DNA of 40,624 bases from positions 1 through 40,624 of the forward strand of contig JAURNW010000003.1 of assembly GCA_030829985.1 (NCBI GenBank), given 5' to 3'. This DNA comes from Gammaproteobacteria bacterium. Lineage in GTDB: Bacteria > Pseudomonadota > Gammaproteobacteria > Eutrophobiales > Eutrophobiaceae. The notes under the pieces were generated by a model that was not told the origin of the DNA, ran no database searches, and saw only the letters and a program-made list of their open reading frames with translations. Both the position numbers and the translations under genes were made by a program. Shown here one piece after another: positions 1 to 40,624 of the stretch (positions are counted from its first letter, which is position 1; every line of letters starts with the position of its first letter).

Positions 1-2
1 AA

Positions 3-74
3 CGTGCATTGATTAAACAAAATACCTTGGCACTACGTAAACAGATGCATTACGATAAACAACACATTAACTAA
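3..74 (+). CDS. Possible C-terminal end of a gene cut by the left edge
   Basis: One plus-strand frame is open from the left edge to a TAA at 72-74 and gives 23 residues ending HYDKQHIN. It is rich in Lys, Gln and His and looks like a normal basic protein tail, and it would be convergent with the DUF1841 gene that ends at 170. The stretch is too short to recognise a family, and an open frame of 24 codons can occur by chance. The call is tentative. Confidence 0.3.
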   Translation, partial: RALIKQNTLALRKQMHYDKQHIN

Positions 75-169
75 CCCGATGAACCGATCTGTCTCTTAGT
101 TTATGCCGCTCTTTGTCCAAAAGGTTTTGACGACGTACATTTCGAACAAGCTGTATACATTGCGCTTCA

Positions 170-595
170 TTAACAAGCCCTTTTCAAACATTCAAGATAG
201 GCATTATCATCAGGTAGAGACTGATTACGCTGTGCTTCCCATAAAATCCGGCCAAGACATTCCATCATTTTATGCTCTGCATCATGTACGGAAATAGATT
301 TATTCATTATTTTTTTAAAAACAGCACTAATACCCGCAGGCCTGTCAGAATTAACCTGCTCTTTTAATGCAATATGCATCCCCATATGTAAAAAAGGATT
401 AGATTCATTTTGCTCGACACTAAAATCATTCTCTCTGGATGATTCTTTTTGTTCAAGATAATGATGGTACTCGGGATGTTCAAGTATCACATCAGAAATG
501 ATTGCCTCTATCGGCTCTAAAGGCAGTTTTTGCTTCTGCTTACTCCATACCTGATAATAGTAATCACGCGCTTCATTTCGATCCTGCACAAACAT
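170..595 (-). CDS. DUF1841 family protein
   Basis: This 141-residue soluble protein matches the DUF1841 pattern as I know it: an N-terminal FVQDRNEARDYYYQVW segment, then LEPIEAIISDVILEHPEYH, a central NPFLHMGMHIALKEQ block with the DRPAGI turn, and a C-terminal HDAEHKMMECLGRILWEAQR helix. The conserved His and Glu residues could bind a metal, but no biochemical function is established and I infer none. Its length is normal for the family. It lies 61 bases downstream of nth on the same strand, so the two are probably co-transcribed, an arrangement I recall from other gammaproteobacteria. No clear terminator follows it. Confidence 0.85.
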   Translation of the reverse strand: MFVQDRNEARDYYYQVWSKQKQKLPLEPIEAIISDVILEHPEYHHYLEQKESSRENDFSVEQNESNPFLHMGMHIALKEQVNSDRPAGISAVFKKIMNKSISVHDAEHKMMECLGRILWEAQRNQSLPDDNAYLECLKRAC

Positions 596-656
596 ATTTC
601 CGAGCCACCCAATAAAGATAAAAAAAATTATTCTGCCGCTATTTTACGCTTGTTTA

Positions 657-1322
657 TCAAGGTTTTGCATACTTCTTTCGATCTTTCCATTCACACTCAT
701 TGAATATAACGCAACTACCACAATTAGGGGTTCGCGCAACACAGGTATATCTACCATGCAAAATCAGCCAATGGTGCGCATCTTTTTTAAATTCATCCGG
801 AATAAACTTCAACAAACGCTGTTCAACCTGATTCACGTTATTTCCGGGAGCTATCCCCGTCCGGTTCGAGACTCTAAAAATATGCGTATCAACAGCTATT
901 GTCGGTTCACCAAAGGCTGTATTTAAAATAACATTTGCCGTTTTCCTGCCCACACCAGGCAAACTCTCCAGAGATTCTCGATCCTGTGGGACTCTACTAT
1001 TAAATTTCTCTATCAGAATCCTGCAGGTTTCAATAATATTTGAGGCCTTGTTGTTATAAAGGCCAATCGTCTTTATATACGATTTCAGATCTTCCAGGCC
1101 TAATGCAAAAATGGCCTCGGGTGTATCAGCAACAGCGTAGAGTTTTCTGGTCGCTTTATTGACGCCAACATCAGTCGCCTGTGCGGAGAGAATCACAGCA
1201 ATCAATAATTCAAATGGTGTTTTATATACCAGTTCGGTTGTAGGTGAAGGATTTTGATTACGTAAAGTTTCAAATATACGAATTCGTTTTTCTTTATTCA
1301 AACCGGGACACCCATAATTCAA
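657..1322 (-). CDS. nth: Endonuclease III (DNA glycosylase/AP lyase)
   Basis: This base-excision repair enzyme removes oxidised pyrimidines and cleaves the abasic site by beta-elimination. The 221 residues carry the helix-hairpin-helix LPGVGRKTANVIL (121-133) with the catalytic lysine K127, the catalytic aspartate D145 in VDTHIFRV, and the C-terminal [4Fe-4S] cluster ligands C194, C201, C204 and C210 with spacing C-x6-C-x2-C-x5-C. The length is typical, with about nine extra N-terminal residues relative to the E. coli protein, so an internal start is possible. No strong ribosome-binding site precedes the chosen ATG. The DUF1841 gene follows closely. Confidence 0.97.
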   Translation of the reverse strand: MNYGCPGLNKEKRIRIFETLRNQNPSPTTELVYKTPFELLIAVILSAQATDVGVNKATRKLYAVADTPEAIFALGLEDLKSYIKTIGLYNNKASNIIETCRILIEKFNSRVPQDRESLESLPGVGRKTANVILNTAFGEPTIAVDTHIFRVSNRTGIAPGNNVNQVEQRLLKFIPDEFKKDAHHWLILHGRYTCVARTPNCGSCVIFNECEWKDRKKYAKP

Positions 1323-1430
1323 TTAAGTAACGTTAATCATAACTCACTACATACTTGAATAATCGTTAAGCTAATAAAAAGTAATAGATGTAATATTAAA
1401 GGTTATTCTAAGTGAATTAACCTCGACACG

Positions 1431-1450
1431 CACCTGCAAAATTGCAGGTG
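1431..1450. repeat. Perfect 8-bp inverted repeat, possible terminator
   Basis: CACCTGCA and TGCAGGTG flank an AAAT loop in the gap between nth and the 84-residue gene. The stem is GC-rich and stable, but neither strand has a clear T-run after it, so it is only a weak intrinsic terminator candidate for the minus-strand gene that ends at 1507. It could instead be a protein-binding dyad or an RNA-processing hairpin. Confidence 0.45.
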
Positions 1451-1506
1451 GTTAATTGAAATGCTTAAGTATTTAAATTACTGACTAATCTGGATCGAGA
1501 TCTAGA

Positions 1507-1761
1507 CTAAGCCGCTTGAAAACGCGACTCAATTGTTGTGGTTAATGTTTGCATATCATCAGATACTTTAGTGCCCGACTCAAGAATATGTACTGACCCA
1601 TCAATAATGGTCGAGTTCAAAGTTCTGGAATCAGCCAGACCCGAAACCTTTTCTATCTTGCCAATACCTCGTGTTTTATCGATTATAATCTTCCATAAAT
1701 AGCCGCGTGAATCACCGATAGTCCTGACTTCAATACCGCCATCATTATTTAAAGTATTCAT
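1507..1761 (-). CDS. Unrecognised 84-residue protein
   Basis: I do not recognise this family. The start ATG is preceded by a good GAGG ribosome-binding site with 7 bases between it and the start, which supports a real gene. The product is small, soluble and without Cys, signal peptide or membrane segment. The N-terminal half alternates polar and hydrophobic residues (EVRTIGDSRGYLWKIIIDK), suggesting beta strands. The C-terminal part (DDMQTLTTTIESRF) looks like an amphipathic helix. It is separated from nth by about 180 AT-rich bases and diverges from the plcP-like gene across a 207-base AT-rich promoter region, so it probably has its own promoter there. Confidence 0.65.
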   Translation of the reverse strand: MNTLNNDGGIEVRTIGDSRGYLWKIIIDKTRGIGKIEKVSGLADSRTLNSTIIDGSVHILESGTKVSDDMQTLTTTIESRFQAA

Positions 1762-1864
1762 TTATTTTTCCTCATTGATACTTTTCCAGTGCGCACATTA
1801 GATATCAATAGTGAAGGTTTTATAAATTTTATATTAAATATTTATGACATTAATCTAATTTTTA

Positions 1865-1925
1865 ACTTCATAAAAATTTCATTATTTTTCATCATTTAGT
1901 CATCTTATATAAACCTGGTTGTCAC
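1865..1925 (+). promoter_or_regulatory. Phased TCAT repeats, candidate Pho box and promoter of plcP
   Basis: Seven-base units ending in TCAT begin at 1865 (ACTTCAT), 1876 (ATTTCAT), 1886 (TTTTCAT) and 1897 (TAGTCAT), spaced 11, 10 and 11 bases. A further TTGTCAC starts at 1919, 22 bases after the last. PhoB boxes are tandem 7-mers close to CTGTCAT repeated every 11 bases. The units here match that consensus at about 4 to 5 of 7 positions. A -10-like TATAAA is at 1908-1913. The gap between the last TCAT unit and this -10 is shorter than in typical PhoB promoters, so the call is tentative. The lipid-remodelling genes downstream are what make it plausible. Confidence 0.35.
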
Positions 1926-1968
1926 ACACAAGCATCAAAGTAACGTAACTTAACGATGAGACGTAGAT

Positions 1969-2751
1969 ATGTATACTACGAATAAAGTAAAAGTAAGATC
2001 TGTTTTTATTTCAGATGTACATCTAGGTTTTCCCGGCTGTAGCGCGAATTTTCTTCTGGATTTTTTGCGTAATGTTGAATGTGAAAAAATATATCTAGTT
2101 GGTGACATAATCGATTTCCTCTATATGCGCAAGAAGTTGTATTGGCCGCAGGAACACAATGATGTGATTCGTACTTTACTAGGTAAAGCCAAACATGGGA
2201 CACAAGTGATCTATGTTCCCGGGAATCATGATGAATTATTACGTAGTCACAATGACACCGCATTTGGGAATGTCATTATAAAAAATGAAATAATACATAC
2301 TACTGCTGATGGCAAAAGACTTCTGGTGCTTCATGGCGATCAGTTTGATAGCGTTGTAAAGAATTCGCGATTGATGGCAATCCTTGGCAGCAATCTCTAT
2401 AACGTACTACTCAAAGCAAACAGATGGGTTAATTTTGTTAGAGATTTTTTAGGATTACCCTATTGGTCTCTTGCTGCAGCATTGAAACATAAAGTAAAAG
2501 GTGCTGTGAATTACATAAGTAATTTTGAAACCGCTGTATCTCAAATGGCAAAACAGAAAAAAGTTGATGGCATGATCTGTGGTCACATCCATCGCGCAGA
2601 AATCAGAAAGATAGACGAAGTACTCTATTGTAACTGCGGTGATTGGGTCGAAAGCTGCACCGCTTTGATAGAAAACAAAGATGGCAGTCTTGAAATACTA
2701 CATTGGACTGAGCAATTTGAATCCATAAAACGACTTCCGGTAGCGGCATAA
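1969..2751 (+). CDS. plcP: PlcP-like metallophosphoesterase (UDP-2,3-diacylglucosamine hydrolase superfamily)
   Basis: This 260-residue calcineurin-like phosphoesterase has all the metal-binding motifs: SDVHLG, VGDIIDF, PGNHDE, LHGDQFD and CGHIHRA. The general fold is that of LpxH (COG2908). The segments GCSANFLLDFLR, YWPQEHNDV and NCGDWVESCTA, plus a GT4 glycosyltransferase immediately downstream, fit the PlcP subgroup. In several proteobacteria PlcP is a phospholipase C that degrades membrane phospholipids to diacylglycerol under phosphate starvation. That role is inferred here from sequence and context. A general LpxH-like activity is the main alternative. The next gene starts 4 bases after this stop, so the pair is almost certainly one operon. 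The upstream region carries Pho-box-like repeats. Confidence 0.8.
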   Translation: MYTTNKVKVRSVFISDVHLGFPGCSANFLLDFLRNVECEKIYLVGDIIDFLYMRKKLYWPQEHNDVIRTLLGKAKHGTQVIYVPGNHDELLRSHNDTAFGNVIIKNEIIHTTADGKRLLVLHGDQFDSVVKNSRLMAILGSNLYNVLLKANRWVNFVRDFLGLPYWSLAAALKHKVKGAVNYISNFETAVSQMAKQKKVDGMICGHIHRAEIRKIDEVLYCNCGDWVESCTALIENKDGSLEILHWTEQFESIKRLPVAA

Positions 2752-2755
2752 TATT

Positions 2756-3772
2756 ATGAAAATAATTATCGCTACAGATGCATGGAAACCTCAAATTAAT
2801 GGTGTTGTTACAACCCTTGAAAAAACGGGTGAAGAACTAACAGCACTAGGTAATGATGTAAAATACATTACGCCTGAAGGATTTGAAACCTTCCCTTGCC
2901 CGAGTTACCCCAGTATACGCTTAGCTATTCGCCCAAAAAATAAAGTAGCATCAATACTGGATGAATTTGCACCCGATGTAATTCATATAGCCACTGAAGG
3001 ACCTATTGGACAGGCAGTTCGTGCATATTGTGTTAAAAATAATTTACAGTTTACCAGTTCATACCATACACAGTTTCCTGAATATGTCCGTCTACGCGCG
3101 CCTATTCCTGTTTCATGGACATATGCATTTCTGCGCCGTTTCCATAATAAAGCCAAGCGGACAATGGTACCCACAGCTTCACAACAACAACGGCTTCTCG
3201 AAAATAAATTTTCGAACGTTGTAGTTTGGTCACGTGGAGTTGATACAACACTTTTTCATCCTCGTGATAAAAACTTTATTAAAGCAACAAGACCTATATC
3301 AATGTATATGGGGCGTGTTGCTGTTGAAAAAAACATAGAAGCCTTTCTTGATCTTGAGTTGCCCGGCACAAAATTCATAATTGGTGATGGTCCTGATTTA
3401 GAAGCACTAAAAAAGAAATACCCGGTTGTAATGTTCACTGGTTTCAAACAAGGTGAGGAACTGGCTCGATATCTTGCAGCTGCAGATGTTTTTGTATTTC
3501 CAAGCCTAACAGATACGTTTGGTCTGGTTATGCTGGAAGCAATGGCTTCTGGTGTACCTGTTGCAGCCTTTCCGGTAACGGGCCCTATCGATGTAATCAT
3601 ACAAGGAGAAACGGGGATATTTGACAATGATCTTAAAAAGGCAGTGCTTAAAGCATTAGAACTTAAGCCGGATGATTGTGTTGCCTATGCCAGAAATAAT
3701 TCATGGCGAAATTGCGCAGAGACTTTCTTTAACTATCTCGAATCAAACATAAAAGAGTCTCAAATTAGCTGA
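2756..3772 (+). CDS. GT4-family glycosyltransferase, probable glycolipid synthase
   Basis: This 338-residue GT-B fold enzyme has an N-terminal acceptor domain with the DAWKPQINGVVTT glycine loop and the HIATEGPIGQAVR and SYHTQFPEYVR segments. Its C-terminal donor-binding domain contains YMGRVAVEKN, GDGPDLEAL and PSLTDTFGLVMLEAMASG. The first acidic residue of the usual E-x7-E motif is Asp. The family includes MgtA/PimB-type mannosyltransferases and the Agt enzymes that glycosylate diacylglycerol. Directly behind a PlcP-like phospholipase C, the likely role is converting the released diacylglycerol into a sugar lipid that replaces phospholipid, probably at the inner face of the cytoplasmic membrane. 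The sugar donor cannot be read from the sequence. There are only 4 bases between the two genes, suggesting translational coupling. Confidence 0.85.
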   Translation: MKIIIATDAWKPQINGVVTTLEKTGEELTALGNDVKYITPEGFETFPCPSYPSIRLAIRPKNKVASILDEFAPDVIHIATEGPIGQAVRAYCVKNNLQFTSSYHTQFPEYVRLRAPIPVSWTYAFLRRFHNKAKRTMVPTASQQQRLLENKFSNVVVWSRGVDTTLFHPRDKNFIKATRPISMYMGRVAVEKNIEAFLDLELPGTKFIIGDGPDLEALKKKYPVVMFTGFKQGEELARYLAAADVFVFPSLTDTFGLVMLEAMASGVPVAAFPVTGPIDVIIQGETGIFDNDLKKAVLKALELKPDDCVAYARNNSWRNCAETFFNYLESNIKESQIS

Positions 3773-3778
3773 ACCTGA

Positions 3779-3799
3779 TATTATTTTTCTGCAATAATA
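3779..3799 (+). terminator. Weak AT-only hairpin after the glycosyltransferase gene
   Basis: TATTATT (3779-3785) and AATAATA (3793-3799) can pair around a seven-base loop and are followed by a T-rich stretch (TATTTTACTTTTTG). The stem has no G-C pairs, so termination would be weak and partial read-through into the fumarylacetoacetase-family gene at 3829 is likely. Confidence 0.3.
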
Positions 3800-3828
3800 G
3801 TATTTTACTTTTTGCTCAAAAATAATTA

Positions 3829-4695
3829 ATGAAACTCGCTTCATACAAATTTAATAATAAGGTATCAGTCGGTGCTGTTATTGATGACACCATTTGTCCT
3901 GCGCCTGAAGCATACAAGGGTATGAAACACTTCCTGGAATCGGGTCTAACAGCAATAAATCAATTACAGGATAATATTAATAAGTCTTCTGATTTATTAT
4001 CCATTAACGACGTGCAATTGCTTGCGCCAATTACAAAACCGAATAAATTTTTTGGAGTGAGCCTGAATTATGCTGATCATATTGAAGAAACAGGCCTGGA
4101 AAAACCTGAATATCCAACCGTCTTCAATAAACAGAATAGTTGTGTTATTGGTCCTGATGATGCAATTCATAGACCGAGGATCTCTGAAAAGCTTGATTAT
4201 GAAGGTGAGCTGGGAGTAGTTATTGGTAAGCGTTGTAGACATGTCCAACGCGATCAGGCAACTTCTGTTATTGCAGGCTATACCATTGTTAATGACGTGA
4301 GTGTTCGTGATTGGCAAATGCGTTCACATACATGGACTTTGGGAAAATCATTCGATACTCATGGTCCAGTCGGACCATGGATAGTAACGCAGGATGAAAT
4401 TAAAGATCCACATAGTCTATCTATCAAGACCTGGGTTAATGAAGAACTGCGTCAGGATTTCAGCACAACAAATCTGATATTCGATTGTTATTACCTAATC
4501 GAATACCTCACACAGGTTATGACGCTTGAACCGGGGGATATTATTGCTACAGGAACCAGCAGCGGTGTTGGTGTAATGATGAAACCACGCGGTTACATGA
4601 AGCCAGGAGATATTGTTACAGTAGAAATTGAGAATATAGGGGTATTGAAAAACCCAGTCATTGAAGAACCCGATTCTACCAGATTTATTGAATAA
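3829..4695 (+). CDS. Fumarylacetoacetate hydrolase family protein
   Basis: This 288-residue member of the FAH superfamily has the core from about residue 65 on: PNKFFGVSLNYADH, the metal-binding DYEGELGVVIGKR (two Glu, with Asp further on), NDVSVRDWQMR, and the C-terminal ATGTSSGVGVMMKP and LEPGDIIATG segments. Members hydrolyse or hydrate beta-diketo acids such as fumarylpyruvate or oxoheptenedioate, or decarboxylate oxaloacetate, using Mg or Mn. The substrate cannot be assigned here because no aromatic-degradation genes are nearby. The N-terminal 60 residues form the usual small lead domain. The gene is convergent with the LON-domain gene, and only 5 bases separate the stops. Confidence 0.88.
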   Translation: MKLASYKFNNKVSVGAVIDDTICPAPEAYKGMKHFLESGLTAINQLQDNINKSSDLLSINDVQLLAPITKPNKFFGVSLNYADHIEETGLEKPEYPTVFNKQNSCVIGPDDAIHRPRISEKLDYEGELGVVIGKRCRHVQRDQATSVIAGYTIVNDVSVRDWQMRSHTWTLGKSFDTHGPVGPWIVTQDEIKDPHSLSIKTWVNEELRQDFSTTNLIFDCYYLIEYLTQVMTLEPGDIIATGTSSGVGVMMKPRGYMKPGDIVTVEIENIGVLKNPVIEEPDSTRFIE

Positions 4696-4700
4696 TATTT

Positions 4701-5294
4701 TTAACTGTTGTTCGAATACTGACCTGAATCAATCTTTTCTAACAGGGCCTGTATATAATCAAATCGACTCAGGGCATTATCCAACTCCAATAAAGATTGT
4801 TTTGCCGTTATCTCAAACGGCAGTAATTCAGCTAAACGATCACTCACCCAACTTGCCTCTTCAAATCTTTCTGGCTCATCCATAAAAGGTAATTCATAAC
4901 GATTGGCTATCTCTTTTAGCAGATCAGAAAAGCCCTTATATGAGACCGGCAGCAATTCATCATCTTCATCCAATAGCGTCACTTCACCTAGACAGAGCTT
5001 ATCCGGTTGGATCTCGGTTTGCTCTACCCGAAAACGCTGTTCGCCCTTAACAGTAATGCCGAGTAATCCATCATCCATTTGATCCCAATCGATAATTTTC
5101 ACATAGGTTCCCATAGGAAAAAAATCGGCAACTTGACCCGCTTCTTCGCCTTCGCGAATTAAACAGATGCCAAATCCAGTCTCAGTACGCAAACATTCAC
5201 TAACCATATCTAGATAGCGCGGTTCAAATAAACGAAGTTGTAGTTCACCCTCCGGAAATATCACTGTATTTAATGGAAAAAGCGCTATTTTCAT
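4701..5294 (-). CDS. LON substrate-binding-domain protein
   Basis: This 197-residue stand-alone homologue of the N-terminal domain of Lon protease (LON/PUA-like fold) begins LFPLNTVIFPEGELQLRLFEPRY and continues with FGICLIREG, GTYVKIIDW and LLGITVKGEQRFRV. The later helical part covers residues 115-190. It lacks the ATPase and the Ser-Lys protease domains and is normal length for the family found in many proteobacteria. The molecular function is unknown; substrate or adaptor binding is only inferred. Its ATG lies two bases after the mpl stop, so it is translationally coupled to mpl in a minus-strand operon with the upstream membrane-protein gene. Confidence 0.88.
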   Translation of the reverse strand: MKIALFPLNTVIFPEGELQLRLFEPRYLDMVSECLRTETGFGICLIREGEEAGQVADFFPMGTYVKIIDWDQMDDGLLGITVKGEQRFRVEQTEIQPDKLCLGEVTLLDEDDELLPVSYKGFSDLLKEIANRYELPFMDEPERFEEASWVSDRLAELLPFEITAKQSLLELDNALSRFDYIQALLEKIDSGQYSNNS

Positions 5295-5296
5295 AA

Positions 5297-6649
5297 TTAT
5301 CTCAGGACATCGATCAATTTTTTGTGGAGTCCACCAAAACCACCATTACTCATAATGACGATATGGTCGCCCGGTTGGTGTTGTTGTGCAATCACGGCAA
5401 CAATTTCTTCAATGTCTTTGAAGACCCGACAACGATCACCGAGTTCATTCATATGCTTTGCAATATCCCAATCCACAGTATCGGCCTGAAAAAGCAACAC
5501 CAGATCAGCTGCTATAAAAGCGCTGGCTAATGTTTCGGCATGCACTCCCATTTTCATTGTATTTGAGCGAGGCTCCATAATGGCTATGAGACGCGCGTCT
5601 CCCGCATGTTGTCGCAGGGCATTGAGTGTTTTTATTATAGCTGTTGGGTGATGGGCAAAATCATCATAAATTCGAATACACTTTGCATCAAAGATACATT
5701 CCAGGCGACGTTTAACTGATTTAAACTCGGACAAGGCGTCACATGCAGTTTCTACCGTAATGCCAACATCATATGCCGCAATAATCGCTGCCAGCGCATT
5801 ATAGGCATTGTGCTCACCTATTAAAGACCAAGCAACTTTACCTTCTGTTTCATTATTTTTTTGGACTGAAAAATGTCGATAATCTTGATCCATGTCAGTA
5901 AGTGACCACTCAGATTCTGAACCAGAAAATGATATCAATTCTGACCAACAACCCATCTCGATTACTTTATTGATCTGTTCATCATTCTGAGGGTAAATGA
6001 TCCTCCCTTGCTGAGGGATAGTTTTTAATAAATGATGAAATTCACGTCTAATAGCGGCAAGATCGTGAAATATATCAGCATGATCAAACTCAAGGTTATT
6101 TATTATTAGTGTTTTAGGATGATAATGAATAAATTTAGAACGTTTATCGTTAAACGCCGTATCGTACTCATCAGCCTCGATAACAAAATAGTCGGAATCT
6201 GAATAACGCGCCGATAAAGCAAAGTTTTCTGCTACACCACCAATTAAAAAACCTGGTTTTAAACCGGCAAACTCGAGAATCCAGCTTAATATTGTTGTAG
6301 TTGTTGTCTTGCCATGGGTCCCGGATACAGCAAGTACATGTTTATGTTGCAAAACTTCCCGATATAACCACTCAGGTCCAGAACTATAAGGAATACCAGC
6401 GTTTAACACTTTCTCCAGTGCCGGGTTTCCACGCGAGATTGTATTTCCCACGATGACCAAATCGGGGCAAGGTTCAAGGTGCTCCGCCTTATAACCATTC
6501 ATTATTTCAATAGACATACTAGCGAGTTGATCACTCATCGGTGGGTAAACATTTTGATCTGAACCAGTCACACGATGTCCCAACGATCTGGCAATCTGGG
6601 CGAGTCCACCCATAAAAGTGCCACAAATACCTAAAATATGAATATGCAT
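5297..6649 (-). CDS. mpl: UDP-N-acetylmuramate:L-Ala-gamma-D-Glu-meso-DAP ligase
   Basis: Mpl joins recycled murein tripeptide to UDP-MurNAc in the cytoplasm, bypassing MurC, MurD and MurE. The 450 residues show the Mur-ligase three-domain layout. The N-terminal Rossmann domain starts HIHILGICGTFMGG and binds UDP-MurNAc. The ATP P-loop is SGTHGKTTTTT, followed by central segments EADEYDTAF and NNLEFDHADIF. The C-terminal domain has YDDFAHHPTAI and MEPRSNTMKMG. The HHPTAI and EPRSNTM signatures are characteristic of Mpl rather than MurC. The ATG overlaps the stop of the upstream membrane-protein gene by one base (TAATG), and the LON-domain gene follows after two bases. Confidence 0.96.
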   Translation of the reverse strand: MHIHILGICGTFMGGLAQIARSLGHRVTGSDQNVYPPMSDQLASMSIEIMNGYKAEHLEPCPDLVIVGNTISRGNPALEKVLNAGIPYSSGPEWLYREVLQHKHVLAVSGTHGKTTTTTILSWILEFAGLKPGFLIGGVAENFALSARYSDSDYFVIEADEYDTAFNDKRSKFIHYHPKTLIINNLEFDHADIFHDLAAIRREFHHLLKTIPQQGRIIYPQNDEQINKVIEMGCWSELISFSGSESEWSLTDMDQDYRHFSVQKNNETEGKVAWSLIGEHNAYNALAAIIAAYDVGITVETACDALSEFKSVKRRLECIFDAKCIRIYDDFAHHPTAIIKTLNALRQHAGDARLIAIMEPRSNTMKMGVHAETLASAFIAADLVLLFQADTVDWDIAKHMNELGDRCRVFKDIEEIVAVIAQQHQPGDHIVIMSNGGFGGLHKKLIDVLR

Positions 6650-7248
6650 TAATTGACTTCCGTTGGCATTATTGCCGAGGTAAAACTGAATATGATCCAG
6701 ATATAGGTAATGGACAAAACAATTGCCAGAAACATATTAATGTCGAGAGCATGGCGCAAAATATGCCCCATTATCGCTATATTCCAACACGCTAAAGTGG
6801 CAAGAAATAACAAACCAAAGACTTGAACACCGCCCGAATTAACTGTGCTATCACTACCTATACCTATAAATAAATATAACGGTAATGCAATGATGCTGAT
6901 AATAATCCCGGTTCCCGACAATGCCGTAACTGTTTGCACCCAGCGCACAGATTTCCCATTGATCTGAAGTAATACAAAGGAAAAGAGCATAATCAAAATA
7001 ACTTCCAGACCTCCCGCCATAATAGCTTTATCTAATGGTTGCGATAACGCTGCTAACTGAATAGACAAAACTCCATACAACATCAGGCACAGTGTTAATA
7101 AATTCTTCGATGCAGGTATATCCTGCGGTCGTTTAATAAGGCGACAAATATCAAAAAAGGCAAAAAAAAGTACTTTAACAGCTAACAGCATAAAAAATAA
7201 AAGTCCCTGATTTATATCGTTGGTACAAACATTTGTTTCGACAAGCAT
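6649..7248 (-). CDS. Unrecognised multi-pass membrane protein upstream of mpl
   Basis: This protein of about 199 residues has five or six hydrophobic segments, roughly 15-34, 48-67, 77-95, 106-130, 141-159 and 170-191, with short polar loops and few charges. I do not recognise a family, although the arrangement superficially resembles Yip1-like small membrane proteins. I chose the ATG at 7248. A TTG six codons upstream (7266) is an alternative, and neither has a clear ribosome-binding site. The stop overlaps the mpl start by one base, indicating tight coupling and suggesting a role near cell-wall recycling or simply co-expression. It diverges from dps. Confidence 0.75.
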   Translation of the reverse strand: MLVETNVCTNDINQGLLFFMLLAVKVLFFAFFDICRLIKRPQDIPASKNLLTLCLMLYGVLSIQLAALSQPLDKAIMAGGLEVILIMLFSFVLLQINGKSVRWVQTVTALSGTGIIISIIALPLYLFIGIGSDSTVNSGGVQVFGLLFLATLACWNIAIMGHILRHALDINMFLAIVLSITYIWIIFSFTSAIMPTEVN

Positions 7249-7401
7249 ATTACCGTAAGTCGACAATACTTTACGATCATTCTACAACCATAGATATGAT
7301 AGCTTTTTACTATGAACATGATAAAAATAATTAGTTTTATAACGTTTTCTATTATTGTTAGTATTTTTCTGCATATTAAATAACAAGCCAGTAGGTAAAT
7401 T

Positions 7402-7875
7402 ATGGATATTAATATTGGAATCGATAAAGAACAGCGGGAAAAAATTGCTGAAGGTTTATCTCGTCTACTTGCCGATAGTTATACTCTCTATTTAAAGACG
7501 CATAATTTTCACTGGAACGTTACCGGGCCAATGTTTTCAACATTACATCTACTGTTTGAAACACACTACACTGAGTTGGCATTAGCTGTAGATCAGATAG
7601 CAGAACGCATTCGTGCGCTGGGAGTAAATGCGCCAGGTTCATATAAACAATTTGCAGAATTGACCACTATTACAGAAGAAACAGGTACACCAGGCGCGGA
7701 AGAAATGATTAAACAGCTCATCGTTGGTCAAGAAACTGTAGCGAGAACAGCACGTTCTATATTTCCATTAGTTGATGACGCAAATGATGAACCAACAGCA
7801 GATTTGTTAACACAGCGTATGCAAGTGCATGAAAAAAATGCATGGATGTTAAGGAGTTTGATAGATAAGTCTTGA
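7402..7875 (+). CDS. dps: Dps family ferritin-like DNA-protection protein
   Basis: This 157-residue mini-ferritin has the inter-subunit ferroxidase ligands in the expected order: H37 (NFHW), H49, E53, D64 and E68 (VDQIAERI). Dps dodecamers oxidise and store Fe(II) with hydrogen peroxide and protect DNA in stress or stationary phase. The N-terminus is short and has little Lys or Arg, so strong DNA binding by an N-terminal tail, as in E. coli Dps, is doubtful. An AGG ribosome-binding site precedes the ATG. The gene is monocistronic, followed by a hairpin and T-run terminator overlapping the end of nspC. No convincing OxyR or Fur site was visible upstream. Confidence 0.95.
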
Positions 7876-7881
7876 TCAACC

Positions 7882-9033
7882 TCACAATCGACTACGAAAG
7901 GATTTGTAGTCGTATTGTTTTATTAACTCTAGATTATTCTCTTCATCTAGTATGTAGGTTGTTGGTAAATTAATCCCATTAAACATATTTGCTTTAACTT
8001 GCATATAAGCACCAATGTTTTTAAATACAATGCGACTACCAGGTTCAATTATTTCATCAAAATAATAATCGCCAAATAGATCGCCACTCAAGCAACTACA
8101 TCCCACCAGGCGGTATTCATACTTACCATTGCCGGATGCCTGAATAACATCAGGCTTGTATTGATATTCAAAGACCTCAGGCAAATGATTTATAGTTGCA
8201 TCGAGCATAACGATTTTTTTATTTTTACTCTCAATCAGGTCAATAACTCTAGAGACCAAATAACCTGCTCTTCCAGTTATAGCCTTACCAGGTTCAATAT
8301 AAACATCCACATTAAACTCATCCTGGAGCCATTTAATGGTGTCTTCCAGCGGCGTTAAATCTGTTTCACGTTTGAACAAATAACCACCACCGAGATTAAT
8401 CCATCTTAATTGTGGTTTATATTCTGATAAACCTTGCATAACCTGTTTTATACTTTGACTTAATTCATCAAAACAGATTGATTCACAATTATTATGTATA
8501 TGAATACCTTCAATATATTGCCAATCCAGTTCTTGTTTTATATTTGCACTAACAATTTGATCAAATGTCATACCCAGTTTTGAATCTGGTCGACAGGGGT
8601 CATAACGTTCATCCTTAACAAAAGATAATTCCGGATTGATGCGTATCCCGCAACTTGAGTTTTTATTGATTTGTTTTGAAAAACGGCGCCACTGTGTTAC
8701 TGAGTTCAAGGTCACAAAATCACTTAATTCAATAATATCTTCCCATTCATCATCTCGATAACCCGGTGTCGTAATGTGTATAGTCTGATCCTCATCGAGT
8801 ATTTCTTTTGCTAACTGAACTTCAAACCGGGAGCTACATGAAAAGCCAACCATATAAGGTTTTATCACGTTGAGTAATCCAATCATGTTCACAGACTTGA
8901 TTGAATACAGAGGCAAGCATCCGGTTTTGTCTTTTAAAGCGACTAGCCTATCCAGCACATCAATGATACGGGCTTGATCATAGACATACGCCGGGGTCGA
9001 TATATCAAGTTTATGGAAAATTGAATCTTTCAT
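7882..9033 (-). CDS. nspC: Carboxynorspermidine/carboxyspermidine decarboxylase
   Basis: This PLP enzyme decarboxylates carboxyspermidine or carboxynorspermidine to the triamine. The 383 residues form an alanine-racemase-fold barrel (about 15-250) plus a C-terminal beta domain. The likely PLP lysine is K46 in PLYSIKSV. Further signatures are INPELSF, HIHNNCES, the phosphate-binding LGGGY, IEPGKAI and the catalytic GCSCLSGD motif. The length is typical. Its usual partner, carboxyspermidine dehydrogenase, is not in the window, so it is genetically orphaned here. It converges with dps (6 bases between stops) and diverges from a small secreted-protein gene across 43 bases. No strong ribosome-binding site is visible. 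Confidence 0.93.
   Translation of the reverse strand: MKDSIFHKLDISTPAYVYDQARIIDVLDRLVALKDKTGCLPLYSIKSVNMIGLLNVIKPYMVGFSCSSRFEVQLAKEILDEDQTIHITTPGYRDDEWEDIIELSDFVTLNSVTQWRRFSKQINKNSSCGIRINPELSFVKDERYDPCRPDSKLGMTFDQIVSANIKQELDWQYIEGIHIHNNCESICFDELSQSIKQVMQGLSEYKPQLRWINLGGGYLFKRETDLTPLEDTIKWLQDEFNVDVYIEPGKAITGRAGYLVSRVIDLIESKNKKIVMLDATINHLPEVFEYQYKPDVIQASGNGKYEYRLVGCSCLSGDLFGDYYFDEIIEPGSRIVFKNIGAYMQVKANMFNGINLPTTYILDEENNLELIKQYDYKSFRSRL
7885..7925 (+). terminator. Intrinsic terminator of dps
   Basis: CGACTAC (7889-7895) pairs with GTAGTCG (7906-7912) around a ten-base loop. CAAT and ATTG extend the stem past a one-base bulge, and a TTTTATT tract follows. It lies directly after the dps stop and inside the last codons of the convergent nspC gene, so those codons double as a terminator on the other strand. 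Confidence 0.75.
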
Positions 9034-9076
9034 GTTATTGTTGTTCTTATTATAAAAAACAAATGATAGAGGAAAT

Positions 9077-9451
9077 ATGATGCACCCTAAAATCGGTTTA
9101 TACCTGACTTTATTCTTTTGCGTGTTTAGCCTTAATGTACATGCAGAATATAAAACGTCCGGACAAATGACTCAGGAAGAATATCAAAAGGTTAGAGTAT
9201 CGTCAGCAGAATATAATGAATGTCTGAATGAAATTGCCATGAGCCAACTTCAGCTACAATCCGATGCAAGAGTCATCGCCGACCATGCCATGAAAGAATG
9301 TTCGATTCATCTTGAAAGCCTCTATGAATTTTTGATATCGGAAAATTATCCGCCAGAATCGATGAAACGTTTTGTCAGCAGCATCAGTAATAAATCTGCC
9401 AACAAGTTATTATCTAATGTAATGCTATATAAAGCGGCGCAAAGCCAATAA
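9077..9451 (+). CDS. Small secreted or periplasmic protein of unknown function
   Basis: The 124-residue product has a clear Sec signal peptide: MMHPK, a hydrophobic core LYLTLFFCVFSLNV, and an HAE cleavage site around residue 23. The mature part is helical and hydrophilic, with two cysteines (in NECLNE and KECSIH) about 26 residues apart that could form a disulfide. I do not recognise a family. A GAGG ribosome-binding site precedes the ATG at good spacing. A second ATG follows immediately and could also be used. It shares a 43-base divergent promoter region with nspC and is convergent with rppH. Confidence 0.75.
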   Translation: MMHPKIGLYLTLFFCVFSLNVHAEYKTSGQMTQEEYQKVRVSSAEYNECLNEIAMSQLQLQSDARVIADHAMKECSIHLESLYEFLISENYPPESMKRFVSSISNKSANKLLSNVMLYKAAQSQ

Positions 9452-9474
9452 ATTTTAGAGTGTTATTAAAAAAC

Positions 9475-9963
9475 CTAACGACGACCAAAACCGGCAGAAA
9501 TAAACGGCGCTAGTTGTTTCAGTGCCTGCTCATAAACATTGCGTTTGAAGGAGACAACTTCTTCAACCGGGTCCCAGACATCAACCCATTTCCACAAATC
9601 GAATTCGGGTTCTTGGCAATGTGTCAGATTGACATAACTTTCGTCAGCAATCAGCCTGAGCAAATACCAAATCTGTTTTTGGCCTATACATAGAGGATAC
9701 GTATTGTGGCGGATAAATCGCTTGGGTAACCAGTATTTCAGCCAATCATCAGTTGAGCCGATTATTTCGACATGTTCAGACTCTAATCCGGTTTCTTCCT
9801 TAAGCTCACGATACATAGCTGATTCAGGAGATTCGTCTTTTTTAATTCCACCCTGTGGAAATTGCCACGCATCCATACCCATACGACGAGCCCAAAAGAC
9901 CCGACCATCGTCATTAGTCAGAATGATACCGACGTTTGCCCTAAACCCTTCAGAATCAATCAC
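9475..9963 (-). CDS. rppH: RNA pyrophosphohydrolase RppH
   Basis: RppH removes pyrophosphate from the 5' triphosphate end of mRNA and so starts 5'-end-dependent decay by RNase E. The 162 residues contain a perfect Nudix box at 38-60 (G-x5-E-x7-REL-KEETGL), preceded by the family-specific [16 protein letters not shown]. The N-terminal [15 protein letters not shown] is diagnostic of RppH among Nudix proteins. The length is typical. The gene diverges from the HAD phosphatase at 10103, an rppH-phosphatase neighbourhood seen in other gammaproteobacteria. Confidence 0.97.
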
Positions 9964-10102
9964 TGCTTATATACCGAAATGAAATATCGTTTAATTTTCC
10001 AATAATAGAGCAAAACAAGCAAACAAAATGGAAATATTTGCCTTCTGTGGAATAACTTCTAGACTAGCCGCTTTTATTTAGACTCCAATTACTTAATTTA
10101 TA

Positions 10103-10759
10103 ATGAAACTCGCACTATTTGACCTTGATAATACCCTGATCGCCGGGGATAGTGATTGTTTGTGGGGAGAATTCCTGAGCGAACATGGTTATGTGGATTC
10201 CGAAGCTTACCAGGAGGGTCATGAAAAATATTATACAGACTATCTAAATGGCGAACTCAATATAGCTGAATTTCTAAAATTCCAATTGAAAGCACTGGCA
10301 GATAATGATCGTGAACAATTGGAAAGATGGAGAGAAAAGTATATTGAAGAGAAAATCAAACCGGTCATTTTACCTAAAGCTAAAGAACTGATTGAACGAC
10401 ATCGCAAGCAAGGTCATGAGCTGTTAATTATAACTGCAACTAATAGATTTATTACACAACCTATTGCAGATGAACTCAATATAAAACACTTAATTGCTTG
10501 TGAGCCCGAGATAATCGATGGTCAATATACCGGTCAAGTCATAGGTACGCCTTCATTTGCTGAGGGCAAAGTCACCCGCTTTAATGAATGGTTGAAGAAA
10601 TTCAAACATAATCCCGAAGAGATTTGGTTTTATAGCGATTCACATAATGATATTCCTCTGCTGCAGGTTGCAGATCATGCTATCGCTGTTGACCCGGATG
10701 CAACATTAATTGCAGCAGCTGAAAAAAATGGTTGGGCCATTATTAGTTTAAGGCAATAA
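10103..10759 (+). CDS. HAD-superfamily IB phosphatase (SerB-like, possible histidinol phosphatase)
   Basis: This 218-residue HAD hydrolase has motif I FDLDNTL (nucleophile D7, acid D9), a helical cap at about 20-85, motif II TATN (T111), motif III K156, and motif IV SDSHNDIPLL (D179, D183). It belongs to the SerB-like subclass IB that includes CicA and HAD-type histidinol-phosphate phosphatases. Homologues next to rppH in pseudomonads have been linked to histidinol phosphatase activity, from memory, but that is not proven by sequence. Phosphoserine phosphatase or another small phosphomonoesterase remains possible. There is no visible ribosome-binding site, and a strong terminator follows. Confidence 0.85.
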   Translation: MKLALFDLDNTLIAGDSDCLWGEFLSEHGYVDSEAYQEGHEKYYTDYLNGELNIAEFLKFQLKALADNDREQLERWREKYIEEKIKPVILPKAKELIERHRKQGHELLIITATNRFITQPIADELNIKHLIACEPEIIDGQYTGQVIGTPSFAEGKVTRFNEWLKKFKHNPEEIWFYSDSHNDIPLLQVADHAIAVDPDATLIAAAEKNGWAIISLRQ

Positions 10760-10783
10760 AAAGGCCGCAATAGCGGCCTTTTT
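10758..10783. terminator. Bidirectional intrinsic terminator
   Basis: An 11-bp perfect stem (AAAAAGGCCGC / GCGGCCTTTTT) with an AATA loop begins inside the stop codon of the HAD phosphatase. The A-run and T-run on either side make it function in both directions, ending the phosphatase transcript and the convergent mdh transcript. Confidence 0.93.
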
Positions 10784-10804
10784 ATAACTAATATGAAGTA
10801 TTAA

Positions 10805-11785
10805 TTAATCAAGAATTTTTGCTACGGCGTCTCTTTCTTCTTCCAATTCCTTTTGTGTAGCATCCATCATTGATCGACTGAATTCATCTATCTCAAGTCC
10901 TTGGACGATTGAATAATCACCGTCTTTACAGGTAACCGGAAATGAATATACCAGCCCTTCTGGAATGCCATAACTACCATCACTAGGGACACCCATGCTA
11001 ACCCAATCATCTGCCGGTGTTCCCAAAACCCAATCACGAATATGGTCAACGGCGCCATTTGCTGCAGAAGCCGCACTCGAAGCGCCTCTAGCATCTATAA
11101 TCTCAGCACCACGTTTAGCCACACGAGGAATATATTGATCTTTATACCAATCAAAATCGACCATTGCTTTTGCTGCTTTACCTGCAACTGTTGTGTTGGA
11201 AATATCAGGATATTGCGTTGTTGAATGGTTACCCCAGATGGTCATTTTTTTAATTTCGCTAACAGCTGAATCCGTCTTGGCTGCAAGCTGAGCCAGCGCA
11301 CGATTATGATCAAGCCGAGTCATAGCAGTAAAGTTGCGCGGGTTTAAGTCCGGCGCACTTACCTTTGCAGTATGTGCATTAGTATTTGCGGGATTACCTA
11401 CAACTAATACCTTTACATCGCGACTTGCATTAGCGTTTAATGCTTGCCCTTGTATTTTAAAAATTCCTCCATTTGCTTCCAGCAAATCACTGCGTTCCAT
11501 ACCAGGTCCACGTGGTTTTGCTCCAACCAACAATGCATAATCTACATCTTTAAATGCAGTGTTAGCATCGTCCGCCAGTACAAAACCGGCAGAAAGCGGG
11601 AAAGCACAGTCATCAATCTCCATAACTACACCTTCTAATGCCTTCATAGCCGGAGTAACTTCCAGGAGTTGCAAAATAACAGGTTGATCCGGACCAAGCA
11701 TTTGCCCGGAAGCAATTCGGAACAACAGTGAATAACCAATCTGACCAGCAGCACCCGTGACTGCAACACGAACAGGGGGTTTCAT
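10805..11785 (-). CDS. mdh: Malate dehydrogenase
   Basis: This enzyme interconverts malate and oxaloacetate with NAD in the TCA cycle. The 326 residues start with the Rossmann motif [13 protein letters not shown]. They also carry the substrate and cofactor segments [32 protein letters not shown] (catalytic Asp and substrate Arg) and the catalytic His in [11 protein letters not shown]. This is the cytosolic-type MDH group, about 326-330 residues long and usual in proteobacteria with this gene type, rather than the 312-residue E. coli type. It is downstream of gltA on the same strand with a 43-base gap, consistent with one gltA-mdh transcript. Confidence 0.97.
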
Positions 11786-11828
11786 TCTTTCAATTCTCCT
11801 TCTAATTTTTTATTTTAATAATTATTGA

Positions 11829-13124
11829 CTACTTACGTTTATCAATTGGTACGTAATCACGTTTTTCCTGACCAATGTAAAGCTGTCTTGGACGACCTAT
11901 CTTGAAATCCGGGTCATCCATCATTTCCAGCCATTGTGCAATCCAGCCGGCTGATCGTGCCAGAGCAAACATTACGGTATACATAGAAGTCGGGATGCCA
12001 AGTGCCTTCAGAATGATGCCAGAATAGAAATCCACGTTCGGATACAATTTACGCTCTACAAAGTATTCATCTTTTAGTGCAATTTCTTCAAGTTGCATTG
12101 CGATATCAAACAAGGGTTGATCTACAGTATCAACTTCTTTCAATAGATCATGACAAACCTGTCTAATGATCGTTGCACGAGGATCATAGTTTTTATAAAC
12201 GCGATGACCAAAACCCATTAATTTGAAGGTATCGTTTTTATCTTTCGCCCGTGCAATAAATTTTGGAATGTTTTCAGGTGTTTCAATCTCTGCCAACATC
12301 TTTAGTACGGCTTCATTTGCACCACCATGAGCACTTCCCCACAAGGTAACAATACCGGCAGTGATACAGGCAAATGGATTAGCTTCGGCACTTCCGGCTA
12401 ATCTAACAGTTGATGTTGATGCGTTTTGTTCATGATCTGCATGCAGAATAAGCATTAAATTAAGCGCCTTAACAGCAATAGGATTAGGCACATATTCACG
12501 CATTGGTACTGAAAACATCATATTTAGAAAATTCTCAACATAACCAAGGTCATCTCTGGAGTAGACAAAAGGATGTCCTACAGAATGTTTATAACAATGC
12601 GAAGCCAATATAGGCATTTTGGCAATAATTCGAATTGCAGTTAATTCTCGATCCAGAGGATCATGAATGTCCATCGCTTCGTGATAATAAGATGACAATG
12701 CACCCGTAACACCAATCAACATCGACATAGGATGAGCGTCATAGAGATAGCCTGTATAAAAACGCTCCAGATGTTCATGTACCATATTGCGCTTATTCAG
12801 GTTTGCTCGAAAGCCATCAAATTGTTGTTGTGTTGGAAGCTCACCGTATAACAACAAATAGCACACTTCGAGATAGGAGCTATTTTGTGCAAGTTGGTCA
12901 ATCGAATATCCTCGATGTAGCAAGATACCTTGTTCGCCATCCAGATATGTAATTGCACTCTTGCAAGCCGCAGTAGTCGTGAAACCCGGATCAAAAGTGA
13001 ACATATCCAGTTCTTTATAGAGCGATTTTGTATCGATTACTGGCGCACCGTAGACACCGGTCAAGATGGGGCATTCAACCTGTTTACCGCTACGATTATC
13101 AGTGATAGTGACTGTATCAGCCAT
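11829..13124 (-). CDS. gltA: Citrate synthase
   Basis: This enzyme condenses acetyl-CoA with oxaloacetate. The 431 residues are the length of the hexameric Gram-negative type, which is often NADH-inhibited. The start of the catalytic region, [32 protein letters not shown], is split here only for description. The active-site motifs are [25 protein letters not shown] (His) and YPNVDFYSG (Asp). A good GGGAGAA ribosome-binding site precedes the ATG. It diverges from sucA across 321 non-coding bases and is followed by mdh. Confidence 0.98.
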
Positions 13125-13445
13125 TAAGCTTCTCCCTAAATTATTGTCTTATTATTTGTTAGGTGTACATAAAATTGCATAAGCATACAGCCCTTTATGG
13201 CATTGCAGCAAGATCGTCTATAATGTCATATAATGTCATATAATGATTTGTGCATAAATATTGCATCCATTAATTCATAAAATAGATTAAAGCTATAGGA
13301 ATTATATTCAGGAAATCTTATAGTTAGGCGTGAAATCTATTTTGATTGTAATTATCAGATGTAATTTAAATATTTTTCTGGGGTTTTGCACAAAAGCAGC
13401 TTGATCCAGAGAGAAACATAATAAAAATTGTAAGGAAATTAAAGC
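13125..13445. promoter_or_regulatory. Intergenic region between gltA and sucA
   Basis: These 321 AT-rich bases hold no gene that I can support. They must contain divergent promoters for gltA(-mdh) and sucA-sucB-lpd. The notable content is a tandem 10-bp repeat at 13219-13245 and the AAGGAA ribosome-binding site of sucA near 13432. I could not choose a convincing -35/-10 pair for either direction. TATAAT occurs several times inside the tandem repeat, so a promoter there is plausible. Confidence 0.6.
13219..13245. repeat. Tandem 10-bp direct repeat TAATGTCATA
   Basis: The unit TAATGTCATA occurs at 13221-13230 and again at 13231-13240 without change, followed by a partial TAATG. The preceding TA creates three overlapping TATAAT hexamers at 13219, 13229 and 13239. 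The period equals one DNA helical turn, as expected for cooperative regulator binding, though replication slippage could also make such a repeat. Confidence 0.85.
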
Positions 13446-16307
13446 ATGAAAAACACGATACCCTCGTGCTTATATAGTGGCAATGCCTGGTTTGTAGAAG
13501 AATTATACGAGACTTATCTTAACCATCCGGAAAGCATCGAACCCGAATGGCGGACATATTTTGATTCCATCCAATCTGGTGAATCAGCAAAAGATATTGC
13601 CCACAGTCCCATTCAGCAAGCCTACGCTAGCGCAGCACAACGGCCTCGCCACAGCACCATGGTAATTCAGTCGCCTGCTGCTGATACTGTTTCTCACCAA
13701 AAACAAACCGCTGTTTTACAGTTAATTAACGCACATCGTTTTAACGGACATCGACAAAGCGACCTTGATCCATTGAAACAATATCAACGCCCCAACATAC
13801 CGGAGCTTGATCCAGCTTTTCATGGTCTCACTGAAGAAGACATGGACAAGACATTTAATACTGGCTCCCTGTTCGCGGCAGATGTGATGACGCTAAGAGA
13901 GATCATCCATATCATTAAAACGACCTATTGTGGTTCCATCGGTGCTGAATATATGCACATCAATGAGACCGAGCAAAAACGTTGGATACAAAAACGTCTT
14001 GAAGAACCGCTGGCTACACCCAATTTCGATACGGAAAAACGCATACGAATTCTTGACCGCGTTATAGATGCAAATGCCCTGGAAGAATATCTGCATACCA
14101 AATATGTTGGTCAAAAAAGGTTCTCACTAGAAGGTGGTGAATCACTTATCCCTCTACTGGATGAAATTATCCAGGAAGGTGGAAAACAAAACATCCAGGA
14201 AATGGTCGTCGGCATGGCTCACCGTGGGCGTCTAAATGTTCTGGTCAATGCCATAGGCAAGAAACCAAGTGAGTTGTTTGACGAATTCGAAGGCAAAACC
14301 ATGGAATCCATCACCGGTTCGGGTGATGTAAAATATCATATGGGCTACTCGTCTGACATTAGTACGCCCGGTGGTAGTGTGCATTTGACACTCTCATTCA
14401 ATCCTTCCCATCTGGAAATTATAGACCCTGTAGTTGAAGGTTCTGTCAGAGCTAGACAAGACAGGCGCGCGGATTATGATCACAATGAAGTATTACCAAT
14501 ATTGATACATGGAGATGCAGCGTTTGCCGGTCAAGGTGTGATAATGGAAACCTTCAATCTGTCACAGACACGCGGTTATGCGACGGGCGGCACGTTACAT
14601 ATCATCATTAATAATCAGATAGGGTTTACGACTAGTGATCCTCTCGATTCTAGATCCTCTTTGTATTGCACAGATGTTGCAAAGATGGTTCAAGCTCCGA
14701 TCTTTCATGTTAATGGCGATGATCCGGAAGCTGTTGTGTTTGTCACCAAGCTCGCTCTTGATTTCAGGATGGAATTTAACAAAGATGTGGTCGTGGATAT
14801 GGTTTGTTATCGTAAACATGGACACAGCGAAGCAGATGAACCAATAACGACCCAACCGGTAATGTATAAACAGGTTCGACTACATCCAGGTGTACGTAAA
14901 CTGCACACAGACAAATTGATAGCAGAAGGAATTGTTACTCAGGAAGAAGCAGATGCTATTGCCAAAGAATACATTGAGTCACTGGAAAGTAACCAGGGGG
15001 TTGCTGGTACTTATGCTGAACATGCAAATCCGAAATATTTACTAAATTTTACCCGCTATATAGGCACGGTATGGACGCACCCGGTTGATACCAATATAGA
15101 TCAAAACGCGGTTGATAGATTGACCGCGTTAATCACAACTATTCCTAATGATTTTGAATTAAGCTCAGCAGTCGAAAAGGTAATGGAATCCCGTAAGCAA
15201 ATGGGTGCCGGTGAAATTCTAATGGATTGGGGGTTCGCAGAAACCATGGCATATGCGTCCTTGATCGATGATGGATATCCTATCCGTATATCAGGACAAG
15301 ACAGCGGCCGCGGAACATTCTTCCACCGACACGCTATTGTTCATAACATGAAAGATGGTCGGACTTACATGCCTCTACAACATATAAAAGATGGCCAACC
15401 AAATTTTCTGGTCATCAACTCTACGCTATCTGAAGAGGCCGTACTTGCTTATGAATATGGATACAGTAGTGCCGAACCGAATGCTCTGGTTTTATGGGAA
15501 GCACAATTTGGTGACTTCGCAAATGGCGCACAGGTGGTCTTTGATCAATTCATCAGTTCTTGCGAAGCCAAGTGGGCGCGTTTTTGTGGCTTAACGGTAT
15601 TCCTGCCACATAGCTATGATGGGCAAGGACCAGAACATTCATCAGCACGACTCGAACGTTATTTACAACTCTGCGCAGAACAAAATATGCAAGTCTGTTT
15701 TCCAAGTACCCCGGCACAAATGTTTCACATGCTGCGAAGACAAATGTTGCGACCTTATCGTAAACCGCTAATTGTTATGAGTCCGAAAAGCTTGTTAAGA
15801 AGAAAGCTATCTACATCACCCCTGGAAGAGTTAGTGAGTGGCAAATTTCAGACTGTAATTGACGAAATTGATGAAATTGATAAAGATCAGGTAACACGCT
15901 TATTACTCTGCAGTGGTAAAGTCTATTTTGATTTGTTGGAACAACGTCGTGAAAGCGAAATTAAAAACATTGCTATAGCGAGAATAGAACAACTCTATCC
16001 GTTCCCAAGAGATGAATTAAAAGTAATCATGGATCAATATTCCAATTTAAAGGAAGTTGTTTGGGTTCAAGAAGAGCCTAAGAACCAGGGAGCCTGGTAC
16101 TATATGCAATCCCGAGGAACGATGATTGGTTGTTTAAAAGATCAACATACCTTTGGTTATGCAGGACGTTTTTATTCCGCTTCACCGGCGACTGGTTTAA
16201 TGCCCGTCCACCTTGCTCAACAAAAAGAACTAATATCTGATGCGTTGCAAATCGATAAGCTGGAAGTAACGACACATAAACAAGTTAACGCAGTATTGCG
16301 TAGATAA
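13446..16307 (+). CDS. sucA: 2-oxoglutarate dehydrogenase E1 component
   Basis: This thiamine-diphosphate enzyme decarboxylates 2-oxoglutarate and succinylates the lipoyl group of SucB. The 953 residues begin with the typical YSGNAWFVEELYETYL segment. They continue with FSLEGGESLIPLLDE, the catalytic region MAHRGRLNVL, the ThDP-binding HGDAAFAGQGV and INNQIGFTT, CYRKHGHSEADEP, and the C-terminal transketolase-like half with SGQDSGRGTFFHRH and MSPKSLLRRK. The length is close to the usual 930-950. It is the first gene of a sucA-sucB-lpd operon, with a good AAGGAA ribosome-binding site. The usual sdh genes do not lie between it and gltA, nor sucCD after it. Confidence 0.98.
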   Translation: MKNTIPSCLYSGNAWFVEELYETYLNHPESIEPEWRTYFDSIQSGESAKDIAHSPIQQAYASAAQRPRHSTMVIQSPAADTVSHQKQTAVLQLINAHRFNGHRQSDLDPLKQYQRPNIPELDPAFHGLTEEDMDKTFNTGSLFAADVMTLREIIHIIKTTYCGSIGAEYMHINETEQKRWIQKRLEEPLATPNFDTEKRIRILDRVIDANALEEYLHTKYVGQKRFSLEGGESLIPLLDEIIQEGGKQNIQEMVVGMAHRGRLNVLVNAIGKKPSELFDEFEGKTMESITGSGDVKYHMGYSSDISTPGGSVHLTLSFNPSHLEIIDPVVEGSVRARQDRRADYDHNEVLPILIHGDAAFAGQGVIMETFNLSQTRGYATGGTLHIIINNQIGFTTSDPLDSRSSLYCTDVAKMVQAPIFHVNGDDPEAVVFVTKLALDFRMEFNKDVVVDMVCYRKHGHSEADEPITTQPVMYKQVRLHPGVRKLHTDKLIAEGIVTQEEADAIAKEYIESLESNQGVAGTYAEHANPKYLLNFTRYIGTVWTHPVDTNIDQNAVDRLTALITTIPNDFELSSAVEKVMESRKQMGAGEILMDWGFAETMAYASLIDDGYPIRISGQDSGRGTFFHRHAIVHNMKDGRTYMPLQHIKDGQPNFLVINSTLSEEAVLAYEYGYSSAEPNALVLWEAQFGDFANGAQVVFDQFISSCEAKWARFCGLTVFLPHSYDGQGPEHSSARLERYLQLCAEQNMQVCFPSTPAQMFHMLRRQMLRPYRKPLIVMSPKSLLRRKLSTSPLEELVSGKFQTVIDEIDEIDKDQVTRLLLCSGKVYFDLLEQRRESEIKNIAIARIEQLYPFPRDELKVIMDQYSNLKEVVWVQEEPKNQGAWYYMQSRGTMIGCLKDQHTFGYAGRFYSASPATGLMPVHLAQQKELISDALQIDKLEVTTHKQVNAVLRR

Positions 16308-16322
16308 TTTAAGGAGAAGATC

Positions 16323-17654
16323 GTGTTGGTTGATATCAAAGTACCCGTCCTGGCAGAGTCTGTCGCTGAAGCTACATTGTTAAGCTGGCAAAAACGTGTC
16401 GGTGATAAGGTAAAGCGTGGAGATAATCTAATCGATATTGAAACCGATAAGGTGACGCTTGAAGTGGCAGCTTTAAATGACGGTGTCATTTCTGAAATTT
16501 TGAGAGATGATGGTGAAACTGTTAATAGTGATGAAGTTATTGCCCGTATTGATACAGAAGCGAGTGGAGATACCCCAAAAAAACAGGAACCTGAATCCAA
16601 ATCTGCACCCGAACAACAATCTCTTCCGGAGATGGATCTAAAAAATACAGATAAACCCGTTCCCGAGTCTCTAAAGTTAAGCCCCGCTGTTCGAAACATG
16701 ATGGAAGAACATAATTTAAATGCTGCAGATATTAAAACGAGTTCAGATCGAATTACAAAAGAAGATGTACTTCGACATATAGAAGGTGGTTCAGCAAAAA
16801 CCAGTGCTCCAACTTCTATACAAAATAAGGTCGCAGAAAAAACTCAACCGGGCAATACAACTGTGCCTCAAATACCAGAGCCAAAAGCTGAAACCGAAAG
16901 CAGTAAATCTGCAACACCAGTAGCAGTTCCTGTATTGACGGGCAGCGCAGGAGACAGGCCTGAAGAAACTGTGCCTATGACACGACTCCGTAAACGGGTA
17001 GCTGAGAGGCTGCTAGGTGCACAACATGAAAATGCTATTCTCACAACATTCAACGAAGTGAATATGCAACCAGTCATGGACATTCGTAAACGCTATAAGG
17101 ACGAATTTGAAAAAACGCATGGAAGTAAACTGGGGTTTATGTCTTTCTTTACCCGTGCGACTGTAGAAGCACTAAAAAAATTCCCTGTCATTAATGCATC
17201 TGTAGATGGCGATAATATTATTTATCATGGTTATTTCGATATTGGTATCGCTGTTAGTTCTCCAAGAGGGCTTGTTGTTCCTATTATACGAGATGCAGAC
17301 TCACTATCACTTGCTAATATTGAATCTACTATTAGAAATTTTGGCGAAAAAGCCACCGATGGTAAATTAACTATGGATGATCTAACCGGTGGTACGTTCA
17401 CAATCACCAATGGCGGTATATTTGGTTCATTATTGTCAACGCCTATCATCAATCCTCCACAAAGCGCGATACTTGGAATGCATGCAATTAATGAAAAGCC
17501 TGTTGTAGCGAATGGTGAAATTGTCATACGTCCAATGATGTATCTGGCTCTGTCATATGACCACCGCATTATCGATGGTCGAGAGGCTGTTCAATTTCTG
17601 GTGTCTATTAAAAAGCAATTGGAAGATCCTGCACGGTTTCTATTGCAACTCTAA
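16323..17654 (+). CDS. sucB: Dihydrolipoyllysine succinyltransferase E2 component
   Basis: This is the core of the 2-oxoglutarate dehydrogenase complex and transfers succinyl from lipoyl to CoA. The 443 residues show, in order, a lipoyl domain (2-77, lipoylated K43 in [10 protein letters not shown]), a Pro/Ser/Glu-rich linker, a peripheral-subunit-binding domain at about 118-153, a second flexible linker to about residue 215, and the catalytic domain ending with H414 and D418 in SYDHRIIDG. The start is GTG at 16323, with AAGGAGAAG just upstream. Only 15 bases separate it from sucA. Confidence 0.97.
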
Positions 17655-17671
17655 ATAAAACTAGGATTTAA

Positions 17672-19108
<1,437 letters not shown>

Positions 19109-19219
19109 ATATACTTATAAATCAAAGATAAATAAGAGCTAACAATCGAGCAGTTCTATATATCTGGAGAATCTCACTCCCGGATAGATTAATCACATTG
19201 ATGCCAAATCGTGTCAAAC

Positions 19220-19247
19220 TAGACATGTCTATTTGATTTCTGATAAT
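19220..19247 (+). promoter_or_regulatory. Candidate sigma70 promoter of the thiolase gene
   Basis: TAGACA (19220-19225) and GATAAT (19242-19247) are separated by 16 bases, each matching the consensus at five of six positions. The -35 sits in a 12-bp perfect palindrome (TAGACATGTCTA, 19220-19231). Transcription would begin near 19254, just before the TTGC-N3-GCAA dyad. The prediction is by eye only. Confidence 0.45.
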
Positions 19248-19259
19248 ATTTGCGGTTGG

Positions 19260-19276
19260 ATGTTGCGACGCAACAT
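19260..19276. promoter_or_regulatory. Perfect dyad, candidate PhaR operator upstream of thiolase
   Basis: ATGTTGCG-A-CGCAACAT is a 17-base perfect inverted repeat containing TTGC-GAC-GCAA. PhaR repressors of alphaproteobacteria are reported to bind TGC-rich dyads of the form CTGC-N3-GCAG, as I recall. The same TGC-N3-GCA core occurs twice in the phasin promoter of this window, and phaR lies between the two sites. The link to PhaR is inferred. Confidence 0.5.
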
Positions 19277-19296
19277 AACAATATTACCTGATTCAC

Positions 19297-19326
19297 AAAT
19301 CATTGTTCAAAGAACAGTGATTTTTT
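19297..19326 (+). terminator. Intrinsic terminator in the thiolase leader
   Basis: AAATCATTGTTC (19297-19308) and GAACAGTGATTT (19312-19323) pair fully as RNA with one U-G wobble around an AAA loop, and the T-run extends to 19326. It stands 188 bases after lpd and only 17 bases before the thiolase ribosome-binding site. It may end read-through from sucA-sucB-lpd, or act as an attenuator for the thiolase transcript if that starts near 19254. Confidence 0.8.
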
Positions 19327-19356
19327 ATGCAGTTTACTTTAATGGAGGTCACTGAC

Positions 19357-20541
19357 ATGACAGATAATGTGGTCATAGTTGCAGCAGTTAGAACAGCAGT
19401 AGGAAATTTTGGTGGTTCGTTAGCAGGCTTACCTGCTCACACCCTGGGAGCAACGGTTATCGCTGACGTCATAAAACGTGCCGGTATAAAACCCGAACAA
19501 GTTGACGAGGTTATCTTTGGTCAAGTCCTGACCGCTGGTACAGGTCAAAACCCCGCAAGACAAGCAGCAATTCATGCTGGACTCCCAAATAGCGTTCCTT
19601 GTATGACAATAAACAAAGTCTGTGGCAGCGGATTAAAAACAGTACATTTAGCTGCTCAGGCAATCAAATGTGGTGACGCAGAAATTATAATTGCAGGTGG
19701 TCAGGAAAGCATGAGTCTATCGCCGCATGTACTCCCTAAATCCAGAATTGGTACAAAAATGGGTGACTGGAAAATGCAGGACTCAATGATAGTAGATGGA
19801 TTATGGGATGCATTTAACAACTATCATATGGGCATCACAGCTGAGAATATTGCAAAAAAATATGATATCTCTCGACAAGAACAGGATGAGTTTGCCGCAG
19901 CATCGCAGCAGAAAGCTGAAGCTGCACAAAAAGCAGGAAAGTTTGATGAAGAAATTGTCCCTGTCGAGATTCCTCAACGAAAAGGTGACCCCATAGTATT
20001 CAATAAAGATGAATTCCCAAAACCTGGCGTTACAGCTGAGAACATTTCAGGTATGCGCCCTGCTTTTGATAAGGAAGGAACTGTTACTGCTGCAAATGCC
20101 TCCGGTCTGAATGATGGTGCAGCTGCAGTATTAGTTATGTCTGAAAGCAAAGCAAAAGAACTTGGATTAGAAATACTAGCCACCATTAAGTCTTATTCTA
20201 GTGCCGGCGTTGATCCTGCCATTATGGGCACTGGGCCGATACCCGCCAGTAAGCTATGCCTGAAAAAAGCAGGATGGTCGGCTGAAGACCTTGATCTTAT
20301 AGAGGCTAATGAGGCATTCGCTGCACAGGCTATTTCTGTAAACAAGGATGTAGGCTGGGATACGAATAAAGTAAATGTAAATGGTGGTGCTATATCTATT
20401 GGCCATCCAATCGGTGCATCTGGTTGTCGTATTCTGGTGACGTTACTTCATGAAATGAAACGTAGCAATGCAAAAAAAGGACTTGCCACACTTTGTATAG
20501 GTGGTGGACTGGGTGTTGCATTGGCTGTTGAAAGAACATAA
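19357..20541 (+). CDS. phaA: Acetyl-CoA acetyltransferase (beta-ketothiolase)
   Basis: This enzyme condenses two acetyl-CoA to acetoacetyl-CoA, the first step of PHB synthesis, or runs in reverse. The 394 residues have the nucleophile C89 in [11 protein letters not shown]350 in [10 protein letters not shown] and C380 in LCIGGGLG, which are the three catalytic positions of biosynthetic thiolases. I chose ATG 19357 because GGAGGT lies eight bases before it and the protein then starts [16 protein letters not shown] as in the family; an in-frame ATG at 19327 would add ten unlikely residues. The phaR-phasin neighbourhood supports phaA over atoB. PHA synthase and reductase genes are not in the window. 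Confidence 0.93.
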
Positions 20542-20591
20542 CAGCCACAAATGACTCCCACGTTAATCACGATTACTTATTGACTATGAAA

Positions 20592-20642
20592 TAAGCGGTA
20601 TACGACATATCATGACAGAATGTATGTTATGTATATCGCTTA
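20592..20642. repeat. Imperfect inverted repeat after the thiolase gene
   Basis: TAAGCGGTATAC (20592-20603) and GTATATCGCTTA (20631-20642) match at 11 of 12 positions, and an inner ACATA/TATGT pair extends the structure. It follows the thiolase stop by about 50 bases and lacks a T-run, so it may be a Rho-associated hairpin, an mRNA 3' stabiliser, or a regulator site in front of phaR. A -10-like TATACT at 20646-20651 lies directly after it. Confidence 0.6.
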
Positions 20643-20721
20643 ATTTATACTGTATTGATTCAAGACAAGAGACATCTAACAACTTGTCCAGTAACTTTTT
20701 TACTTAAATCAGGACTGAAAT

Positions 20722-21201
20722 ATGGAAGACAAACGTATAATCAAAAAATATCCTAATCGTCGTCTATACGACACGGAAGAAAGTAAATATATCACGCTGG
20801 AAGATATCAAACGTTTAGTGCTAAATAATAAAGAATTTATTGTTAAGGACGTTAAATCTGAAGAAGACCTGACCCGTACTATTCTATTGCAAATTATTAC
20901 GGAACAGGAAGATGATGGAGAGCCTCTTTTTACCACTCAAGCTTTGTCTCATATTATTCGCTTTTACGGCGATTCAGTTCAGTCTGTGGCTGGAGATTAT
21001 TTGCAAAAGAGTATTAATCTTTTCGTAACACAACAAAAACAAATTCAGGAACAACTACAATCAGCGGTCAACACGAATCCTATTTCTGCCATGACTGAAA
21101 TCACTGAAAAAAACCTGGAAATGTGGAAAACTATGCAGGAAAACTTTTTTAAAACAGCCACAAAATCATCCTTCACAACAAAAAAGATAACGAATAAATA
21201 A
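20722..21201 (+). CDS. phaR: PHA synthesis repressor PhaR
   Basis: This 159-residue regulator has the PHA-accumulation DNA-binding domain at about 4-64 (IIKKYPNRRLYDTEESKYITLEDIKRL, quoted here as a location rather than a motif), followed by the regulatory PHB_acc segment at about 65-110 (FTTQALSHIIRFYGDSVQ) and a Gln-rich helical tail. PhaR binds nascent PHA granules and DNA, repressing phasin and its own genes until polymer is present. An AGGA ribosome-binding site precedes the ATG. The gene lies between the thiolase and phasin genes, each preceded by TGC-N3-GCA dyads that could be its operators. Confidence 0.95.
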   Translation: MEDKRIIKKYPNRRLYDTEESKYITLEDIKRLVLNNKEFIVKDVKSEEDLTRTILLQIITEQEDDGEPLFTTQALSHIIRFYGDSVQSVAGDYLQKSINLFVTQQKQIQEQLQSAVNTNPISAMTEITEKNLEMWKTMQENFFKTATKSSFTTKKITNK

Positions 21202-21262
21202 TCTTTAAGTTATTCTAAAAAATATAAAATCTATATTTTTCAGTTATTTACGTAAAAAATAG

Positions 21263-21290
21263 TATTAAATAAATTTAAATTTATTTAATA
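21263..21290. repeat. 28-bp perfect AT palindrome upstream of the phasin promoter
   Basis: TATTAAATAAATTT and its exact reverse complement meet without a gap between phaR and the phasin -35 (TTGACA at 21298). All bases are A or T, so it could extrude as a cruciform or act as a bent, UP-element-like or H-NS-type site. It could also be the phaR terminator, but the stem has no G-C pairs and no separate T-run. Confidence 0.9.
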
Positions 21291-21297
21291 ATTGCTG

Positions 21298-21326
21298 TTG
21301 ACAGCCCCCAATAATAATAATATGCT
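21298..21326 (+). promoter_or_regulatory. Sigma70 promoter of the phasin gene
   Basis: A consensus -35 TTGACA (21298-21303) is followed at 17 bases by TATGCT (21321-21326), four of six matches. Transcription would start near 21333, inside the first TGCATTGCA dyad, giving a leader of about 60 bases before the ATG at 21392. Confidence 0.65.
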
Positions 21327-21352
21327 GCATTGCAATAATTGTTGCATTGCAC
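21325..21352. promoter_or_regulatory. Two TGC-N3-GCA dyads, candidate PhaR operators of the phasin gene
   Basis: TGCATTGCA occurs at 21326-21334 and again at 21343-21351, 17 bases apart, in the contexts CTGCATTGCAA and TTGCATTGCAC. The first overlaps the end of the -10 and the second covers the start of the transcript, as expected for repression. PhaR-type repressors are known to control phasin genes through TGC-rich dyads; assignment to this PhaR is inferred. Confidence 0.65.
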
Positions 21353-21391
21353 AATAGCTGTGTAACAAGTCCATCTATAAGGAGTTGCATA

Positions 21392-21754
21392 ATGAATAAC
21401 GAAATATTTGAAACCATGAGTAAATTAGGTAAAGCAAACTATGATGCTATGAAAGAGCTTTACAGCATCAACTTGAGAATTACTGGACAGGTTTCTGATC
21501 AGCAGCAAGCGCTTATGAATCTCTCTATGGAGTGTTTTACATCACAGATGGAAATGCTTGGTAATTCGAAAGATTACAAAGAAATCTTAAGCAGCCAAAC
21601 TTCACTCATCAACGAAACTAGCGCCAAAGTTCAGGGTATTGCCAGAAACACTGTTGATATCATGAATGAATCAAAAGATGAAGTAAGTGCATGGGTTGAA
21701 AAAGGCGTCGAAGAAGCCTCGACTATTGTCCCATTTGTTAAAAAGTCTGCGTAA
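21392..21754 (+). CDS. phaP: Phasin (PHA granule-associated protein)
   Basis: This 120-residue amphipathic all-helical protein has the phasin-family layout (roughly 5-100) with MSKLGKANYDAMKELYSIN, QQALMNLSMECFTSQMEML and SAKVQGIARNTVDIMNES. Phasins coat PHA granules and control their size. I chose ATG 21392 because AAGGAG lies seven bases upstream; a frame-extended start at 21347 falls inside the putative operators. It follows phaR and has its own promoter. Two hairpins follow, the second with a T-run. Confidence 0.92.
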   Translation: MNNEIFETMSKLGKANYDAMKELYSINLRITGQVSDQQQALMNLSMECFTSQMEMLGNSKDYKEILSSQTSLINETSAKVQGIARNTVDIMNESKDEVSAWVEKGVEEASTIVPFVKKSA

Positions 21755-21763
21755 ATACAAATT

Positions 21764-21792
21764 TAAGCCCGTATCTTCACGATACGGGCTTA
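21764..21792. terminator. Hairpin between the phasin and purF genes
   Basis: TAAGCCCGTATC and GATACGGGCTTA form a 12-bp perfect stem with a TTCAC loop, ten bases after the phasin stop. On the minus strand it is followed by AATTTGTATTTA, so it is best suited to end the long purF operon transcript. It may also stabilise the phasin mRNA. Confidence 0.75.
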
Positions 21793-21820
21793 CCCAAGTT
21801 TAGATATACCCCTACTTATT

Positions 21821-21856
21821 CCACGGCTCTAAATCTATTTAGGCCGTGGTCTTTTT
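21821..21856 (+). terminator. Intrinsic terminator of the phasin gene
   Basis: CCACGGC (21821-21827) pairs with GCCGTGG (21843-21849), and CTAAAT with ATTTAG continues the stem past one bulged T. TCTTTTT follows. It ends at the last codon of the convergent purF gene. Confidence 0.85.
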
Positions 21857-23369
21857 AATAGTTTTCCATTAAATCCGTTAAACCTTCATCACTGTTTTCC
21901 ATATCTTTTGCGGAATCATTTCTAATTGACTCAACTCTCGCGAGATAATCTGAACTAACATCGCCCGTTACATATTCACCAGTAAAACAGGAAGTATCAA
22001 ATTTTGTAATCTTTTTATTGCCCCTGTGAGCCGATGCAATTAAATCTTTTATATCTTGATAAACTAACCAATCTGCTCCGATAGTTTCAGCAACCTCTTC
22101 AACCGTTTTATTATATGCAATCAATTCAGTCGCCGTAGGCATATCTATTCCATAAACATTTGGATAACGAACTGGTGGTGCGGCCGATGCAACATACACC
22201 CGCTTCGCACCAGCCTCTCTTGCCATCTGCACAATCTCTCTTGAAGTGGTGCCCCTGACGATCGAGTCATCTACTAACAATACGTTCTTACCTTTAAACT
22301 CCAACCCAATCGCATTCAATTTCTGTCTTACTGACTTTTTACGAATACTCTGTCCAGGCATGATAAAGGTTCTGGGTATGTAACGATTTTTTACAAAACC
22401 TTCTCGGTATTTAACACCAAGTTTATTAGCTAAAGGCAATGCTGCCGTCCGGCTGGAATCAGGAATAGGAATAACGACATCAATATCATGTTTAGGATAA
22501 AGTTTGAGTATTTTCCTGGCTAGTTTTTCACCCATTCTTAATCGCGCTTTATAGACAGAAATACCATCAATTATCGAATCGGGTCTTGCCAGATAAACAT
22601 GCTCAAAAATACAAGGATTGTGAGAGGGATTATCTGAACACTGAAAAGTATGAATCTCTCCTTCAAGCGTTATGAACACTGCTTCGCCAGGTTCAATATC
22701 ACGAATGCGTTTAAAATCCAGTGCATCAATCGCGACACTTTCTGATGCAATAATATATTCAGTCCCACTATCTGTTTTGCGTTCCCCAAAAACTACGGGG
22801 CGGATTCCATTCGGATCGCGAAAACCTACTATTCCGACCTCCGTTATCATAGCAACAGCAGCATAACCGCCTTTACATCTTTGGTGTAAGCGATTTACAG
22901 CTTTGAATATATCTTTCGGTTTAAGGCTATTTCGCAGCTTACCAATTGCACTCAATTCATGGGCGAGGATATTTAATAGTACTTCAGAATCTGAATTTGT
23001 ATTCAAGTGTCGAAGATCATCACGCATTAAATCTTCTTTTAATGTTTCGGCATTAGTCAAATTGCCATTATGGGCAAGTGTAATCCCATAGGGCGTATTG
23101 ACATAAAAGGGTTGAGCTTCTGCTGACGAAGCACATCCAGCAGTAGGATATCGCACGTGACCAATACCCATATTCCCTTTTAGATTTAGCATATGGCGTG
23201 TATGAAAAACATCTCTTACAAGACCATTGTCCTTCCTCAAATATAATTTATTTCCATCACATGTCACCATTCCAGCAGCATCCTGGCCTCGATGCTGTAA
23301 TACAGTCAAGCCATCATATATAGCCTGGTTAACCGGGGTTTTGGCTACGATTCCGATTATCCCGCACAT
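21855..23369 (-). CDS. purF: Amidophosphoribosyltransferase
   Basis: This first enzyme of purine synthesis makes phosphoribosylamine from PRPP and glutamine. The 504 residues start MCGIIGIV, so the catalytic Cys becomes the N-terminus after Met removal (Ntn amidotransferase, no propeptide, as in E. coli). The PRPP-binding loop [18 protein letters not shown] and the GYCVPHR-like region replaced here by [16 protein letters not shown] mark the phosphoribosyltransferase half. No Fe-S cysteine pattern was evident. It is the last gene of the minus-strand operon, 24 bases after cvpA, and two hairpins lie beyond its stop. Confidence 0.97.
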
Positions 23370-23393
23370 ATTGGTATTACTCTTATGGATTTA

Positions 23394-23903
23394 TTAACCA
23401 TTTTCATCTGTCTGCTCATAGGAATGATATTCCGTAATTGATTCTGGTAAAAAACGCGCACTCCAAATACTAATACGTTCGAAAGGAGCGACTAATTTTG
23501 ATTCTTCCCACCACGGTTCCTGAGGAAATGCAGTGAAACCACCCATAAAGACAATGACAGCAACGATAAGCCCGCCGAGCCCCATCCCAAAGAAAAGTCC
23601 CAGGATCCTGTCCGCTGCGGTTAAACCGGTTCTACCTAACAACTTTACTATAAAATAACTTATACCGCTCATTATAAGTAAACTTAAAATGAACAATGCA
23701 ATGAATGCCAGAACCACCCTTAAAATTGGCGTATCCACATAATTTTCTAACAATGGAGAAAAGAAAGGTACCAGTTTAATTGCGAGACCCAAAGAAACAG
23801 CCCAGGATAATAATGAAAATAAGATATTCAAAAAACCATAAAAAACACCAACAATGGTTGGCAAGGCAATCAAACAAAGAATGACGATGTCAGCTGTAGA
23901 CAT
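23394..23903 (-). CDS. cvpA: CvpA family membrane protein
   Basis: This 169-residue protein has four hydrophobic helices (about 5-25, 30-48, 63-85 and 100-125), the CvpA-type core AADRILGLFFGMGLGGLIVA and a cytoplasmic C-terminal tail. CvpA homologues affect colicin V production, cell-envelope integrity and bile or antimicrobial tolerance. Their biochemical role is unclear. The cvpA-purF order is conserved in gammaproteobacteria, here with a 24-base gap. Confidence 0.93.
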   Translation of the reverse strand: MSTADIVILCLIALPTIVGVFYGFLNILFSLLSWAVSLGLAIKLVPFFSPLLENYVDTPILRVVLAFIALFILSLLIMSGISYFIVKLLGRTGLTAADRILGLFFGMGLGGLIVAVIVFMGGFTAFPQEPWWEESKLVAPFERISIWSARFLPESITEYHSYEQTDENG

Positions 23904-23939
23904 TATTAAATTAAAGTTATGTAATTATAAATTAATGGG

Positions 23940-24545
23940 TCATGGATAATTCAATACTATACCGTTTAGTTTGTTTTTTTCTTTAATTTTCTTCAGCAAA
24001 GTATCAGCATCAGCACGTAATAATTCCGGGCCTACCCTAACCCGATATACTGTTTTAGTATTCTGTTGTATTGGTTCAACAAAAGCAGGGAAACCTGATT
24101 TTCTTAATGTTGTGTTTAATTTATCTGCATTTTCCTTACTCGAAAAACTACCTAATTGAACTACCCATGCGGTCAAACCCACAGGTTTATCTTTTACTAT
24201 ATTGGTTGATACAGATGTCGTAGTTTGTTTCGGTACATTGACTGGAAAATTTGCAGTGGTGACTGTTTGTTCATGCTGACTTATGGAGTTTTCATCAGTC
24301 TGTATATCCATTGATAACTTATCTATTACTTCTGCATCATTAGTTTTATCAGACTGATCGGTTACTACCGTACGATTTAATGGAATTAGATTTGAATTGA
24401 ATTTCTCTGTCGGTCGCTCAGGGATATTAGTATTATTAATAGCGCCTGAATCAATAGGCCCAGTTAAAATAATGGGTATAAATATAACCGCTAGAACAAC
24501 CAATACAGCTGCACCAACTAATCGTTCTTTTAAACGTTGATGCAT
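23940..24545 (-). CDS. dedD: DedD-like SPOR domain protein
   Basis: This 201-residue bitopic inner-membrane protein has a short cytoplasmic N-terminus, a transmembrane segment at about 9-30 (VGAAVLVVLAVIFIPIILTG), a low-complexity Thr, Asn and Asp-rich periplasmic linker, and a C-terminal SPOR domain at about 125-200 (WVVQLGSFSSKENADKL to VYRVRVGPELLRADADTLL). SPOR domains bind glycan strands lacking stem peptides and recruit proteins to the septum. The folC-dedD-cvpA-purF order matches E. coli, which supports the name. It lies six bases after folC. Confidence 0.9.
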   Translation of the reverse strand: MHQRLKERLVGAAVLVVLAVIFIPIILTGPIDSGAINNTNIPERPTEKFNSNLIPLNRTVVTDQSDKTNDAEVIDKLSMDIQTDENSISQHEQTVTTANFPVNVPKQTTTSVSTNIVKDKPVGLTAWVVQLGSFSSKENADKLNTTLRKSGFPAFVEPIQQNTKTVYRVRVGPELLRADADTLLKKIKEKNKLNGIVLNYP

Positions 24546-24551
24546 CTTAGG

Positions 24552-25877
24552 TTAATTTGACTCCTGGTCAAGATGACGAAGTGCTGCGCCCACTGTTAAA
24601 AATGAACCCGTGACAACAATTCTATCTCCAATCATTGATATTTCTTCGAGTTTATCCAATGCCTGTTCGACACTTGTATATTCAGTGACATTCCCTTTGA
24701 TGCCCAGTGTTTCAAGTTCTGATATCAGCGTTTTGGCATCACTACCACGATCTTGTGTCAGCGTTATTATATTCCAACTATCCGCAATATGATTTAAGAC
24801 TTTAAATACCTCGGGATGATCTTTATCTTTCAACATTCCCACTATTAAATGCGTTTGGCCTAAACAAGGAATTCTTCTTAAATTTTTCACCAATACTTTT
24901 ACAGACTCACTATTATGTGCCACATCTAAAATCTTCGGGATTCTACCGGGGATGAATTGCATACGACCATTTAGTCGAAAACTACTTAAACCATCTTTGA
25001 TATGTTCAATACTCACGGGGTAATCATTTTTTATTTTTTCCAGTACCATCAATACTCCCGCCGCATTTTCCAATTGAAAATCACAAAATTGCATTGGTCT
25101 GGGTAATTTTTGCAGGGAAACATCATCGCTATTCCATGACCAAAAACTGTGGTTCATAGATAATTTAAAATCACGTCCTAATACTGATAAAGGGGTGCCT
25201 AATGCATCAGCGCAATCAAGCAAACTTTGTGGAGGTTTTGGATCAGAACATATAGCAGGCGCTTTGTTTCTAAAGATACCTGCTTTTTCCCTGGCAATAC
25301 TTTCACGGTTATCGCCAAGCCATTGCTGATGGTCAATGTCGATACTGGTAATTAATGCAACATCGGCATCAAGCACATTAACGGCATCAAGTCTGCCGCC
25401 CAAACCTACTTCAAGAACTGCTAAATCAACATTGTGTTGACGAAAAAGATCTAAAGCAGTCAGGGTTCCAAATTCAAAATAGGTTAATGATATGTCTCCA
25501 CGAGCCCGATCAATTCGGTCAAATGATTCACATAATTCTGAATCAGCGACTTCTTCTCCATTGATACAAATTCGTTCGTTATAACGAAGTAAATGTGGTG
25601 AAGTATAACGACCTACACTATAGCCGGCATTGCGTAGTATTTTATCCAGCATGGTGATACTTGAACCTTTACCATTTGTTCCAGCAACACTAATTACATT
25701 ATAAGCGGGCTTAAGCAAACCCATGTTGTTCGCGACACGACGACATCGCTCCAGACCAAGTTCAATAGCTGTAAAATGCAGGCTCTCTTGCCACTTCAAC
25801 CATTTTTCAAGACGATTAAACCTTAATTTATCGGGATGTATCCTGGAACTGGAAATTGATTCAGTTTTACTGGGCAT
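24552..25877 (-). CDS. folC: Bifunctional folylpolyglutamate synthase/dihydrofolate synthase
   Basis: The enzyme adds glutamate to dihydropteroate and then extends the gamma-glutamyl tail of folates. It is a Mur-ligase relative of about 441 residues with the P-loop SVAGTNGKGSS, SYSSPHL-like segment YTSPHLLRYNERI, DISLTYFEFGTLTALDLF, EVGLGGRLDAVNV, IDIDHQQWLG, and the C-terminal ILDVAHNSESV. I chose ATG 25877. An in-frame TTG at 25898 would start two bases after the accD stop and cannot be excluded, and neither has a clear ribosome-binding site. Confidence 0.95.
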   Translation of the reverse strand: MPSKTESISSSRIHPDKLRFNRLEKWLKWQESLHFTAIELGLERCRRVANNMGLLKPAYNVISVAGTNGKGSSITMLDKILRNAGYSVGRYTSPHLLRYNERICINGEEVADSELCESFDRIDRARGDISLTYFEFGTLTALDLFRQHNVDLAVLEVGLGGRLDAVNVLDADVALITSIDIDHQQWLGDNRESIAREKAGIFRNKAPAICSDPKPPQSLLDCADALGTPLSVLGRDFKLSMNHSFWSWNSDDVSLQKLPRPMQFCDFQLENAAGVLMVLEKIKNDYPVSIEHIKDGLSSFRLNGRMQFIPGRIPKILDVAHNSESVKVLVKNLRRIPCLGQTHLIVGMLKDKDHPEVFKVLNHIADSWNIITLTQDRGSDAKTLISELETLGIKGNVTEYTSVEQALDKLEEISMIGDRIVVTGSFLTVGAALRHLDQESN

Positions 25878-25899
25878 AATGCATTGAAAATAATTCAAA

Positions 25900-26763
25900 T
25901 CATGCGGTTACTGATCGGTGTGTCAATATTGATAATAATTTACTGATTCTATCGCGCAATTGTCTACGGTCGACAATCATATCTATATCACCATGTTCAA
26001 GTAAGAATTCACTACGTTGAAATCCTGCGGGCAATGTTTCTCTTACCGTTTGCTCAATTACTCTTGGTCCTGCAAAGCCAATCAATGCATTTGGTTCAGC
26101 AATATTGATATCACCAAGACTGGCAAGGCTGGCAGAGACTCCACCCATAGTCGGGTCAGCCAGTACAGAAATATAAGGCAATTTATAATTACGTAAGACT
26201 GCGATCGCTGCGGATGTTTTGGCCATTTGCATCAATGAAAACAGGGCTTCTTGCATTCGCGCACCACCACTTGTAGAAAAGCAGATCAACGAAGCATTTA
26301 ATTCTATTGCCGTTTCAACACCACGTACAAATCGTTCTCCCACAACTGACCCCATGGAACCACCCATGAAACCAAATTCAAAAGCACAGGCAACCACAGG
26401 CAATCCTTTAAGTGTGCCCGACATAACCACCATAGCGTCATCCTCACCGGTTTTTCTCTGGGCCTGGTTAAGTCTGTCTTTATATCGTTTACCATCACGA
26501 AACTTTAAAATATCGACCGGTTTTACATCAGCACCAATTTCTTCTCTATTGTCTTCATCCAAAAAGCTTTCGAGACGAACCCGGGCACTAATACGCATAT
26601 GATGGCCACATTTCGGACAAACTTCATTGTTCCTTTCAAGTTCCGCACGGTATAGCACAGCCTGGCATACATGACACTTTGTCCAGATGCCCTCTGGAAC
26701 AGTACGACGCGTTGACCCATTAGTTTTATTGCGTGAAGGTAATATTTGTTTAAACCAGCTCAT
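25900..26763 (-). CDS. accD: Acetyl-CoA carboxylase carboxyltransferase subunit beta
   Basis: AccD with AccA transfers carboxyl from biotin to acetyl-CoA in the first step of fatty acid synthesis. The 287 residues have the N-terminal zinc ribbon C30, C33, C49 and C52 (C-x2-C-x15-C-x2-C), then the crotonase-like carboxyltransferase core with [15 protein letters not shown] and [16 protein letters not shown]. In E. coli the zinc ribbon also binds mRNA and DNA to regulate expression. It is located between trpA (9 bases) and folC, as is usual in gammaproteobacteria. Confidence 0.97.
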
Positions 26764-26772
26764 ATTTTATTC

Positions 26773-27582
26773 TTACCCATTACTATCCAATGCAGTTCTC
26801 AGGGAACTGATAAATGAGAATATTTCCGATTTCATTTTTTCACTGTTGCCAGCATGCTCTGCAATTCTTTCAACTAAAGCACTACCCACAACCACGGCAT
26901 CACTTATGTTGCCTACATCTTTCGCAATTTGTGAATTTTTAATACCAAACCCGACTCCTAGCGGCAAATTTGTTTTGCTTCGAATTTCGTCCAATTTGTC
27001 TCCAACAGCCTTAACATCCAGTTGATTACTCCCAGTAACGCCTTTCAAGGAGACATAATACAGGAAGCCGGAAGCCGCTTCACAGATCCTGTCCAAACGT
27101 TCTCCATTTGTAGTTGGAGACACAAGAAAAATCTGATCGATCCCATTGGGTTTCAGTACCTTACCGAACTCAACAGATTCTTCGGGCGGTAGATCAACAA
27201 TTATCAGACCATCAACGCCAACATCTACCGCTTTATCTATAAAGGTTTCATAACCCATCACTTCAATTGGATTCAAATATCCCATTAAAATAATTGGCGT
27301 TGATTCGTTTTCGGATCTGAATGTTTTAACGATATTAAAAACATCATCAGTATTGGTACCATTTGCCAACGCTCGCTCGCTTGCTCGCTGGATCACCGGG
27401 CCATCAGCCATAGGATCAGAAAATGGTACACCTAATTCAATTATATCTGCGCCTGCATCTACCAAAACGTTCATTAACTCAACCGTTAAATCAATAGATG
27501 GATCGCCAGCCGTAATAAACGGGATAAGCGCTTTTTTATTATTATTTTTAAGTGCGGTAAAACACGCTTCAATTCTGCTCAT
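26773..27582 (-). CDS. trpA: Tryptophan synthase alpha subunit
   Basis: TrpA cleaves indole-3-glycerol phosphate and passes indole through a tunnel to TrpB. The 269-residue TIM barrel has the catalytic acids E49 and D60 (ELGVPFSDPMADGP), PIILMGYLNP, and the phosphate-binding VGFGIKNSQ and VVGSALVE. The length is normal. The start is preceded by only a weak ribosome-binding site, and a 68-base gap plus a 63-residue gene separate it from trpB, which is unusual since trpBA are normally coupled. Confidence 0.97.
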   Translation of the reverse strand: MSRIEACFTALKNNNKKALIPFITAGDPSIDLTVELMNVLVDAGADIIELGVPFSDPMADGPVIQRASERALANGTNTDDVFNIVKTFRSENESTPIILMGYLNPIEVMGYETFIDKAVDVGVDGLIIVDLPPEESVEFGKVLKPNGIDQIFLVSPTTNGERLDRICEAASGFLYYVSLKGVTGSNQLDVKAVGDKLDEIRSKTNLPLGVGFGIKNSQIAKDVGNISDAVVVGSALVERIAEHAGNSEKMKSEIFSFISSLRTALDSNG

Positions 27583-27650
27583 ATTTGATTAATTTAAGAA
27601 ATGTTAAAAGGTACGGAAAAGAGGATAATTATTCAGATAAACAACTTCAA

Positions 27651-27842
27651 TTATTTCTTCAGGCCAAGTTTTAATTCTAGCAACTCCACTGCCATATCAG
27701 GCATTTCCTTATGATTATTTGATCCGTGAGGTAATAACCAATGATCAACTTCATCTCGTCTAACCATTACTAACTCAGCGATTTGCAAACGATCAAGTTT
27801 TTCCTCAGCCATTATGTCCATCAAGCGCTCACGATTATTCAT
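27651..27842 (-). CDS. 63-residue conserved-looking protein inside the trp operon
   Basis: This small charged protein lies between trpB (24-base gap) and trpA (68-base gap). It is mostly helical: MNNRERLMDIMAEEKLDR, LQIAELVMVRRDEVDHWLL, and a C-terminal MPDMAVELLELKLGL. The spacing of helices and the LQIAELVMVRRDEVDHWL segment recall a Cro/C1-type helix-turn-helix, but it is too short for certainty. GGGTAG precedes the ATG. I recall similar small proteins beside trp genes in other gammaproteobacteria, though I cannot name a family. A regulatory role in the operon is possible but not shown. Confidence 0.8.
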   Translation of the reverse strand: MNNRERLMDIMAEEKLDRLQIAELVMVRRDEVDHWLLPHGSNNHKEMPDMAVELLELKLGLKK

Positions 27843-27866
27843 AATTTTATCTACCCGAATTCAAAT

Positions 27867-29105
27867 TTATAGTGTTATGCCTTCATGTGCAGCAACAGTA
27901 TGAATATCCTTATCGCCACGACCCGATAAATTAGCAATAATTATCGCATCTTTATCCATTTCAGGGGCAATTTTTGCTGTATATGCAAGAGCATGACTTG
28001 ATTCTAATGCGGGAATAATCCCTTCTATTCGCGTCAAATCATGAAACGCCTGCAGTGCTTCAATATCGGTAACTGAAACATAGTTTGCTCGGCCGGTATC
28101 TTTCAGCCATGAGTGTTCAGGCCCTACGCCAGGATAATCCAGGCCTGCTGAAATTGAATGTGTTTCGATTATCTGCCCATATTTGTCTTCCATAAGATAA
28201 GTACGGTTACCATGTAAAACGCCCGGTTTTCCGGCATTTAAAGGCGCCGCATGGCGTCCAGTTTCAATACCATCACCAGCTGCTTCGACACCATAAATTG
28301 CAACGCTCTTATCATCCAGAAAAGGATGAAATAATCCTATCGCATTAGAACCACCACCTACACAAGCAACCAATGAATCTGGAAGTCTTCCTGTCTGATC
28401 AAGACACTGTTGTCGGGCTTCGCGACCAACAACAGCATTAAAATCTCTAACCATGACTGGATATGGATGGGGACCTGCAACTGTACCAATGATATAAAAT
28501 GTATCATCTACATTAGTTACCCAATCGCGCATCGCTTCGTTCAGGGCATCTTTTAACGTTTTTGAGCCTGATTCAACCGGCACAACTTTTGCCCCAAGTA
28601 ATTTCATTCGAAATACGTTCATAGACTGTCGTTGTATATCTTCGGCTCCCATATACACGACACACTCCATGCCATAACGAGCGGCAACGGTTGCTGTAGC
28701 AACACCGTGTTGACCGGCACCAGTCTCTGCAATGACCCGTCGTTTACCCATGAGTTTTGCTAATAAGGCCTGACCCACCGTATTATTAATCTTGTGCGCA
28801 CCAGTATGGTTTAAATCTTCCCGCTTCAGATATATTTGTGCACCACCAAGTTGCTCGCTCCAGCGTTTTGCATGATATAAAGGGGAAGGTCGCCCTACGT
28901 AGTGTTTTAAATCGTGCTCAAACTCAGCAATAAAATCAGGATCTTTTGCATATTTAAAATAAGCCTCTTCAAGCTCTTGAAGTGGTCCCATTAACGTCTC
29001 AGACACAAACCGGCCACCATAAGGGCCAAAATGGCCACGTATATCAGGCATAGACTTAAATGAGTCGATGTCTGAATTATCTATTTTTTTATTTACTTCA
29101 AGCAT
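27867..29105 (-). CDS. trpB: Tryptophan synthase beta subunit
   Basis: This PLP enzyme condenses indole with serine. The 412 residues contain the PLP lysine K105 in [29 protein letters not shown], the phosphate-binding [10 protein letters not shown] and [10 protein letters not shown]-like [10 protein letters not shown]. The family core begins at [21 protein letters not shown], so about 18 extra residues precede it. An internal ATG at residue 19 could be the real start. With the annotated ATG the gene overlaps trpF by eight bases, which suggests coupled translation. Confidence 0.97.
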
Positions 29106-29718
29106 TCATAGTCTCACTAATAAATTTTTTAATTTTGTTGGCGTCTTTAATGCCTTTTTCCTTCTCAACACCACCACTCACATCCACCGCATATGGGCGG
29201 ACCTGACAAATCGCTTTTTTTACATTATTTTCATCCAAACCACCGGCAAGTATTAACGGTTTCGATAATTGCTTTGGGATAATCTCCCAATCAAACATTT
29301 CTCCGGTACCACCTGGAATTCCTTTTACATAGGTATCCAACAATAATGCTTTAGCTGAAGGATACTTATTAATTTCCTCCTCTAAACTAATCGTTTTCTG
29401 CATCCTTATAGCTTTAATATAAGGCCTCTTGTATAAAGCGCAAGCCTGTTCCGACTCTTGTCCATGAAATTGGAGCGTATCAATCACAACTTGCTCTAAT
29501 ACCTCATGAATATAACCTTCATCAGCATCTACAAATAAACCAACACAATTAATAAAAGGAGCCAAACTCCTGGTTATCTGGCTGGCAATATCTATTGATA
29601 CATAGCGGGGACTGTGTTTATAAAATACCAATCCAATAGCATCCGCACCAGCCGAAACTGCCATATTGGCATCTTCAAGATTGGTAATCCCGCAAATTTT
29701 TACTCGGGTACGATTCAT
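29098..29718 (-). CDS. trpF: Phosphoribosylanthranilate isomerase
   Basis: TrpF converts phosphoribosylanthranilate to the carboxyphenylamino-deoxyribulose phosphate in tryptophan synthesis. The roughly 206-residue TIM barrel has the catalytic Cys in [46 protein letters not shown] and the catalytic Asp in [10 protein letters not shown] chose the ATG at 29718 because GGA lies five bases upstream and the protein then starts [12 protein letters not shown] as in the family; an in-frame ATG three codons earlier (29727) is the alternative. It follows truA by about 30 bases. Confidence 0.95.
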
Positions 29719-29749
29719 TTTTTCCATGTAGAATTTTTAAATAATTACT

Positions 29750-30541
29750 TTAATGGCCTATGCCAAATTTTTCTAATACTGTTTTTGACTCTGGTATCGA
29801 AAAACGTGCCGGATATTGAATATTTACCAGATACAAACCATCCGGAGGAGCAGTTACGCCACCAGATGTTCTATCTCTTGCAGCCAAAACATCCGCAGCC
29901 CAATTAACCTCTTTTTTCTCCAGTCCTATAGCCATTAGTACACCGGCTATATTTCTTACCATATGATGTAAAAAAGCATTTGCGCATAATGTAATGACTA
30001 TCCAATCATCAAGTCTATCCATGTCAAAGCTATGTATTGTTCGAACGGGTGATTTAGCCTGACAAGCAACGGCCCTATATGAGGTAAAGTCATGCTCTCC
30101 GACAAAACATTTTGAGGCCTGTTTCATCTTTTCAAAATCAAGTGGTCGGCATTCCCAGGTGACTAATCCATTGAGTATAGCCGGACGTGCCTGTCGATTT
30201 AAAATCAAATACTGATAAGTTCTGCGTTCAGCGCTAAACCGAGCGTGAAAATCGTCATGGATATCTATTGCCCAGATTACGGCAATATCTTTAGAAAGTA
30301 TTGTATTAGTGCCTAAAACCCATGCATGGTTATCTCGTTGCGATGAGGTTTCAAAATGAACTATCTGCTGGATTGCGTGTACGCCAGTATCGGTCCTCCC
30401 GGCACAATGAACCCTGATCTGCTCATTCGCAATTTTTGATAACGCAGATTCCAGTGTTTCTTGTATTGTTGGAGAGATAGATTGTCTTTGCCAACCAAAA
30501 TAATTACAACCTGCGTATTCGATTCCCAGCGCAATTTTCAT
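29750..30541 (-). CDS. truA: tRNA pseudouridine synthase A
   Basis: TruA makes pseudouridine at positions 38-40 of the tRNA anticodon stem. The 263 residues have the catalytic Asp D51 in CAGRTDTGVHA, the N-terminal LGIEYAGCNYFGWQRQ, FHARFSAERRTYQY, FTSYRAVACQAKSPVRTI, and FLHHMVRNIAGVLMAIG. The length is normal. It follows fimV with about 100 non-coding bases and precedes trpF, as in Pseudomonas and many other gammaproteobacteria. Confidence 0.97.
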   Translation of the reverse strand: MKIALGIEYAGCNYFGWQRQSISPTIQETLESALSKIANEQIRVHCAGRTDTGVHAIQQIVHFETSSQRDNHAWVLGTNTILSKDIAVIWAIDIHDDFHARFSAERRTYQYLILNRQARPAILNGLVTWECRPLDFEKMKQASKCFVGEHDFTSYRAVACQAKSPVRTIHSFDMDRLDDWIVITLCANAFLHHMVRNIAGVLMAIGLEKKEVNWAADVLAARDRTSGGVTAPPDGLYLVNIQYPARFSIPESKTVLEKFGIGH

Positions 30542-30644
30542 TCTGTACTGGTCTTATTGGTGATTAGACAAATAGAATCAGCTTACTTAGGCTGGTTGTA
30601 GCAACATAAAATTAAATCATTCTGTTGAATTAATTTTTAATATA

Positions 30645-33560
30645 CTAAACCTGTCCTAATAGATCCTCAGCTTGTTTTCGTTGCTCATCATTGCCGTCAG
30701 CCATTACCTCGTCAAGAATAACTTTGGCACTGTCCTTATCACCTAATTCAACATAAGCCTTGGCAAGATCAAGTTTGGTAGCAATTTCATCATCAGCACT
30801 TTGTTCATCTGGTTGTGATGCTCTGGGAACAAATACCGTATGTTCATCATCATCGTCGTCATCTTCATCCAAATCGACACTTTTTGGTATTTCAACTGTC
30901 CCATCAAAATCAAGACTTATGTCGTCTTCTGATGACTCAGAATCATCATCCAGGTTAAATTCTATGTCCATCTCTGAATCACTGCTAATGTCTTCAGACG
31001 ATTCAATTGACAAATCAGTCTCTCCATCACCATCTGCAGTCATATCAAAATCAAGAGAGATCTCATCATCCGCTTCAGTTCCAGCATTGTCCTCTTCAAT
31101 ATCAAGTTCGATTGAGGCATCATCTTCTTGAATTTCGAGACTCATATCCAAGGCATTATCATCTGTTTCACTGGACGCTGACTCTAATTCAGGAACAGCC
31201 AGATCAATTTCTAAACCAGCATCATCTGCATCGTCCTCACTTGTTTCAATCTCAGGAGCGGCATCATCTTCTTCATTTATACTAAGGTCGAAATCAAGCA
31301 GATTATCATCATCCGTTGATTCGTCTGAATCAGAGGCATCACCTAAGTCAAACTCAACCGTCGCATTATCGTCACCTGCTTCGCCTTTTTCATTTGAAAT
31401 AGACTCATCATTATCCTCTATTTCCAGATCCAGTAATTCAGAAATATCAGCACCAGCGCCAGTTGCAGCAGTTACATCAACAAAACCACCACCGGTAGTA
31501 TCCGCCGCGGCATCGTCTTCATCATCATCACCTGCTTCGAATAATGCTCTTGAAGGAGACATTTCCTGCCACATAGCGACGGCCATATTCCAGTGTTCTC
31601 CTTCACCACCCAAAATTTCATGCAGAACTTTTGCTTCATCTTCGTAACTTTTCTTGTTACCTGATGTGTAAAATACTTCCAGCAGTTTTGTATGGTATTC
31701 AGGGTTTTCTGGGTCATCTTTGATTACATTTCGAACGAATTCTTCAGCTTGATCAAACTGTTCAAATGCTAGATAGGTATTAACCTCTTGCAGTGGGTCT
31801 TCATCAGATTCTTCTTCTACAGGGGCTGCTTGAACTGGGGTACCTTGTGCAGGAGTATCATCTTCATCCGCGACTTGCATTTCAGCATCACTACCTGCCA
31901 CATCTTTGATAATGGTCTCTGCTTCTGCTTCTGCATCTGCGTCAGGCAGAACAGTGACCGCTTCTGAATCTGGCATTTCATCATCAGCGTCACCCAAGTC
32001 AGTAGAATCAAAGTCAGGAAATGCCTCTTCCGTCATTGCATCTATATCAATAGTTTCCGCAGAGTCTTTTTTGAATTTCATAATCACGATGATGATTATC
32101 AGCACAATCAAAACTGCAGCGATTGCCATACCTACCATCGGATTACCGAAAAGGATTTCTTTAACAGGACCAAGGTACTGATCGACCATACCCATAATAC
32201 CGTCAGAATTAGCAGTCGGCTCAGACTCAATTACATCAATAACTTCTTCTTCAACAACCTCAAGTGTCTCTGCTTCATCAGCAATCATTTCATCCGCATC
32301 TTCTACCACGGCTTGATCGTCTATTGCTTCTTCAATGCCTTCCTCAACTTCCGCTACTGCTGCAGAATCCACATCAGTCATTGTTTCATCAACTATGGAC
32401 TCGACTTCTTCAGTCATTCCTTCTGATGTAATGGCTTGCTCTTGCAACGCTGCTAATTCATCGTCTTTTAAAGATAATAGTCGTTTCAGATCGTCGAGTA
32501 ACGCTTCTGACTCTTGAAGTTGATCTTTTAACTCCATATTCTCACGTGTCAATGCTTGAATAGACTCCTGTGCTAATGCCAGATCATCCCCAACGCCTGA
32601 GTCTACACTCGAAACCTGTTGCGTAGCTTCATCTGTATCATCAGCGGCGACCAGCTTAAGTTCGGCGTCTGCTTCAACCGTTTCTGCATCAGTATCAGTA
32701 GCAGTTGAATCTGGCACCGAACTGATTTCTGGACGTTCAGAAACTGCACCGGATAGGTTATCTTTAATGTTATCCCAGACAGCATGTTGTGATTGAACAT
32801 CGGCCAATGCTTCAGCATTAGAAAGCGCAATGAGTTCACTTTCATTTGGCATACGAAGTATCTGACCACGCTTTAAACCATTAATGTTTTGGTTTAAAAA
32901 TGCATCCGGATTAGCACGTAGTAAGGCCAGCATCATTTGGTTGACACTGGTAGATGAATCTGAGCGCATTGCTGATGCAATAGACCATAAAGTATCTGAA
33001 TCTGAAGTCGGCCCGTAATCGCCAGCAGAGTAATTTACATTTGGCGAAGTAACTGAACTGACGGGTTGTTCGAAATCATCTGTATAGATAACTTTTTCAG
33101 CTGGTTCAGCCATTGCCTCACTACTTGGTTGACTACGAGTAAACTCACCATCACGTGCATTAGGGTCATATAATGGTGGATTGAGTAAAACTGTATATTC
33201 ACGAAATAAGCGTCCATTTGACCAACTTACTTCTACCAAAAAGTTTAAAAATGGTTCACGTATAGAATCCTGGCTATAGACTCGAATGTAATCAGGGCCG
33301 TCATCAACCGCACGTCGTAAAGAAAACTTAAGTTTGCTTAATATAAAGGGACGATCTAATTTTGCTCTGGCAAAGGCTTCACTATCAGCCAGATTAACGG
33401 TTAGGGAATCAAGTTCATCAGCCGTTGGTGAAAGTAATTGAATCCTTGCATCAAACGGCTCATTTAATGCTGAATTCAAATCAAGATTACCTAGCCCAAG
33501 CGCATTTGCTAAAGCAGGAACTAAAGCTAATAAGATGACGATATAAAATTTGCGTTTCAT
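30645..33560 (-). CDS. fimV: FimV-type peptidoglycan-binding polar organiser
   Basis: FimV is an inner-membrane polar hub needed for type IV pilus assembly and twitching. The 971 residues show, in order, a signal peptide (1-20), the FimV N-domain (about 21-131), a LysM-like segment (about 189-238, TLWSIASAMRSDSSTSVNQMM to LKRGQILRMP), a coiled coil (about 326-378), an acidic stretch, a transmembrane segment (about 474-496), a TPR-like region starting DPLQEVNTYLAFEQFDQAE, a very Asp/Glu-rich low-complexity region, and the conserved C-terminal TPR (ATKLDLAKAYVELGDKDSAK). I chose ATG 33560 because the 14 upstream residues would spoil the signal peptide. A second FimV N-domain gene precedes it. 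Confidence 0.95.
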   Translation of the reverse strand: MKRKFYIVILLALVPALANALGLGNLDLNSALNEPFDARIQLLSPTADELDSLTVNLADSEAFARAKLDRPFILSKLKFSLRRAVDDGPDYIRVYSQDSIREPFLNFLVEVSWSNGRLFREYTVLLNPPLYDPNARDGEFTRSQPSSEAMAEPAEKVIYTDDFEQPVSSVTSPNVNYSAGDYGPTSDSDTLWSIASAMRSDSSTSVNQMMLALLRANPDAFLNQNINGLKRGQILRMPNESELIALSNAEALADVQSQHAVWDNIKDNLSGAVSERPEISSVPDSTATDTDAETVEADAELKLVAADDTDEATQQVSSVDSGVGDDLALAQESIQALTRENMELKDQLQESEALLDDLKRLLSLKDDELAALQEQAITSEGMTEEVESIVDETMTDVDSAAVAEVEEGIEEAIDDQAVVEDADEMIADEAETLEVVEEEVIDVIESEPTANSDGIMGMVDQYLGPVKEILFGNPMVGMAIAAVLIVLIIIIVIMKFKKDSAETIDIDAMTEEAFPDFDSTDLGDADDEMPDSEAVTVLPDADAEAEAETIIKDVAGSDAEMQVADEDDTPAQGTPVQAAPVEEESDEDPLQEVNTYLAFEQFDQAEEFVRNVIKDDPENPEYHTKLLEVFYTSGNKKSYEDEAKVLHEILGGEGEHWNMAVAMWQEMSPSRALFEAGDDDEDDAAADTTGGGFVDVTAATGAGADISELLDLEIEDNDESISNEKGEAGDDNATVEFDLGDASDSDESTDDDNLLDFDLSINEEDDAAPEIETSEDDADDAGLEIDLAVPELESASSETDDNALDMSLEIQEDDASIELDIEEDNAGTEADDEISLDFDMTADGDGETDLSIESSEDISSDSEMDIEFNLDDDSESSEDDISLDFDGTVEIPKSVDLDEDDDDDDEHTVFVPRASQPDEQSADDEIATKLDLAKAYVELGDKDSAKVILDEVMADGNDEQRKQAEDLLGQV

Positions 33561-33582
33561 TTTTACTTCAATTTCCTTGAAA

Positions 33583-33966
33583 TCAATTATGTGGAGGATC
33601 AATCAAAAAAGAATATTCCCTGACGACATGACCATCAGACCAGCCTATGTCTAATGTAAATTCGACAATTGGCTCACGAATAACATCTTTACTGGTGATC
33701 TTGAGAATATTAATCCCATCACTTTTCAAAACTTTGTATTTTAACTGGTATCGAGATGCATAATCTGTAAGCGGATGCCTTAATTCGATCTTTAGATCAT
33801 CGATTTCAGCCGCATCATCTGTTTTCAGCTCAATTCTGACATCAAGCAATTGATTTAAATGAGAATTTAGCTCAGCTTCAGACAATGCGAGTGCGTGGGC
33901 TGCAAGAGTATAAAAGCCCAAACATGTGAGCATTAATAACTTAAATATTATTTTGTAGACACCCAT
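33583..33966 (-). CDS. Stand-alone FimV N-terminal-domain protein
   Basis: This 127-residue secreted protein has a signal peptide (about 1-25, FKLLMLTCLGFYTLAAHA) and a single domain homologous to residues 21-131 of the adjacent FimV. Compare LNSHLNQLLDVRIEL with LNSALNEPFDARIQL, VIREPIVEFTLDIGWSDG with SIREPFLNFLVEVSWSNG, and VREYSFLIDPP with FREYTVLLNPP. LysM, coiled coil, membrane segment and cytoplasmic TPRs are absent. It ends 22 bases before fimV, so both are probably made together. It appears to be a complete small gene rather than a broken fimV, since it has its own signal peptide and a natural stop after the domain. A periplasmic modulator or partner of FimV is a guess. Confidence 0.85.
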   Translation of the reverse strand: MGVYKIIFKLLMLTCLGFYTLAAHALALSEAELNSHLNQLLDVRIELKTDDAAEIDDLKIELRHPLTDYASRYQLKYKVLKSDGINILKITSKDVIREPIVEFTLDIGWSDGHVVREYSFLIDPPHN

Positions 33967-34121
33967 TAATTTGCACGCTATGTTATTGTTTCATATAGTA
34001 ATTATATTTCCTTATACTACAATACTCATATATTTCAGAATACAATTTAACTACATTTACAATCGATTTAGTAAACTTTAGAACTTGCGAATGTGCTTTA
34101 TATATAACCGATAACTATAGT

Positions 34122-35144
34122 TTATAAGTAGTGTTTTACCAGAATTTCAGCGATTTGAACACTATTTAATGCCGCACCTTTACGAACATTATCTGAAACC
34201 ACCCACATATTCAGGCCACGTGGATGTGAAATATCTTCTCTTATACGACCAACAAATACAGGATCTTCCCCCGCAGCTTCTGTCACAGCAGTAGGGTACC
34301 CACCATCTTCATGATCATCAATGACAGTTATACCTGGCATGTTCACAAGTAATTCTTTTGCTGCCAGCGCACTGATCTTCTCTTTGGTTTCGATATGAAT
34401 AGCTTCTGAATGCCCATAAAAAACCGGAACCCTTACAGCAGTTGGATTAACCAGAATTGATTCATCTTCAAATATCTTTCGTGTTTCCCACACCATTTTC
34501 ATTTCTTCCTTGGTGTAGCCATTATCCTGAAAGACATCGATATGAGGTAAGACATTGAATGCGATTTGTTTCGGATAGACCTCACATTCAATGTCTTTTC
34601 CATTGAGAAGAGCCGCCGTTTGTTTTGCGAGTTCTTCTATTGCTTCTTTACCGGTGCCTGAAACTGCTTGGTAGGTACACACATTGATGCGTTCTATACC
34701 GACCGCATCATAGATTGGTTTTAGCGCAACCAACATTTGAATTGTTGAACAATTCGGATTAGCGATAATGCCACGATTCTTGAAATCCGCGACTGCGTGC
34801 GGATTTACCTCTGGCACGACCAATGGAATATCATGGTCATAACGAAATTGAGAGGTATTATCCACTACTACACAACCCGCCTCAGCAGCAATTGGTGCAT
34901 AGATAGCAGAAACTGATGCACCTGGTGAAAAAAGTCCTATTTGAACTTTACTAAAATCAAACGTTTCGAGGTCTTCAACAATAAGTTGCTTATTTTTAAA
35001 CTGAATACGTTTACCAGCAGAACGACTACTGGCCAAGGCATATACCTCACCTACAGGAAAATCACGTTGTTCCAGAATAGACAACATGGTTTCACCCACT
35101 GCACCTGTCGCGCCAACAACAGCGACATTAAATTTTTCACTCAT
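34122..35144 (-). CDS. asd: Aspartate-semialdehyde dehydrogenase
   Basis: Asd reduces aspartyl phosphate to aspartate semialdehyde for lysine/DAP, threonine and methionine synthesis. The 340 residues have the NADP loop VVGATGAVGETML, the nucleophile C132 in IANPNCSTIQM, the AVSGTGKEAIEEL region and the C-terminal catalytic His in RVPVFYGHSEAIHIE. The size is that of the shorter Pseudomonas/Gram-positive type rather than the 367-residue E. coli type. It follows leuB by 39 bases and precedes the FimV-domain genes by 155 bases. Confidence 0.97.
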   Translation of the reverse strand: MSEKFNVAVVGATGAVGETMLSILEQRDFPVGEVYALASSRSAGKRIQFKNKQLIVEDLETFDFSKVQIGLFSPGASVSAIYAPIAAEAGCVVVDNTSQFRYDHDIPLVVPEVNPHAVADFKNRGIIANPNCSTIQMLVALKPIYDAVGIERINVCTYQAVSGTGKEAIEELAKQTAALLNGKDIECEVYPKQIAFNVLPHIDVFQDNGYTKEEMKMVWETRKIFEDESILVNPTAVRVPVFYGHSEAIHIETKEKISALAAKELLVNMPGITVIDDHEDGGYPTAVTEAAGEDPVFVGRIREDISHPRGLNMWVVSDNVRKGAALNSVQIAEILVKHYL

Positions 35145-35183
35145 TTCTATATTCCAAATCGAATTAAATTAATAATTATAGCT

Positions 35184-36275
35184 TCACGCTACACAGACTA
35201 CTTTTAAGGCTGATACAACCGCGTCACCCATTTCATTCGTGCCAATACAACTGGTACCGTCAGAATAAATATCTTTTGTCCTTAGTCCTTTCGACAGGAC
35301 CTGACTGACTGCTTGTTCAATTTGATCCGCTAATTTAACTTCAGCCAATGAATACCGTAATAACATGGATAAAGATAATATTGTAGCTAGTGGATTCGCA
35401 ACATCCTGACCGGCAATATCAGGTGCAGAACCATGAATCGGCTCATACATACCAGTGCCATCACTAGCCAGCGATGCAGACGGCAACATCCCGATAGAGC
35501 CGGTTAACATTGAAGCAAGATCAGACAAGATGTCGCCAAATAAATTGGTCGTCAAGAGTACATCGAATTGTTTTGGCGTACGCACTAATTGCATAGCAGC
35601 GTTATCAACGTACATATGTTGCAACTCAATATCGGGATAATCCCTGGCAATATCACTAACGACTTCTCGCCACAATTCTGTTGCTTCGAGTACATTTGCC
35701 TTATCAACCGAACAAACGCGTCCCTGGCGCTTAGCTGCGACATCAAAAGCTACTCTTGCAATCCGTTCAATCTCGCTTTCACTATAGACCAGCGTGTTAT
35801 ATCCCTGTCGCTGTCCATCATCGAGCGTTCGAATACCCCTCGGTTCGCCAAAGTAGATACCACCGGTCAGTTCTCTCACAATCATTATGTCGAGATTACT
35901 GACGTACTCTGCTTTCAAACTGGAGGCCTCTGCCAATTGTGGAAAAAGCACCGCAGGGCGTAAATTGGCAAATAATCCCAATGCTGAACGAATTGCCAAC
36001 AAACCACGCTCTGGTCGCAATGCGCGCTCGATAGATTCCCATTTAGGGCCTCCTACCGCGCCTAACAATACAGCAGCAGATTCTTTAGCTTTGGCCAGCG
36101 TTTCATCTGGTAACGGAACACCCGCAGCATCAACCGCACAGCCACCCAATAGACCATGGTCAATATCCAGATTCAGACCACGTTCATTGATTAAATAGGT
36201 TAGCACTTTCTCGGCCTGAGCAACTATCTCAGGTCCAATACCGTCACCCGGCAAAATTAAAATTTTCTTAGTCAC
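35184..36275 (-). CDS. leuB: 3-isopropylmalate dehydrogenase
   Basis: LeuB oxidatively decarboxylates 3-isopropylmalate in leucine synthesis. The 363-residue form has the metal and substrate motifs [20 protein letters not shown] (substrate Arg), [14 protein letters not shown], and [26 protein letters not shown], ending with the nucleotide-binding [13 protein letters not shown] chose the GTG at 36275 because the family starts [13 protein letters not shown]; a longer GTG start at 36308 would add a hydrophobic 11-residue extension. leuC and leuD, which usually precede it, are absent. Confidence 0.95.
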
Positions 36276-36383
36276 AATCAAATAAAATCCAATTAATAAA
36301 AAATACACTATTTATAAAGGGCGCAAAGGATACATCAACATCAAGTCAGGCACTAATACTGGAATCGGGTTTTACGGCTTATA

Positions 36384-37292
36384 TCAAGTTTTTTCTTTGA
36401 ATACGCTAATCAAACCAGCGAAAATGATAAAAACGCCGCCAATATATTCAAAATGACTGACAATCTCGCTCGTCAAAAGTGCAGCTGAAACTGCGCCTGC
36501 AACAACCTCCAATAAAAAAATGACGGAAGAGCGCTGAATGGGAAGGTTTGTAACACCATATTGAGCCGTCCACGTCATGATAAACATGAATGGAAATCCC
36601 ATTAATAATGCTAATGTGCCTGAATTAAACGTTAATTCAGGCATAGGAACATGTTGCAGCAAAATGACACATCCTGTGACGGCAATGACACCTAACCATG
36701 AAGCGCCCATTTTTAGCAATACCGGTGTCTTCCCCATCTTTCTAATAACAATATTTGTACACGCAAAGGCCATCCCTGAGGTAATAGCATAAATATCAGC
36801 AAGACTTATTGATTTATTGAAGAATAAATTTGCATCCCACAACATCAAGACCGCACCGGTCATCGCCAAAATTAACGCAAAAAAACTGAGTCTGGTAATA
36901 CGTTCCCGGAGTATAAGAATAGCCAATAAAATCGACCAAATCGGTGACAGATAAAACAACAATAAAACGCGAACAACCTCTCCCTCTAACATAGCTAATA
37001 TAAACCCAAGATTGGTCCAACCAGCAAAAAGACCAATGAGGATATAATCGAGTTTGTGTTCTAATAATTCACCCCGCGCCCGAAAGCAACCAGGAAAAAG
37101 AATAAGCATGGCTGTACAAAAGATAATCAATGTCGACCACAAACCCGGAACACCCATACCTTCCAATACTCTGATTGGGTACCAAAGCAGTCCCCAGAGA
37201 ATTGCAGCGACAATACAAGATAATGCCGCAAAGTGATGTGATGTTTGTTGGGAAGAAAGAGTTGATAACATATACTTAGATTTTTTTACCAT
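36384..37292 (-). CDS. EamA/DMT-family transporter
   Basis: This protein of about 302 residues has ten predicted hydrophobic helices in two EamA repeats (roughly 15-140 and 155-295), with segments such as AAILWGLLWYPIRVLEG, FYLSPIWSILLAILILRERI and SSVIFLLEVVAGAVSAALL. The family exports or imports small metabolites such as amino acids; the substrate is unknown here. The start is uncertain: ATG at 37292 is used, with ATG 37271 or TTG 37307 as alternatives, none with a clear ribosome-binding site. It diverges from dapC with about 26 bases or fewer between starts. Confidence 0.88.
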   Translation of the reverse strand: MVKKSKYMLSTLSSQQTSHHFAALSCIVAAILWGLLWYPIRVLEGMGVPGLWSTLIIFCTAMLILFPGCFRARGELLEHKLDYILIGLFAGWTNLGFILAMLEGEVVRVLLLFYLSPIWSILLAILILRERITRLSFFALILAMTGAVLMLWDANLFFNKSISLADIYAITSGMAFACTNIVIRKMGKTPVLLKMGASWLGVIAVTGCVILLQHVPMPELTFNSGTLALLMGFPFMFIMTWTAQYGVTNLPIQRSSVIFLLEVVAGAVSAALLTSEIVSHFEYIGGVFIIFAGLISVFKEKT

Positions 37293-37318
37293 TAAATAAC
37301 ACAACAATAATCTTTCTC

Positions 37319-38521
37319 ATGAATCCCGGACTGGAAAATTGTCATGCATACCCGTTTGAGAAGCTAACGCAATTACTCGAAGGCGTTACCATTGACCCGA
37401 ATAAATCAGCCATTAGCCTTGCGATTGGCGAACCTAAACATCCTACACCAGAGTTTATATTAGATGCATTAAAATCGAATATAACTGGCGTAGCGGTCTA
37501 TCCAACCACCCGTGGCATTATCGAGTTACGTCAGGCAATAGCTGATTGGTTATGCTCACGATTTAATTTGCCACGCACATCGATAGATGCCGATAAAAAT
37601 GTATTGCCTGTCAACGGAACACGAGAAGCATTATTCGCCATCGCCCAAACAATAATCAACAAAGATAAACAAACACCGATTGTGATTCTACCTAACCCGT
37701 TTTATCAAATTTATGAGGGGGCAGCTTTATTAGCAGGAGCAGAACCCTATTATCTAAACTGCACTGAGGATAATAAGTTTATCCCTGATTTCTCAGCCGT
37801 ACCTGACAACATCTGGCAACGATGCCAACTGGTCTACTTATGCTCACCCGGAAATCCAACTGGCGCAGTAGTTGATAAAGAAACAGTAAAGGAATTAATG
37901 GCATTATCGGAAAAATATGACTTCACTATTGCTTCAGATGAATGTTATTCAGAAATTTACCAGCTAGAAGATCAACCACCGGTTGGTCTGTTGGAGTACG
38001 CGAATGAACTGGGTAATTCCGAGTATAAACGTTGCCTGGTCTTTCATAGCCTTTCAAAACGGTCTAATGTTCCAGGCCTACGTTCGGGCTTTGTTGCGGG
38101 TGATGGTCAATTGATAGAACACTTCCTTCGCTATCGAACTTATCATGGTGGCGCTATGCCTTTACACACGCAAAAAGCGAGTATTGCTGCCTGGAATGAT
38201 GAAGGACATGTAATACAAAACAGGCTTCAATACAGAGAAAAATTCAACAAAATCTGTACTATCCTGAATCCGGTCTTAACAGTCTCACCACCCGTTGCCA
38301 GTTTTTACCTGTGGCCAGCACTACCCTGCTCCGACACAGACTTTGCAAGAAAATTATTTACAAGCGAGAATGTAAAAGTTCTACCCGGCTCTTATTTGTC
38401 ACGAGATTCCAGTGGGTTCAACCCCGGCACAAATCGGATTCGTATTGCCTTGGTAGCGGAAATTACAGAATGCGTAGAAGCAGCAAACCGCATTAAACAA
38501 TTTATACAAAATTCATTTTAA
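37319..38521 (+). CDS. dapC: Succinyldiaminopimelate aminotransferase
   Basis: This class I PLP aminotransferase of the DAP/lysine pathway converts N-succinyl-2-amino-6-ketopimelate to succinyl-DAP. The 400 residues begin with the family-typical MNPGLENCHAYPFEKL, then SLAIGEPKHPTPEF, NGTREALFAIAQ, SPGNPTGA, D207 in IASDECYSE and the PLP lysine K247 in FHSLSKRSNVPG. The adjacent dapD supports this role over generic aminotransferase. No ribosome-binding site is visible before the ATG, and the transporter gene begins only about 26 bases away on the other strand. Confidence 0.95.
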   Translation: MNPGLENCHAYPFEKLTQLLEGVTIDPNKSAISLAIGEPKHPTPEFILDALKSNITGVAVYPTTRGIIELRQAIADWLCSRFNLPRTSIDADKNVLPVNGTREALFAIAQTIINKDKQTPIVILPNPFYQIYEGAALLAGAEPYYLNCTEDNKFIPDFSAVPDNIWQRCQLVYLCSPGNPTGAVVDKETVKELMALSEKYDFTIASDECYSEIYQLEDQPPVGLLEYANELGNSEYKRCLVFHSLSKRSNVPGLRSGFVAGDGQLIEHFLRYRTYHGGAMPLHTQKASIAAWNDEGHVIQNRLQYREKFNKICTILNPVLTVSPPVASFYLWPALPCSDTDFARKLFTSENVKVLPGSYLSRDSSGFNPGTNRIRIALVAEITECVEAANRIKQFIQNSF

Positions 38522-38539
38522 AAAAATCAGGAAGAATAT

Positions 38540-39361
38540 ATGAGCGACTTAGAAAAATTAATCAACGACACATTTGATAACCGCGCCGAGATCGAACCCG
38601 ATGAAGCAAATCAGGAAATCAAGGATGCCGTTGAAAATATCATCTGGAAACTCGACAGTGGTCAATTACGTATTGCTGAAAAAATAGATGGCAAGTGGGT
38701 CGTAAATCAATGGCTAAAAAAAGCGGTATTACTCTCTTTCATTCTTGAAAATAATGTCGTGATGCAAGGTGGTCTGACAAATTATTACGATAAGGTTCCT
38801 AATAAGTTCTATGGTTATACCAAAACTAATTTTATTGAAACTGGTGCGCGCGTTGTACCTAACGCAACTGTAAGACGTGGTAGCTTTATCGGACAAAATG
38901 TCGTATTGATGCCCAGCTTTGTCAACATAGGTGCTTATGTCGGTGATGGCACCATGGTCGATACATGGGCCACGGTAGGATCATGTGCGCAAATTGGTAA
39001 GAACGTACATCTATCCGGAGGCGTTGGTATCGGCGGCGTGCTCGAACCCTTGCAAGCTAACCCAACCATTATAGAAGACAACTGTTTCATCGGTGCGCGT
39101 TCGGAAGTCGTTGAAGGCGTAATAGTCGGCGAGGGTTCAGTGATTTCCATGGGTGTTTATCTCGGACAAAGCACACGCATCTATAATCGTGCAACTGACG
39201 AAATCACCTATGGCACCATTCCACCAGGATCGGTTGTTGTCTCAGGTAACCTGCCTTCAGATGATGGTAAATATAGTTTGTACTGTGCCGTCATTGTTAA
39301 AACCGTTGACGAGAAAACACGTAGTAAAGTCGGCATTAACGAAATTTTACGTGATGTCTAA
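38540..39361 (+). CDS. dapD: Tetrahydrodipicolinate N-succinyltransferase
   Basis: DapD succinylates tetrahydrodipicolinate using succinyl-CoA, upstream of the DapC step. The 273-residue protein has a helical N-terminal domain (1-100) and a left-handed beta-helix of hexapeptide repeats (about 105-240: [65 protein letters not shown]). The length matches the E. coli enzyme (274). AGGAAG precedes the ATG. It is 18 bases after dapC. dapE, commonly nearby, is not in the window. Confidence 0.97.
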
Positions 39362-39370
39362 TAAACATCC

Positions 39371-39721
39371 ATGGCACCAATAACACTCTATGGCATAAAA
39401 AACTGCGATACCGTTAAAAAGGCACGGAAATGGTTAGAAGACCATTCCGTGCCTTATTCCTTCCACGACTTTCGTGTAGATGGCATTAATAAAACACTAG
39501 TTAATAACTTCCTGAAACAAATCGATCTTGAAACACTGATCAACAAACGTGGTACAACCTGGCGTAAATTGTCTGACGAAGAAAAAGAAATTAAAAATAA
39601 AACTCAAGCGGTTGAGTTAATGATTAAGAATCCAACAATCATCAAACGACCTGTCCTAGAATTAAATAATAAACTCATTGTTGGGTTTAGCGATGAGATT
39701 TATGAATCAATTAAGCGTTGA
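39371..39721 (+). CDS. ArsC/Spx-family thioredoxin-fold protein (YffB-like)
   Basis: This 116-residue protein starts ITLYGIKNCDTVKKARKWL with one N-terminal cysteine (C12) at the active-site position, then YSFHDFRVDG, LINKRGTTWRKLSDEEK, MIKNPTIIKRPVLEL and a C-terminal VGFSDEIYESIKR. It fits the YffB/ArsC-like group found beside dapE in gammaproteobacteria. The catalytic activity is unclear; genuine arsenate reduction is not supported. It lies nine bases after dapD, and no ribosome-binding site is obvious. The dapE that usually follows is missing. Confidence 0.9.
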   Translation: MAPITLYGIKNCDTVKKARKWLEDHSVPYSFHDFRVDGINKTLVNNFLKQIDLETLINKRGTTWRKLSDEEKEIKNKTQAVELMIKNPTIIKRPVLELNNKLIVGFSDEIYESIKR

Positions 39722-39831
39722 AAACTACACTTTAGTATCTAACAGGGCTACTGTCTCAGCTTAATTAATCAGAGCATAGAATAAGCAAGAGCAAGTTAGA
39801 AAAAGAAAACAATAAATGCCTGCAAACTAGT

Positions 39832-40624
39832 TCAATATTTTTTCGGTACAAATGTCTGTTGATGCATAGCCGTACGTTTATAACCTTTTTCTTCTTTCAA
39901 TGGAGGAATTTTTGGCACTTTAGGCTTTAAGTCCTTATATGGGATCATATCCAAAAGGTGTGATATACAATTCAGCCGGGCACGTTTTTTATCATCAGAA
40001 GGAACAACAAACCAGGGTGCTTGTGGAATGTCAGTATGGAAGAACATCTCGTCTTTACTCTTGGAGTAATCCATCCATCGCGATCTAGATTCCATATCCA
40101 TTGGACTTAGCTTCCATAATTTGTGCCGCTCCAAAGCTCGTCCTTGAAAGCGCCTTTCCTGCTCTACATTACTAACCGAAAACCAGTACTTAATGAGGAT
40201 AATTCCTGATCGCACCAAAGAGCATTCGAATTCAGGGCAAAAACGTAAAAACTCCTGATACTCGTCCTCTGTACAGAAGCCCATTACCCTTTCTACTCCG
40301 GCACGGTTATACCAGCTTCTGTCAAAAAGGACGATCTCGCCCGCTGCTGGCAGATGTGCAATATAGCGCTGAAAGTACCACTGTGTTTTTTCGCGTTCAG
40401 TGGGTGCGGGTAACGCGACTATGTTACAGATCCGTGGGCTCATGTGTTCAATAATGCGTTTGATGACCCCACCTTTACCAGCAGCATCACGACCCTCAAA
40501 TATAATCGCTACTTTAAGCCCTTTTTTAGTTACCCATTCCTGTAACTTGACCAGCTCTACCTGAAGCCGAAACATCTCTTTTTCGTAATACATTTTTGGC
40601 AGTTTCTTTTCTTTTTCTCCTCTC
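39832..40624 (-). CDS. ppk2: Polyphosphate kinase 2 (partial, runs off the right edge)
   Basis: PPK2 transfers phosphate between polyphosphate and nucleotides. The visible part has the Walker A-like FEGRDAAGKGG, the PAPTEREKTQWYFQRY segment, FDRSWYNRAGVERVMGF (Walker B and catalytic region), and RRFQGRALERHKLWKLSPMDM (lid and Arg). The pattern fits one-domain class I PPK2 enzymes, which are usually nucleoside-diphosphate kinases driven by polyphosphate, by inference. An in-frame ATG occurs at 40593, but the frame stays open to the window edge with residues (GEKEKKLPKM) that resemble the usual N-terminal extension, so the true start is probably outside. Confidence 0.95.
   Translation of the reverse strand, partial: RGEKEKKLPKMYYEKEMFRLQVELVKLQEWVTKKGLKVAIIFEGRDAAGKGGVIKRIIEHMSPRICNIVALPAPTEREKTQWYFQRYIAHLPAAGEIVLFDRSWYNRAGVERVMGFCTEDEYQEFLRFCPEFECSLVRSGIILIKYWFSVSNVEQERRFQGRALERHKLWKLSPMDMESRSRWMDYSKSKDEMFFHTDIPQAPWFVVPSDDKKRARLNCISHLLDMIPYKDLKPKVPKIPPLKEEKGYKRTAMHQQTFVPKKY

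Follow-up and report, generated by a model that had tools for sequence, protein, structure and literature searches.

The window, i.e., the whole 40,624-nucleotide stretch of DNA from a Gammaproteobacteria bacterium analyzed here (contig JAURNW010000003.1), carries a free-standing gene for a FimV N-domain, designated fs, directly before fimV. FimV is a landmark protein of the bacterial cell pole. Our preferred reading, to which we give a probability of roughly 0.45, is that fs encodes an old, exported Ig-like paralogue that may tune FimV in the periplasm and acts as a modulator rather than a required subunit.

The fs gene and its locus

The fs ORF starts with ATG and encodes 127 amino acids, its frame spanning exactly the positions given in Table 1. 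The FimV_N family (PF25800) matched residues 26–125 over the full profile (1–108 of 108), with an E-value of 2.8e-18 and 66.4 bits against a gathering cut-off of 27. No NCBIfam family was found in fs up to an E-value of 1; TIGR03505 (FimV core/LysM), whose sole match in the genome is fimV, and TIGR03504 (C-terminal TPR), present in the neighboring fimV, are both absent from it. The Ig domain is the last part of the protein, whose only long hydrophobic stretch, as read from the sequence, is the N-terminal leader MGVYKIIFKLLMLTCLGFYTLAAHA. With its lysines, hydrophobic stretch, and A-x-A site, and with no usable lipobox to be read in it, this leader reads as an export-type signal peptide. The initial annotation had described a FimV N-domain with its own signal peptide but no LysM, membrane, or TPR parts, and this description holds, with the domain resting on the PF25800 match and both the putative signal peptide and the hydrophobicity read from the letters. 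The "close homology" to FimV that it had also claimed is too strong a term, as fs is only 34% identical to the N-domain of its own FimV (E-value of 1.2e-15).

Table 1. Features of the asd–fs–fimV locus, with their positions in the window.
Feature	Position	Strand	Basis
fimV: leader, FimV_N Ig domain, LysM core, C-terminal TPR	30645..33560	(-)	ORF, Pfam, NCBIfam
FimV Ig stretch ADSEAFARAKLDRPFILS, residues 58–75; shorter loop in fs	33336..33389	(-)	FimV model, conservation
Gap from fs stop to fimV ATG, 22 bp	33561..33582	(-)	ORF coordinates
fs: free-standing FimV_N (Ig-like) gene	33583..33966	(-)	ORF, PF25800, kept position
Predicted mature Ig-like domain of fs, residues 26–127	33586..33891	(-)	AlphaFold2, general Ig-like matches
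Shortened loop of fs, residues 63–73, in place of FimV's two-helix stretch	33748..33780	(-)	Alignment
Leader of fs, residues 1–25	33892..33966	(-)	Read from sequence; predicted helix 3–17
asd: upstream anchor of the kept order asd–fs–fimV	34122..35144	(-)	NCBIfam TIGR01296, NF011456

The genes upstream of fs are asd and leuB. Downstream, the fimV product has 971 amino acids counted from its ATG and carries both TIGR03505 and TIGR03504. The family search covered 53 genomes of the window's family, using an alignment of 22 intact fs copies as the query, and a search by order returned the identical 53 genomes. An intact fs was found in 28 of them, representing 14 genera, which excludes a chance ORF and bears out the conservation of the tandem among relatives that the initial annotation had proposed to check. 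The gene lies between asd and fimV in all 25 intact genomes for which the stretch compared included asd and fs as well as the start of FimV (G063 and G064 were left out of the locus comparison), so that the tandem position claimed for the window is kept in each of them. With start codons picked by script, the fs–fimV gap ranged from 8 to 60 bp (median 22) across 29 genomes, namely 27 of the 28 fs-intact genomes, G006 with its broken copy, and G176 of another family. Judged by this short gap, fs and fimV are probably read as one transcription unit. Scans for promoters (13 vs. 12.6 in shuffles) and terminators (4 vs. 2.9) returned numbers near chance.

In one genome of the family (G005), a second contig (L053:8265-8690) carries another asd–fs end, and thus the bin may mix two strains; this further fs copy was left out of the analyses.

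Shortened loop and ancestry of fs

The domain comparison was based on an alignment of 28 fs copies with FimV N-domains from the family (46) and from other families (21), plus 10 copies that are lone or extra. The broken fs copies of G006 and G059 and that of G026, which runs into a contig end, were omitted from the fs rows; a contig end also truncates the FimV row of G067. The loop that holds FimV's two-helix stretch measures 11–14 amino acids in 28/28 fs rows vs. 18 in 77/77 other FimV_N rows. The motif AFxRAGIxRPxxL, which is well kept in FimV and has drifted in several lone copies, is missing from every one of the 28 fs rows. AlphaFold2, applied to the Ig domain of the window's FimV (mean pLDDT of 86.6), predicts two short helices for this stretch (residues 60–65 and 72–76). 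The fs model (mean pLDDT of 80.8) has seven predicted strands, and its loop is modeled as coil with the lowest confidence in the domain (pLDDT of 67 for block 61–70). The loss of the conserved stretch suggests that the ligand of fs has changed.

Outside the loop, the fold core is shared. In common with FimV, fs keeps S35, N38, L58, R97-E98-P99, W109, G112, R116, and Y118, and N38, L41, L58, P99, W109, G112, R116, and Y118 are invariant in all 22 aligned fs copies, which are 31–73% identical to the window copy. FimV's GLG start is mostly ALS in fs. A sequence search of solved structures gave no relative (best E-value of 0.68); Fold searches with the fs model returned general Ig-like matches of moderate score, by Foldseek with no E-value of 0.001 or lower and by VIA with a best Z of 8.1, and neither gave a functional lead.

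When the loop columns were left out, all 28 fs rows fell to one side of a branch; its support was 69/90, with 70% of 200 bootstrap trees, and it reached 99 in a quick tree from which five long rows had been removed. This one-sided branch, the purifying selection described below, and the shared shortening of a conserved stretch together support the duplication and specialization that had been proposed for fs; for the same reasons, fs is an old specialized paralogue and not a fresh duplicate.

Outside the family, a search of 370 genomes of the class gave 274 with a match, five of which belong to the window's family. The four best matches were fs copies of family members, and among the matches listed nearly all others were long FimV frames. 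We searched again the 39 genomes that had at least two matches, and one of them (G176, another family) had the order asd–fs–fimV, with a loop of 11 residues. Its copy may group with fs, a placement that was not rejected (p-AU of 0.77), or the tandem copy of G176 may have arisen independently. Lone FimV_N proteins away from fimV, counted as open frames of less than 180 amino acids without stops among the 39 genomes, occurred in at least eight genomes (G168, G268, G135, G266, G269, G169, G259, and G218; the lone copy of G101, at a contig end, was left out). They span at least six other families and have neighbors unlike one another, so the domain exists alone well beyond the window's family. Like fs, these proteins consist of one FimV_N domain with a leader-like start (frames of 136–176 amino acids); unlike fs, they lie away from fimV, keep the 18-residue loop length, and fall outside the fs group of the tree. 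In two genomes of one genus, a lone FimV_N gene (L040:6976-7383 and L043:6907-7314) is located between BrkB-type and HDOD genes, the neighbors in L043 being read by likeness to those in L040.

Among described proteins, the Ig-like (GLB) domain of Pseudomonas FimV, which is known here from a 2026 study of Pseudomonas putida (PMC12918733) and lies outside our alignment, belongs to PF25800, the family of the window's FimV N-domain. The predicted Ig-like fold, the preceding leader, and the core residues are common to fs and the window's FimV; unlike the Ig domain of FimV, fs stands alone, and a shorter loop replaces the two-helix stretch. Compared with the FimV/HubP landmark proteins, fs has a homologous N-domain and its gene sits directly before fimV, but it lacks the LysM core and the C-terminal TPR. 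According to the same study, the Ig domain of P. putida FimV is required for polar placement, HubP has no Ig domain, and the authors suspect an unidentified partner (PMC12918733). In P. putida KT2440, FimV-mCherry from which the Ig domain has been deleted forms mislocalized foci. Our search of openly licensed papers, which is weak evidence of absence, found neither a free-standing FimV N-domain nor an fs–fimV tandem; fs is a member of a known domain family, and the tandem appears new relative to the literature searched.

Role of fs beside FimV

In the mechanism that we favor, fs descends from an old tandem duplication of FimV's periplasmic Ig domain and would be exported alone and probably transcribed together with fimV. 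Its sequence keeps the Ig core and lacks the AFxRAGIxRPxxL stretch, which is modeled as two short helices in FimV. Placed in the periplasm beside the Ig domain of FimV, fs may pair with that domain or occupy the same envelope partner; unable to make the two-helix contacts, it would limit or tune the gathering of FimV at the pole and its service to type IV pili. As FimV persists where fs has been lost, fs would modulate FimV without being a required subunit. The initial annotation had proposed a partner or competitor of FimV, and this is plausible in view of the gene order, the predicted export, the fold that the two have in common, and a weak signal of co-evolution with FimV's Ig domain. A more specific proposal, that fs is a capping subunit or brake that pairs with the FimV Ig domain and cannot extend the cluster, with the fs:FimV ratio setting the size of the polar assembly, is in our estimate an unlikely one. 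As a candidate partner or competitor, fs bears on the binding partner of FimV's Ig domain, which the authors of PMC12918733 leave open. It also offers a natural reagent for the question of FimV polar placement, and it points to AFxRAGIxRPxxL as a first place to mutate.

A rather less likely explanation is that fs works in its own right as a periplasmic adaptor of the pilus or envelope, sharing its ancestry and operon with FimV and making no contact with it. The lone copies in six other families indicate that FimV_N can serve without FimV beside it, and the suggested change of ligand would also suit such a role. PilQ was over the cut-off in 25/28 fs-intact genomes vs. 14/25 others. This pilus link was nonsignificant on independent pairs, as was that of PilT (43 genomes on the tree), and PilQ was over the cut-off in two of two g14 and five of six g17 genomes, none of which has fs. 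The invariable position of fs before fimV in the 25 intact genomes with both neighbors seen also argues against an independent adaptor.

FlhF was over the cut-off in nine of the 53 genomes, all nine of them fs-intact; three or four of six independent pairs agreed with an FlhF–fs link on the 43-genome tree, a test unable to reach 0.05. A purely flagellar role of fs is unlikely in the window's genome, since PilQ and PilT are over the cut-off there and FlhF is not.

Residual tree distances were compared in 17 of 20 genomes, with asd, PilT, BamA, and TolB as controls (G007 without a TolB match, G031 without BamA over the cut-off, and G034 with a broken BamA match were dropped, and the partial TolB of G032 was kept). 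Under all four controls, fs and FimV-Ig correlated with r of 0.26, a value reached in 8 of 500 permutations, and with BamA and TolB as the sole controls r was 0.27 (18/500), both uncorrected, with several pairs tried. The signal was gone across the 17 genomes for fs against FimV-LysM (0.11, 106/500) and against PilQ (0.14, 70/500); the within-FimV yardstick, Ig against LysM, gave 0.31 (9/500). After the envelope controls, fs therefore tracks FimV-Ig and not PilQ, which argues against the independent adaptor. Against the asd and PilT background alone, fs–FimV-Ig gave 0.48, fs–BamA 0.48, and fs–TolB 0.58; because BamA did equally well and TolB better there, the fs–FimV-Ig signal is a hint and no more, though the sole direct one of a relation between fs and FimV. 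The tree distances had at first also pointed to a link between fs and PilQ, which was rejected because it vanished with BamA and TolB among the controls.

Loss and selection within the family

Apart from the 28 fs-intact genomes, fs was broken in six (G003, G006, G008, G030, G033, and G059) and cut by a contig end in one (G026), fimV was present with no fs match in 14, and no FimV_N match whatsoever was found in four of the 53. The copy of G059 has a single stop, while those of G008, G030, and G033 are remnants with stops. The estimated asd–fimV gap was 43–303 bp in 12 of the 14 FimV-bearing genomes without fs and 554–624 bp in 25 fs-intact genomes, and a low-threshold search found no fs remnant in the gaps of G010, G024, G035, and G066. 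Mapped onto an Asd tree covering 43 genomes of the family, the distribution of fs requires eight changes; the gene probably existed early in the history of the family and was then lost several times. The six relatives with broken copies and the 14 FimV-bearing ones without a match indicate that fs is dispensable.

In G003 (8 contigs; L026 and L082), the asd frame is interrupted near residue 81, and PilQ is spread across two frames. As asd is broken there too, the decay of fs in this genome may be an assembly error (indels).

For 14 pairs of intact fs copies, taken with their leaders, NG86 gave dN/dS values of 0.08–0.32, all below 1, vs. 0.02–0.10 for FimV-Ig in the 13 of those pairs with both; in several pairs, synonymous distances approached or exceeded saturation. 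In these 13 pairs, the fs ratio exceeded that of FimV-Ig by factors of 1.3 to 5.8, and two pairs with the broken G006 copy gave 0.35–0.44. YN00 returned values for 11 of the 14 pairs (0.12–0.58). Thus, fs is under purifying selection, which is looser than that on the Ig domain of FimV. The window copy has an open frame and dN/dS values far from 1 (0.136 and 0.113 against G009 and G007, NG86), neither of which marks a pseudogene.

Frame decay in relatives had been named beforehand as the sign of a duplicate left from a domain duplication and drifting to loss. Such decay was indeed found in the six genomes with broken copies (one of them possibly misassembled), and the FimV-bearing genomes without fs and its raised dN/dS relative to FimV-Ig agree with it; it did not extend to the window or to the 28 intact genomes. 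The spread of intact copies over 14 genera, the eight invariant residues, and the dN/dS range, which already weakens this reading, make a dying duplicate improbable as a general explanation; it fits some lineages, not the window's. It is very improbable that the ORF matters solely in cis, with fimV translation being set by coupling to this upstream frame across the short gap, since its fold core and amino acid sequence are conserved with dN/dS below 1 and fimV starts shortly after asd in the 12 FimV-bearing genomes without fs for which the gap was estimated.

In the genus g15 (L090–L092 and L097), six of seven genomes have short FimV frames of 540–618 amino acids, and the seventh has no FimV_N match; PilQ or PilT over the cut-off and fs were each found in none of the seven. 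Two other genomes of the family encode a further FimV_N protein away from fimV, of 209 amino acids in G031 (L051:5557-6186) and 333 in G016 (L052:5888-6889), with a C-terminal tail of SHSMES/HDSHDMKG repeats. A gene for a protein with kinase and FGE-sulfatase domains adjoins this extra gene in G031 and lies approximately 2.8 kb from it in G016.
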